A stretch of DNA of 64,000 nucleotides from Sipunculus nudus (taxonomy: Eukaryota > Annelida > Sipuncula > Golfingiida > Sipunculidae), in NCBI GenBank assembly GCA_026874595.1, contig CM049311.1, positions 63,079,453-63,143,452 on the forward strand, read 5' to 3'. Made by a program: the position numbers and the translations under genes. Position 1 is the stretch's first letter. Each line of letters opens with the position of its first letter. Shown piece by piece: positions 1 to 64,000 of this stretch. The notes below the pieces were generated by a model. It saw only the letters and a list, made by a program, of their open reading frames with translations. It did no database searches and had not been told where the DNA came from.

Positions 1-187
1 TCGAGAAATATTAGTTGGGATTTTCGGCTGTAAGTCTTATTTTATGGCCGCGGCGGCAAAACGCGGATCTACGGTAAGTTCAAGGCAGCATAAGAGGTAT
101 GCTGCATCATAGATTTGCTTTATAAACCAACATCTACTTCCTGTTTATGGAGATGTGCATTGTGAGTGTTGTATAGTGAGATCTTAC

Positions 188-363
188 TTGGGTCATCGTC
201 CAATATAAGCATGTTTCCAAACTGAGGTGAATGGTAGATTTTGATGTTCTGGTACGGTGACTGTTCCTCCATCTTACACTCATCAAAATCATACTCAATG
301 ATTCTGTTGTCTGTGGTGGGGAAATACTTGTCCAACACAGCTCCTCTCTCTACAGCTGGTAAA
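188..363 (-). CDS. SMS: Spermine synthase coding exon 5
   Basis: 176 bases, acceptor GTTTCCAG, donor CAA|GTAAGA. It encodes LPAVERGAVLDKYFPTTDNR and IIEYDFDECK, followed by SPYQNIKIYHSPQFGNMLIL, which matches the entry to the catalytic domain of animal spermine synthases. The open frame past the donor (to 120) is read-through into the intron. The exon leaves in phase 1, so the next exon lies left of position 188; I could not recognise it in 1-187. Confidence 0.93.
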
Positions 364-3300
364 CTGGAAACACAGTTTGAACCCTGTATATAGCACCCAA
401 ACAATCTTACATATAAAGTTGTATATAAATCTCTCTATTCCATAAAAAAGGTTTACTTTATTGCTCATTTTATAAAATGGTCAGTTTGGATTCCCTTTTC
501 CATTTCACTAAGTTTGGATGAGATCTTTACTACATACATGTGCTAATTAATGCTTGGGAACTATTTTTTCCAGTGAACTAAGAACTATATTGAAGCCTCA
601 CAAAGAAAGACTACATTTGTTTTCAACATCATTTTAACTGAAAGCAATAAAAGTAATTTACCATTTATATTTATCACATTTCAAGCTGTTCTTCACTCTA
701 GCTGCAATTTTATCTAACACCTGAAAAACAACAGAAAATCAGCTTAATTTCTAAGAGTTGTGTAGATTCAAGTCAATCAAAATTACTGTATATTTTACCT
801 GATAAACTAAACACATATTATAGGTAAATACTGTTAGTATGGCTGTGACAGGCTGTCATTAGCCAATTGAACTCCTGATATATTTCTTTAATCAATAGAG
901 GAATATACTTAAATTTTTGACTAAATACCAGCAAGTCACATTACTGTCAACAACTTTAAACTGAAGCAGCCTATTGCAATGTACTAATGATAATCCACCA
1001 AAATTTTAATTTGCACTTTCATCATTAGGGGGGGGGGGGGGTCCCGTACAGTGTCAAATCCCTCATTAAACCAACACTTCCCATCACACAGGACCAGCAG
1101 TTAAAAATTAATTACATTAGTACTATCAATATGCTTACTGATACTTGCCTTCAAATTTTGGAATAAATGACAGATTATGGTTTACCTGATTGGGGAATTT
1201 GGCCTCTGCATCTTTGCCAACATACTCGTGGATGTCTAGAGTGATGAGTCCGTCAGTATACCCCCTAACTGTACTGAAGCTGAAAGAAGAAATGTATAAC
1301 AAGGACTAGTAAAAATTAAATAAGTAAACAGTATATGAAAAATAAAATTAGTAAATAATGTAGGAAAAATAAATTAAGTAAATAGTATAGGAAAATTTAA
1401 ATTAGTAAATAATAAAATATGAAAAATAAAATCTGTAAATAATACAGGGAAAATGAAATCAGTAAATAATATAAGAAAAATAAATTGAATAAATATTTAA
1501 GGAAAAATAAAATTAGTAAATAAAATAGGAAAATTAAAATTAGTAAATATTATTGGAAAAATAAAATTGGTAAAAAATATAGGAAAAATAAAATTGGTTA
1601 ATAATAGAGGAAAAATAAATAAGTAAATAATATTGTATATAGAAAAATAAAATTATCAAATAATAAAGGAAAATTAAAATTAGTAAGTGATATAGGAAAA
1701 AAACTTTTAGACACAAATACATACATGATGTTATGTAACATATAAGAGATCATTAATTATGTATAATTGTATTTAAATTAAAACATAACTAATTTAAGAT
1801 AAGTTTCTTTATAAAAAAAAACACTGAAAGTGACCTAATACATAGTTGAATCATATTGTCTGGACACTCTCCAGTTAAATAAAAAGGCAAACCACACAAA
1901 ATACAATTAAATTATTAGTGTACAATTTTCTGTTATATTTGAAAAAGCAAGGAGATATTTCAGTTAAGTTTTTCCAGTTTTACGACAAAAGGTGTCTGAA
2001 GAGACTCTTATAACAACCTTAACACACTGGTAAGTCAAAGATTACACAGACAAATTTGTAAATTAGTCATATACACTGTTTATCCTCAAATTCAGTAATA
2101 ACTATTTAAGTACTTCAGTCCAATATCTGCTGTGGCAGCCTAATCAGTACTTCTTCAAGTCTACTAGTATGAACAACATATGCCATTTTTTTACCTTCCG
2201 TCTCCCTTGAAGAACTGCATGATGTATCCATTGCCTTCTCCCAGCTCTGTCGTTTCCATAGGAACTTGCTTGAAGCCATGTTCAGCTAGGATTGATGTCA
2301 GTTCCTGCTGCCCTGTCGTCCTCTCCACTGGGTAAAAGGAAACAAGTCATAAAGTTGATAACTTGATACCTGATCATGAGATATATAGCTCAACTTCATC
2401 ACCACATGAAATCTTAAATGACCAATATATAGAACTGTAATTGGTGAAAACAGAAATAGGGCCAAATGTGGATTCGACCCCTTGACCTGTGACACACAAA
2501 TCAGATCATCTATCCACTTTACTAATAAAGCTAGCTTCACCAGCAAGACCAGTGGGAATGGTTTATGTACCAGGTTACATTCAGCCACTCTCCTGGAATA
2601 TTCTGTCTCAGAATGTGGGTTTCACTCCTGGGGGGTCACACAAAGTGAACTGGGTGGGGCATTATGCCACGACACCAACTCCCCTGATCCCACTGCTGCC
2701 AACATTTGTAATGGGTGAAAGTAGAAATAGGGTCAAATCACACCTATGAAACACAAGACAGACGTACTACCCACTTCACTAATAAAGCAAAGGTTCACCA
2801 GCATCAGCCAGTGGGAACCCTTTAATGTGCAAGTGTTACAGAATATTGAAAAAAAAATCTGATGGAAACAGAAGTAACAAAAGACTCAGTTGGACTTAAC
2901 ATTTTCATGTTTGAAAACAAACAGAAGGCAAGGCAAATGATTATAGAAATAATAAACACACAACTGTGAAAGAAACTGAAAATGTAAAAGCATCATGTTT
3001 ACAGAGAAGAGTGAACATTGTAGGGAATATAACAGACAACTAGACTGATTGCTAGACTTTAAACTTTGAAGATGATACACAGCTCCAGTATAATTAGGGA
3101 ATCCAACCTGGAGTGAAACCTGAATTCAATTTAAAACTAGACATTTCTTGGCTGAAAATGCATCCACATCTTTTTAAAGATGTGTGCTGTGACCTTGACC
3201 TTTGACCTCATGACCCCAAAATCGATTCGGGTCTTGCTTTTCCAATGGGACATATACAAGTCAAGTTTGAAATCCATACATCAATAAAAGCAGGAATTAT

Positions 3301-6300
3301 CATCCAGAAACTAATTTTTGGACATATGGGTCCTGTGACCTTCCTCAAAATTGATAGGGGTCTTCCACTCTTGGCAGGTGAACTATATGAGCACTTGAGA
3401 TGAAAGATCTGAGATGAATTGTTTGGCTGAAAATGCATCCACAATCTTTTAAAGATGTGTCCTGTGACCTTGACCTTTGACCTCATGACCCCAAAATCAA
3501 TATGGATCTTGCTTTTCCAATGGGTCATATACAAGTCAAGTTTGAAATCCATTCATCAATAAAAGCAGGAATTATCATCCAGAAACTAATTTTTGGACAG
3601 ATGTCTCCTGTGACCTTCACCTTTGACCTTGTGACCTCAAAATTGATAGGGGTCTTCCTCTATTGGCAGATGAACTATAAGTGCAAGATGAAAGGTCTGA
3701 GATGAAATGTTTGGCTAAAAATGCATCCACAGTATCTTATAAGATGCGAGTCCAGTGACCTTGACCTTTGACCTCATGGCCCCAAAATCAATTGGAGTCT
3801 TGCTTTTTCAATGGGACATATATAAGTCAAGTTTGAAATCAATACATCAATAAAAGCAGGAATAATCATCCAGAAACTAATTTTTTGACAGATAGCTGCT
3901 GTGGCCTTGACCTTTGACCTTGTGACCCCAAAACTGATATGGCTCATCCACTATTGGCACGTGAGCTATATATTCAAAATGGAAGACCTGGGATGAAAGT
4001 TTGGCTTAAAATGCATCCACAGTATCTTTTAAGATGAGAGTCCAGTGACCTTGACCTTTGACCTCAAGACCCCAAAATCAATTCAGGTCTTGCTTTTTCA
4101 ATGGGACAAATACAAGTCAAGTTTGAAATCCATACAACAATAAAGGCAGGAATTATCATCCAGAAACTTATTTTTGGACAGATGGCTCCTGTGACCTTCA
4201 CCTTTGACCTTGTGACCTCAAAATTGATAGGGTTCTTCCTCTCTTGGCAGGTGAACTATATGTGCAAAATGAAAGATCTGAGATGAAATGTTTGGCTGAA
4301 AATGCATCCACATCTTTTTAAAGATGTGTGCTGTGACCTTGACCTTTGATCTCATGACCCAAAAATTGATTCGGGTCTTGCATTTCCAATGGGACATATA
4401 CAAGTCAAGTTTGAAATCCATACATCAATAAAAGCAGGAATTATCGTCCAGAAACTAATTTTGGACAAATGGGTCCTGTGACCTTCACCTTTGACCTTGT
4501 GACCTCAAAACTGACAGGGGTCTTCCACTCTTGGCAGGTGAACTATATGTGCACTTGAGATGAAAGATCTGAGAAGAATTGTTTGGCTGAAAATGCATCC
4601 ACAATCTTTTAAAGATGTGTCCTGTGACCTTGATCTTTGACCTCATGACCCCAAAATCAATATGGGTCTTGCTTTTCCAATGGGTCATATACAAGTCAAG
4701 TTTGAAATCCATACATCAATAAAAGCAGGAATCATCATCCAGAAACTAATTTTTGGACAGATGGCTCCTGTGACCTTCACCTTTGACCTTGTGACCTCAA
4801 AATTGATAGGGGTCTTCCTCTATTGGCAGATGAACTATATGTGCAAGATGAAAGGTCTGAGATGAAATGTTTGGCTGAAAATGCATCCACAATCTTTTTA
4901 AAGATGTGTCCTGTGACCCTGACCTTTGACCTCATGGCCCCAAAATCAATTGGAGTCTTGCTTTTTCAATGGGACATATATAAGTCAAGTTTGAAATCAA
5001 TACATCAATAAAAGCAGGAATTATCATGCAGAAACTAAATTTTGCACAGATGGCTCCTGTAGCCTTGACCTTTGACCTTGTGACCCCAAAATTGATATGG
5101 CTCATCCACTATTGGCAAGTGAGCTATATATTCAAGATGGAAGACCTGGGATGAAAGTTTGGCTTAAAATGCATCCACAGTATCTTTTAAGATGCGAGTC
5201 CAGTGACCTTGACCTTTGACCTCATGACCCTAGAACCTATAGGGTTCTTACTTTAGTGGTGGGCAATACATAAGTCACGTGTGAAATCCATATGGCTATC
5301 AACACTGGAGATATCATAAGAGGTGTGTGATTTTCACCTAATATGGACACATTAAAGGTCAAGGCCACTCTCATGGTAAAGGTCATGACCCAAATGTTAA
5401 TAGACCTCATCCCATAACCCATCTCTCTACATGTGAATAATATGAAAGAAATTTGTCCATTAGTTTTTGACTTATAATGCTTACAGTACTGTCAAGTGGC
5501 AATTATGGGGGTATTAAAAGGCGTAAAAACAAGAAAAGGATAATAGGTGGCACCACCAGTTTCCGGCATATCACAAGGCTATCCAAGATCTTCGGTCACC
5601 TCGATTTCTGGACCAGTCCATGCAAGCTTACTTGAGATATTTAAGAATTTGTGTTATTTTCAGCAAAAATGAACCTATTCAAGGTCAAGGTCACTCGCCT
5701 AGCATAGGTCATGACCCCATTTTAAATAGGCTTTGTCCCCTTACCTATATCTATACAAATGTTAAGTTTGAAAAAGGTCAGTGAAATATTTTATTGAGTA
5801 ATCCTGCTCACAAGGTTTTTCTGCGGCAGCGGCGGCGGGACCGTTGTGAAACCATAGTATCCTGACTTTGTCTGGGGATACAATGAAGGATAAATTGTAT
5901 TAATTGGAATTGGAATTGAAAAAACACAAAAACTGGAATTGAAGTTTAGAGCTCTGAAGAACTGAGGTTTATTGTTTGACAAATGTTCTAGCTCTCACAT
6001 TTATGTAAGTGCTACTGATTATAAACTGATATTGTCTAGAAGTGGTTCAAGTTGAAGATCAGCCATGCAGCATCTGGCTAAAGTCAGATGCAGATGCCTA
6101 TCACTGTAATGAATCAAGAGGAACTTTGTAAGATTATGAAATGGTGATTAAGGTGATTACGGAATTATTTATACCAGCACCAGTGAAATGTCCAATATTT
6201 AAAAGAATTTTTTAATTGCTAATTAAATTAAATAATAATAAATTTTATCATAATTTTGTAAAAGAAAATAAAACAAATTAAATGGAATTATTAATAAAGG

Positions 6301-7141
6301 TCCACTTTGAAATTTTAAGGTACACTATGGTTTACCTCACAAAATGTAAGGTTACTTTTTTAGTGCTCCTTTTTCATTGCTTTTAACACTTGCAGATTTT
6401 ATGAATATAATTTTGTTATATATATGTATTTTTATAATTATCAATTTTATTGTGACTTGTATGTGTTGTTTTTGTAATTAAAATATATCCATTGATTTTA
6501 TTATATTCAAAGTTTCATAAAAAATTCAAAAAGTAAATGTATTCAGAAAACAGCCGGAACACTTCCAGAATAATTACTGACTCTTGCATCATCATTTTAA
6601 ATAACCACCAACAAAGCCAGGACATATTAAATCAAGCCCTGCAGAAAACCACAGGTCAACGCTGGTGGCTGTATTATACCTGGAAATAGGCTCATCTCGG
6701 GACTTTCCAACTTGAAAAACCCGGGATCTGTTGCAATATTAACATTTTGTTAGACTGAAGTCCGGGAGCAGGCTTCATTCCACAGTTCAGTTGTGACGTC
6801 ATAATGGTTCTCATGGTGACACAGGTATGCCCCTGCACTTAAGTCCATAACATGACTTTGAAGTCATGTGACTGCAATAGCTCCCCCGTTCAGTATCTCA
6901 GCCTTTGAGTTTGACAAGGGAGGGTCAGCGTACCGGTGCGATAATAAGAGAAATTGTGGCTTCATGGTTCTGTGAAAGCACTTTAACAAACAAATCCGCT
7001 TTAATCATACCAATAAACAATTATATAAGACTAACCTAGATTAACGAAGCCATGCATATCAAATCCTACGACAAACTTACCCGGGTTTTTGACAGCGGCG
7101 GGTGGAACTCTGAATGTTAGGAGCGCAGTGCGAGCGGCCAT
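188..7141 (-). CDS. SMS: Spermine synthase, 5' part (five coding exons, partial)
   Basis: Joined exons 7141-7081, 2327-2195, 1279-1186, 720-662 and 363-188 give an uninterrupted 174-codon reading frame with GT/AG boundaries and compatible phases. Spermine synthase is a cytosolic enzyme that transfers an aminopropyl group from decarboxylated S-adenosylmethionine to spermidine, making spermine. The N-terminal ~110 residues match the AdoMetDC-like dimerisation domain of animal SMS (QFFKGDGR, YTDGLITLDIHEY). Next comes the linker PAVERGAVLDKYFPTTD, then the start of the catalytic domain (SPYQNIKI, QFGNMLILDDD). The catalytic aspartates and the AdoMet-binding GGGDGG loop should be in exons left of the window. 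The chosen ATG has a good context (GACCATGG) and the known N-terminal style. Intron 1 is about 4.75 kb and holds SINE fragments and an array with AGGTCA direct repeats. I am confident of the family; the 3' end is missing only because the window ends. Confidence 0.93.
662..720 (-). CDS. SMS: Spermine synthase coding exon 4
   Basis: 59 bases, acceptor TTTTTCAG, donor TG|GTAAAT. It encodes VLDKIAARVKNSLKCDKYK, the helix before the conserved linker. The split codon joins exon 5 in phase 2. Confidence 0.85.
1028..1041. repeat. Poly-G tract
   Basis: A run of about 13 G in spermine synthase intron 3; its length is likely variable and error-prone in assembly. The rest of 721-1185 shows nothing recognisable. 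Confidence 0.8.
1186..1279 (-). CDS. SMS: Spermine synthase coding exon 3
   Basis: 94 bases. The acceptor is TCTTTCAG and the donor CAG|GTAAAC. It encodes FSTVRGYTDGLITLDIHEYV and then GKDAEAKFPNQ, the part of the AdoMetDC-like domain corresponding to the human LRIYPHGLVLLDL region. Confidence 0.9.
1305..1705. repeat. AT-rich tandem repeat, unit ~27-30 bp
   Basis: About 13 imperfect copies of a unit around AAATTAGTAAATAATATAGG followed by AAAAATA, in the intron between spermine synthase exons 2 and 3. The remainder of that intron (1706-2194) shows no feature. Confidence 0.8.
2195..2327 (-). CDS. SMS: Spermine synthase coding exon 2
   Basis: 133 bases. The acceptor is TTTTACCCAG and the donor AG|GTAAAA. 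It begins VERTTGQQELTSILAEHGFK and ends QFFKGDGR. It enters in phase 1 and leaves in phase 2, matching its neighbours. Confidence 0.9.
2425..2570 (-). mobile_element. tRNA-derived SINE-like fragment, copy 1
   Basis: On the minus strand, GGGGTCGAATCC resembles a pol III box B (GGTTCGANTCC), and upstream AGTAAAGTGGATAG resembles a degraded box A. The same ~120-bp block recurs at 2705-2830, so it is a dispersed element rather than a tRNA gene. Confidence 0.5.
2705..2830 (-). mobile_element. SINE-like fragment, copy 2
   Basis: A diverged direct repeat of 2435-2565. It shares AGTAGAAATAGGGTCAAAT, CACTTCACTAATAAAG and CCAGTGGGAA. The box B region is badly decayed here. Confidence 0.45.
3120..5320. 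repeat. ~145/290-bp tandem array rich in AGGTCA direct repeats
   Basis: About fourteen half-units of ~145 bp, alternating in two subtypes so that the full unit is ~290 bp. Each carries TGACCTTGACCTTTGACC or a close variant. Shared blocks include AAATGCATCCACA, ACATATACAAGTCAAG and AATAAAAGCAGGAATTATC. Short open frames in the array (for example 3502-3705 and 4662-4865) are paralogous translations of the repeat with no protein signature. It lies wholly within spermine synthase intron 1. Confidence 0.92.
5321..7080. other. Remainder of spermine synthase intron 1
   Basis: 5320-5740 holds diverged relatives of the array (GGTCAAGGTCACTC, GGTCATGACCC). 5820-5850 is a short GGCGGC-rich stretch. From 5850 to 7080 I see no gene, RNA or recognisable repeat. 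Confidence 0.5.
7081..7141 (-). CDS. SMS: Spermine synthase coding exon 1
   Basis: It encodes MAARTALLTFRVPPAAVKNP plus one base of the next codon. The donor is GG|GTAAGT. The ATG sits in a strong start context (GACCATGG), and the surrounding sequence is richer in CpG than the rest of the region, as expected near a promoter. Confidence 0.85.
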
Positions 7142-7300
7142 GGTCAAAGATGATCAAGACTCAAAGGATAAAGTTGTCGCTAGTTGACGCTACGCCAGCC
7201 TCGGTGTAATGATCGGTTCCGTTACGGACGTCTTTCCAACAGACGCCAGGTGCCGCCATAGGTGTAAAACCATCGTGGTTTATCCTCTGTCATCCAGGAT
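7142..7300 (-). promoter_or_regulatory. Putative spermine synthase 5' UTR / promoter region
   Basis: This lies directly upstream of the spermine synthase ATG. It has more CpG than the flanking AT-rich sequence, as animal housekeeping promoters often do. I see no clear TATA box, and the transcription start cannot be placed from sequence alone. Confidence 0.4.
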
Positions 7301-8559
7301 GCTTACTCCGTGAACCCTCAGTGATGCGCATTCACTACACCACAATAGATTTGACCGTGTGTAGGAATTGCAATTTCTTGTAATCTGGCCATTTTAAACG
7401 CATTTCACCAATAAATTTGGGCCATTGTAGAGCGAACCATATATATATATAACGTTGATATCACGCATACAGGCAGCTTGTTTTGATTTTTCAACGTGTT
7501 TATAATATGTGGGGGTGGGCGCCAAAATAAAACAAATTCAACAATGGAATCGGACAGCAAGCTAGATAGGCATGAGTTTTGTAGATGGCGTTTTGCAACA
7601 AATAACCTGCCTCCGCATATATGGCACATACTATATTAAGTTACATTTTTTCCCCTTTTGGCAACATTGCTGTGTTTACAAACATGTTGTTGATGAACAA
7701 GTTCATACACCCTTCAGGGAGGTATTATAATATAAGAACTTTCCAAAACCAGAATTACCTTTAGATCATTATTATATAAACAGAGAAGCCAGAAATAAAA
7801 AGTTCTCTTTCAAATAGGTAGGTGAATGGGCACCATTTGAAAACCATATGACAGCTAGTATCCTATACTGTAATGTATTTTAATATCGTTCCTATGATAT
7901 ATTTTTACACCGGGACAATTATTAATACTGTTTACTATTTTAAAACCATATTACATAATATATGACAGCGTAGTACCAATTAAAGATGTCTAATGTTATT
8001 CTTAAGATCAAAGGTTGGTAAATAAATTTGACCTTGACCTTGAATACCCTCCCTATGGGGGGACAGCTCCTGGAGAAGTTGGTATTTACCAATACACATT
8101 CAAAATCTTATAAATCGATCCAATATTATACATTTTGATACGACAGTTATACCAAATAAAAGCAATAATAAGGCTTTTTATTTTGATGGCGGCCATCTTG
8201 GATTTTTTGGGGGCTGATAAAATTTCTTACCTAACTCTTCCATCGGCCTACACATTTGAAGTGAAAACAAATGATAATTGAATTGGGCATTCAATTCCTA
8301 CTGGGATTTTGCTACATGAGCAACTACACTAATAACGGTACTCGAACTCGCGACTTTATCATGAAGAAAACTATTGAAATTGTATACACTGTATCCTAAT
8401 TTTGAAAAATATGAATATTAAACCTCTTTACACGTTCACTACATAACACAAAGATATAAGGTAGCAGTTATTCAGGAACAGGAAATCCTCATATTTTTAT
8501 TAAACTGTCTCAAATGTCCTCTTAACAATCTCAGAAACATTAGGAGCTAGGATCAATAA
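7301..8559. other. Intergenic, no supported feature
   Basis: AT-rich sequence with a short (TA)n near 7440 and a GGGGGTGGGCGCC stretch near 7508. The open frame 7405-7629 (minus) has no protein signature. Confidence 0.5.
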
Positions 8560-9545
8560 TTTTTATGCAAATGCTGGTCACGTGACTCATATTTGGAATT
8601 GCAGTTTTATTTGCGCCACCTACACGGACCTGTTTTTTTACTGTCAGAAACCTTGTAATTTTAGCCATTTTCGCTTTAAAATGTTTTATGTTGAAACTGT
8701 GAAGCTGAATGGTTTATTTTTTCACAAGTATATTCTAGGATTTTTAAAAAAAATATTTTTATAAGAATAGGTTGGGTACTTGATTTTGGTAGAGTCATAG
8801 AAAGCTTAAGTTAATCGTATGGCCATTAGTAAGCCTATTTTAAATTGGGAGCTGCAATAGTCTTCTTCTGTAAAACTTTTGTTTTAATTTATGTAACATT
8901 ACACAAATCTGATTCTTAGGTGGCCTTTGTTCAAGCTAACTATATACATGTATAATGTTTTTGGCACAATAATTAGACCTTTAAAAATAAAAGGACTGCA
9001 TGTTTTATTATTCTAAACATTTTTATATAACATCTTAAATGCATCAGCTTCATAATGGCATTTTAGCCAGTCTTTCAGTATGTGTAAACATATTTTCCAA
9101 CAGGCCAAGTTTGTGTCCGTATCTATAAAAAGCTTTCCAGACTGGCAACTATTTCAGATTTTGCAACAGGCCAAAGGTCAGTCTGGATCTATTTATAGCT
9201 TTTGTTGACTGTCAACTGTATCAGATTGGGCAACAGGTCAAGAGCTCACTCAGTGCAGCCAGTTACAGGTAAAAAATCACTCAGTGTAGCCAGGTGCAGG
9301 TCAAGGGTTCACTCAGTACAGTAGCTTGAGCCAGCAATTTTTCACAGTTCACTCGGGCCAACTACCTTTCTCACCAAATTCTGGTCAGCCCAGTGCATCA
9401 AACGCAATAGAAGTTTATATATTGGCCTGATATTTTGACCTGTTAAGGTGTCTTTGATGGCTTTCTCGTTCACAAGGCCGGTGTCGCCACCTACAATGAC
9501 TTTTTGATATATCAGCCTATAATTGGCCATATTTATAAACAGATC
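8560..9545 (+). mobile_element. Truncated copy of dispersed element A
   Basis: Similar in order and orientation to 44455-45520 of the full-length element A. It shares CATATTTGGAATTGCAG/CATATTTGAAATTGCAG, GTTCACTCAGTGCAGCCAGG-like repeats, TTGGCCTGATATTTTGACC and GTCTTTGATGGCTTTCTC. Neither terminal inverted repeat is present, so both ends are missing. Confidence 0.7.
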
Positions 9546-10400
9546 AACCTTGCTACCAGTGTCTGCAATGTCAATATTCGCTGGTCGTATGTATAGTATA
9601 TAGTGCTAAGCATAAATGCTTTGCCCTTGTGATTTGTACATGTAGGTGGTATCAAAACCGGCTTACCTGATTATGTATCGCGGGACTTCTCTTGGACGCA
9701 GAGTTTGTTGAGGAGTCGGGATGGGAGAAGGTCAGTTATTAATAGAGCTGTCATTTATACATCATGCAACATGCCCTTTTGACCTCCCCCAACCTTGCTC
9801 AAAAAAGCGGGGGAGGGGGTATATGAATAAATACTTGACCCCCTGCCATGCACATAGGGCATCTTATGTGAAAAGTTATTGAAATTTAGCCAAATTAAAA
9901 TAAAAGAAAGCATGAACTGTGGAAAGGGGCCCCCTCCTCCTCATGGGCGCAAGTTCTGCGCCTCCCTCGAAGATTTTATATATGCTGCAGATATATCCCA
10001 TTACTTATTACAGGCTCACCTACATCTCGCTCTTAAGGCGAGATTCGATCTCTCTGATTAAACAGATTGTATAGATTCCCTTCAACTAAATAAAACCCTC
10101 TCGGTAAAAACTGATTAAATTTTGAAAAGTTACAACTAAAAATCTAGAAAGTTGCCTGTAATATAAAAACGCAGAGTTTCAGAATTTGTCCGCAGTCTGT
10201 AATAAGTTTAATCCCGCAAAAAGATATCTATAGACTGAGCCATAAGTCTCCCTCATATACCAATGCATTTTGTCAGCTGATCTGTCGCAACAAAACAAAT
10301 ATTTTAACTCCAGTATTCGAACGGTTACTGGTATTTTTTTCTCAAGCTGTATTTCCGTTGTTAGGCAGTGAAGTGATCAGAACGTCTCACTTTATACTTT

Positions 10401-10405
<5 letters not shown>
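9546..10405. other. Intergenic, no supported feature
   Basis: No coding or RNA signature. The short open frame 9879-10061 has no similarity I recognise. Confidence 0.4.

Positions 10406-10462
<57 letters not shown>
10406..10462. repeat. (TA)n microsatellite
   Basis: A pure TA dinucleotide tract of about 28 units. Confidence 0.97.
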
Positions 10463-10464
<2 letters not shown>

Positions 10465-11169
10465 AACGGTCCTCATTCACTCGGCAAATCTGAGAAACCG
10501 ACAGTATAACACAATTATTCAAGACACGCATTCTCAAATACAAAAAAAGTAAGACTTTTTTTTTATAATGCTTATAATAATGCTCTTTTAACAAAATGGC
10601 ATTATACACATTATTTACATTAACAACCAAAATATAGAATTAACACATAGTAATGACTAAACAAAGTCCCAGGAAATAAAGCGGAGTCGTGAATATTACT
10701 GTAACACTCAACTGTAAGGAATACTTAGTCTTATCCGACATTCATAAAAAAGGAACAATTTTACTATAAGTGCATGCATGCGTTATTATGGTTCAATAAA
10801 CTGTCTAAACAGAGCGAGGCTAGAGATAAATGAGGTAAGTAAACCAGCAACAAATGTATCACATAAGACAGAAGAGAACCTATTAACATTTTTAATCACC
10901 AGTTTTAGGCCCCAGGTGTTACTCTTCGATCTTAATACAGGTCTCGCACCTATTGTAAAATCGTACCTAGATCCATAATGGTGTCCTTGGCACGTTCGCT
11001 GACGGCTAGTGATAACAGTTTAAGACGTTTGGAGGGTACCAGTTCGAATACGGCGGTGTATCCTGCAGGATGTGAAATCAGCCTCCGTTCAGGCCAAACA
11101 ATGGTGACCGATAATACACGGTTCCAAAAACTAATGGTAATGCCGTGTTAGTCTGTATAGTCGAAGTGT
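10463..11169. other. Intergenic, no supported feature
   Basis: The frame 10778-10978 gives no recognisable protein. Confidence 0.4.
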
Positions 11170-11260
11170 AGATAAAGAGAAATGGTGACGCTTTTAGATA
11201 GACTACTTTGTTTAATAACACAAGTTAGTCTATCTAAAAGGCGTCATTCTTTCTCTTTCT

Positions 11261-11266
<6 letters not shown>
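11170..11266. repeat. Long foldback (inverted repeat) next to a (TA)n tract
   Basis: Left arm 11170-11205 (AGATAAAGAGAAA, then GACGCTTTTAGATAGACTA) and right arm 11226-11266 (TAGTCTATCTAAAAGGCGTC, then a CTTTCTC-rich stretch) are complementary over about 35 bp with small bulges and a ~20-nt loop. The right arm runs directly into the 11264-11322 TA tract. Confidence 0.8.

Positions 11267-11322
<56 letters not shown>
11264..11322. repeat. (TA)n microsatellite
   Basis: About 29 TA units, directly after the foldback. Confidence 0.97.
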
Positions 11323-11325
<3 letters not shown>

Positions 11326-12088
11326 GTTGGCTTTCATCAATCGTGACATTATTTAGTTTTGGCACCCTAAAGCAGGGTATATAGATTTTTTTTCTAATAT
11401 TAACAAAAAATACTATTGAACGATGACATTTAGACTTACAAATTGCTTTATAGATTTCATAAAGGTTATAATATTGTAAAATGTTGCACAATAGAGTTTT
11501 TTACGATTAAACAGAAGAACCAATCCCAATTGGTTATTAATGTTAATTCTGTTTGATGAAACTTCTATTGCACAGGGTACATCGATATTTTAAAATATAG
11601 ATGATCCAACTAGGATTTTATGTCGCCACAAGAAAAAAAAGCAATGTTTAATTTGAACAATTCACTAGAAAATGCATGTCATGCTTTAATTCAGAGCTTT
11701 GTATGCATATTAACAAACATTCCAGTGAAGTCTTGATCGAACAAGCAAAGGCGCGCATATTACAAGATGACATAGTTAATTGTGTGGTGCAGTGCTATAT
11801 AGCCGCCGATGGCAACGCAATAGGTTTCAGGTTTCTGTTGCGGCGCCGCCCCACCAAAGGTCTAACTGAGGTTATAGCAAGAAATGATCTGTTACTCTTA
11901 GAAAGGAAATTTAATAAAAATATTACCTATGGTTTTAACATCCCATTGTTCACATTGTGATGAATTTCAAAAGGCCTCAAATAAAAAATAAACATTCTGG
12001 AAAGCATGAAGCACCTGTAACATCAACAACTGATTTATTTCTCCCGAGGGAATTGAAGCATTAACAGCCCGGCAGACAGGTGGCAGTC

Positions 12089-12091
<3 letters not shown>
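11323..12091. other. Intergenic, no supported feature
   Basis: The 94-codon open frame at 11676-11960 has no recognisable domain, no splice context and AT-rich composition. I leave it uncalled. Confidence 0.4.

Positions 12092-12163
<72 letters not shown>
12092..12163. repeat. (TA)n microsatellite
   Basis: About 36 TA units. An ~86-bp insert carrying the hammerhead motif follows, then a second short TA tract at 12250-12260. Confidence 0.97.
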
Positions 12164-12164
<1 letters not shown>

Positions 12165-12188
12165 CTCTGAAGAAAAACAACACTGTTA

Positions 12189-12236
12189 ATTCACAACAGA
12201 CTGTTTCACGGGATGCGACCCGATCATCAGGTGAAT
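12189..12236 (-). ncRNA. Hammerhead ribozyme-like motif
   Basis: Read on the minus strand from 12236 down to 12189, all hammerhead parts occur in order. Stem I 5' strand is ATTCAC (12236-12231). The core is CTGATGA (12230-12224). Stem II is CGGG/CCCG (12222-12219 with 12212-12209), with a six-base loop and a T/T mismatch at its base. Then GAAA (12207-12204, the last A opening stem III), a 3-bp stem III (ACA/TGT) with a three-base loop, a cleavage triplet GUU ending at 12195, and the stem I 3' strand GTGAAT (12194-12189), perfectly complementary to the 5' strand. The tiny stem III fits the small hammerheads known from Penelope-like retroelements, which often act as dimers. No Penelope reverse transcriptase is visible nearby, so this would be a solo or heavily truncated copy. 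The motif is seen directly; activity is inferred. Confidence 0.72.
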
Positions 12237-12429
12237 GTGGTTAGAATCCATATATATATAATGCTTATGTACTATTATTTTCATGAATTCACTTCCTTTG
12301 TGCAAAATAGTGTTGAGAATAGAACAGTAATGTTTTTCATTAGTCAAACTTTAGGATTGTGGGGCTAGCTGCGCCAGAATTCCCATTCATCAAGAAAATT
12401 GCCTTGTGCGCAATTTTACTTGGTTGTTT

Positions 12430-12660
12430 GAACCGAAGCGCCACCTTGTGGTAAACTAGTAATGGAATGGATCGCCGGCAGATGGCGCTGGTGTTCTGTT
12501 TGTTTATGTTCAGCAGAGCAGTGTCCCGTGTATTGAATGCGTGCGTCACTGCCTGTCATGGTACAAGGTGTATTGTTGTGAGTACGAGTCGTCGCTTGGT
12601 GGGGGAGAAAAACAAAGTCGACGTAATTCAGACAGGATCACACGAATGGAAGGTATCAGT
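12430..12660 (+). promoter_or_regulatory. Possible promoter / 5' UTR exon
   Basis: A CpG-richer island (GATCGCCGGCAGATGGCGC near 12470, GAGTACGAGTCGTCGC near 12580) in AT-rich DNA, ending at a plausible donor GAAG|GTATCA near 12653. It could be the untranslated first exon of the ankyrin gene ~4 kb downstream. The 71-codon open frame here matches no known protein. This is weak, compositional evidence. Confidence 0.2.
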
Positions 12661-13640
12661 ATATAGACCCAACTCACTCTGAGGTATACTGAAGACCAGG
12701 TGACACCAGTTGTATCACATAATTCTAAAATAATCAAAAACGACTGCAGTGTACAACTGGTGTATACGTATATATATAAGTACATTGTTATGGTGTTATG
12801 ATAGTGGTTATATATCTGTTAAAATTGTTACGTATCTTTGTTGTATATATTTTGATAGACCACAAAACTTCTCACTTCCAAAGTTCATAGTCTAGCTTAT
12901 AGCCTGTAGAAATTAAAACGCACAAACTGTTATTTTTCTCTCAGGTATATTTAATTGGAAAGTCTCTTTTTGCCAGTGGAAGGGGAGGGGGTATAAGTGA
13001 GGGGAAATTAGGTGCCTGTAAACATTGAAAAAGTAAGGTTTTTGTACATAAAGTGTATCATATATTTGATCAGATGGTCCTAGATGCTGAGATTAAGAAA
13101 AAGAAATACGTTTTTGTACACTATCAAGTTTCCTGGGGCAGGATATGCTGTGCACTTGAACTCTGATATAACAGGAAGTCATTTATTACTAACAATTATT
13201 CATTAGAATAATCTTTTATATCTGTGTCATTGTGTTTCACTCTGTAGTGTCTTTATGATAAACACCGGCAGAGACACTGTTTCCGACCTTTCCTGCCCAG
13301 CTGACTGGGCTGTAACAACACGGGATGCACTGTTCAGAACATAAACCTCAGATAAATCAGATACTGATTCTACTTAAACAGCATATTCCTTCCCTTACCT
13401 GTGTGAGGAAAATTTTACCTAACCCAGTAGGTGAAACCTGGTTTAAAAGTATTTTATCCAGGTTTTACAGGTGTTTTGCCTGGTTTATTACCCATGTTTT
13501 TCCATGTTTATTGCTTTTATCCAGCAGGGCCGAAGTGTAGTTTCTTTCTGATTGGTCCGCAGAAGTTATACACACATTTTGTGATTAATGGTTGCAAACC
13601 AAGTGGGTCTGACCAGATCACCCTTGTCTAAACTGAGGAA
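12661..13640. other. Intergenic, no supported feature
   Basis: No exon or repeat is recognised, apart from short repeated CCTGGTTT/CCAGGTTTTAC words around 13430-13480. Confidence 0.35.
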
Positions 13641-13644
13641 GTCC

Positions 13645-15176
13645 TTTACCACTGACACTAGAACCTTTACCGCTGACACTAGAACCTTTACCACTGACAC
13701 TAGAACCTTTACCAGTGACACTAGAACCTTTACAACTGACACTAGAACCCTTACCAATGACACTAGAACCTTTACCACTGTCACTAGAACCTTTACCAAT
13801 GACACTAAAACCTTTACCACTGACACTAGAACCTTTACCAGTGACACTGGAACCTTTACAACTGACACTAGAACCCTTACCAATGACACTAGAACCTTTA
13901 CCACTGGCACTAGAACCTTTACCACTAACACTAGAACCTTTACCACTAACACTAGAACCTTTACCACTGACACTAGAACCTTTACCAATGACACTAGAAC
14001 CTTTACCACTGACACTAGAACCTTTACCACTGACACAAAAACCTTTACCACTGACACTAGAACCTTTACCACTGACACTAGAACCCTTTACCACTGACAC
14101 TAGAACCCTTACCACTGACACTAGAACCTTTACCACTGACACTAGAACCTTTACCACTGACACTAGAACCTTTACCACTGACCCTAGAACCTTTACCACT
14201 GACACTAGAACCCTTACCACTGACACTAGAACCTTTACCACTGACACTAGAACCCTTACCACTGACACTAGAACCTTTACCACTGACACTAGAACCTTTA
14301 CCACTGACCCTAGAACCTTTATCACTGACACTAGAACCTTTACCACTGACACTAGAACCTTTACCACTGACACTAGAACCCTTACCACTGACACTAGAAC
14401 CCTTACCACTGACACTAGAACCCTTACCACTGACACTAGAACCTTTACCACTGACACTAGAACCTTTACCAATGACACTAGAACCTTTACCACTGACACT
14501 AGAACCTTTACCAATGACACTAGAACCTTTACCACTGACACTAGAACCCTTACCAATGACACTAGAACCTTTACCACTGTCACTAGAACCTTTACCAATG
14601 ACACTAAAACCTTTACCACTGACACTAGAACCTTTACCACTGACACTAGAACCTTTACCACTGACACTAGAACCCTTACCACTGACACTAGAACCTTTAC
14701 CACTGACACTAGAACCTTTACCACTGACACTAGAACCCTTACCGCTGACACTAGAACCCTTACCGCTGACACTAGAACCTTTACCGCTGACACTAGAACC
14801 TTTTCCGCTGACACTAGAACCTTTACCGCTGACACTAGAACCTTTACCGCTGACACTAGAACCTTTACCGCTGACACTAGAACCCTTACCACTGACACTA
14901 GAACCTTTACCACTGACACTAGAACCTTTACCACTGACACTAGAACCTTTACCACTGACACTAGAACCTTTACCACTGACACTAGAACCTTTACCACTGA
15001 CACTAGAACCTTTACCACTGACACTAGAACCTTTACCGCTGACACTAGAACCCTTACCGCTGACACGAACCTTTACCACTGACACTAGAACCTTTACCAC
15101 TGACACTAGAACCTTTACCACTGACACTAGAACCTTTACAACTGACACTAGAACCCTTACCACTGACACTAGAACT
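13645..15176. repeat. 21-bp minisatellite, ~73 copies
   Basis: Head-to-tail copies of a 21-bp unit containing ACTAGAACCTTTACC and ACTGAC. The period is a multiple of three and four of six frames lack stops, so open frames of up to 482 codons appear on both strands (TDTRTFT and LTLEPLP repeats on plus, VSVVKVL and SGKGSSV repeats on minus). These lack a start context, unique flanks or any splice link, and single-base indels (14089, 15066) switch frames, so I treat them as non-coding. Unit variants recur in the same order around 13748-13815 and 14547-14615, evidence of block duplication inside the array. Confidence 0.95.
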
Positions 15177-16567
15177 ATTGATGGGAGTTGGTTCCTTTTT
15201 CATAATCGATCTTTGGTTTGGACAAACCGATCGATGATCGATTATTAATCCTTCAAACAAAAATAAAGAAATGTGCAATTATCTGTGAAACTGTACTCTC
15301 TTAACCCAGCCCAAATGTCTTAGTAATTCTACCTGATGAAAAGAAGTTTTTGCCTTTTTTATATTTTCCTTTTATCACTAAGATATGCTATTTAAAGTTT
15401 CATTTTAATTAATTATAGTAATCAAGAATTAAACCACTGTCCAGGACATCTACTTGCTGGCCCTCACGAATACTCCAGCGTATCATTTTAACTTCACCAC
15501 CAGCTAGGACTTTCATTTTAAAACAATTATGATGACTGCCGACATGCATACTGGTTTCACAGGACTGCCAGAAAAATTACAGGCCATATAATTTTCGGTA
15601 AAAATAAAAAAAAATGATTGAAAGCTAAAAATATGATTACTCATGCGGCAGCGGCAGTGGCACCTGACATCAGTTGAGGAGATTATTTCTAAGAGAATCT
15701 CACAAAATTGGCATAGACCTGGAGAATTATTGAGCATTTTAATGCCATACCGCCCATATTTTGCAATGAATATTTCGTTAGAAAACTCTCCGCTAATTCT
15801 GCAGCTCCCTGCCGGTTCACAGAGGTTTTAATAAGTCCTCCGTTCTCTCATCTACCGTGTCATATACTCGGTTATATACGGAGGTTATTTGGGAACACAG
15901 GTCATTACATGAAGCGTGGAATGTCATAAAAAATGGAAGGGTAATTTTTGTCTGTAACATAAAGACATTCTGGTAAAAACAGTCATGAGTATGATGTAAT
16001 CGATAGTTGCCTATCATAATGGAGCGCTTGAAAGAGGCAGCAAACCGACTGACCTTCGAAAAAACTCAATGATTGGCCCACCACTAACTAGAACCTTTAC
16101 CACTGACACTAGAACTCATATTGGATATGCAGAGCACATCACTCTAAAAAATAGACATTAGGGATAACCTAGGTATCCTAGGTAAAACCTATTGTACTCA
16201 GCCTGGTTTGTAGATTTTAATTTGAATATTGTAAGACAGTGTGTGTTAGTTACATAGTGTTCATGTTCAACCTGTCTTTATGGTCCATATTGACCAACAC
16301 TCTATCCTGATGTTGGATACATCTGAAAATAATGAGAAACACTGTTTTATGGATTTACATGCCAGAGTTAAGGCTCCTTCTGTTCAGGTGTATAGTACTT
16401 CACAAAAAGTGTCCTGTGTGCCATATCAGGTGAAAAGTAGGTCACATCAGGTAACTTTGTTCACTGTGAAAGGATTCACAGACACCAACATGCACACACA
16501 CAGCAGATCACTGTAGATGGCCCATTCATTACAGATGGTATCCTCATATTAGTGATTCTTATTATAG
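15177..16567. other. Intergenic or upstream non-coding
   Basis: Apart from the isolated minisatellite unit at 16083-16113, I see no supported gene. The open frame 16280-16516 has no protein signature. Confidence 0.4.
16083..16113. repeat. Isolated unit of the 21-bp minisatellite
   Basis: One and a half units (ACTAGAACCTTTACCACTGA, then CACTAGAAC) stand alone ~900 bp beyond the end of the main array. Confidence 0.85.
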
Positions 16568-16583
16568 AACATCATCAAGTGAT

Positions 16584-16722
16584 ATGATGGCAGGGCCGGG
16601 GGTGTTCCATGTGGAGTTCGGGATCAATGAAACAGCCTTGACCCGGGCACTAGAGAAGAGAGACTACAAAACAGCTGAGAGCCTGATCAGGAATAATATC
16701 AACCCTTCGTTCTTAGATGAGG
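16584..16722 (+). CDS. Ankyrin protein coding exon 1
   Basis: Begins ATGATGGCAGGG (MMAGPGVFHVEFGINETALT). It encodes a helix pair (RALEKRDYKTAESLIRNNIN) typical of an N-terminal ankyrin-like repeat. Donor GAGG|GTGAGA. TTCTTATTATAG at 16556-16567 looks like an acceptor, so the exon probably begins at 16568 with a short 5' UTR. Confidence 0.85.
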
Positions 16723-19700
16723 GTGAGAAAATTATTCATTATGAAAATCACTCATGACTAATCATGGTAATACTGTGGCATATATACTTAAAAAATGTAC
16801 CTCGTTTTCTTGTTTGACAGTTATCATCACCTGTTGTTTATTTTGATAACCAGCTTGTATGAGAAGGAGATGCTCACACCTTGAATTAATTATTTTGTCT
16901 GTTAAGATAGATAAATTAATTAAAAATTTAGGTACAGTCATTTTTACTCCCCTTGAAATACCTGGGATTTGCTTTAATTGCTTCTATTACAGCACACAAG
17001 CCCAGAAATTGTTGCACCATAGGTAAGAGGGAAATGCATTATAATTGTTTTCAAAATAATAACTTACCATTTGTGGTTATTCTGTGAGCAAATTTAGATA
17101 AACAAACTCTTTAGTGAAACCCTTTTCCATTTGCGAGAAAGGGGCATGGAAGAGAAAAGTGATGACATAACAGATGATACATACACAAGAGGCTTGGAAA
17201 ATTACACAGCCAATGATCAACGGATGATGACACCTTTTTAATAGTGATGATTGCTCTTGCCTGGTACATGCGTGGGCTTCACTATAACATCACGCATTAA
17301 GTCTGCTTCACTGAATGACAGACATGGTCACTAACTAGCTAAGCTGTGTATCATAGATATGTATACAAACAAATCAAACATTCTATAAAATAAATAAAAC
17401 TTTTTAGTAATTCATAATAAAGTATGGTACTGAAAACGATGCCTCTACTTCCTTCTGGCCTCTGTGTAGGTATTGTCTTTGGCAACATTTCGATGTGTGC
17501 CTCATAAAAAAATAATCATTAACAAAACTGGTGGACTGGGCTTTACCAAGAATTACAATAATGTTAATGATTAATACTGCATTTGGTTGTTATTATGTAA
17601 ATTTAAAGAAGTTGATTGAAGCCAGGTGGCAGCATGGTACTGTCACAATAAACATTCAGCAAGATTGTATGGTACCTCATTTGTGTTAACAGAACATGAA
17701 AAGTATTTAAAAACATATACATGACCCTACCATTGATATAAGCATTAAAAACCCTGCATATTTATGATAACCTCTTTATAAAGTGGATCATTTGCAGAGA
17801 TTAAGGAGATAATGCATATCATGAAACACAACATTCACAATATAATTGTAAGGGCTATCAGACTGTCACTGGGGATTAAGATATATTTGTCATTTTTGAC
17901 AACACTTTATGGCTAACAGTTACTGTGTTACTTAAATAACAATAGACCAACCATATGACGTAATATTACACTTTCTAACAACACCCACCACCATGGGCAA
18001 AACATATCCCTTTATAACTCAGTATATTGGTAAATCTCCATGCATGTTTGATGAATTCCTGACCACATACCAGCCACAGGAAATGACTCTTACGTGTGAT
18101 TAAAATTTTGGGTTGAACATTCACACATATTCATATTCTTTTGTGTCACTTTCCTCAACAATTGCTAAGATAAGCAGCTGTGTATAGAGTACAGACTATA
18201 GTGATAATGATGCAATAGAATGGGTTACTATTGCAGTGCAGTTTTCTGTATAACTGGCATCATGACTCAAAACAGGCGCTAGTATAATGCATACTCACTG
18301 AGTCTCTTATTCACAAATAAATACAATAGAGAACATATTTTCTTTAATTAAACAGGATGCTATCAGAGAACCCCTCTGTACATCACCCTCTGTGGCCTTG
18401 ATGAGGAGGAACATGTCGCCCCAAGGAACTTCTACATCGCTAAACTCCTGGCAGAGCAGGGAGCCAGCATTAACTTCAGGGTGCCAACTGTAAGTATGTT
18501 ATAAATCACAGTACAGCAAAATGTCTGTAATATACTCAAAAATGGCATTTATCATAGGGTTTACCAAAGAGAGACAGTAGATAGAAACATTTTTTTCAAG
18601 GTTTTTGTGTGTTAAATTATAATATAAATGCTTTACAGAAATTCTAGAGTGGCAGCTTCTGTATAATATGTATATTTTCATGGCAGTCCATGTTAATTTT
18701 GTACATTTACATTGAACAGTGTTAAGGGCTCTCACAGTTGTTTTACTTGTTGTTGTTGTTTGTTATATATATATAACAAAAAAACCATGGCAGAATCACA
18801 ACTCTCTCTTGTTGAAGGAATTAGACCACTTATTTTAAATAAATGAGAGAACATGAAAACAGTGAGACCATTGAAAATGTGGCAACATGTTCTCTTTCTC
18901 TATTGATAATATTTACTTTTTAACTGCTTTTTATTGGACCATGAATACATTTTGTTCAATGAACATTCAATGCCATAATCAGAGTTTGCGAAATCTTCTA
19001 GTCCTCAGCAGGACAGTGGGTCCTGCTGCAGAAGACTTATTGCCGGTCCTGTCAGATCTCTGTAGGACCTGCTGTGAAGTATGTTAATTCAGTGACCGGT
19101 TACAAACAGAAAGCATATGTAACAATAAGTGTCAATAGTTTCATTGTGAATTTATGAATATAAATAAAACAAACCTCTTTAACATATTCAGATATATTTT
19201 GTTGTATGCAAGACTTCCATGCACTATTTAGCTTACTCCTGCCTTGGAACTAAAGCTGCATTATTTTACCTGTTAATTACACCTATAATACACCTTACTG
19301 AATATCCTCTCAAATTTGTAAACATGTTTATATTTTATATGTGGCGGTTGATAGTGACGTGAACTGACTTTTCCAAAAATAAATTTTATTGTTACTAATA
19401 TTTGTTCCCTTTCTCAATAATATCAATGAACTTGAATGTTATTCAATGTCTATTGACATATAAATAACAATCAGCGATAAAAATATTAGCTTATTATGAT
19501 TTTTTTATGTGTCACAATTACAGACCTGTCTGATTTTATTTGACTGCGCAAGTCAAAATTTCGCTCTTAAACCCGGGCCAGACTTGCACTTAGCGCAGAA
19601 TCATACTCAGAATCAATTCTGAATAGAAACGACCTCAAGCGAGTGGTAACAGACAGGATCCGCTCCGAGAGCTCTGGCACTTAATTAACATGAAATCACG

Positions 19701-22700
19701 TAATTCTTATCATATCAGACATTTAACCTTATGATTATGATCACGTCCTAGACTTTGTCAGTGCCAGGATCAATATTAAATTATACTTTATTTGCGCAAT
19801 TTTACTCAGGGCCTTGTGGTCTTAGTTGAAAAATTAGTTTCATGGACACCGTGAGCTTTTTCCGAACAGCGGGAGCAATATCCGCACACTCATTCCCACC
19901 AAAAATTTTATGAATGAAGTCACGTGAACAGATTCTTACTATGAATATCTGATTGGCTCTCTGGCTATTAGGAGTTGTCACTTAGCCAATCACAGGAATG
20001 TAGGCGTGACAAATCACCAGTCTGTCACCAAAGTCTGTCTGGATGTTAAAAATAGAAACTGACATCGCTGGTTGACAAATATGGATAACGAAAAGAACTC
20101 TTGTTTTGCCGAAAGGCGATGAACATTCACATTATATATGAGCAAATGAAAAGGATTTCCTCTTGTTGATGTTTAACTGCTACTTGCCTAATTTTTAGTG
20201 CAATGTGCGCCTATTATTATCTCTAATTTCATCAAACCAGCGGGAAAACTCTTCTGGTTTTGCAGTGTTTTGCCTGCGTGGCGAAATTGTGAAAATCTTG
20301 TGAATGGTTTGGGAACCGAATTGTCTGGTCTTGATGCCTCTGTTTCAATATGCCACCTTTGATTGACACGCTAATAATTGTCGATGCTAACAACAATTAC
20401 TATGAATTAGTGTGATTCTTGGTGAATTCGTCTTTTATAGAGAAATCAAAACTGCACTAGTGTATCAAGACACTTATATTTTTATTCTGTACACGCTTGC
20501 TGATCAAATGCAACAAGCAACACGAAAACGCAGAGAGTGTTTACACAGAGATTTTTACACATGCTTTATCATAATCTAAGAAAATAGGTCTCTGAATCAA
20601 ACAATATTGTTTGAAAAAGATTGTGCTAAGCCAAAAATTTTTCTTAGGCGGACAATAGGTCCGGCTGAATTAGAGATCCTAATGGACCCTCATATATCTT
20701 GCCGGTCAGGTCCACAGGACCGACGGATTTTGCATACTCTGCATAATCCCTCTGTATGTAGAACATATTGAAGATAATCATGCAAACTTGTATTAAGTTT
20801 GTTTCAGAGTCCTGTGTACTTATTTAACATAATCATGCATTCTGTTACTGACTAAGTTTGTTTCAGAGCCCTGTGTTCTTATTCATTATAATCATGCATA
20901 CTTTTACTGACTTAGTTTGTTTCAGAGTCCTGTGTACTTATTTAACATAATCATGCATACTTTTACTGACTAAGTTTGTTTCAGAGTCCTGTGTACTTAT
21001 TTAACACAATCATGCATACTTTTACTGACTAAGTTTGTTTCAGAGTCCTGTGTACTTATTTAACACAATCATGCATACTTTTACTGACTAAGTTTGTTTC
21101 AGAGTCATGTGTACTTATTTAATATAATCATGCATACTTTTACTGACTAAGTTTGTTTCAGAGTCCAGTGTACTTATTTAACACAATCATGCATACTTTT
21201 ACTAAGTTTGTTCCAGAGTCCTGTGTACTTATTTAACACAATCATGCATACTTTTACTGGCTAAGTTTGTTTCAGAGTCCTGTGTACTTATTTACCACAA
21301 TCATGCATACTTTTACAGACTTACTTTGGATCAGAGTACATGGGGCCAGGTCACAGTGCACTTGAACTTTTAATCAAATTCTACAACAGTTTAACCAGGT
21401 CCAAATCACACCCCATTTCAGGTATAAGGTGAGAGTCTTTTAGGTTAATGATACAGTCTTTTGTGCATGAACCATCTTACCAGTGTGAACAAAACCTAGT
21501 GACAGGGTGACCCAAAATATGAATATTAATAAGACCAAAAAACTCTTAATATAAATATGGCCCTATGAGCCAGCATATGTAAAAAGTAGATCTCATGTTG
21601 TTTGATCAGTTTCATTTTATATTACTTTGTGTAAAGTATGATTGCAGCAGCCACATTGTGTTTCATATTACATGAATTACCTACACCAATATCATTAAAA
21701 TAAAAGGCAAATATACCACATTAGTATATTCAAATACACAATGTACATATATTCAGATTAAATCTTTGCAGGTAATGGATCTATAGCAAATAATAGCATT
21801 AAGGAGTAACATTATTGCACTGGACTGGAGTGGGAGGTCTTGGGTGCAAACCCCACCAGTGCCCCACTGGCAGAATGGTGAAATCCTAGTTGAACCTCAC
21901 AGATAAATGCTGGTGTCTTAACAACAGGATTTGACTTCTAGATTATTCCTAACTCTGTGCATATAAAACGTGAAATCCAGAATGAATAAAAGTAACATAT
22001 AATTCTTAACATATGGTAACCTTCATCATCATTCAGTAGACAGTCCACCATCTGGCCACGGACCAATCCATTAATTAAAAATGATAGATTAAATAGTTAA
22101 CCTATCATTATTGCTACTTAGGGGTATTAAACAGTCACAATTCAAACCGAATATGGGCAACAAAAATCACAATTACTTCAGGGTTCTCTATATAGGTGTC
22201 TCTTGAACTGACCTATTTTTTAGCTCAGCTGACTGAACGTCATCTGAGCTATAGCGATCACTCTTTGTCCGTCATCCATCTGTCTGTTTGTCCATTAACA
22301 GGGCAAAAATCATAACTGCCTGACCTAGAAATTCTAATTGAAAACCCATAGAGATCAATTAATAATCTCCAGAAGACTAAAGTTAGGTCACTGTGACCTA
22401 TATCCTCCAAGCTATGGTGCTCGAAAGTCCCCCCCCCCCAGATTAATTAAAATTTGATGCAAAAGCTCCAGTGTCTGAATAACTAATATATTGATTGCCA
22501 TGATCTTTTCCATGCATATTGATGGTTGAGTGTTACCTCATTACCTGAATACTGGTGGCGCCACTTGTATTTTTCCTAATTCCTATTTTTCTATATTTTG
22601 AGACCTTCAGATGAAGCAGTCCATCCATTTAGAGGGCACAAATCACCATTCGAATCTCCTTAGAAACCTGATATTAGGTCATGGTGACCCATATTTTGTG

Positions 22701-25135
22701 AACTACAGACTACTGAAAACATGATTTTTGAAAACATGGTCATTTTTAGCTCGGCTGACTGCATACAAAAAGGCTTGATATCATGGGAATGGCTGGACAT
22801 ATTTTCATGAAACTTTTTGTCCTTGATGATTTTGAAAAACTTTAATTGCTTGATTAGGGATATCACCTGCAAAATTTGGCATTCAGATGATAAAATTCCT
22901 TTTGTGAATGTCTTCCTATAGTCAGCTGAGTGTCATGACCCATTGGTCACTTGTTAGCTGATCCACACATTTTGAATGTCATTTAATGTTGATTTAACTT
23001 TCGTTCTGCAGAGAAGAAAACTGGAACCCGTACTACCACCTGGTGATTGGTCTGGACAATTTGCTTGTTCGTACTTATTCTCAGCTCCTTGAGCAGACTG
23101 AGAAGCTCATCTACATCTTCCTGTGTGAGTCTTGTGTTGTTCAGATGGCTTTTATGAACAACTGAATACTTAAGTGTCCATGATATTAGAAAGAAATTTT
23201 AGCATAAATATTTGTGTGGAGCGTGGTGGTGTAATGGGCACTAGACTTGTGACCCTCAAGCTTGTAGTTTGGAATCCTGTTCAGACCCCCTTCTTTGCTA
23301 AGACTCCTTGCCAAGGTCTTTACCTCTAAGGGTGCACCCTCTCCCCCTAGGTCATGCAAGGGAGGCAGGCAACATGTAGAATGGATAACCCTATTGTGTC
23401 TACAAAGATATTTGTAAGGGTGCATGCTCCCCAGGGAGCAGGGAAAAGCTACAAGAATGAACAGGCCCTAGACCAGGAATGAAAACTGTTATGTTGGAAG
23501 AGACTCTCATGGGATGATATCACACTGTAAACCAAACCCTTTACCTTTGCCTACTGTAATATCACCAGTTCACAGGTATCTTGAGCATCTTGTTAAAACT
23601 AACAGACATGTTGAAGTAGGAAAGAATTAATAAATCAATCTCTTAATAGACTGAACTTTATCTAATAGTTGGTGACCAGTAATACAATGTTATGTCCGCA
23701 TCCGAACTGGTAAAAATTCACGGGACCCAGGTGTATTGCTATTGATACATTGTTACTGAACCAAATTCAAAACAGAATGTTATGTATACACATTAATATC
23801 TATGAAGTAGGGTTATTTGTTTTTTTTTTGCTATGTCATTTGTCAAGCACAAGATTTGCAAACTGGTTTGTGTATTACCATGCCATATCATGAATCAGTT
23901 CATCTGGCAAGTTGCCTGACTATACTCTGCTTTTGTTGTGGAATCTAAAAATATATGAATTTGCCTAGTTACTACCTAAAAAATATATGCATGATAAATG
24001 AAGCTGTATCATATTGTCTATAAATTCTAAGCATGATCTTGTGTATATTGTAAATTTTTTTCTGGAAGCCTTGAGATGTTGTTATACTGGTATCTGTTAG
24101 TAGAGCATACACAGTTAACAATTGCTATTGGTGGAGTTTTTTTACTTGCAGGTCATGGAGGAGACACCAACCTGACAGACGAATTTCGTATGACGTTACT
24201 ACATCGTAGTCTGGTGTTCAGCAGCGAGATCTCACTCATTGAAATGATCTGTGAGGCCGGCCCTAATGTCAACGCAGTTGGTGTGTGAACTTTTAATATG
24301 TTTATTATTGTGTCTTTAACATGCTCACAATACAAACACATACATGCATTCATATACATATATATTTATATTGATGTCCTGTATTCAGGCCTGAAGCGTG
24401 CAGCCCATTGGAGGTTTTCCTGCAATTTTATCTGGGACCAGTTGCAGATAGTTGGTGATTGACAATAACTGCTACTGATTGACAGTCCGCGACCAGTTGC
24501 AGACCATCTGTGACTGCTTGTGACTGGCTTTCAGCGATCAGTCACAAACTTGAGATCACAGAGTTTCCTGCATTGTTTATTTAAGTTGGAGATGATAAAT
24601 TTGTGTAAATACAAATATTATAATTCAGGATGCCAAGAAAAGCTGTCGTGGAGTGATGCCATATTTCACATCCACAAGCTCATACTAGTCGCTGACTGGT
24701 CACAGACTCAGTCACCTGACCAAAACTACCACAACTAATTGGATGATATATGGTCGCAAGTACCAAATAGCATCAAAAGCAATTGCAGGTGATAGCTACC
24801 ATCACGAGGAATCAAAAGTTTTCTTACATACCAGAAACCTGGCTATCATCTGTAATTGGCAGTCGCAAGTTGTGTTGCAAGGCCCGCTCACTTGTAATTA
24901 TATTTGGCAACCAGTTCAAGATCCTTTGCTATTTTAGTTGCATCACATCACAGCAAAATCACCAGTGGGCAACAGGGTTTAGATTTCATTAGTGGATAAT
25001 GTAGTACTTTTGATCAGTGATTCTAAACCATGTCGGGGGCACACAAATCCAGTGGTACAACCGCTTCATGGAAAAAGCAAGCTTCAGTGGCAAGGAAGTT
25101 AGGTCTGCTTTGAATATGCCCCTATTTCAGTGGTA

Positions 25136-25175
<40 letters not shown>

Positions 25176-28100
25176 TCACACACACAAACTACAAATATAT
25201 TACATTACTGTGTTGTTATGTAGGTTTTACCCAAAGATGTCAATGATGAAAATGTTCATGCTAGAATGTTTGCATAGTAATATATATAAATATGGTGTCA
25301 TGATACCTGGTATAATTATTTCAGTCATACAAGGCAGTGATTAATGTTATTTGAAACACAGGTTATAACAGTGGTTGCTAGGATTGCAATTACAGCTCTG
25401 TTGTTTCAGACATGCGTGGCAACACTCCTCTTGGGGCACTGTGTGACAGCCTTCCATTTGGCATGGAGCTGTACATAGAGAAGCAAGAATGCTTAAACAT
25501 GGATGGAAGAATACATTTCCTGGAGTTGATGTTACAACAACCAGATATCAAAGTGAGTCAGTCTTACATTCTATAAATAGTTGCTCAGCTGAGCACCTAC
25601 TAGAATAAAAGATTTACAGTTCTCCCATAGACTTGTTTTAACAGTCAATTTTTTGGGCTTTAGTTTTGTGGTTTCTTATATTTTCATTAAAATCAGTGTA
25701 AATGTGCCACTGAAGATTTTTGTTGATTTAATAATAGCATATTTACTCAGGGAGATATTGAATACCTGAATTCAACAAATTCTGACTTTGACATTTTATA
25801 AGTTATCATAATCTTATAATGCATGAATTAACCCAAATAATTAAACAATTTCCAAAGGTTTAACATAATTTAGCCTAGCTGTGCATTCCTTATTTTTTTA
25901 ATAAATAAATAAATGTTAAATGCACCTGGCTTACTGTGGGGACTAGCGATTATTTGGCTCACATGTCCTCTATGTTCATGCTACAGGGTACAAACAAGCT
26001 TAAAAATCTTTTGAAAATTTGCCATATATTTTCAAGGTCTTGAAAGTGCTCTTTTTTAGCTAATTTTGAAAGTTCCCTTCAAATACCTATGATTTCTCTC
26101 TAACGACTTTAACCATGACAGACTGGAGAAGCTAGAAATGCTTTAATCCATTACAGATGTTTAGGTTATTATATTACTTACATTATGAACACTTTGGTCA
26201 GAGTCTGGAATACTTTGGACTCCTGTTGTTGAGAAGTGCACTTCGCTAATATTGTGCTTTTACTAAATATGGTGATAAAAATACAGAATAAAAAAAAAAT
26301 ATAAGAGGAACAGATAGCTGCTGTGAGAGGGGGGGCAGGGGAGGTACTTTGGAATCCAAATGTATGTCCTTGGAAATCATTACAAAGGCCTTGAAAATTA
26401 AATAACAAATTTCTAGAAAATCTATGCAACTTTTCTGCTAATGGTGAGCCATGATAATGTATCACACTATGACAGTCAGTTCCCCATCATATATACTAGC
26501 ACACTGATTGTTTCTCTCATAATGAAAGACCATTTTTATCACATTTTGTGTCATCTGAAGTCTGTTGAGTCAGTAATGACAGTGGTACCTCACCAAGGTT
26601 CAGGACAGAAAGCTACTCTCTTCAGTATCTTTGCAATTACTTTAAGATCCTGAATTTTTAGCGAACCTGTGAGCTTATGCTATTGTGCGGCGGGGTCCGT
26701 TGTACGTTGTGTGTCATGCATCATACGTCGTGCGTCGCCTGTACGTTAACCATAGCTATCTCAAAAATGGCAGGAGCTAGCATCACCAAATAATCAGTCA
26801 TCTGAAAAACTCTATCGGATTTTGTTTATTATTTTCCTAACTGCATTTTCTTAGATTTTACAGGGAAAAGCTAAAAAGGCTTTAAAAATCTTCTTCTCCG
26901 AAACTGTACAGCCAAATTGTCCAATATTTCACAGAAATGATCCCTGGAACAATCTCTTTCAAGTTTGTTCAAATGGTTCCAGTTCGGAGATTTTTGGTCG
27001 AGTTACAGGAGGTTGAACTTAGCCATCTGTCAAAAAAAGCACACTAAAATTAAAATCTCCGAAATGGCTAGAACTATAATCACCAAATTTTATACCAATG
27101 TTTGTCACATATGTCATATCTGAAATTGAGGTATTGGTGGCGCCACCTACTTTGATCTGATTTTTACAAGCGAAAATGTAATTTAAAACTCTTCTAGCTT
27201 ATACACTGATTTATGATGAAACTGTTTAGCTGATTGGTTTAAACTTTACAAGAATTATTCTGTGGTAGAATTCTGCCAGTTTTATAAGAATAGATTGGGT
27301 AAATACAGCTTTAAAAAAGCATTGTAACCAATTGAAAAAAGGCTTTTTGTGTTTGAAAACAGATTGACAACATGCTGAGTTTCAGCAGCCAAGTCAAGAG
27401 GTCACTCAGTACAACCAGGTGGGGGTTCAGACATCACCATGGCAACTGACCTGGCTCTAGCGGGTGACTAGACAATGTGTCTAGACGTCTAGACATAGGG
27501 TCTAGACGTCTACACAATGTGTCTAGACACAGAATTCCCAGATTATTGGATCTATATCTTTCAGCTGTTTGAAAAATTTGGTTTGCATTTTTAGCTCAGC
27601 TGACTATAAATCATCTGAGCTATAGTCGTGGTCCTTTGTCCGTCGGCCGTCCGGCCATCCGGCCATCTGTCCTTTAACAGGGCACATTTTAAACCGTTGG
27701 ACCTACAAATCCAAAACTTTGCATACCATTAGATGTCCCCAAAATCTCCTACCATTCGAAAATGGGGTCATTAGGAATTGGTTCCTTCGAGATATAAAAG
27801 AAAACCTCCGTTTTCCATTAAAAAGCCATTGTTACACTTCAAGGCTGCATAAAATCGAAACCACTGATCTGTTTTTGATCATATTTAGTGTTCATTTTCT
27901 TCCATACATTTTCTATGAACATACCAAAAATTAGGTCAGTATTGGGTATTATTTTGAAGTTATGGGCCCAAATATAATACAATTTTTAAAAAATCAGGAA
28001 AAATATTTACTCACCTAACATGAGAATTGCTGAAGCTGGAGACTTTTTTTTAGGTATAAAACTTTATTTAATCAAGATTCAATTGTTTACCCAAAATTAG

Positions 28101-31100
28101 ATCTGAATTTTGCAAATTTGTCAAGTTATTAGCATAAATAAAAAATCTATACCTTAAATTTTGTCAAATTTTGGCAATGGCACGTTTTTTCCCTGTAAGC
28201 ACTGTTGATGTAATTTTCACAACATATATACATAAGGATTTAATCTTTTAAAATCTGAAATTTCAAAGGAATTGATTGAAAAGAGTAACTTTTATTCGAG
28301 TTTCCATACACCATGTCAAGTGTTGTTTACATCTAGCCCACCTGGTAGTACAGCCTTCACTTGCATTATGTAACTGACCCCAGGCAGCTTGCCTTGGCTC
28401 ACCTTGGCCACTACTAGCAAGCTTCCCCTCTGCCCTGCATTCCCCCCTCCCCCAGATGGTGCATCAACTAGATGAATGTTATAATTTACTGTATTTTATT
28501 TTATTCTTGGCTATGCTACATTTTAGATTTTGTATTGTACCACCAGGGTTACAATGATTAAAGAGCACATTGAATTGTGTCGACAAAGTGGTGTATTGGT
28601 ATGAAAGAGTGGATGTTCATCAAATAAGTAATTTCTTACTTTAGAAAAGTAAAAACTTCACCATGTGTGCAATTGGCTATTAATTCCAGTAATAAATTAT
28701 AGCTGAGATAGTAATTAGCACAGTGATATTGTTTGTCCCTCATTCAACCAACAGTGTGTATACTTTATTTGAAAAGATGTTTTTATTATGCCCAGGCCAC
28801 TTTGTGGCCGGGGCATATAGTTTGACCCATGACTGCATTCCGTCATTCCGAAATCAAACAGTTGTACAGACTTTTTTTCACAATGCCTGCAGATATTGGC
28901 CTGATTTTTGGTGTGTCGGCAGATAATGACCAGTTACAGATCGAGTTCACGTTTTGTCCCAGTTGACTTACTTTTGACTGTTTTACGGCTCCTAAACTTA
29001 GAAAATTTCATGAAAAATAGAAATTTTCATGTCAAATACACATGTACGGACTTTTTTTTGCAATGCCTGCAGATATTGGCCTGGTTTTGGCTGGTGGGCA
29101 GATATAGACCAGTTACAGATCGAGTTCACGTTTCCTCCAGGTTGACCTACTTTTGACTGTTTTACGGCTTCTAAACTTAGAAAATTTCATGAAAAATAGA
29201 AATTTTCATGACAAATACACATGTACGGACTTTTTTTCGCAATGCCTGCAGATATTGGCCTGATTTTTTGTGTGTAGGCAGATAATGACCAGTTACAGAT
29301 CGAGTTCGCGTTTTGTCCCAGTTGACCTGCTTTTGACTGTTTTACGGCTCCTAAACTTAGAAAATTTAATGAAAAATAGAAATTTTCATGACAAATACAC
29401 ATGTACGGACTTTTTTTTCACAATGCCTGCAGATATTGGCCTGATTTTTTATGTGTGGGCAGATATAAACCAGTTACAGATCGAGTTCGCGTTTTGTCTC
29501 AGTTGACCTACTTTTGACCATTTTACGGCTCCTGAACATAGAAAATTTCATAAAAAATATGAAATTTCATGACAAATACACATATACAGACTTTTTTTCC
29601 CAATGCCTGCAGATATTGGCCTGATTTTTGGTGTGTGGGCAGATATTGACCAGTTACAGATCGAGTTCGTGTTTTGTCCCAGTTGACCTACTTTTGACTG
29701 TTTTATGGCTCCTGAAAATAGAAAATTTCATGTAAAATATAAATTTTCATGACAAATACACTTGTACAGACTTTTCTTCGCAATACCTGCAGATATTGGC
29801 CTGATTTTTGGTGTGTGGGCAGATAATGACCAGTTACAGATCGTATTCAGGTTTTGTCCGAGTTGACCTACTTTTAACCGTTTGATGGTGCTCTAACATA
29901 GAAAATTTAATAAAAAAGTGCACATGTATTGACTTTTTTTCGAAGTGCCTGCAGATACGGGCCTGATTTTTGGTGTGTAGGCAGATAATGACCAATTACA
30001 GATCAAGTTCTTGTTTTGTCCCAGTTGACCTACTTTTGACCATTTGACTGCTCCTGAACATATAAAGTTTCATGAAAAAGGGAAATTTTCATAACAAATG
30101 CATATGTACTGACTTTTTTTCCTCAATGCCTGCAAATCCATCCTAATTTTTAGCTCAGCTGACTTTCAGTCTTGCTGAGCTATAGCGATCTCTCTTTGTC
30201 CGTCGTCCGTCGTCCGTCTGTCCGTCTGTCTGTCCGTCTGTCCGTTAACCTGGCACAAATCGTAACCACTGGACTTAGAATCTTGTAACTTTACATTCTG
30301 AGAGGTCAATGAAAAATCTCCTTGGAAACCAGAAATTAGGTCTCTGTTACCCATATCCTTCGAGCTATTGGGCCCCAAAGTACCCCCCAGAATAGTCAAA
30401 ATTTTCATACAAAAACTTTAATATCTCATTAACTACATCACTGATGGTCATGATTTTTGGCATACATATTTATCATGAGATGTTTCATCAGTTCCTGCAG
30501 ATTGGTGGCGCCACCTGTATTTTTAGATTCTTTACGAATTTTTTTCTCTATTTTGAGACCTTTAAAAATGTGAACAACTGTAAACAGGGCACAAATCGTA
30601 AAGACTGGACCTAGAATCTTCATTCTTGACACAGTGAGAGACCTATGAAAAGTCTCCATGGATACCAGAAATTAGGTCTCTGTTACCCAAATCCTTTGAG
30701 CTATGGGGCCCCAAAGTACCCCCCAGAATAGTGAAAAATTTCATACAAAAACTTCAATATCTCCTTAACTACATCACTGATGGTCATGATTTTTGGCATA
30801 CATATTGATCATGAGATGTTTCATCAGTTTCTGCAGACTGGTGGCGCCACCTGTATTTTTCGATTCTTTACGAATTGTTTTCTCTGTTTTTGAGGTCTTT
30901 AAAAATGTGGACATCTGTTAACAGGGCACAAATCGTTAAGACTGGACCTAGAATCTTCATTCTTGACACAGTGAGAGACCTATGAAAAGTCTCCATGGAA
31001 ACCTGAAATAAGGTCTCCGTTACCCATATCATTTGAGCTGTGGGGCTCCCAATTACCCCCCAGAATAATGGAAAATTTGATTTAAAAAAACTGCAACATC

Positions 31101-34100
31101 TCAATAACTACAATACAGATGGTCATGATGAGAGACCTATGAAAAGTCTCCATGGATACCAGAAATTAGGTCTCTGTTACCCAAATCCTTTGAGCTATGG
31201 GGCCCCAAAGTACCCCCCAGAATAGTAAAAAATTTCATACAAAAACTTCAATATCTCATTAACTACATCACTGATGGTCATGATTTTTGGCATACATATT
31301 GATCAAGAGGTGTTCCATCATTTCCTGCTGACTGGTGGCACCACCTGTATTTTTTCAAATTTTTACAATTTTTTTTTCTCTATTTATGAGACTTTTAAGG
31401 ATGTAGTTATCTGTCAACAAGGTACAAATTGTTATGACTTGACCTAGAATCTTTATTCTTGACACACAGGGAGACCCATGAAAAGTCTCCATGGACACCT
31501 GAAATTAGGTCTCTGTTACCCATATCCTTAGAGCTATGGCACTCCAAAGTACAGCTCGGAATAATGGAACATTTGATACATAAGCTGAAGTATCTGAACA
31601 ACTAATGCAGAGATCACCATAATTGTTTGCATGGATATTGATCATGGAGTGTTTCATCAGTTTTTAGCTAAGCTGACTTTCAGTCATGCTGAGCTATAGC
31701 GATCACTCTTTGTCCGTCGTCCGTCTGTCCGTCCGTCTGTCCGTCTGTCCGTTAACCTGGCACAAATCGTAACCGCTGGACTTAGAATCTTGTAACTTTA
31801 CATTCTGAGAGGTCAATGAAAAATCTCCTTGGAAACCAGAAATTTGGTCTCTGTTACCCATATCCTTCGAGCTATGGGGCCCCAAAGTACCCCCCAGAAA
31901 AGTCAAAAATTTCATACAAAAACTTCAATATCTCATTAACTACTTGACTGAAGGTCATGATTTTTGGCATACATATTGATCATGAGATGTTCCATCAGTT
32001 CCTGAGGACTGGTGGCGCCACCTGTATTTTTCGATTTTTTACGAATTTTTTTCTCTATTTTTGATACCTTTAAAAATGTGAACATCTGTTAACAAGGCAC
32101 AAATCGTAACGACTGGACCTAGAATCTTCATTCTCGACACACTGAGAGACCTATGGAAAGTCTCCATGGAAACCAGAAATTAGGTCTCTGTTACCCATAT
32201 TCTTTGAGCTATGGGGCCCCAAAGTACCCCCCAGAAAAGTAAAAAATTTCATACAAAAACTTCAATATCTCATTAACTACTTGACTGATGGTCTTGATTT
32301 GTGGCATAACTATTGATCATGAGATGTGTCATCACTTCCTGCAGACTGGTGGCGCCACCTGTATCGTTGGATTTTTTATGAATTTTTTTCTCTATTTTTG
32401 AGACCTTTAAGGATGCTGTCATCTGTTAGCGTGGCACAAATCGTAACGACTGCACCTAGAATCTTCATTCTTGACACAGTGAGAGACCTATGAAAAGTCT
32501 CCATGGAAACCAGAAATTAGGTCTCTGTTACCCATATCCATCGTGATATGGGGCCCCAAAGTACCCCCCAGAGTAGTCAAAAATTTCATACAAAAACTTC
32601 AATATCTCAATAACTACATCACTGATGGTCATGATTTTTGGGATACATATTGATCAAGAGGTGTTTCATCAGTTCTTGCAGACTGGTGGCACAACCTGTA
32701 TTTGTTCGTTTTTTTTTTTTTTTTACGATTTTTTCCTCTATTTTTGAGACCTTTAAGGATGCTGTCATCTGTTAGCATGGCACAAATCGTAACGACTGGA
32801 CCTAGAATCTTCATTCTCGATACACTGAGAGACCTATGAAAAGTGTCCATGGAAACCAGAAAATTAGGTCTCTGTTACACATATCCTTTGAGCTATGGGG
32901 CCCCAAAGTACCCCCCAGAGTAGTCAAAAATTTCATACAAAATCTTCAATATCTCAATAACTACAACACTGATGGTCATGAGTTTTGGCATACATATTGA
33001 TCATGAGCTGTTCCATCACTTTCTGCAGACTGGGTGCGCCACCTCTATTTTTTTCAAATTTTTACGAATTTTTTTCTCTTTTTTTGAGACCTTTTAAGAT
33101 GTGGTTATCTGTCAACAGGGTACAAATTGCAACAACTGGACCTAGAAACTTCATTCTTGTCATGCAAGGAGGCCCATGAAGAGTGCCTGTGGAAACTTGA
33201 AATTAGGTCTCTGTTACCCATATCCTTCAAGCTATAGGACTCTGAAGTATCCCTCAGAATAATGGACAATTTGATACAAAATCTGAAGTATCTGAACAAC
33301 TAATGCGGAGATCACCATGATACTTTGCATGGATATTGACCATTAAGTGTTTTTATTAGTTTCTGCAGACTGGTGGAGCCACCTGTTTTTTTGTATCCTC
33401 CAAAACAAAGTTTTGCAGATACTATATTTTTGACCGTGTTCCTCCGCCGCCGCCACGTTTGTTTCCAGAGAGCTCCTCTGAGAAAAATGGACCGATTTTT
33501 CCGAAACTTACACCAATTATCTAGTCACATGTGAACTAGTGCCTAACCAATTTGTGTTGATCTCTGACCTTTCCCCTCTATCCAGCGTCCATTTGTGCAT
33601 CTGTTTCCACACATAAACCCTCATATCTCAGGAACCGATTGACCAATCAGGAAATAAAATTTATACAAATGTAGCCCTTGGATTGCTTTATAACATACAC
33701 AAAAATGGTGGCGCCACCTGTAACCATGTTTGCACAGTGTCCATCTGTTCATCTGCCTTGGGTTAAAATCACTTATATCTCTGCAGTGAATTGACTAATT
33801 CACCTGAAATTCGGCATGCATATACATCCAGGATAGCTTTCTTGATTTTATGACAGATGGCACCACCTACATTCACGTTCAAGCTGATCACATCCAAGCT
33901 CATATCTCAGGAACCGTTTGACCGATTGGGCCAAAGTTTTGCATGTGTATAGATATCACATAGCTCTTTATCATACGCAAAACTGGTGGCGCCACCTGCA
34001 ACCATTTTTGCACAGCGTCTGTCTGTTTTCTGCCGTGGGATAATGTCACTCATATCTTGGCAGTCGTTTGACATATCTGCCTAAAATTTTGCAGTTTTAT

Positions 34101-37100
34101 ACATCCTGGATAGCTTTCTTGATTTTATGACAGGTGGCGCCACCTACATTCTAGTTTACACTGCAGACATCCGAGCTCATATCTCTGGAACCGTTTGAAC
34201 GATTGGGCCAAAATTTTTCATGTGTATAGATCTCACATAGGTCAACTGGAGGGGCCACCTGTAACCATTTTTGCACAGCGTCTGTCTGTTTGTCTGCCGT
34301 TGGCTAAAATCACTCATACACATGTAGTGGTTTGACTTTTCTGCCTAAAATTTTGCATATGTATACAACTTGGACATCTTTCTGGATTTGTGGTAGGTGG
34401 CACAACCTACATACACATTTAGGCTGCAGACATCCATGCTAATATACAACATACCTCTCTCTATTTCCCCTTGCCACTCAATCCATGCCTCACTTCAACC
34501 GTTCCACTCTGATTTTGGCGGATACACGTGGTCACTTGTCGGCTACCCGTATTCTATTTTTTAAAGTTTATACATTTTTTCTCTATTTTTGAGATATATA
34601 AATAAAGACTAAATCTTGGCCTGTTGGTTAATCTGTTTGATGCTTCAGTTGAATGGGTGTATACTACCATTCTGATGATAAAATTTCCTTTAGCGAATCT
34701 CTTCCCTGTCAGCTGAGCGACATGACCCATGGGTCACTTGTTTTAATGTGTGGGCTGTGGGCAGATAATGAAAGTTACAGATCGAGTTCGTGTTTCGTCC
34801 CGGTTGACCTACTTTTGATTGTTTTACGGCTCCTAAACATAGAAAATTTCATGAAAGACAGAAATTTTTATGGAAAATGCACATGGACTTTTTTTCACAA
34901 TGCCTGCATATACTGGCATGATTTTTGGTGTGTTGCTTGATAATGACCCGTTACAGATCGAGTTTGCATTTTGCCCTTGTTGACCTACTTTTGACCATAC
35001 GACACCTCCTGAACTTGAAAAAAATTTACAAAATTTTACAAATGTTTCTTATTTGCCCCAGGTGGGGGCATTCGTGTCGTACCGACACATCTAGTTTTAT
35101 CAAATTTACTGAATCTTTTATTTCAGTTCAGTGAATAAAATTAAGCATGTACTGAAAACTCCAATGTGCAAAACTTTTTAACAGTGATTCAAGGAATAAT
35201 CTTGTATATGCCACGTTGTGGCATTATTTTCTTTTAAATTCAGTTTAAACATTTGTGATTCAAAAAAATAAAATATATGTGTATGCAAAATATTACCCAA
35301 TATGAGCTACATGCTGGAAATATAATGATTGCAACTTAGAATTCTAATATTTTAACTTATATATTCAGTTTTTTTATTACAAATTTATAAAACTTGTAAA
35401 TAAAAAAAATGAATCAGACAAAAACTATTAATAGAAAAAGTGGATATGCTAAAAAAATAGGCTTATTATAAACTTAAATGCATTATTCTCTTGAAAGTTA
35501 AATAAAGGTATTAGTCCATTCTGTCCACTTGCCTGTCCATCTGTAAATTTTTCTTATTTTTCTATCTAAAAAATTATTGGATTTTTTAGCGAACCTGTGA
35601 GCTTATGCAATGTTGCTGCATCGTGCGTCAGTGCTTCGTGCGTTGTCTCTAGTTAACCATACCTATCTAAAAAATGGCAGGAGCTAGCAACACCAGATTT
35701 TTTGCAAATACTGTGGTTGGCTTACTATTCATGGTGGTTTAAAATTTGCTTAATCGCAGTCGGGGCAATACTGTGAAATTAAAACCACACAGATTTAAAC
35801 CCTTGCTGTCATAGGCATAAGTGTAAAATTTAAACCCTTGCGATCATGGGCATTAGTGAAAAATAAATATAACCAAAATGACGATCGTGTTAATCGTAGC
35901 ATGCAACGTGACCACGAGCTTGTATTCTCCCTGCTTGTAAAGCTTTGTTGGCTGTCGGTTGGTCTGATCATTCGCCACTTGAAACAACTCTGCTCTTTCT
36001 TCACATTCACAGTCGCGGGGATCAGGCAGACCTTCCGTGCGCGGCCGCTTCAGGGATGGCCCCTTCCGTAACCAACTTGTAATATCCATGGAACGATGTT
36101 TCATTAACGTAATCCAGCCTTGATATGATCAAGGTAATGTGTAGGGCCCTATTTATATTGATATGTAATGGCCAAGCTATGAAACCAGTACCCCTTTGAA
36201 GCGGCATCGCCAGGTCCCGCCAGTGACAGTCATTGTAATTTTTCAGCAAAACATGAGCATCAATTTGTACTCAATCCAAGTAAAAATACCCTGAACATAA
36301 GGAGCTTGTTTAAACAAGACGAGGCCAGTTTTCCTGTGATGACTAACATGGTTTCTTGACCAAAGCATTATTATTTATTACACCTGAACTGACAGGTGAA
36401 CTGTGGGGAGGGCCTTCTGGTAATTTACTCTGACCCGAGCCGGGAAACCCCCGTTAATTAGCTTACCAAAAACAGTCATGAGCCGTGAGTTTGGTTAATG
36501 AGGCGATAAGCAGATCCTAATTACTTTGTGTAATAGAGAATTGATATCTATTTTGTCGTTTATATCAAATAATTATTATATGCCCAATCGCGAAAATTAA
36601 ACCCCGTGAAATTATGAAAAATTGCCTGAGCGCGAAAATTGAGGCCCGTTAATTCAAAGCCAACCACAGTAACCATCAGTCATCAGTCATCATTTGTTTA
36701 TTTTTTTTCTAACTGCATTTTCTTAGATTTTTGCACAGCATCCATCTGTTCATCTGCCTTGGGATAAAAACACTCATATCTCTGCATTGGTTGGACCTAT
36801 CGACCTGAAATTCGGCATGCATATACATCCAGGATAGCTTTCTTGATTTTATGACAGATGGCACCACCTACATTCACGTTCAAGCTGATCACATCCAAGC
36901 TCATATCTCAGGAACCGTTTGACCGATTGGGCCAAAGTTTTGCATGTGTATAGATATCACATAGCTCTTTATCATACGCAAAACTGGTGGCGCCACCTGC
37001 AACCATTTTTGCACAGCGTCTGTCTGTTTTCTGCCGTGGGATAATGTCACTCATATCTTGGCAGTCGTTTGACATATCTGCCTAAAATTTTGCAGTTTTA

Positions 37101-40100
37101 TACATCCTGGATAGCTTTCTTGATTTTATGACAGGTGGCGCCACCTACATTCTAGTTTACACTGCAGACATCCGAGCTCATATCTCTGGAACCGTTTGAA
37201 CGATTGGGCCAAAATTTTTCATGTGTATAGATCTCACATAGGTCAACTGGAGGGGCCACCTGTAACCATTTTTGCACAGCGTCTGTCTGTTTGTCTGCCG
37301 TTGGCTAAAATCACTCATACACATGTAGTGGTTTGACTTTTCTGCCTAAAATTTTGCATATGTATACAACTTGGACATCTTTCTGGATTTGTGGTAGGTG
37401 GCACAACCTACATACACATTTAGGCTGCAGACATCCATGCTAATATACAACATACCTCTCTCTATTTCCCCTTGCCACTCAATCCATGCCTCACTTCAAC
37501 CGTTCCACTCTGATTTTGGCGGATACACGTGGTCACTTGTCGGCTACCCGTATTCTATTTTTTAAAGTTTATACATTTTTTCTCTATTTTTGAGATATAT
37601 AAATAAAGACTAAATCTTGGCCTGTTGGTTAATCTGTTTGATGCTTCAGTTGAATGGGTGTATACTACCATTCTGATGATAAAATTTCCTTTAGCGAATC
37701 TCTTCCCTGTCAGCTGAGCGACATGACCCATGGGTCACTTGTTTTAATGTGTGGGCTGTGGGCAGATAATGAAAGTTACAGATCGAGTTCGTGTTTCGTC
37801 CCGGTTGACCTACTTTTGATTGTTTTACGGCTCCTAAACATAGAAAATTTCATGAAAGACAGAAATTTTTATGGAAAATGCACATGGACTTTTTTTCACA
37901 ATGCCTGCATATACTGGCATGATTTTTGGTGTGTTGCTTGATAATGACCCGTTACAGATCGAGTTTGCATTTTGCCCTTGTTGACCTACTTTTGACCATA
38001 CGACACCTCCTGAACTTGAAAAAAATTTACAAAATTTTACAAATGTTTCTTATTTGCCCCAGGTGGGGGCATTCGTGTCGTACCGACACATCTAGTTTTA
38101 TCAAATTTACTGAATCTTTTATTTCAGTTCAGTGAATAAAATTAAGCATGTACTGAAAACTCCAATGTGCAAAACTTTTTAACAGTGATTCAAGGAATAA
38201 TCTTGTATATGCCACGTTGTGGCATTATTTTCTTTTAAATTCAGTTTAAACATTTGTGATTCAAAAAAATAAAATATATGTGTATGCAAAATATTACCCA
38301 ATATGAGCTACATGCTGGAAATATAATGATTGCAACTTAGAATTCTAATATTTTAACTTATATATTCAGTTTTTTTATTACAAATTTATAAAACTTGTAA
38401 ATAAAAAAAATGAATCAGACAAAAACTATTAATAGAAAAAGTGGATATGCTAAAAAAATAGGCTTATTATAAACTTAAATGCATTATTCTCTTGAAAGTT
38501 AAATAAAGGTATTAGTCCATTCTGTCCACTTGCCTGTCCATCTGTAAATTTTTCTTATTTTTCTATCTAAAAAATTATTGGATTTTTTAGCGAACCTGTG
38601 AGCTTATGCAATGTTGCTGCATCGTGCGTCAGTGCTTCGTGCGTTGTCTCTAGTTAACCATACCTATCTAAAAAATGGCAGGAGCTAGCAACACCAGATT
38701 TTTTGCAAATACTGTGGTTGGCTTACTATTCATGGTGGTTTAAAATTTGCTTAATCGCAGTCGGGGCAATACTGTGAAATTAAAACCACACAGATTTAAA
38801 CCCTTGCTGTCATAGGCATAAGTGTAAAATTTAAACCCTTGCGATCATGGGCATTAGTGAAAAATAAATATAACCAAAATGACGATCGTGTTAATCGTAG
38901 CATGCAACGTGACCACGAGCTTGTATTCTCCCTGCTTGTAAAGCTTTGTTGGCTGTCGGTTGGTCTGATCATTCGCCACTTGAAACAACTCTGCTCTTTC
39001 TTCACATTCACAGTCGCGGGGATCAGGCAGACCTTCCGTGCGCGGCCGCTTCAGGGATGGCCCCTTCCGTAACCAACTTGTAATATCCATGGAACGATGT
39101 TTCATTAACGTAATCCAGCCTTGATATGATCAAGGTAATGTGTAGGGCCCTATTTATATTGATATGTAATGGCCAAGCTATGAAACCAGTACCCCTTTGA
39201 AGCGGCATCGCCAGGTCCCGCCAGTGACAGTCATTGTAATTTTTCAGCAAAACATGAGCATCAATTTGTACTCAATCCAAGTAAAAATACCCTGAACATA
39301 AGGAGCTTGTTTAAACAAGACGAGGCCAGTTTTCCTGTGATGACTAACATGGTTTCTTGACCAAAGCATTATTATTTATTACACCTGAACTGACAGGTGA
39401 ACTGTGGGGAGGGCCTTCTGGTAATTTACTCTGACCCGAGCCGGGAAACCCCCGTTAATTAGCTTACCAAAAACAGTCATGAGCCGTGAGTTTGGTTAAT
39501 GAGGCGATAAGCAGATCCTAATTACTTTGTGTAATAGAGAATTGATATCTATTTTGTCGTTTATATCAAATAATTATTATATGCCCAATCGCGAAAATTA
39601 AACCCCGTGAAATTATGAAAAATTGCCTGAGCGCGAAAATTGAGCCCCGTTAATTCAAAGCCAACCACAGTAACCATCAGTCATCAGTCATCATTTGTTT
39701 ATTTTTTTTCTAACTGCATTTTCTTAGATTTTTGCACAGCATCCATCTGTTCATCTGCCTTGGGATAAAAACACTCATATCTCTGCATTGGTTGGACCTA
39801 TCGACCTTAAATTTTGTCTATACATCTTGGGCAGCTTTCTTGATTTTATGACAGATGGCGCCGCCTACATCACGTTTAAGCTGCAGACATCCAAGCTCAT
39901 ATCTCGGGAACCATTTGACCAGTTGGGCCAAAATTTTGCATGTGTATATATCTCCCATAGCTCTTTATCATACGCAAAACTGTTGGCACCTCCTGCAACC
40001 ATTTTTGCACAGCGTCCATCTGTTCATATGCCTTGGGATAAAATCACTCATATCTCGGCAGTGGTTTGACTTATCCACCCGAAATTTTGCAGGTTTATAC

Positions 40101-43100
40101 ATCTTAGACAGCTTTCTTGATTTTATGGCAGGTGGCGCCACCTACATTCAAATTTATGCTGCAGACATCCAAGCTCATATCTATGGAACTATTTGCGGAT
40201 TGGGCAAACATTTTGCATGTTTAAAGATCTCACATAGCTCTTTATCATACGAAAACTGGTGGCGCCACCTGGAATTATTTTTGCACAGTGTCCTTCTGTT
40301 TGTTTGCCGTGGGATAAAATCACTCATATCTCGACAGTGGTTTGAAATATCAGCCTAAAATTTTGCAGGTTTATACATCTTGGATAGCTTTCTCAATTTT
40401 GTGGCAGGTGGCGCCACCTACATTTATGTATATGCTGCAAACATTCAGGCTTATATCTCAGGACTGGTTTGACATATCCCCCTGAAATTTTGCAGATGTA
40501 CAGATCTCATATAATCTCTCTTAATCATACACAAAATTGGTGGCCCCACCTGCCACCATTTTTGCACAGCGTCCGTCTGTTTGTCTGCCGTGGGATAAAA
40601 ACACTCATATCTCTGCATTGGTTGGACCTATCGACCTAAAATTTTGCATGTCTATACATCTTGGACAGCTTTCTTGATTTTATGACAGATGTCGCCGCCT
40701 ACATCACATTTAAGCTGCACACATCCAGGCTATTATGCAACACACCTCACTCTATCTCCCCAATGCACTCAATCCATGCCTCACTTCACCCGTACCACTC
40801 TGATTTTGGCGGATACAAGTAGTCGCTTGTTGACTACCGTATTCTAGTTTTTGTGTTTAGTGCACCCATGCTAGAATTTCAGTAGTAATGTTTGTTTAAT
40901 TGTTTCTTGTTCTAAGTGTTTAGTACTTGCTTTGTTCATTTACATGTTACACATGTTCTTGAAAAGTAATGGTCCAGCATTGAAGCATTATACCTGGTAT
41001 AATCTCATTGCACAGGTTCGCATTAGGCCTGTAGGCCTTGTTAGTAAAAAAACTGTTTTTAAAAACAGTGATGCTACTACTATATTAGTTGTTATGTGTG
41101 TACATTTATGTTTTTAGTTTTGTTGTTTTCCACCAGCTTGATGTACAGAACAAGCTCCAAAGGACAGCGCTGTTTAACTGCATGGTCCGTCAGGAACAGG
41201 ACAGTACCAGAATGCTCCTAGAGAAGGGGGCTGATACAACCCTTAAAGGTCGCTTGTTCTCTCCAGGGAAAACCATGTGAGTAAGCTCAAATATCAAAGC
41301 TCAAATGACATGAACAAGGGTCTTGTTTAACAAGTGCACTTAGGTTGATGCAAGCGCTTGAATCTACAAATGATGATTTCAAGGTTTTAAGTCTTTGAAA
41401 AATGCACTTTTCCCTTTCATATGTTTTATGCTTGTATTTACCCACTTCTGTCTTATCACAGCATCAAACGGATCCTTTATTGTAAAACTAGACCTTTACA
41501 GGCCTTGACATTTACTGAGGGATGGGTGCACAAAACATTTTACACTTAAGTCAAGGAGCATGCCTAAAAAATGATTGTTATAATGCATACTCCATAATGG
41601 TCAGCTTACTATTACTACCGGTATTTTGTTTTAGTGTTCAAAATAAGTCAAAAGTCCCTAGGTTGCCAGCTAAACAGACCACAGGATTTCAAAATCGTCA
41701 AACCATTTCCAGATATTTAAACTTGTGGAGAAGACCAGAATCAGACTAGAGGTATCTTAAAATCTTCAGCCCTCGTATCTGTCTCAGTACCAGACCTTGT
41801 CTACATCAGGTTGATGTCTTTCATGTTACAGATGTGCCTCACCACTGTTTGCTGCTATGAGCAGACGTAAGTTACAGGAAGATGTCCAGGTAGAGGTACA
41901 AGACCCCGTCCTTCAGAGGTTCTGGCCTCATGTAGACTCAGGTAGGCTGTGACTATAACATTTACATATCATTTATAACAGACTGTGTAATGATATGACT
42001 GATCTGGAACCATTTTGATGAATGGCTGGTCATTAAATGAGAAAAGTGGATATTTTGAAGTGAAAATTAAACCAGCTTTGAACCTGTACACTAAGAAATA
42101 ATTATCATAAAAATGCATCAGAAAGTGAAAAAGCTTCCGTGAAGAATTTGTTTTACATCTTGAAGTTTGAATACCTGCTTTGAATTTGTGAGTTGAAAAC
42201 CAAAGATTAACATAAAATTTACACAATCTTTCCTTTGAATGATATTGAGTATTAATTGGAAAGTTTTAACCTCAGAAAAAAAAAAAAGATATGAACTTGG
42301 AAAAGTCCTAATGATTATCAATTCATCAGACAAATATTTTGATTAATGGTATGGATAAATCCCTGATGGAAAGTAAAATACTATGAGGGGAAAGTAATCC
42401 TTACATTTGATATCCACATTCTACAACACTCAGGACTCGACATGAACAGTTTACCACTTGCTGGGGGCAAGTAAAAGTTCTAGAAAATGGTGGTTGGGTG
42501 ACCAAAAGAGGATTCCTATTTGCCTGACTGGGCAAGTGGGTGCAACATTAACTTTTACACAAGGGTCTGAATCTTGACTAATCATAATTAAGTTAGCCAC
42601 TTTCTTTTCCAGGAAAGTGAAATCATATTGTAATACCTCTAGCTAAAATTACCTTCATGTTTTAATCCATGCAATTGCTTAAGAGAAATATTATTAACAA
42701 ACAAACATTTGAATATGTATATTATTGCAAAATTATCAAATGATTCACATTTTTTGTGGTTGTGATAGCAATCATTGATTTTTGTGGGACAAGTAAATAT
42801 CCATAAGGGGCAAGTAAAAGCTATTTGTCACTTTCCCTACTTGGAAAGTACTTTCAAAAGATAATGTTGAGCCCTGGCATTTAACCCCTGTATAATGACA
42901 TGATGTATTCCTTGCAGGGTTCTTTTCTAAACCAGAGATTGTGACAGAGCTAGAGGAGTACATTGATGAGTTCTTGCCAGACATGAAAATTCTGAAGCTG
43001 TACGGTCCACAGCTGATTCATCTTATGTTTGGAGGGACCACCAGCACGCTGGCTCAGCTCAGCACTCGCGCAGTCTTTCACCACTGTGTCAAAGCCAACA

Positions 43101-43426
43101 GCGCATTGGCAGCTCAGTGTGATATGGTCCATTCATATGCAAAACTTACAGTGGATGATGCAGATGATGCTGCATATGCACACCAGGGGGAGCCTCAAGT
43201 CTCAGGTCGACCATCCCATGGATTTGACATCCTTGTACAGACTCTGGGAATACCAATGGATTTTGTGATCAGATTTCAGATTGAACTGCTCAGGCTGCAC
43301 CTTTGTCGGTTTTTCTCGAGGACAACATGGATCAGGTCTTCAGATAATTACCTGGATGGTTATAACAGCGACAGTGACAGTGATGCCAGCACCACAGACA
43401 ATGATTCTGACATTGAGTATTGGTAA
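16584..43426 (+). CDS. Ankyrin-repeat protein, 502 residues, nine coding exons
   Basis: Exons 16584-16722, 18356-18489, 21337-21428, 23012-23124, 24152-24280, 25410-25552, 41137-41276, 41832-41941 and 42918-43426 join into one 503-codon frame, with GT/AG introns and matching phases throughout. Residues ~50-310 hold several loose ankyrin repeats: QRTPLYITLCG with YIAKLLAEQGASINFR; GHSALELLIKFY; DTNLTDEFRMTLLHRSLV with MICEAGPNVNAV; MRGNTPLGALCDS; QRTALFNCMVRQ with RMLLEKGADTTLKG; and CASPLFAAMSRRK. Residues ~334-470 form an unrecognised, probably helical region, followed by an acidic Ser/Asp tail (SDSDSDASTTDNDSDIEYW). Ankyrin repeats usually mediate protein binding; the partner is unknown. 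There is no signal peptide or membrane segment, so it is probably cytosolic. The start is MMAGPG at 16584, with a possible 5' UTR splice acceptor at 16566-16567. Intron 6 (25553-41136) is 15.6 kb of nested repeats. I do not recognise a named orthologue. Confidence 0.88.
16723..18355. other. Ankyrin gene intron 1, no feature seen
   Basis: AT-rich sequence without recognisable exon, RNA or repeat. Confidence 0.5.
18356..18489 (+). CDS. Ankyrin protein coding exon 2
   Basis: Acceptor TTAAACAG, donor ACT|GTAAGT. It encodes CYQRTPLYITLCGLDEEE, then RNFYIAKLLAEQGASINFR, a clear ankyrin repeat (TPL start, LL..GA finish). Confidence 0.9.
18980..20741. mobile_element. DNA transposon remnant with TIRs and 6-bp TSD (hAT-like)
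   Basis: The left end CAGAGTTTGCGAAATC (18980-18995) and the reverse complement of the right end, CAGAGTATGCAAAATC (20741-20726), match at 14 of 16 bases. Both are flanked by CATAAT (18974-18979 and 20742-20747), a 6-bp target-site duplication. Copies of GGTCCTG/CAGGACC lie just inside both ends. CAGNG termini are typical of hAT elements, and some hAT groups make 6-bp duplications. No transposase frame remains, so it is non-autonomous. It lies in ankyrin gene intron 2. Confidence 0.75.
20770..21336. repeat. 59-bp minisatellite carrying splice-acceptor-like units
   Basis: About nine units containing AATCATGCATACTTTTACTG and AAGTTTGTTTCAGAG, followed by TCCTGTGTACTTA. The array ends exactly at ankyrin exon 3, whose own acceptor (TTACTTTGGATCAGAG) looks like a diverged last unit. 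Each unit has a pyrimidine-rich tract and CAGAG, that is, a potential 3' splice site. Confidence 0.92.
21337..21428 (+). CDS. Ankyrin protein coding exon 3
   Basis: It encodes YMGPGHSALELLIKFYNSLT, then RSKSHPISGI. The frame requires the acceptor AG at 21335-21336, in tandem with a CAG two bases upstream, and the donor AAG|GTGAGA at 21429. The exon's start resembles the unit of the 59-bp minisatellite immediately upstream. Confidence 0.8.
21800..21905 (+). mobile_element. Possible tRNA-derived SINE head
   Basis: CTTGGGTGCAAACCCC near 21838 resembles a pol III box B (GGTTCGAAACC-type), with GGACTGGAGTGGGAGG before it. There is no clear box A or tail, so the call is weak. Confidence 0.25.
22224..22956 (+). 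mobile_element. Element B, short complete copy
   Basis: It starts TTTTTAGCTCAGCTGAC with a hairpin TAGCTCAG...CTGAGCTA. It ends GTCAGCTGAG (inverted match to the start), then TGACCCATTGGTCA and CTTGTT. The 5' part carries GTCCGTC-type repeats and the middle a GGTGGCGCCAC block. It lies in ankyrin intron 3; no coding capacity. Confidence 0.7.
23012..23124 (+). CDS. Ankyrin protein coding exon 4
   Basis: Acceptor TTCTGCAG, donor CTGT|GTGAGT. It encodes EENWNPYYHLVIGLDNLLVR, then TYSQLLEQTEKLIYIFL. It enters in phase 2 and leaves in phase 1. Confidence 0.88.
23216..23545 (+). mobile_element. tRNA-derived SINE
   Basis: GTGGTGGTGTAATGGGCAC (box A-like) is followed ~35 bp later by GTTTGGAATCC (box B-like, one or two changes from GGTTCGAATCC), the spacing of a pol III promoter. 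A non-tRNA body follows. It lies in ankyrin intron 4; the 3' boundary is approximate. Confidence 0.65.
24152..24280 (+). CDS. Ankyrin protein coding exon 5
   Basis: Acceptor TTACTTGCAG, donor GTTG|GTGTGT. It encodes HGGDTNLTDEFRMTLLHRSL, then EMICEAGPNVNAV, an ankyrin repeat spanning the junction. Confidence 0.92.
24370..24960. repeat. Dispersed-repeat-like block with GACCAGTTGCAGA direct repeats
   Basis: GACCAGTTGCAGA occurs twice (near 24436 and 24490), amid many related CAGTCAC/TGACTG words. I do not recognise the family and the boundaries are uncertain. Confidence 0.3.
25138..25174. repeat. (TA)n microsatellite
   Basis: About 18 TA units followed by a short CACA tract, in ankyrin intron 5. 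Confidence 0.95.
25410..25552 (+). CDS. Ankyrin protein coding exon 6
   Basis: Acceptor TTGTTTCAG, donor AAA|GTGAGT. It encodes MRGNTPLGALCDSLPFGMEL, then FLELMLQQPDIK. It ends in phase 0 before the 15.6-kb intron. Confidence 0.92.
26656..27460 (+). mobile_element. Element A, 5' part (truncated)
   Basis: Begins TTTTTAGCGAACCTGTGAGC (near 26656) and continues like the full element at 43578, including GTACGTTGTGTGTC-type repeats, TGGCAGGAGCTAGCATCACC and GGTGGCGCCACC. The usual 3' end is not found directly downstream. Confidence 0.7.
27479..27535. repeat. Palindromic GTCTAGAC cluster
   Basis: GTCTAGACGTCTAGAC (27479-27494) is a perfect 16-bp palindrome. GTCTAGACGTCTACAC and GTGTCTAGACAC follow. 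Part of the block (ACAATGTGTCTAGAC) is directly repeated at 27473 and 27514. Confidence 0.9.
27590..28310 (+). mobile_element. Element B-like copy, 5' end only
   Basis: Starts TTTTTAGCTCAGCTGAC with the hairpin TAGCTCAG...CTGAGCTA, then GTCCGTCGGCCGTCCGGCC and TTAACAGGGCACA. The interior differs from the 335-bp B unit, and no B 3' end is found. The right boundary is approximate. Confidence 0.6.
28865..30146 (+). repeat. ~180-bp tandem repeat inside element E
   Basis: About seven units, each with CAATGCCTGCAGATATTGGC, GACCAGTTACAGATCGAG and ACGGCTCCTAAACTTAG. Two more partial units lie at 34745-35040, after the nested insertion, and are copied at 37746-38041. Confidence 0.93.
30290..33390 (+). 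repeat. ~335-bp tandem repeat inside element B
   Basis: About ten units, each with GAGAGACCTATGAAAAGTCT, AGGTCTCTGTTACCCATATC, GGGGCCCCAAAGTACCCCCC and usually TGGTGGCGCCACCTGTATTT. One unit near 31131 is internally shortened. Open frames here (for example 30868-31104 minus) are repeat translations. Confidence 0.93.
33391..34557 (+). mobile_element. Element D, nested in element B
   Basis: 5' end TGTATCCTCCAAAA (33392-33405) in a T run. 3' end TTTTGGCGGATACA (34513-34526), inverted match 13 of 14, then hairpin-forming GTGGTC...GGCTAC and CCGTATTCTATTTT. The inside is a two-part ~290-bp repeat with GGTGGCGCCACC and CATATCTCAGGAACCGTTTG. Element B sequence (TTTTTCTCTATTTTTGAGA) resumes right after, which confirms the insertion point. 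Confidence 0.75.
35583..36802 (+). mobile_element. Element A, 5' part (copy in duplication unit 1)
   Basis: Begins TTTTTTAGCGAACCTGTGAG, then CGTGCGTCAGTGCTTCGTGC and GGCAGGAGCTAGCAACACC. It is interrupted by the TA-flanked element at 35711-36669, then resumes (TTTCTAACTGCATTTTCTTA) before the duplication junction. Confidence 0.7.
35711..36669. mobile_element. TA-flanked TIR element (Tc1/mariner-like MITE), copy 1
   Basis: CTGTGGTTGGCTT (35711-35723) and AAGCCAACCACAG (36657-36669) are perfect 13-bp inverted ends, each bordered by TA. The host element A continues on both sides as in the uninterrupted copy at 26770-26860. The subterminal parts contain repeated AATTTTCGCG/TGAAATTA words. No transposase is present. 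TA duplication suggests the Tc1/mariner superfamily. Confidence 0.75.
36803..39803 (+). repeat. 3,001-bp tandem duplication, copy 2
   Basis: Second copy, adjoining the first with no spacer. The sequences just left of copy 1 (33745-33801), at the junction (36745-36802) and at the end of copy 2 (39745-39803) are homologous element D repeat units. That fits unequal crossing-over between them. Confidence 0.97.
38584..41040 (+). mobile_element. Element A with nested element D remnant
   Basis: 5' end TTTTTTAGCGAACCTGTGAG. 3' end CACAGGTTCGC (41011-41021), inverted match to GCGAACCTGTG, then AGGCCTGTAGGCCTTG. Inside, 39735-40850 is element D-type repeat ending in GATTTTGGCGGATACA and a perfect hairpin GTAGTC...GACTAC (near 40828-40846), after which element A sequence resumes (GCACCCATGCTAGAATTTCA). 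The right end is only ~97 bp from ankyrin exon 7. Confidence 0.75.
38712..39670. mobile_element. TA-flanked TIR element, copy 2
   Basis: The same element, copied by the 3,001-bp duplication. It carries the single base difference I could find between the copies (39645). Confidence 0.75.
41137..41276 (+). CDS. Ankyrin protein coding exon 7
   Basis: Acceptor TTTTCCACCAG, donor CCAT|GTGAGT. It encodes LDVQNKLQRTALFNCMVRQE, then RMLLEKGADTTLKG, the best ankyrin consensus match in the protein. The upstream intron's last ~100 bp separate it from the 3' end of an element A insertion. Confidence 0.92.
41832..41941 (+). CDS. Ankyrin protein coding exon 8
   Basis: Acceptor TCATGTTACAG, donor CAG|GTAGGC. 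It encodes CASPLFAAMSRRKLQEDVQV, then DPVLQRFWPHVDS. Confidence 0.9.
42918..43426 (+). CDS. Ankyrin protein last coding exon
   Basis: Acceptor TTCCTTGCAG. 169 codons to the TAA at 43424-43426. It encodes the non-ankyrin C-terminal region and the acidic DSDSD tail. No AATAAA is evident in the 150 bp before element A begins, so the polyadenylation site is not placed. Confidence 0.9.
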
Positions 43427-43577
43427 AATATTACAGTTTGTACCACCATGGGGTTCACAATGGTCTTTGGAGATATACTTGTACAAAATAAGGTTATACA
43501 ATGTTCCAAGAATTCGCATGTTATTGAAGGCATCTGTGTCATAATAATTAATCAATTATGTGAAAGGCAACAACATC

Positions 43578-45764
43578 ATTTTTAGCGAACCTGTGAGCTT
43601 ATGCGATGGTGTGGCGTCGTCCGGCGTTCGTTGTCCGTCGTCTGTTGTCCGTCATCCGTCGTCTGTATGTTAACCTATACTATCTTGAAAACAGCAAGAG
43701 TTAGCATCACAAAATTTTATGCAAAAAATTAGTCATCTAAAAAACTCTATCGGATTTTGCTTTTTTTTTGGCTAATTGCATTTTCTTAGATTTTATAGGG
43801 AAAAAGCTAAAAAAGCTTAAAAAATCTTCTTCTCCGAAACTGTTCAGCCAAATTGTCCAATATTTCACAGAAATGATTCCTGGAACAATCTATCTTAAGT
43901 TTGTATGATTGGTTTAAGTTCGTTGATTTTTGGCTGAGTTACAGGAAGTTGAACTTAGTCAGCTGTCAGAAAAAGCATACTAAAATTACAGTCTCAGAAT
44001 GATTCCTGGAACAATCTCTCTCAAGTTTGTTCGAATGGTTCAAGTTCAGTGAATTTTTGCTGAGTTACAGGAAGTTAAACTTAGCTAACTGTCCAAAAAA
44101 GCATACTAAAATGACAGTCTCAGAAACGGCCAGAGCTATCATCACCAAATTTTATGCCACTGTTGGTCACATGAGTCATATATGAAATTCAGGTATTGGT
44201 GGCGCCACCTAATGACCTTTTTTTGTATGGGGGTCATTGGTCCTCTGTACATTAACCCATAATTTCTCAGGAATAGCAGGAAAAAATGATACAAAAATTA
44301 TCCCAGAGGAAAACCCTCTCAAGTTTGTTCAAATGATTTGCATTTGATTAATTTTAGTGGTGTTACATGAATTTGAACAGTTATTAGGCAAATTAAGCAT
44401 ACTGACATAGTAATCCCGGAACAACAGAAGCTAGCATTACCAAGTATTGTGCAAATGTTGGTCACATGACTCATATTTGAAATTGCAGATTTTCTGGTGC
44501 CACCTACATTGACCTGTTTTTTATGGGCAAAAATCTCATAATTTTAGCCTCTTTCAGCTCAAAATGTTTATGATGAAACTGTCAAGTTGAATTGTTCAAT
44601 TTTTCAAAAGTATTATCCTAGGACATGGTTCTTTCAATCATATCAGAAAAGCTTAAGTTGGTCTTATGGCCATTATTATGTCTATTTCAAACTGAGGACT
44701 GCAAAACTGTACTTCTTCAAAATTATTGTTTCAATTATAACTTCTGTAACATTGCACAAAAATTATTCTCAGATGTCCTTTGTTCAAGTTTACATGAATG
44801 ATTTTTGGCAGAATTATTGGACCTTCAACAATGAAAGAACTGCATCTTTTATTATTTTAGATATTTTGATAAAAAGTTTATGAATATGTTAGCTTGAAAA
44901 AAAAGCATTTTAGCCAAAGTCTTTCAGTCAAAGTAAACAGGCCAAGATTGTGTTTGTATCTTTGAATAGGTTGAGAAACTGCCAACTGTTTCAGATTTGG
45001 CAACAGATCAAGAGTTCATTCAGTGCACCCAGATATAGGTCAAGAGTTCAGTCAGTGCAGCCAAGTACAAGGCATGTGATCACCTCATGGGTGACATGTG
45101 AACACCTCATGGCCACCATGTGATCACCTCATGGGTGTCATGCCCCTCAGGGCTGCATGTGGACTACCGACTGTGTCAGATTATGCAACAGGTCAAGAGT
45201 TCACTCAGTGCAGCCAGGTACAGGTCAAAAGTTCACTCAGTCTAGCCAGGTGCAGGTCATGAGTTCACTTAGTGCAGTAGCCTGAGCCAGCAAATTTGTC
45301 ACAGTTCACTCGGGCAACTGCCTTTCTCACCTAAGCCTGGTCAGCCCCATGCATCAGACTCAAGGTAAGTTTGATGTATTGGCCTGATATTTTGACCTGT
45401 CTATGTGTCTTTGATGGCTTTCTCTTTCACAAAAGAGGTGTTGCCACCTACAATGACTTTTGCACAGTGTATGTGCCTGCTTATTTCTACAGAGAAATTT
45501 GATATATCAGCCTGAAATTGGGCATAAGTATATATCTCTGATAGCTTTGTTGTATACAAGACTGGTGGTGCCAGCTACAATCATTTTTGTGTTGTGTGCA
45601 CCCATGCCAGAATTTCAGCAGTGATGTTTGTGTTATTGTTTCTTATTCAAAATGTTTAGTACTTGCATTGTTCATATACATGAGAAGTAATGGTCCATCA
45701 TTGAATCATTATACCTGTTGTATTTCCCAATGCACAGGTTCGCACTAGGCCTGTAGGCCTTGTT
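43578..45764 (+). mobile_element. Element A, full-length copy
   Basis: Starts at 43578 with TTTTTAGCGAACCTGTGAGC and ends at 45733-45764 with CACAGGTTCGC, then AGGCCTGTAGGCCTTGTT. GCGAACCTGTG and CACAGGTTCGC are perfect 11-bp inverted repeats, and AGGCC-TGTA-GGCCT can form a terminal hairpin. The 5' part carries GTCCGTCGTC-type repeats. It contains one GGTGGCGCCACC (44198-44209) and no protein-coding frame. It starts ~150 bp after the ankyrin stop codon, so it may be inside the 3' UTR. Confidence 0.8.
45065..45150. repeat. Short tandem repeat with GTGATCACCTCATGG
   Basis: Three to four imperfect ~24-bp copies (CATGTGATCACCTCATGG, CATGTGAACACCTCATGG) within the full-length element A. Confidence 0.8.
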
Positions 45765-47984
45765 TGCAAAGAATTGAATACTGAATTCATCTGAAAATGT
45801 ATTCTTTTCTGTCATCACATGCAACTCAAGTGACAGGGTCAAGGATACTTTGGAACAAAGGTTGATTGGATGTTGATTACAGCAGGTACGATAAATATGG
45901 TCATTTCAGCTGAAAGATGTCAATTAGTGCTGTCAGTTCATGAAGTGACATATGAAAAGTCACTAAGTATTAAAGTTATGTTTGTATCAAATATTTTATT
46001 CTCTTTTGCAGAAATGTTCATACTGTTGTATTTTGTCAATAATTGAACAGAAACTCAAGCATCTCTTAGTTATCACAAAGAATGATAGGTGCCTCTTGGT
46101 GGGGCTGGCAGGGGATTTTTCCAGTATACTATTTTACACAGTTTCCAAGGTTCAAACCATTTCTCTCTTCACTTATAAGACTCCTTGCTTCCATGACCAA
46201 TCAAACCTCTTAAAGCTATATTTTCATTGATTTCCGAGTCACTAACAAGACAGTAAGTGCCATAAGATCTCTTGACTTCCATGCATAAACAAAAAAAATA
46301 TACTTTGGGTTATTTCTGCATTATTGGTATGGAAGTTAATTGAGAGCAATGGTTATATCAATTATCGACCCAAACTTTGCAACCAGATCTAAAAAAATAG
46401 GGTTGAATATTAAGAGAAGAATGAAGTATGTCATATGCATGATTTTGGATAAAATATCAATATTTTTATAGGTGTTTATGTTGCACTATAGAAACAACAA
46501 AGAAATTGTATCTTCTGGATAAAAGTATGACCAGACAATTTAACCAATCAAATTATGTCACAGATTACACATTCATAGTTTTTTGTACAAAGAATTTTAA
46601 AGAAATTTATTTATTCAAGAATTTAAGACTAAAGGAATGAATAGTTTTGTTTATAGATTAGCACATTCTATGTTTCTTGAATATTAATAAACTTTAATTG
46701 TTTGAAAGAATTTTAGGTGTATAAAAACTATTCATTCAGCAGATACTGGGATCAATATTTGAATCTGAACTAAATAACATTAATGTTTCTGTTGACTGAC
46801 AAGATAATGCAGGACTCCTGTATGGCCTCTGGTCTTTCCATTTTGAATACTGTGAATTCAAGTCATGACTTATCAGTCATCTAACCCTGCTGAAAATGCT
46901 GAAAGAGATTACAATTAGAAAATGGTTTGATTGTAGGGTCAAAGTGCAAGGTAAAGGGTTAAAAAGGCATTAGGTTATGCAATGCATGATAATAGTCCAT
47001 TAAAAGCATGATATGTTTATGGTAAATGGCACCACAGTTGTTTGTAAATCCACAGAGTTTCTGTGCTTGAAACTTAGTTTTATTCTGTTATTACTGTATT
47101 ACTGTGTGTTATTACTGACAGCTCTCTATATGTAATTCCACTGCACTTTGAGGATTTGGGTGCATGAAAAAAAAGCGTTAATCTGCTCTAAATGTTTCTG
47201 ATACATGTCAGAGGGGATGTTATTTTGCTTAAACAGTAAAACCTTGGCGTTGATGTCACAGGTCAAATGTTGAATATAATGGGTGTATCACTTTCATTTA
47301 AAGGATAGGTCCATATCCTGAAGGTGGCACTGTTAGTTGAAAGTAGAATGATGATGAAGGAAACCATATGAAAAGAATATGTAAATATTAAGCTACCCAG
47401 GTGCTAGTACTAGGAACAATCAAGAAGTGTTAACCCATAGTTATTACACTGGAGCAACCTTCTGAGGTCTGATTGAGATTTCAATATTTTACTTTGGAAG
47501 TACCAGTGTAGACCAAAATGGGACACTTAGGCTCCCACGTTCAAAGCCTTAACCACTAAACTGTGTAACATATTATTTATCCTTTAACAAAGATAAGTAA
47601 AATTACAGGATGAACATTCCTTTACTAGATACCTGTTTCGCATAAAAGTCACCAATTTGCACTCCTGATTGTTAAGGTACACATTACCACAAATGTGTCA
47701 GTTTTATAGGGCCTTCTTAATTTGTTCAGTTTAGAATTGTAATGATTACTGTGCTTTTAAAGTTCATTGCAGGATTTCGCTTAGTAATGTTCAAAGAAGT
47801 ATGAGTATTTTAAGGAAGAATAGGTAAAAAAATACAGGTAGAATTGAATGCTTTTGTTCTTTTAATATATTATATATTGAATGTTATAGAATGGAATAAA
47901 AGACACAGTCTGTGTACATATTTTTGAATATCGAAAATTCATCTATAGCTTTTCATGATAATTTTTAGTGATATATGTATCTAT
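45765..47984. other. Intergenic / possible 3' flank, nothing recognised
   Basis: AT-rich with no supported exon or repeat, apart from a weak tRNA-like head on the minus strand near 47545-47575 (TTTAGTGGTTAAGGC). The 82-codon frame at 45982-46230 shows no domain. Confidence 0.4.
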
Positions 47985-47988
47985 TGCT

Positions 47989-48113
47989 GGTGTGAATATA
48001 TGAAGGTTTAATGAAATGTTGATATGTAATGTGTATATATGTCCATGGAAGGTGTGAATATATGAAGGTTTAATGAAATGTTGATATGTAATGTGTATAT
48101 ATGTCCATTGAAT
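47989..48113. repeat. 62-bp tandem duplication
   Basis: Two nearly identical 62-bp copies, each starting GGTGTGAATATATGAAGG and ending TATATATGTCCAT. Confidence 0.95.
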
Positions 48114-49564
48114 CTGTGCAGGTGTGTTTTTAAGGTAAAAATGTGTTTGTGAATGTTTAAAAATTTATATTGTACCCTTGTGCTTATTGCAGTGCTTAAT
48201 CAATGCAAAATATGTACTGAAATGTACAAAAGATTAAAGTTAGTAACTACTAACAATGTTGTGTTGAAAACACAATGTGTCAATATCACACGTATTTATG
48301 TGTATAATGACTATCAGATGCATCATCTGCACCAATCAAAGTGAATTGTGATTACCATATTGCTAAGGAGCGCATGAACAAATATAAATAGTGTGCAATT
48401 CTCAATACATTTCTGACCAGACATGGGCTCTATAAAATTTATTACTTTAAGTGGTATCTATTGCAATATATGTGCAGCTTTGTAAATTAGAAAAAAAAAT
48501 ATTATGCATCCATACCAGAAAAGACAGGGAATGTACTTTAAGTTTGACTGAAACTCAGTTGTATAATGAGGCTTCAGAAATAACTAATAGAATTTGGATT
48601 AGGTCTTTTTAAGTGACTCTAATTCAGTGACCAAGGGATGGAAAAGTCAAGTTTAAATGCCTGAAAATCTGTTTAAAAGAGTTACAACAGTTGCATGCTT
48701 TGTCCTGCTTTCCTATCCTTAACAAAAATATCAAACTGTTTACCTTGGACTTGACACATTTGGTGTCAGTATATAATACCAGTGTTTGTTTGTTGTTATT
48801 CAGTATTTGTTGTAAAATACAGTCTTAATGTTATATACCACACTGTGTGGGTTTTATTGTAGTCCAGACCTGTGATCAGGTGAATTATAGATGATGGAAA
48901 GATTTTACATATAAAGGACAATACAAGGATTATCAATATTTGATTACACATCTTCATATAACCAATCTGTCCAAGCCACGCTTTCACAAACTTTGATCCA
49001 GCGAGCTGCTTTGGTGTCTGTTTCATGAATAATGAATAGAACAATTGTACCTGTCAAATGACTTACATGAACTTGATAAGTTTACAAAGCTGCCAGAGCA
49101 CCACTGGAGCTAGATCTAGACTGAACATTAAGCATTGCCAGGAAGGCATCAAGGATTTGACCGGTCAAATAAAGCCAAGTAAACCTCTTCCAGTTCTGGT
49201 GCACATGTGTTATTATTCAGATGGAGCGTGAACAGTGTATTTTCTACATTTTGTTAATTGTATTTCATTGGGAGTTGTAATTTTGGCAGGGAACAACTGC
49301 GGGATTGTTCATTATTCATGATATACGGTAGATGCCAGAGCAGCTGAGTGGATAAAGGTCTGTGAAAGCGTGGCTGCCACAGACATGGTAGTATGAAGAT
49401 GGGAGTACAGTGAGAAAGCAGAGGTGTTGTTGGAACAGCTGACAAGGTGGTAACTCCAACCAGTGTGTCATGTCAGTTTACTGATTTAAAAAATAAGGCT
49501 TAAATATGAGCATTCCAAGACTTATAAACAGACAGTGTAGGTATAATTACTAAAAGAGTAATCG
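48114..49564. other. Intergenic, nothing recognised
   Basis: No coding frame, RNA or repeat that I can support. Confidence 0.4.
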
Positions 49565-49975
49565 TTGTTTAATAGAACCTTATATTTTGTCCCAGAGAAG
49601 GCATTTTTAGGAAAAAGCACAAACGTTTTTATATGTAATTCTTACCTCTGCCAAGGAAGTTATGGTTTTTTGCAGGCATTAGTTCGTTAGTCTGTTTGTA
49701 AGCAACATAACTCAAAAAGTTGTTAATGGATATTGATCACATAATCTGAGTAGCTCAACAATGTTACGAGGAAAAATTGTTCAAATTTTGGGGGTGATCG
49801 GATAACCATCTTGATCCAGGAATTTTTAAAAGAAAAAAATGCTACATTTCTAATAATTCTATATAACAGAGGTACATGCGCACTCTGATTGGTTATCTAG
49901 TTTTTTTAAATAGAACCTTGTATTTTGTCACAGAGAAGGCATTTCCAGGAAAAGCACAAAGCTTTCTGTATGTAT
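49565..49975. mobile_element. Repeat insertion flanked by ~66-bp direct repeats
   Basis: AGAACCTTATATTTTGTCCC...AGAGAAGGCATTTTTAGG (49576-49640) recurs at 49912-49975 with roughly 85% identity. Between them is CTCTGCCAAGGAAGTTATGG ... AACATAACTCAAAAAGTTGT. I recall that motif as a widespread invertebrate dispersed repeat (CCAAGGAGGTTATG...AACTCAAAAAGTTATG). Confidence 0.6.
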
Positions 49976-50670
49976 TAAATATAACTGTAATTTTATATGT
50001 TTATTCAAAGTGGTGCTGTTTTCTGGCGTAGAATGAAAATAAAAGAATACATTATGTGTATATTCTGTTTTAATAAAATATGTGTGTGGCTAAATACCTG
50101 AATGATTGTATAATTAAATTTTTTTATTGAAAGCCCGCTGTTTTTGTTCTGTGTTTGGTAAATACAACCAAGCTTTGTTTGAAATGTCTTAATATTCCCA
50201 TTATATTATAGATATGTATATATATATATTGAATCATGTAAAGGAATTAAGCATTGGACCTCTCTCACTAAACTAGTGCCACCTATCGGCCAAGAATATT
50301 CATGAATGTTCGAGGAAGATATTTTATATTTAGTTAAATTTTCAACTGTACTACATAGTTAAAATTAACCAGTTTCATATTTCTTTAATATTTTTATTAT
50401 ATCAATAAAAAATGACTTAAAAAGTAGAAAAAAATTACAGGATCAGCCACACTCAAAAAGAACACTAAAGAGGGATATTTTAGGGTTGAGTGTATTGTGT
50501 TTATCATGAATCCTTTGTTGCATGGCATCCAAATATGATTGCAGAAAGATGCGGTATGAAGATCAGTTTCACAGGTCAATTATACACTTGTTATCATTAA
50601 AGTGAATTTTCAAAAGTAAAAATGATTTAATTCGGCTTTGTATCTGTTATTACTATGCCAATGTTTTTTT
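49976..50670. other. Intergenic, nothing recognised
   Basis: AT-rich, with a short TA tract near 50217. Confidence 0.4.
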
Positions 50671-50870
50671 TAACTTGGATGACCAAGTTAACTGAGCTAT
50701 AGTGATCAATCAGTAAGTGTCCGTCCTCTGTTTGTCCGTCTGTTGGACTGGCACGTTTTGACACCGCTGAACTTACGAATATGAAATTTGCTATAATTTT
50801 GGGTGTCCCTCAGATCTCCTACCGAACCTAAAATTAGTTCACTAGATTTTTCATTACTAGTGGTATACTG
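50671..50870 (+). mobile_element. Element B-like 5' end, variant hairpin
   Basis: Begins in a T run, then AACTTGG-ATGA-CCAAGTT (perfect 7-bp hairpin), CTGAGCTATAGTGATCA and GTCCGTC words, then GGCACGTTTTGACACCGCTG. This is the same layout as element B heads with a different stem. The 3' end is not found. Confidence 0.55.
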
Positions 50871-52785
50871 TTAATTCTAACATGCAACTTGCGGGTTTTA
50901 ATTTGTACGCAAAATTAGACCATTCAGCGGCCATTAAAATATACCTTCCAAAGCAGAAGCTGGTTGAACGCTCTGGGATGACCGCGCCCTCATTCGCAAA
51001 TTGCAGGGGTTCATCAAGTTGTCAAATCATTAAAAAATCGACTATTCCAGTTTTTATTAACATTTTCCTGTTATTATATCATTGTACTTTATGGCGCATG
51101 TTTATGCAGATCAATATTAATCATAATTTCATCAAGTATAAGTTTTTGATCCTATGACATGTTTGGGGCTCACGTTGGATAAAAATATTCTATATACGCG
51201 TATCAAGAGTGCTCACTTGTAGAAGTGTGTAATTCAAGGCCGAAGCCACGAACTATTAAGGGGGGGGGGTTCGGCAAAGGCAGTTACATATACATAGAAC
51301 AGATATATGTTTTAATTCGAATAAGAAATATCAGTTGTACAAGACGAATAAATAAAAAAATTGAAAATTGGCACAAGCAAACATGTTGAAATGTAGAATT
51401 ATCAATAAACAATACATTAATAACGGTCCTGCATGTACAGTGCTTTGTATTGAAATGTATCCCAGTTCTGCGGAAACAGGTGACCGGAATTTCATGACTA
51501 TGTTTTAGAAAATATAAACATTACTAGACTAAGTAAAATTCCGGGTGACGGGAAAGTACTGGACCCCCCCCCCCGTGCCCTCCCCCCCCCTGGGCTACCA
51601 CCCAATTGTAACCTACCTTGAGATATGTTAATGCTACTGAACAGAAAAAAAATCCATTTCGACGAAGCTAAATGGCAGGCTGTCAAGTTACACTTTTCCT
51701 GTTTTCCCCTACTTTCTTGGTCCCAGAACTATTTTCCAACCTTTTCTTGAAAGTTCCTATACTTACTTCTACTTTTTTTGTTTTTGCCCTGTAATATACA
51801 GTGTCCAAATGCTGTGAACCGCTGGCACAGTGGTTTTGTCATGTGAAACCAGTTACACTGCAGAGCTCCAAAAAGTCGTGACAGCAAATGGCCTTTTATT
51901 TAAACATAGCCTGCTCCGGACTCGTACTTATTGTAATTAATCACAGATAGATATCGCTAGCTGGTGGAAAAGTTCAGTACTTTCAGATTTTCATTTAGTT
52001 GGGAAACAGATGGATCGCTCATTTTCTTGATTGACCTATTTTGGGTCCGAAATAAATGCACATAATCGAAGCCTGTGAAGCAAAAGACGGATGAGTTTAA
52101 ACAGTAAAACACTGTTTCATGATTTTATTGATGTACACAATCCTTGATTTGTTGTGGTACAATGTATAAAGGCTTCGTAATAATATAACTGTGATTTTCA
52201 TCATTTAATTATATATATATATATATACTGTCAACTTGATTCAGTGTCCTTTTAAGTTCATTGCGTATCCATATATTACGTTTCTGCATGCATCAGTATT
52301 CGGGCATTTATGAAAGATAAGTCAATATTAAGTCCATTATATTTCAATTGAAAGTTCTCATTGTACAGAAAACAAATAATGTGACAATTTTCCTTAAATA
52401 TATTTAAAAGTAATGTATCTAACTGTCCAAAAGAATGTTCTTTATTATAATGTCATAAGCTTATCTTTTGCGAAGATATGAAGGAAATACACAATGGAGA
52501 CAAACAAAAATGGTTTGCATTATCACTGGCAATTAAAGTAAGTGCATTCGTTCTTCATTATCACTTTCCACTTCCATCCATGAAACATATAGAGACAGGC
52601 GTATATGTATGCTACACAGAACATGCAATAACTGTACCAAATTATGCTTAAAGACTGAAACTGTCACTGCTTATGGTTTTTGGTTTTCTGCTGAACACGT
52701 AATAGGATGAATCAACTACCGGTGAAACTCTTGGTGACAATATAACGTCGACATTAGCTATATGAAAGGTTTGATCACATTATAT
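50871..52785. other. Intergenic, with poly-G/C tracts
   Basis: G run at ~51261-51270 and C runs at ~51567-51590. A (TA)n lies at ~52209-52227. No gene is supported; the minus-strand frame 51498-51686 is a translation of the G-rich tract. Confidence 0.5.
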
Positions 52786-52789
52786 ATCG

Positions 52790-53055
52790 AACGTCAAAAT
52801 ATAATGAAACTCTGGATGGCTTGGCAACTCCGACGTCAAATATAATGAAACTCTTGATGATTTGGAAAATCCGACGTCAACTATAATGAAAATCGATGAC
52901 GTCATAACTGCGACATCAAATATATCATAGATATAGAAAAGTTTTCTATGCCGATGAAAATAATAAAACACCCTTTAACGCCATAGCCCCGACGTCAGTT
53001 ATAATAAAACTAAAGATGATGTCGTCACTCCGTCGTTAAATATAATGAAAGCTGT
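52790..53055. repeat. Imperfect ~40-bp repeat with GACGTCA motifs
   Basis: Six to seven diverged units around CCGACGTCAAATATAATGAA. One holds the perfect palindrome TGACGTCA (52897-52904), the CREB/ATF site consensus. Confidence 0.8.
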
Positions 53056-53805
53056 ATCGGAATTCGCCACCAGAGGTCACTCTGGCGTGTTTTCGTTCAT
53101 ATTCTTTTTTTTTTTTTGTTTGACTGTAATTTGATTACCATGATTGAAAGACCATGTAACCTGTATCACCGCTCCAATTCCCCGATCACATGACTTGAGG
53201 CGATTCCAATATAAACAGAAAAATTGAGGGAAATGTGTGGTAAAAATGCAGTGTTTCACGATGTCACAGAGACCACGCTCTTCATACGATAGACCTTTAA
53301 CGCATTGTTACATCATCCATTCTTAGAGCTGTGTTGGGTTTGTGGCTTAAGTTTATGAAAAAAGCCACATGACCTGTACATAATTATTTCGACATAGAAA
53401 ATAAATGGAAATAAGAAATCCTGATTGTTGAGTTTGGTCCTTTCACTCCAGTTTATTTACCCAAAAATAGACAATTCATCAACTGTTCATCCGTAAGATC
53501 TCCGGGCATGGTAGTCGACGCAAAATAATAATCCTTTGAACGACCTCTTCAAGCGTCTTCAAGTTTTATGCAGAAAGTTTAGGTTAAGGAAAATATTTAA
53601 TTTCCAGGTCAACTGCCCGTGTTAAACCTTTTTAAATATCCGTATGACTGGCGTTTATCACGAACCAAAATCGGTCATGTGATCTACCATCTCAATGGAA
53701 TACATCAGAACATGCTTGATGCAGTGTAGAGAGACACATGGATGAGAAAACAGAACTACGACTGGTTACACGTTAGGTGGCGTTTATAGGGCTGATAAAT
53801 AACGG

Positions 53806-54320
53806 TCATTTGCCTGACCGACTGTTCATCATTTTTCCAACTATGACTTTCTGTATAGCTTGTTTGAACTTTTGTGAGGAACTTCCTCGGCGCTGCCTTG
53901 AATTCAAATAAATTTTCTTTCGTTTATAATCATGGTACAGTTCTTTGAACATGTCCGTTATCGCTTTCACTTGAGATCCGTCATAAGCAGACACTTCATG
54001 AAATTCGCATTCAAACTCCTCGGCCAAGTTGTGACCTTTGAACTTTGACACTTGCCGGATATGACTTAAATCTGACTTGTTCCCTACCACCATCATGGAA
54101 TAGTCGGTGGATTTTCTGGCATCCTCTACTTGTTGTTTTACCCTGGTGAGCATACTGTAACTGCGCCAGTCTGTTATAGAATAAACAAAAACGAAACAGT
54201 CTCCCCATAATGCATAGCTTTCCTTCAGTCCTCCCAATAACCCGTAATCCCCGGCGGTGTCGAGGACCTCAATTTTGACATCCTCATCGTCAACGTGCAG
54301 GGTGTGCTCGTAGATGTTCT
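53806..54320 (-). CDS. RERG-like GTPase last coding exon
   Basis: Acceptor ATATTCCAG. It encodes ENIYEHTLHVDDEDVKIEVL, then DTAGDYGLLGGLKESYALWG, NKSDLSHIRQVS and the basic C-terminal tail. The stop codon is at 53806-53808. It extends upstream of the first internal ATG (54237) to the acceptor. Confidence 0.9.
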
Positions 54321-54856
54321 CTGGAATATGATATGAAGGGGTATTATTAAATTAAAATCTCTACAAAACACATTGAAGTATATATATTAATTTAAAATAA
54401 TATAATACTGTATCAAACGAATCAGTTACATAATTTAATACAATATAAGAATATTTGAATAAAACTGGAAAAAGAAAGAATCACAGAGGTCAAGGAATAG
54501 AGCACCAAAAGGGTATATTTGCGCTTGGAAAAATATATAGTTGCTATATATATAATCCTTGGACATTTAATTTACCGTGCAATAGTTTTATAAAATCTTT
54601 GCTTTGTCATTATTTAGATATAGATGTAAACCTAGTTCAGTCTGAATTTGCTCTCCGGGCACTATACGAGATGTTGCGGACAATGGAAATACATACGAAC
54701 ATCTTACCCAAGGAGTTTCAGTTGGTTCAATTCAATATAATTAGATTGCATTTCCCCCAGAATGCATGCATGAAGTACTATTTACTTGAATTATCGTACC
54801 TAATGTTGGACAGTACTCTCCAATGAATCGTTTCGTCAGCAGGCGGGTCGTCAAAG
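53806..54856 (-). CDS. RERG-like Ras-family small GTPase (3' exons, partial)
   Basis: Exons 54856-54800 and 54320-53806 join in phase and give ~189 residues ending in TGA at 53806. The first encodes ALTTRLLTKRFIGEYCPTLE, which closely follows RERG (FLTKRFIWEYDPTLE). The second has a switch II DTAG followed by DYG, then the guanine-specificity motif NKSDL and SAYDG (the SAK-type motif). The C-terminus RRGSSSQKFKQAIQKVIVG resembles the end of RERG, and like RERG it has no CAAX prenylation box. RERG-type proteins are cytosolic GTP-binding proteins. In most Ras proteins the residue after DTAG is the catalytic Gln (Q61); here it is Asp, which suggests altered GTP hydrolysis. The P-loop exon (GxxGVGKS) was not found between 54857 and the window end. 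RASL11/12-type relatives are the alternative assignment. Confidence 0.85.
54800..54856 (-). CDS. RERG-like GTPase internal exon
   Basis: 57 bases, acceptor TTTTGTGATTGTAG, donor TTAG|GTACGA. It encodes the region just after the P-loop through the effector loop. It enters and leaves in phase 1. Confidence 0.82.
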
Positions 54857-55034
54857 CTACAATCACAAAATACCACTATAACATTTCCAGTGAAACTACA
54901 GATTATTACATTGATGGCGTCTTTAATTTCTCACACTTGATATTTTCGAAATTGCATTCATAAAATTTAAAATGGTAAATATGTTTTTAAACACACAATG
55001 ACATACATTTCACTTTTCGTGCTTGTAATATATC

Positions 55035-55080
55035 CAGGCCATCCTTAAAAAGTTCTGTGTTGGGGCTAACCCGGCCGGTC
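55035..55080. repeat. Inverted repeat arm, left
   Basis: GGCCATCCTTAAAAAGTTCT, then GTGTTGGGGCTAAC. It is the inverted counterpart of 57349-57388. Confidence 0.85.
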
Positions 55081-55479
55081 GTGATTTTTGGCTGCGGCTG
55101 GAATTTTTTTTTTTTGACATATCTGCAAATTAATATTTTTATATGATCTGCCGCAAGCACCTGGGCCCGTAAAAATCTGCCTTTATGTGCTAGAAAAATA
55201 GTCCTTCTATTACATTTTTAGATGCACTTAATTTCCATAATGAAAGGTATTACCCAACGTCGCCGATCGTTTAATTTGAGCCCTAACAATTAGTCAGGTT
55301 GTGCCTATATATATACACGTGGAACGATCGCTACACTCGTGCGCGAGAGTAGAAAAACTGCCGGGAAACCGCCATCAAATTTCGTTGTTCTGGCGAAACA
55401 GGCTGAAAAAAAATATTGAGCAATTAGAAATGGTTCTTATTTGATTTCAAATAAAGCGGAAGCTTACCGCTGTCGCATT

Positions 55480-55760
55480 AACTGATTAAATGAAAGTTCT
55501 CTCGACATTCATACTGTCAACTGACCAATGCTGGCATTTAAACCATGTGACACGTTGATTTGCATAAACACGTGCCTGGCCAACGCAAACGTTCTTGTGA
55601 TTGGCGGAGCGGTCACGCGTCATAGCCAGAGAGCCAATAAGAGGTCCGTAGTAAAAGTTCACCCCATATGACTTCATTCATCACTATTTTGGCGGGAAAA
55701 TGTTCACTGACATCGTGTCGCTTACGCTGGTTATAATTTTTCAGCAACACTCACGGTGGC
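55480..55760 (-). mobile_element. Partial copy related to the 18980-20741 transposon
   Basis: The minus strand contains TGAATGAAGTCA, ATTGGCTCTCTGGCTAT and CCAATCACA in the same order and spacing as 19913-20003. It is therefore a diverged, inverted partial copy. The ends are not resolved. Confidence 0.5.
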
Positions 55761-56444
55761 ACCGTGAGTAGGCCTATATCAAGCAAATGAAGCGGGCCTA
55801 TTTAATGGAATCTGCAACTGACGATGTGTAACGCACGATCTCCAAAAATCAGATGTTTGGTATTACAAGAATTGCGTGATTTCGTCAGTTCTGTGGCGAT
55901 CATGACAGGGTTTTGCGAGGTGTCTGACGCATCTTTTCTACCGGCCACAGCTGATCAGAACAGGCATAACATATAAGCGACTGTCTTTTTTTTGGTTGTG
56001 TTTCTTTTTAACTGCCTTTGTAAATTTATTTCATTTTACTAATAGCTTTTATAATTAACAGATATTTCCTGACCGTACGGCATTTCTTGTTTAGACGTAG
56101 ACGAGATAGAGATCAACATTGCTCGCTCAGTCATTAATTACAGAAAAATACTAGAATATCAGCAAAAGCTGACAAAAGCCCTCAGCCAAAAGAGGAGTAT
56201 TTACGGGTGGTAACAGAAACAAGTATTCATGTAATATTTGTTCTCACATGGATGTATATCTGTACATATGTCTTTTGTTCAAGTTGTGAATTGGAACTAG
56301 AGAGGTATGAACTTTGTAAGTCTGGCCCCAGTCTTTGTGAGTCATGCAGCACTTACGAGATCATCAAGGCCAATGACCATTCCATATTCCAAAACAATCC
56401 ATCCAGTGGTTCCTTAGAAATAAGCTCCTAAGTTTTTTTCTATT

Positions 56445-56720
56445 ATAAGCTCTGTGACCTTGGGTCATCCATCTTGGAACTTGACCGAGATTTTGTTGAT
56501 ATGTATCAGCACCAAAGAAATGAAATTTCTGTGTTGAATACTTTTGGAGATATCCTCCTCACATGGTAAATGTTAACACACGCCGGTTATTTTCTATAAT
56601 TCGCTCTAAAACGTCGAGAAATAAGTCAAGGTCACCCATCTTCGAACTTGACCAAGATTTTGTTTGTATATACATCAACACCGAAGAAATAAAATTCCTA
56701 ATCAGGGTACCGACATCCAA
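56445..56720. repeat. ~175-bp tandem pair
   Basis: GGTCATCCATCTTGGAACTT...GATTTTGTTGATATGTATC is repeated as GGTCACCCATCTTCGAACTT...GATTTTGTTTGTATATAC, each followed by CACCRAAGAAAT. Confidence 0.75.
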
Positions 56721-56949
56721 TATATGGTTTCATCTTTCAAAAAGTACAGTTTTACATATATTTATATAAACATTTTATATATTCTACTACCTTATTAGGC
56801 ATTGACTATTACTAAAGAGTTCATTTATTACCGTCCTTCTTTATTATACCTCTTCACTTGCAAAGGAAATCTCAAACTGCACTCATTCCTACAATGCTGG
56901 CACTCGCATACAACACAAAATAAAATTGTCTGCAAATTCATGTGAGATC

Positions 56950-57085
56950 CAGAACAAGGCTTACAGGCCTAATGCGAACCTGGGCAGTGGGATATACATC
57001 AGTTATAAGGCTTCCATGATAACATGCTTGACCATTATTGGAAAAGTACTTGATAACTTTTCAAATACGTGAATGTTTGACATGT
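56950..57085 (-). mobile_element. Element A 3' end, inverted orientation
   Basis: ACAAGGCTTACAGGCCTAAT, then GCGAACCTGGGCA, is the reverse complement of element A's terminal sequence. Homology (AATGGTCCA/ATTATTGG region, TTTTCAAG) extends ~130 bp to the right. The rest of the element is absent. Confidence 0.65.
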
Positions 57086-57348
57086 ACATGTTCAAAGCAT
57101 GTACTAAAACATTTTAAGCCCAAGTACAGGATTTTAAGCCTGTAATAAAACACAAAATCTGTTCAGAGATACCTTGTTGTGCATGTTTCAATGGTATCGA
57201 GGCAAGGAATGAATGGAGTACGGGTATGTAATTTGACATAAACCTCGCATATGCTAATATCCGGTAAAAAAAGGTGTAGTAAACTCCAGATCCTCCTTTA
57301 AAAAAAAATATTTTTTTTCCTCCCTACCTGATGACTTTTTTTGGACCA

Positions 57349-57388
57349 ATGTTAGCCCCAACACAGAAATTTTTAAGGATGGCCCCAT
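57349..57388. repeat. Inverted repeat arm, right
   Basis: GTTAGCCCCAACACAGAAAT, then TTTTAAGGATGGCCCC: ~34 of 36 bases complementary to the left arm, 2.3 kb away. Confidence 0.85.
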
Positions 57389-57734
57389 TTAGGGATTTAA
57401 GAAGAGAATTAGGAAGTCTCGAAGAATTAAAAAAACAACAATGTACAAATTTTCAAGAAATTAATTTAAGGTGGAAGTTATTTGTATGCCTGGACGGGAA
57501 ATTCAGCATTTAATTTTGTGTATGGCCACACATGAAAAAATGACCGGTAAGAAAAATGTGTTATAGAGACTGAAGGAGCATACAGGGGCGGATTAACACC
57601 CCCCCCCCCCAACCCCCGCCTTCGGGAACTATATCACGCTTAATACCGAAAAAAAATTAAGAATAACTCTATATAACACCTCTCAAGGTGTTGCGCCCGA
57701 GGATATAGCTTTTATCAATCAGACTTAAAGGCCT

Positions 57735-60700
57735 CGTAGCGAAGTCCAGACATTCTTACTCAGCCTACAGACCACACGTACCCGTCTTTCTCCGCCTACA
57801 GACCACACAAACCTGTCTTACTCCGCCTACAGACCACACATACCCGTCTTTCTCCGCCTACAGACCACACATACCCGTCTTTCTCCGCCTAAAGACCACA
57901 CATCCCCGTCTTACTCGGCCTACAGACCACACAAACCTGTCTTACCCCGCCTACAGACCACACATACCCGTCTTTCTCCGCCTACTGACCACACAAACCT
58001 GACTTACTCCGCCTACAGACCACACATACCCGTCTTTCTCCGCCTACAGACCACACATACCCGTCTTACTCCGCCTACAGACCACAAAACCTGTCTTACT
58101 CCGCCTACAGACCACACACACCCGTCTTACTCCGCCTACAGACCACACACACCAGTCTTACTCCGCCTACAGACCACACATACCCGTCTTTCTCCGCCTA
58201 CAGACCACACAAACCCGTCTTACTCCGCCTACAGACCACACATACCCGTCTTTCTCCGCCTACATACCACACATACCCGTCTTTCTCCGCCTACATACCA
58301 CACATACCCGTCTTACTCCGCCTACAGACCACACATCCCCGTCTTACTCCGCCTACAGACCACACAAACCTGTCTTACCCCGCCTACAGACCACACATAC
58401 CCGTCTTTCTCCGCCTACAGACCACACAAGCCCGTCTTACTCCGCCTACAGACCACACATACCCTTCTTACCCCGCCTAAAGGCCACAAATACCCGTCTT
58501 ACTCCGCCTACAGACCACACAAACCTGTCTTACCCCGCCTACAGACCACACATACCCGTCTTTCTCCGCCTACAGACCACACAAACCTGTCTTACTCCGC
58601 CTACAGACCACACATACCCGTCTTTCTCAGCCTATAGACCACACATACCCGTCTTTCTCCGCCTAAAGACCACACATACCCGTCTTACTCCGCCTACAGA
58701 CCACACAAACCTGTCTTACCCCGCCTACAGACCACACGTACCCGTCTTTCTCCGCCTATAGACCACACATACCCGTCTTTCTCCGCCTAAAGACCACACA
58801 TACCCGTCTTACTCCGCCTACAGACCACACAAACCTGTCTTACCCCGCCTACAGGCCACACATACCCGTCTTTCTCAGCCTATAGACCACACATACCAGT
58901 CTTTCTCCGCCTAAAGACCACACATACCCGTCTTACTCCGCCTACAGACCACACAAACCTGTCTTACCCCGCCTACAGACCACACGTACCCGTCTTTCTC
59001 CGCCTATAGACCACACATACCCGTCTTTCTCCGCCTAAAGACCACACATACCCGTCTTACTCCGCCTACAGACCACACAAACCTGTCTTACCCCGCCTAC
59101 AGACCACAATACCCGTCTAAATCCGCCCAAGGTATTGCGTCCCTCCTCCCTCCTCTTTTCTAAAGTCCGCCTACAGACCACATATACCCGTCTTACTCCA
59201 CCAATAGACCACACATACCCGTCTTACTCCGCCTACAGACCACACATACCCGTCTTACTCCGCCTTTAGACCACACATACCCGTCTTTATCCGTCTATAG
59301 ACCACACATACCCCTCTTACTCCGCCTATAGACCACACATACCCGTCTTACTCCGCCTACAGACCACACATACTCGTCTTTCTCCGCCTACAGACCACAC
59401 ATACCCGTCTTTCTCCGCCTACAGACCACACAAACCTGTCTTACTCCGCCTACAAACCACACATACCCGTCTTTCTCAGCCTATAGACCACACATACCCG
59501 TCTTACTCCGCCTACAGACCACAAAACCTATCTTACTCCGCCTACAGACCACACATACCCGTCTTCCTCCGCCTACAGACCACACATACCCGTCTTTCTC
59601 CGCCTACAGACCACACAAACCCGTCTTACTCCGCCTACAGACCACACATACCCGTCTTTCTCCGCCTACATACCACACATCCCCGTCTTACTCCGCCTAC
59701 AGACCACACAAACCTGTCTTACCCCGCCTACAGACCACACATACCCGTCTTACTCCGCCTACAGACCACACAAGCCCGTCTTACTCCGCCTACAGACCAC
59801 ACATACCCGTCTTACCCCGCCTAAAGGCCACAAATACCCGTCTTACTCCGCCTACAGACCACACAAACCTGTCTTACCCCGCCTACAGACCACACATACC
59901 CGTCTTTCTCCGCCTACAGACCACACAAACCTGTCTTACTCCGCCTACAGACCACACATACCCGTCTTTCTCAGCCTATAGACCACACATACCCGTCTTT
60001 CTCCGCCTAAAGACCACACATACCCGTCTTACTCCGCCTACAGACCACACAAACCTGTCCTACCCCGCCTACAGACCACACGTACCCGTCTTTCTCCGCC
60101 TATAGACCACACATACCCGTCTTTCTCCGCCTAAAGACCACACATACCCGTCTTACTCCGCCTACAGACCTCACAAACCTGTCTTACCCCGCCTACAGAC
60201 CACACGTACCCGTCTTTCTCCGCCTATAGACCACACATACCCGTCTTTCTCCGTCGAAAGACCACACATACCCGTCTTACTCCGCCTACAGACCACACAA
60301 ACCTGTCTTACCCCGCCTACAGACCACAATACCCGTCTTTCTCCGCCCAAGGTATTGCGCCCCTCCCCCCTCCTCTTTTCTAAAGTCCGCCTACAGACCA
60401 CATATACCCGTCTTACTCTGCCAATAGACCACACATACCCGTCTTACTCCGCCTACAGACTACACATACCCGTCTTACTCCGCCTATAGACCACACATAC
60501 CCGTCTTTCTCCGTCTATAGACCACACATACCCGTCTTACTCCGCCTATAGACCACACATACCCGTCTTACTCCGCCTATAGACCACACATACCCGTCTT
60601 ACTCCGCCTACAGACCACACATACCCGTCTTTCTCCGCCTACAGACCACACATACCCGTCTTTCTCCGCCTACAGATCACACAAACCTGTCTTACTCCGC

Positions 60701-62325
60701 CTACAGACCACACATACCCGTCTTTCTCAGCCTATAGACCACACATACCCGTCTTTCTCCGCCTAAAGACCACACATACCCGTCTTACTCCGCCTACAGA
60801 CCACACAAACCTGTCTTACCCCGCCTACAGACCACACGTACCCGTCTTTCTCCGCCTATAGACCACACATACCCGTCTTTCTCCGCCTAAAGACCACACA
60901 TACCCGTCTTACTCCGCCTACAGACCACACAAACCTGTCTTACCCCGCCTACAGACCACACATACCCGTCTTTCTCAGCCTATAGACCACACATACCCGT
61001 CTTTCTCCGCCTAAAGACCACACATACCCGTCTTACTCCGCCTACAGACCACACAAACCTGTCTTACCCCGCCTACAGACCACACGTACCCGTCTTTCTC
61101 CGCCTATAGACCACACATACCCGTCTTTCAGCGCCTAAAGACCACACATACCCGTCTTACTTCGCCTACAGACCACACAAACCTGTCTTACCCCGCCTAC
61201 AGACCACAATACCCGTCTAACTCCGCCCAAGGTATTGCGCCCCTCCCCCCTCCTCTTTTCTAAAGTCCGCCTACAGACCACATATAACCGTCTTACTCCG
61301 CCAATAGACCACACATATCCGTCTTACTCCGCCTACAGACCACACATACCCGTCTTATTCCGCCTATAGACCACACATACACGTCTTTCTCCGTCTATAG
61401 ACCACACATACCCGTCTTACTCCGCCTATAGACCACACATACCCGTCTTACTCCGCCTACAGACCACACATACCCGTCTTACTCCGCCTACAGACCACAC
61501 ATACCCGTCTTTCTCCGCCTACAGACCACACATACCCGTCTTTCTCCGCCTACAGACCACACATACCGTCTTACTCCGCCTATAGACCACACAAACCCGT
61601 CTTACTCCGGCTATAGACCACACATGCCCGTCTTTCTCTGCCTACAGACCACACATGCCCGTCTTTCTCTGCCTACAGACCACACCTACCCGTCTTTCTC
61701 CGCCTATAGACCACACCTACCCGTCTTTCTCCGCCTATAGACCACACCTACCCGTCTTTCTCCGCCTATAGACCACACATACCCGTCTTTCTCCGCCTAC
61801 ATACCACACATACCCGTCTTACTCCGCCTATAGACCACACATACCCGTCTTACTCCGCCTATAGACCACACATACCCGTCTTACTCTGCCTATAGACCAC
61901 ACATACCCGTCTTACTCCGCCTACATACCACACATACCCGTCTTTCTCCGCCTTTAGACCACACATACCCGTCTTACTCCGCCTACAGACCACACATACC
62001 CGTCTCACTCCGCCTAAAGACCACACATACCCGTCTTTCTCTGCCTACAGACCACATATACCCGTCTTTCTCCCTCTTTTGACCACACCTACCCGTCTTT
62101 CTCCCCCTATAGACCACACCTACCCGTCTTTCTCCGCCTATAGACCACACCTACCCGTCTTTCTCCGCCTGTAGACCACACATACCCGTCTTTCTCCGCC
62201 TGTAGACCACTCATACCCGTCTTACTCCGCCTATAGACCACACATACCCGTCTTTCTCCGCCTACAGACCACACATACCCGTCTTTCTTCGCCTACAGAC
62301 CACACCTACCCGTCTTTCCGACGCC
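57735..62325. repeat. 31-bp minisatellite, ~4.6 kb, with higher-order units
   Basis: About 145 head-to-tail copies of a 31-bp unit containing CCGCCTACAGACCACACATA and CCCGTCTT(A/T)CT. A distinct spacer (CAAGGTATTGCG ... CCTCCTCTTTTCTAAAGT) interrupts it near 59128, 60348 and 61228, marking higher-order blocks. A relative of the spacer (CAAGGTGTTGCGCCCGAGG) lies just left of the array at 57685. Because 31 is not a multiple of three, only short repeat-derived frames occur (for example 60171-60434 minus). No gene is present. Confidence 0.95.
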
Positions 62326-62379
62326 TGGCGCTCCAAGGATAACCATTTTACACGGCGGGTCCTTTGATTCTTTCATGTT

Positions 62380-62740
62380 TTCTCAGAGACACATCTGTGG
62401 TTGCACCGGTACATAGTCAAAGCTGTAAGAAAGTTACACAAGAAATAAAACGAATTAGCAGAGACACATCTGTGATGCATAGGTACAAAGTCACAGCTGA
62501 AAGAAAGTTACACAAGAAATTAAACGAATTAGCAGAGACAGATCTGTGGTTCGCACAGGTACATAGTCAAAGCTGAAAGAAAGTTACACATCAATGTTGA
62601 ACGTATAAGCAGAGATACAATTGTAGGTGCACATGCAGGTAAACAGTCAAAGCTGAAAAAAAGTGAAACAAGAAAGTTAAACGAAATAGCAGAGACGCAT
62701 TTGCAGGTGCACATGGACATAGTCAAAGCTGAAAGTTGAA
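62380..62740. repeat. ~75-bp tandem repeat, four to five copies
   Basis: Each unit has GCAGAGACACATCTGTGG, GTACATAGTCAAAGCTGAAA and AAGTTACACAAGAAA-type blocks. Later units are more diverged. Confidence 0.9.
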
Positions 62741-63169
62741 GGAAACATTCTCACTTCAGTTGCATGTACATCTTTATTTCTTCACCATTTATAAGCAGAC
62801 GGATGAATGTTTGCCAGATGTTATACTTGTATGTTATAAGACATTCAAACACGGCAGGGTATATCAAACATCTTCTTACTTATTTAACCTAAATCTATTC
62901 TTGCTGTGGCCTTGGGATTTTAGATTATCCGATAATATATTATAAAACTAGACAAGTTTTCCGCGATCCCCTGTATATTTCGGCGACGTTTGTAAATCAC
63001 AGGGAAAATATTAACGCCAGGCCAGAGCGTTTGGTGTCACAGTTCAAAACCTCCATGGCTGAATCAAAGCTCTCCAGGCCTGAACAAAAACCACTGATAC
63101 CACTTAATAGCTCTAGCAATGTTTAAAAAAAACACACTACTTCACAATAGTTATTAAAAATATAAACTT

Positions 63170-63365
63170 TATTTATTTTACATGGATTGTATGACTGGTA
63201 CAATAACTAATAGGACTGTGGCGTTCGAAAGTGTGTAGAGGTGGAGGAAACCGGACAACCCGATGAAAATCACTAAAACTACAACCCACTTTCGTAGCCA
63301 CGCCGGGGATCAACCCACCCTGCAACGGAGAGAGCAGAGCGTTTTCGCTCTCGACTGTCCAGTTT
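63170..63365 (-). mobile_element. tRNA-derived SINE
   Basis: On the minus strand, GGGTGGGTTGATCCCCGGCG contains a box B-like GGTTGATCCC at SINE-head position. A central TTTTCATCGGGTTGTCCGGT then TTCCTCCACC follows, resembling the TTTTCTCCGGGTACTCCGG core shared by several animal SINEs. An AAAATAAATAAAG tail ends it. The open frame here is a by-product. Confidence 0.6.
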
Positions 63366-63379
63366 ACAATGGTTATCAA

Positions 63380-64000
63380 TTAATCAAAAATATTATTAAA
63401 GTGGTCCAGATTCCCTCATAAAAATTGTTTAGTGACATTTAAATTAAACATCTAAAAACAAAATTTGTATAACAAAAATCGCTGGCTGTTGCCGTTTCTC
63501 ACTTTGCTTGCTGCGAACTCTTTTATTTTCAGACTGTTTGTCCCTCATTAAGTGTTGCAAATAAACATAAACAACATTTTTTTTTTGCCCGATCTCTTAA
63601 ATGCTAAGAAATATATAATATTGCACAAGTCTTCTGCACTGTGTGTATTCATGATTATCCTATTTTATCTAATTTCTTAAAAATAACGAGATACCGAAAA
63701 AAATGCCTTGCTAATTCGAAAATGAAGTGTCTAGATATATATGAATGTAAAATGCCTAAATAAAACATGCCAACACAACCTGCAGTCGCCATCTGTACAT
63801 AAGGTCTGTTACATACTTTTACGACTTCTCTGGCCTTTCTAGTTTGGTTATTACAGGAATAGTCCAGAATATTGTAAGCTCACAACATTTTTATTTTCAT
63901 GGGTTAAAGCCTATGTTACGCAAGCTGTTTGATACGTTCTCCGACCTTAATGGACTCTACCGCTTATGCGCAGTTAAAGAGAAAATACGGAGGATATATT
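63380..64000. other. No supported feature
   Basis: AT-rich. I looked on the minus strand for the missing P-loop exon of the GTPase gene and did not find it. Confidence 0.4.

What the first reader, a model, noticed from the sequence alone, without database searches (positions are those of the whole stretch)
12164..12249. Hammerhead ribozyme embedded in a TA microsatellite
Seen: on the minus strand all hammerhead core elements occur in order within 48 nt, with a perfect 6-bp stem I, a GC-rich stem II, a minimal 3-bp stem III and an allowed GUU cleavage triplet. The ~86-bp block sits between two TA tracts. Known: Penelope-like retroelements carry small hammerheads with very short stem III. Inference: this is a solo Penelope-type terminal remnant. 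The U/U mismatch at the base of stem II is the only clear blemish and may lower activity.
Basis: partly seen in the sequence, partly recalled or inferred. Interest (0 to 1): 0.82.

Follow-up and report, generated by a model that had tools for sequence, protein, structure and literature searches.

The report
Solo hammerhead from a Penelope-like retroelement
A self-cleaving-RNA motif sitting in a TA repeat turns out to be one of more than 1,700 copies of the terminal piece of a Penelope-like jumping gene in the same 1.4-billion-base genome, and the ends of the copies hint at how such pieces are made.

Summary
Its 28-nt core has 1,761 exact copies in the 1.43-Gb source genome and none for the reversed control. 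The same sequence is the terminal repeat (pLTR) of a ~2.9-kb tandem Penelope-like element with a 690-700-aa ORF bearing reverse-transcriptase and GIY-YIG-like motifs.

It is probably not a decayed remnant. In 40 sampled copies every 3' end lies at one of two places 64 nt apart, next to TA or AT-rich DNA; this is the Penelope "tail" signature. Short copies cluster at one initiator-like A, often after untemplated G(s), as in the window. I read them as complete short cDNAs: reverse transcription starts internally and runs to a capped 5' end just upstream of the ribozyme. A few inserts start exactly at the predicted cleavage site, a weak sign of cleavage in vivo. Rfam misses the motif, and its fold is not the predicted minimum-energy one. 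Activity is untested. The kind is known; the origin of the solo copies is the new part.

The parts
12164..12249 (-). whole short insertion: untemplated GG, then +1 to +84 of the Penelope-like element's pLTR
   Evidence: identical to L047 pLTR copies from A+1 to AGAGT
12248..12249 (-). GG before A+1, not in the full-length element (which reads TTC|ATTC); proposed cap-derived
12231..12236 (-). stem I, 3' strand (AUUCAC)
12224..12230 (-). catalytic core CUGAUGA
12209..12222 (-). stem II CGGG-UCGCAU-CCCG, flanked by a U.U pair next to the core
12204..12207 (-). core GAAA (last A also begins stem III)
12195..12204 (-). stem III ACA/UGU with 3-nt loop, then U17; predicted cut between 12195 and 12194
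12189..12194 (-). stem I, 5' strand (GUGAAU); start of the 31-nt inserts seen elsewhere
12164..12168 (-). AGAGT, proximal reverse-transcription start (tail-less 3' end)
12092..12163 (.). (TA)36 microsatellite, target at the 3' end of the insertion
12250..12260 (.). short TA tract on the 5' side

Best explanation
The block is a short insertion made by a Penelope-like retroelement (PLE) that targets TA microsatellites. SHOWN: the sequence equals the pLTR of a tandem ~2.9-kb PLE in the same genome; the sampled copies end at two sharp 3' sites (+84, or +148 with a 64-nt tail) next to TA or AT-rich DNA; short copies cluster at one A (+1) in an initiator-like TCATTCT, often after extra G(s) that the element does not encode; the head-to-head pairs examined have one tail-less and one tailed arm. 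INFERRED: RNA polymerase II starts at A+1, so the hammerhead sits at the 5' end of the capped mRNA; the element's protein cuts a (TA)n tract, primes reverse transcription at an internal UA-containing site of the 5' leader and copies to the cap, leaving the extra G(s). If both target strands prime, the two cDNAs join head to head. The solo hammerheads are thus complete short by-products of internal initiation, mostly from uncleaved RNA. The hammerhead would cut after +53 and remove the cap; some inserts that start at +54 suggest it does so at times in vivo.
For: Identity with the PLE pLTR and the same AGAGT(TA)n 3' terminus. 3' ends: 40 of 40 sampled copies at the two sites, 27 short (alignment end 86 or 88, which includes bases shared with the TA flank) and 13 tailed (147-152); genome-wide 933 exact short ends on TA and 838 matches to a tail-end pattern, 17 of the first 100 listed being the element's own continuation. 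5' ends: of 33 distinct places in the first 100 rows, 29 read as starting at A+1, 9 of them preceded by G where the element has C; in the 40-copy sample 16 non-inverted copies start between -14 and +12, 4 exactly at +1, 3 of these after G. Of 50 head-to-head junctions read, 11 have an insert between the two A+1; 3 of these carry upstream element sequence and were set aside; in the other 8, 12 of 16 adjoining bases are the C/G expected from a cap (binomial 4e-5 at p=0.25). Head-to-head loci among the 30: 12 of 12 distinct ones have one short and one tailed arm. 31-nt inserts from the cut to AGAGT: L051, L052, L054; the same start in L053 and L055. The green-anole PLE starts reverse transcription at two internal sites, cuts and extends both strands, and its hammerhead mutants still insert in vitro (PMC11167929, parts 1-2 of 4 read).
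Against: 18 of 40 sampled copies extend more than 20 nt upstream of +1 and are ordinary longer pLTR/PLE pieces. Of the 16 short starts 12 are not at +1; several are compatible with microhomology to TA. In one search the base before +1 is T in 17 and A in 3 of 29, where the A itself may belong to the TA tract, so only the 9 with G are clear. In 3 of those 9, and in 2 of the 8 junction inserts, the G belongs to GTG or GTGG, which could also come from fold-back of the cDNA on its own GTGG; without these two junctions 10 of 12 ends remain. No transcript data show a start or a cap at A+1. The cleavage-site signal is small: 5 clean starts plus one in a mutated copy, against about 1.1-1.5 per position (Poisson 0.004-0.017); other hot spots (-20 and -15, 6 each) exist. 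The hammerhead fold is about 10 kcal/mol above the predicted minimum, with no shuffle excess.
Confidence: 0.72

Rival explanations
1. Decayed or recombined remnant: solo copies are left over from full-length PLEs by deletion between pLTRs or by random 5' truncation.
For: 18 of 40 sampled copies carry longer upstream pLTR sequence, and 5' ends are scattered in part.
Against: 3' ends 40 of 40 at two sites; cluster of 5' ends at A+1 with untemplated G; 98-100% identity among the 59 matches listed.
Confidence: 0.17
2. Non-autonomous retrozyme: a separate short element that replicates through hammerhead-processed circular RNA and borrows the PLE machinery.
For: Short, non-coding, high copy number, contains a type I hammerhead; retrozymes are known in a mussel (PMC7229834, section 14 read).
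Against: None of the 30 loci (about 3 kb each) holds two exact cores on the same strand; the short copies cross the cut site, which a circle opened by the hammerhead need not do; the sequence equals the PLE pLTR.
Confidence: 0.06
3. A hammerhead-like sequence with no catalytic role, kept only because it overlaps the PLE promoter and reverse-transcription start. (It can hold together with the best explanation.)
For: Not the minimum-energy fold; no Rfam hit; in the anole PLE hammerhead mutants still insert in vitro (PMC11167929).
Against: All core nucleotides and three helices present, none in 200 random windows; some inserts start at the cut; hammerhead-like motifs, seen by eye, recur in two other PLEs here.
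Confidence: 0.2

Closest known systems
Penelope-like elements with pLTR hammerheads (e.g. Poseidon of Anolis carolinensis, PMC11167929)
   Same: Tandem pLTR-ORF-pLTR, hammerhead near the reverse-transcription start, two internal start sites giving an optional tail, AT-rich targets, both strands extended.
   Different: Here the hammerhead lies in the 5' leader (in L060 the ORF starts at +233 from A+1), not over the start codon; the start sites carry UA matching the (TA)n target, whereas the anole start is not homologous to the cut DNA; tail 64 nt rather than 30-40.
Penelope families of Adineta vaga (PMC3846280)
   Same: Head-to-head inverted pLTRs with palindromic junctions and an optional tail on one of them.
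   Different: There the pairs flank full or partial elements at very low copy number; here the 14 distinct pairs examined are bare, with both arms ending in TA or AT-rich DNA.
Animal non-LTR retrozymes (PMC7229834)
   Same: Short non-coding repeats with a type I hammerhead in invertebrates.
   Different: Retrozymes are ~170-400-nt tandem repeats seen as circular RNA; this unit is 84 or 148 nt plus G(s), solo or inverted, and equals a PLE terminus.
Dispersed minimal type I hammerheads of animal genomes (reviewed in PMC7761336, passages read)
   Same: Dispersed short-stem-III hammerheads, some in PLE pLTRs, with role called unknown.
   Different: Here the ends of such copies are mapped to specific initiation and start sites.

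Membership tests
Hammerhead ribozyme, type I | conserved core CUGANGA / GAA / UH in order with three helices | tested here: met
   stem III only 3 bp, U.U at base of stem II
Hammerhead ribozyme, type I | match to Rfam hammerhead models | tested here: not met
   Rfam also missed hammerhead-like motifs of other PLEs, so the test is weak
Hammerhead ribozyme, type I | self-cleavage at the predicted bond | not testable with these tools
   indirect: some inserts start at the bond
Hammerhead ribozyme, type I | catalytic fold favoured in structure prediction | tested here: not met
   -8.2 against -18.7 kcal/mol (core tertiary contacts are not modelled)
Penelope-like element (source of the solo copy) | reverse transcriptase | tested here: inconclusive
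   FDIVDFYPSI, YRDDG and FLD..PYRKP..YIH..HPP motifs by eye; Pfam RVT_1 only on a chosen fragment, E 0.0034, below its cut-off; no RVT hit with the whole protein
Penelope-like element (source of the solo copy) | GIY-YIG endonuclease | tested here: inconclusive
   IVY..YIG..R..H by eye; no Pfam PF01541 match to this ORF
Penelope-like element (source of the solo copy) | tandem copies with pLTRs | tested here: met
Penelope-like element (source of the solo copy) | optional 3' tail and head-to-head inverted pLTRs | tested here: met
Penelope-like element (source of the solo copy) | AT-rich target | tested here: met
   (TA)n or AT-rich flank at the 3' ends of the 40 sampled copies and of the loci
Penelope-like element (source of the solo copy) | telomerase-related RT in phylogeny; PLE clade | not tested
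   no suitable reference set was at hand; single-sequence comparison with another PLE was uninformative
Animal retrozyme | tandem 170-400-bp repeats with the hammerhead | tested here: not met
   units of 84/148 nt, solo or inverted; no two same-strand exact cores in any of 30 loci
Animal retrozyme | circular RNA | not testable with these tools
   no RNA data

The most novel reading that the evidence does not exclude
The thousands of 'dispersed minimal hammerheads' of animal genomes are, at least in part, complete cDNAs made when a PLE protein starts reverse transcription inside the 5' leader of its own capped mRNA. The hammerhead at the extreme 5' end is a self-decapping switch: cutting after +53 removes cap and leader, turns off translation and shrinks the short-circuit product to 31 nt. 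The genome keeps a count of both states (inserts starting at +1 and at +54).
Probability: 0.3. Interest if true: 0.75.

Novelty: new member of a known kind. Interest (0 to 1): 0.55.

Why it matters
[quoted passage not shown] If the reading holds, the dispersed copies are explained by internal initiation plus a cap-proximal start. Their 5' ends become a genomic readout of whether the ribozyme cuts in vivo, which can be counted in any genome with such copies.

Tried and rejected
Rfam at gathering score and at E<=10 gave no hammerhead; I judged this weak after other PLE hammerhead-like motifs were missed too. The GIY-YIG Pfam search found 12 matches, 9 of them in open frames of 621-637 aa on contigs C61-C89 that look like bacterial UvrC by eye, and none in the PLE. 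Pfam and PDB searches with the ORF were nearly empty. The viral-contig scans found no relative. BLASTP/hhalign against another PLE of this genome was uninformative. I first took the extra-G signal from loci fetched with a query that itself held GG; because of that bias I re-measured it with a pattern without the G and with 40 of the first 46 exact-core places listed. The six left out had already been fetched (3779272, 3780541, 10063416, 31948152, 31951026, 31953893 on C1). A first classification script handled mismatches badly and was replaced by local alignment. A structural switch between the hammerhead and the reverse-transcription start fold was considered but dropped, since the fold is no better than shuffles. 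In one search, C8:64110760 was scored as a +1 start but looks like a mutated copy and I do not count it; C3:54513606 starts at the cut but carries changes, so the script misplaced it and I count it apart; C16:22458367 (L057) and C6:34162952 (L058) are ambiguous by 1-2 bases and not counted. One insertion with the same flank in seven listed places is treated as one event.

Full report
What is there. The minus strand of window 12164-12249 carries a complete type I hammerhead architecture between two TA tracts. The full architecture is not a chance match: one hit in the window, none in 200 Markov windows, although the bare CUGAUGA...GAAA pattern is expected by chance. The source genome G000 has 1.43 Gb in 153 contigs; its species was not identified. 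The 28-nt core occurs 1,761 times exactly (917 + 844; reversed control 0).

Where it comes from. Some exact copies on contig C1 are spaced about 2.87-2.93 kb apart. Locus L047 shows tandem units: pLTR with hammerhead, leader, ORF, pLTR. The ORF of its first unit is interrupted (215 and 455 aa); that of the second is 690 aa. Another copy (L060) reads 700 aa. It has the RT motifs FDIVDFYPSI and YRDDG, a FLD...PYRKP...YIH..HPP stretch and a C-terminal IVY...YIG...R...H stretch resembling GIY-YIG. These assignments are by eye. Pfam supports only RVT_1 on a fragment that I chose, at E 0.0034, below its cut-off, and finds no GIY-YIG. The 64 copies scored (of 4,152 candidates) are 99-100% identical with no internal stop, and many lie in arrays, the largest seen on C17 from about 42.72 to 42.86 Mb. 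The last pLTR of L047 ends AGAGT(TA)n, exactly like the window copy.

Ends of the copies. I fetched 40 of the first 46 exact-core places listed and aligned them to the element. Numbering from the A of ATTCTAACC as +1, the predicted cut lies after +53, the proximal 3' end at +84, the tail end at +148. All 40 3' ends fall at the two sites: 27 short (alignment ends 86 or 88, including bases shared with the TA flank) and 13 tailed (147-152). At the 5' side 18 run more than 20 nt further upstream, 6 belong to inverted pairs (4 loci), and 16 start between -14 and +12, four of them exactly at +1, three of these after a G. With a pattern anchored in TA tracts (525 matches counting overlapping registers, the first 100 rows giving 33 distinct places) 29 read as starting at +1; the preceding base is G in 9, A in 3, T in 17. 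Where it is T or A the +1 A may itself be part of the TA tract. That pattern cannot see starts beyond +2. The element itself has C there. Head-to-head junctions: 99 places, of which 50 were listed and read. Eleven have an insert between the two A+1; three carry upstream element sequence; in the other eight, 12 of the 16 bases next to the arms are the expected C (left) or G (right). Two of the eight inserts (GTG, GTGG) and three of the nine G-starts read GTG(G), which fold-back of the cDNA could also give; without the two, 10 of 12 remain. One junction sequence recurs at 18 of the 50 places; I cannot tell repeated formation from amplification of a pair.

Both strands. Among the 30 loci fetched with the short query, 12 of 12 distinct head-to-head loci have one tail-less and one tailed arm. 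Two further loci came from a query that already contained both arms, and are not counted. PMC3846280 (abstract, sections 6 and 11 read) reports a tail optionally present on one of the inverted pLTRs, interprets palindromic junctions as self-priming, and says Penelope elements favour simple AT-rich targets. PMC11167929 (parts 1 and 2 of 4 read) shows for the anole element two internal start sites, cleavage and extension of both strands, and insertion that does not need hammerhead cleavage.

Is the ribozyme used? Short inserts of GTGAATTAACAGTGTTGTTTTTCTTCAGAGT with TA on both sides start exactly at the predicted cut (L051, L052, L054). L053 has the same start with a different 3' end; in L055 the unit follows another piece of the element. 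With C3:54513606 that makes five clean starts plus one in a mutated copy, against a background of about 1.1-1.5 per position. Positions -20 and -15 also have 6 each, the first with AT microhomology, the second mainly in mutated copies. One search was listed whole (83 rows), only for its first 100 of 149. I call this suggestive. Prediction gives -8.2 kcal/mol for the hammerhead fold against -18.7 for the free minimum, and the 86-mer folds no better than shuffles. The anole hammerhead was inactive without protein (PMC11167929), so a protein-assisted or dimeric ribozyme is likely if it is active.

What is known and new. Hammerheads in PLE pLTRs, dispersed minimal hammerheads, tails and inverted pLTRs are known (PMC7761336 passages; PMC11167929; PMC3846280). 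The primary PLE-hammerhead papers of 2014 and 2017 were not held. In my searches (listings only, beyond the papers named) I saw no report of a cap-like G at PLE 5' ends, of solo hammerheads as complete short cDNAs, or of PLE insertion into TA microsatellites in particular; PMC4486113 (listing only) describes a DNA transposon with that target. An extra 5' G as a cap signature in other retroelements is recalled, not looked up.

Verdict. Observation confirmed, interpretation supported. The kind is known; the likely origin of the solo copies is a testable new point.

Noticed in passing
L142 around 527-565 (+) and L044 (-) offset about 1867: Two other PLE families (DVESLYTNIP-type RT) in the same genome carry hammerhead-like CUGAUGA/CUGACGA...GAAAGCUCGUG motifs (by eye); Rfam misses the L142 one at E<=10 and both loci at gathering score.
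   Followed up: partly
G000:C17:42720341-42859899 and C12:49451850-49506965: Arrays of this PLE, many copies about 2.92 kb apart, with open, 99-100% identical ORFs, satellite-like.
   Followed up: no
contigs C61-C89 of G000: UvrC-like open frames of 621-637 aa; the one read is only about 35-40% identical to its 80 best matches in GTDB genomes, so the assembly seems to hold unknown bacterial associates or contaminants.
   Followed up: partly
C1:68281268, C1:110652363, C2:59772268, C6:17043571, C8:12888382, C8:29488880, C11:51570217: Seven places share the same short insert with identical TTATAT flank, as if one insertion were carried along by another repeat.
   Followed up: no
window 57754-62316: Long 31-bp minisatellite with a 124-bp higher-order unit and strong GC skew (about -0.6).
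   Followed up: no
window 13643-15175: 21-bp tandem array, 73 copies, 94% matches.
   Followed up: no
loop of stem III across copies: The loop base varies (CAGTCTG, CAGACTG, CAGGCTG) while the stem stays; T and A forms would be fully complementary between two molecules.
   Followed up: no
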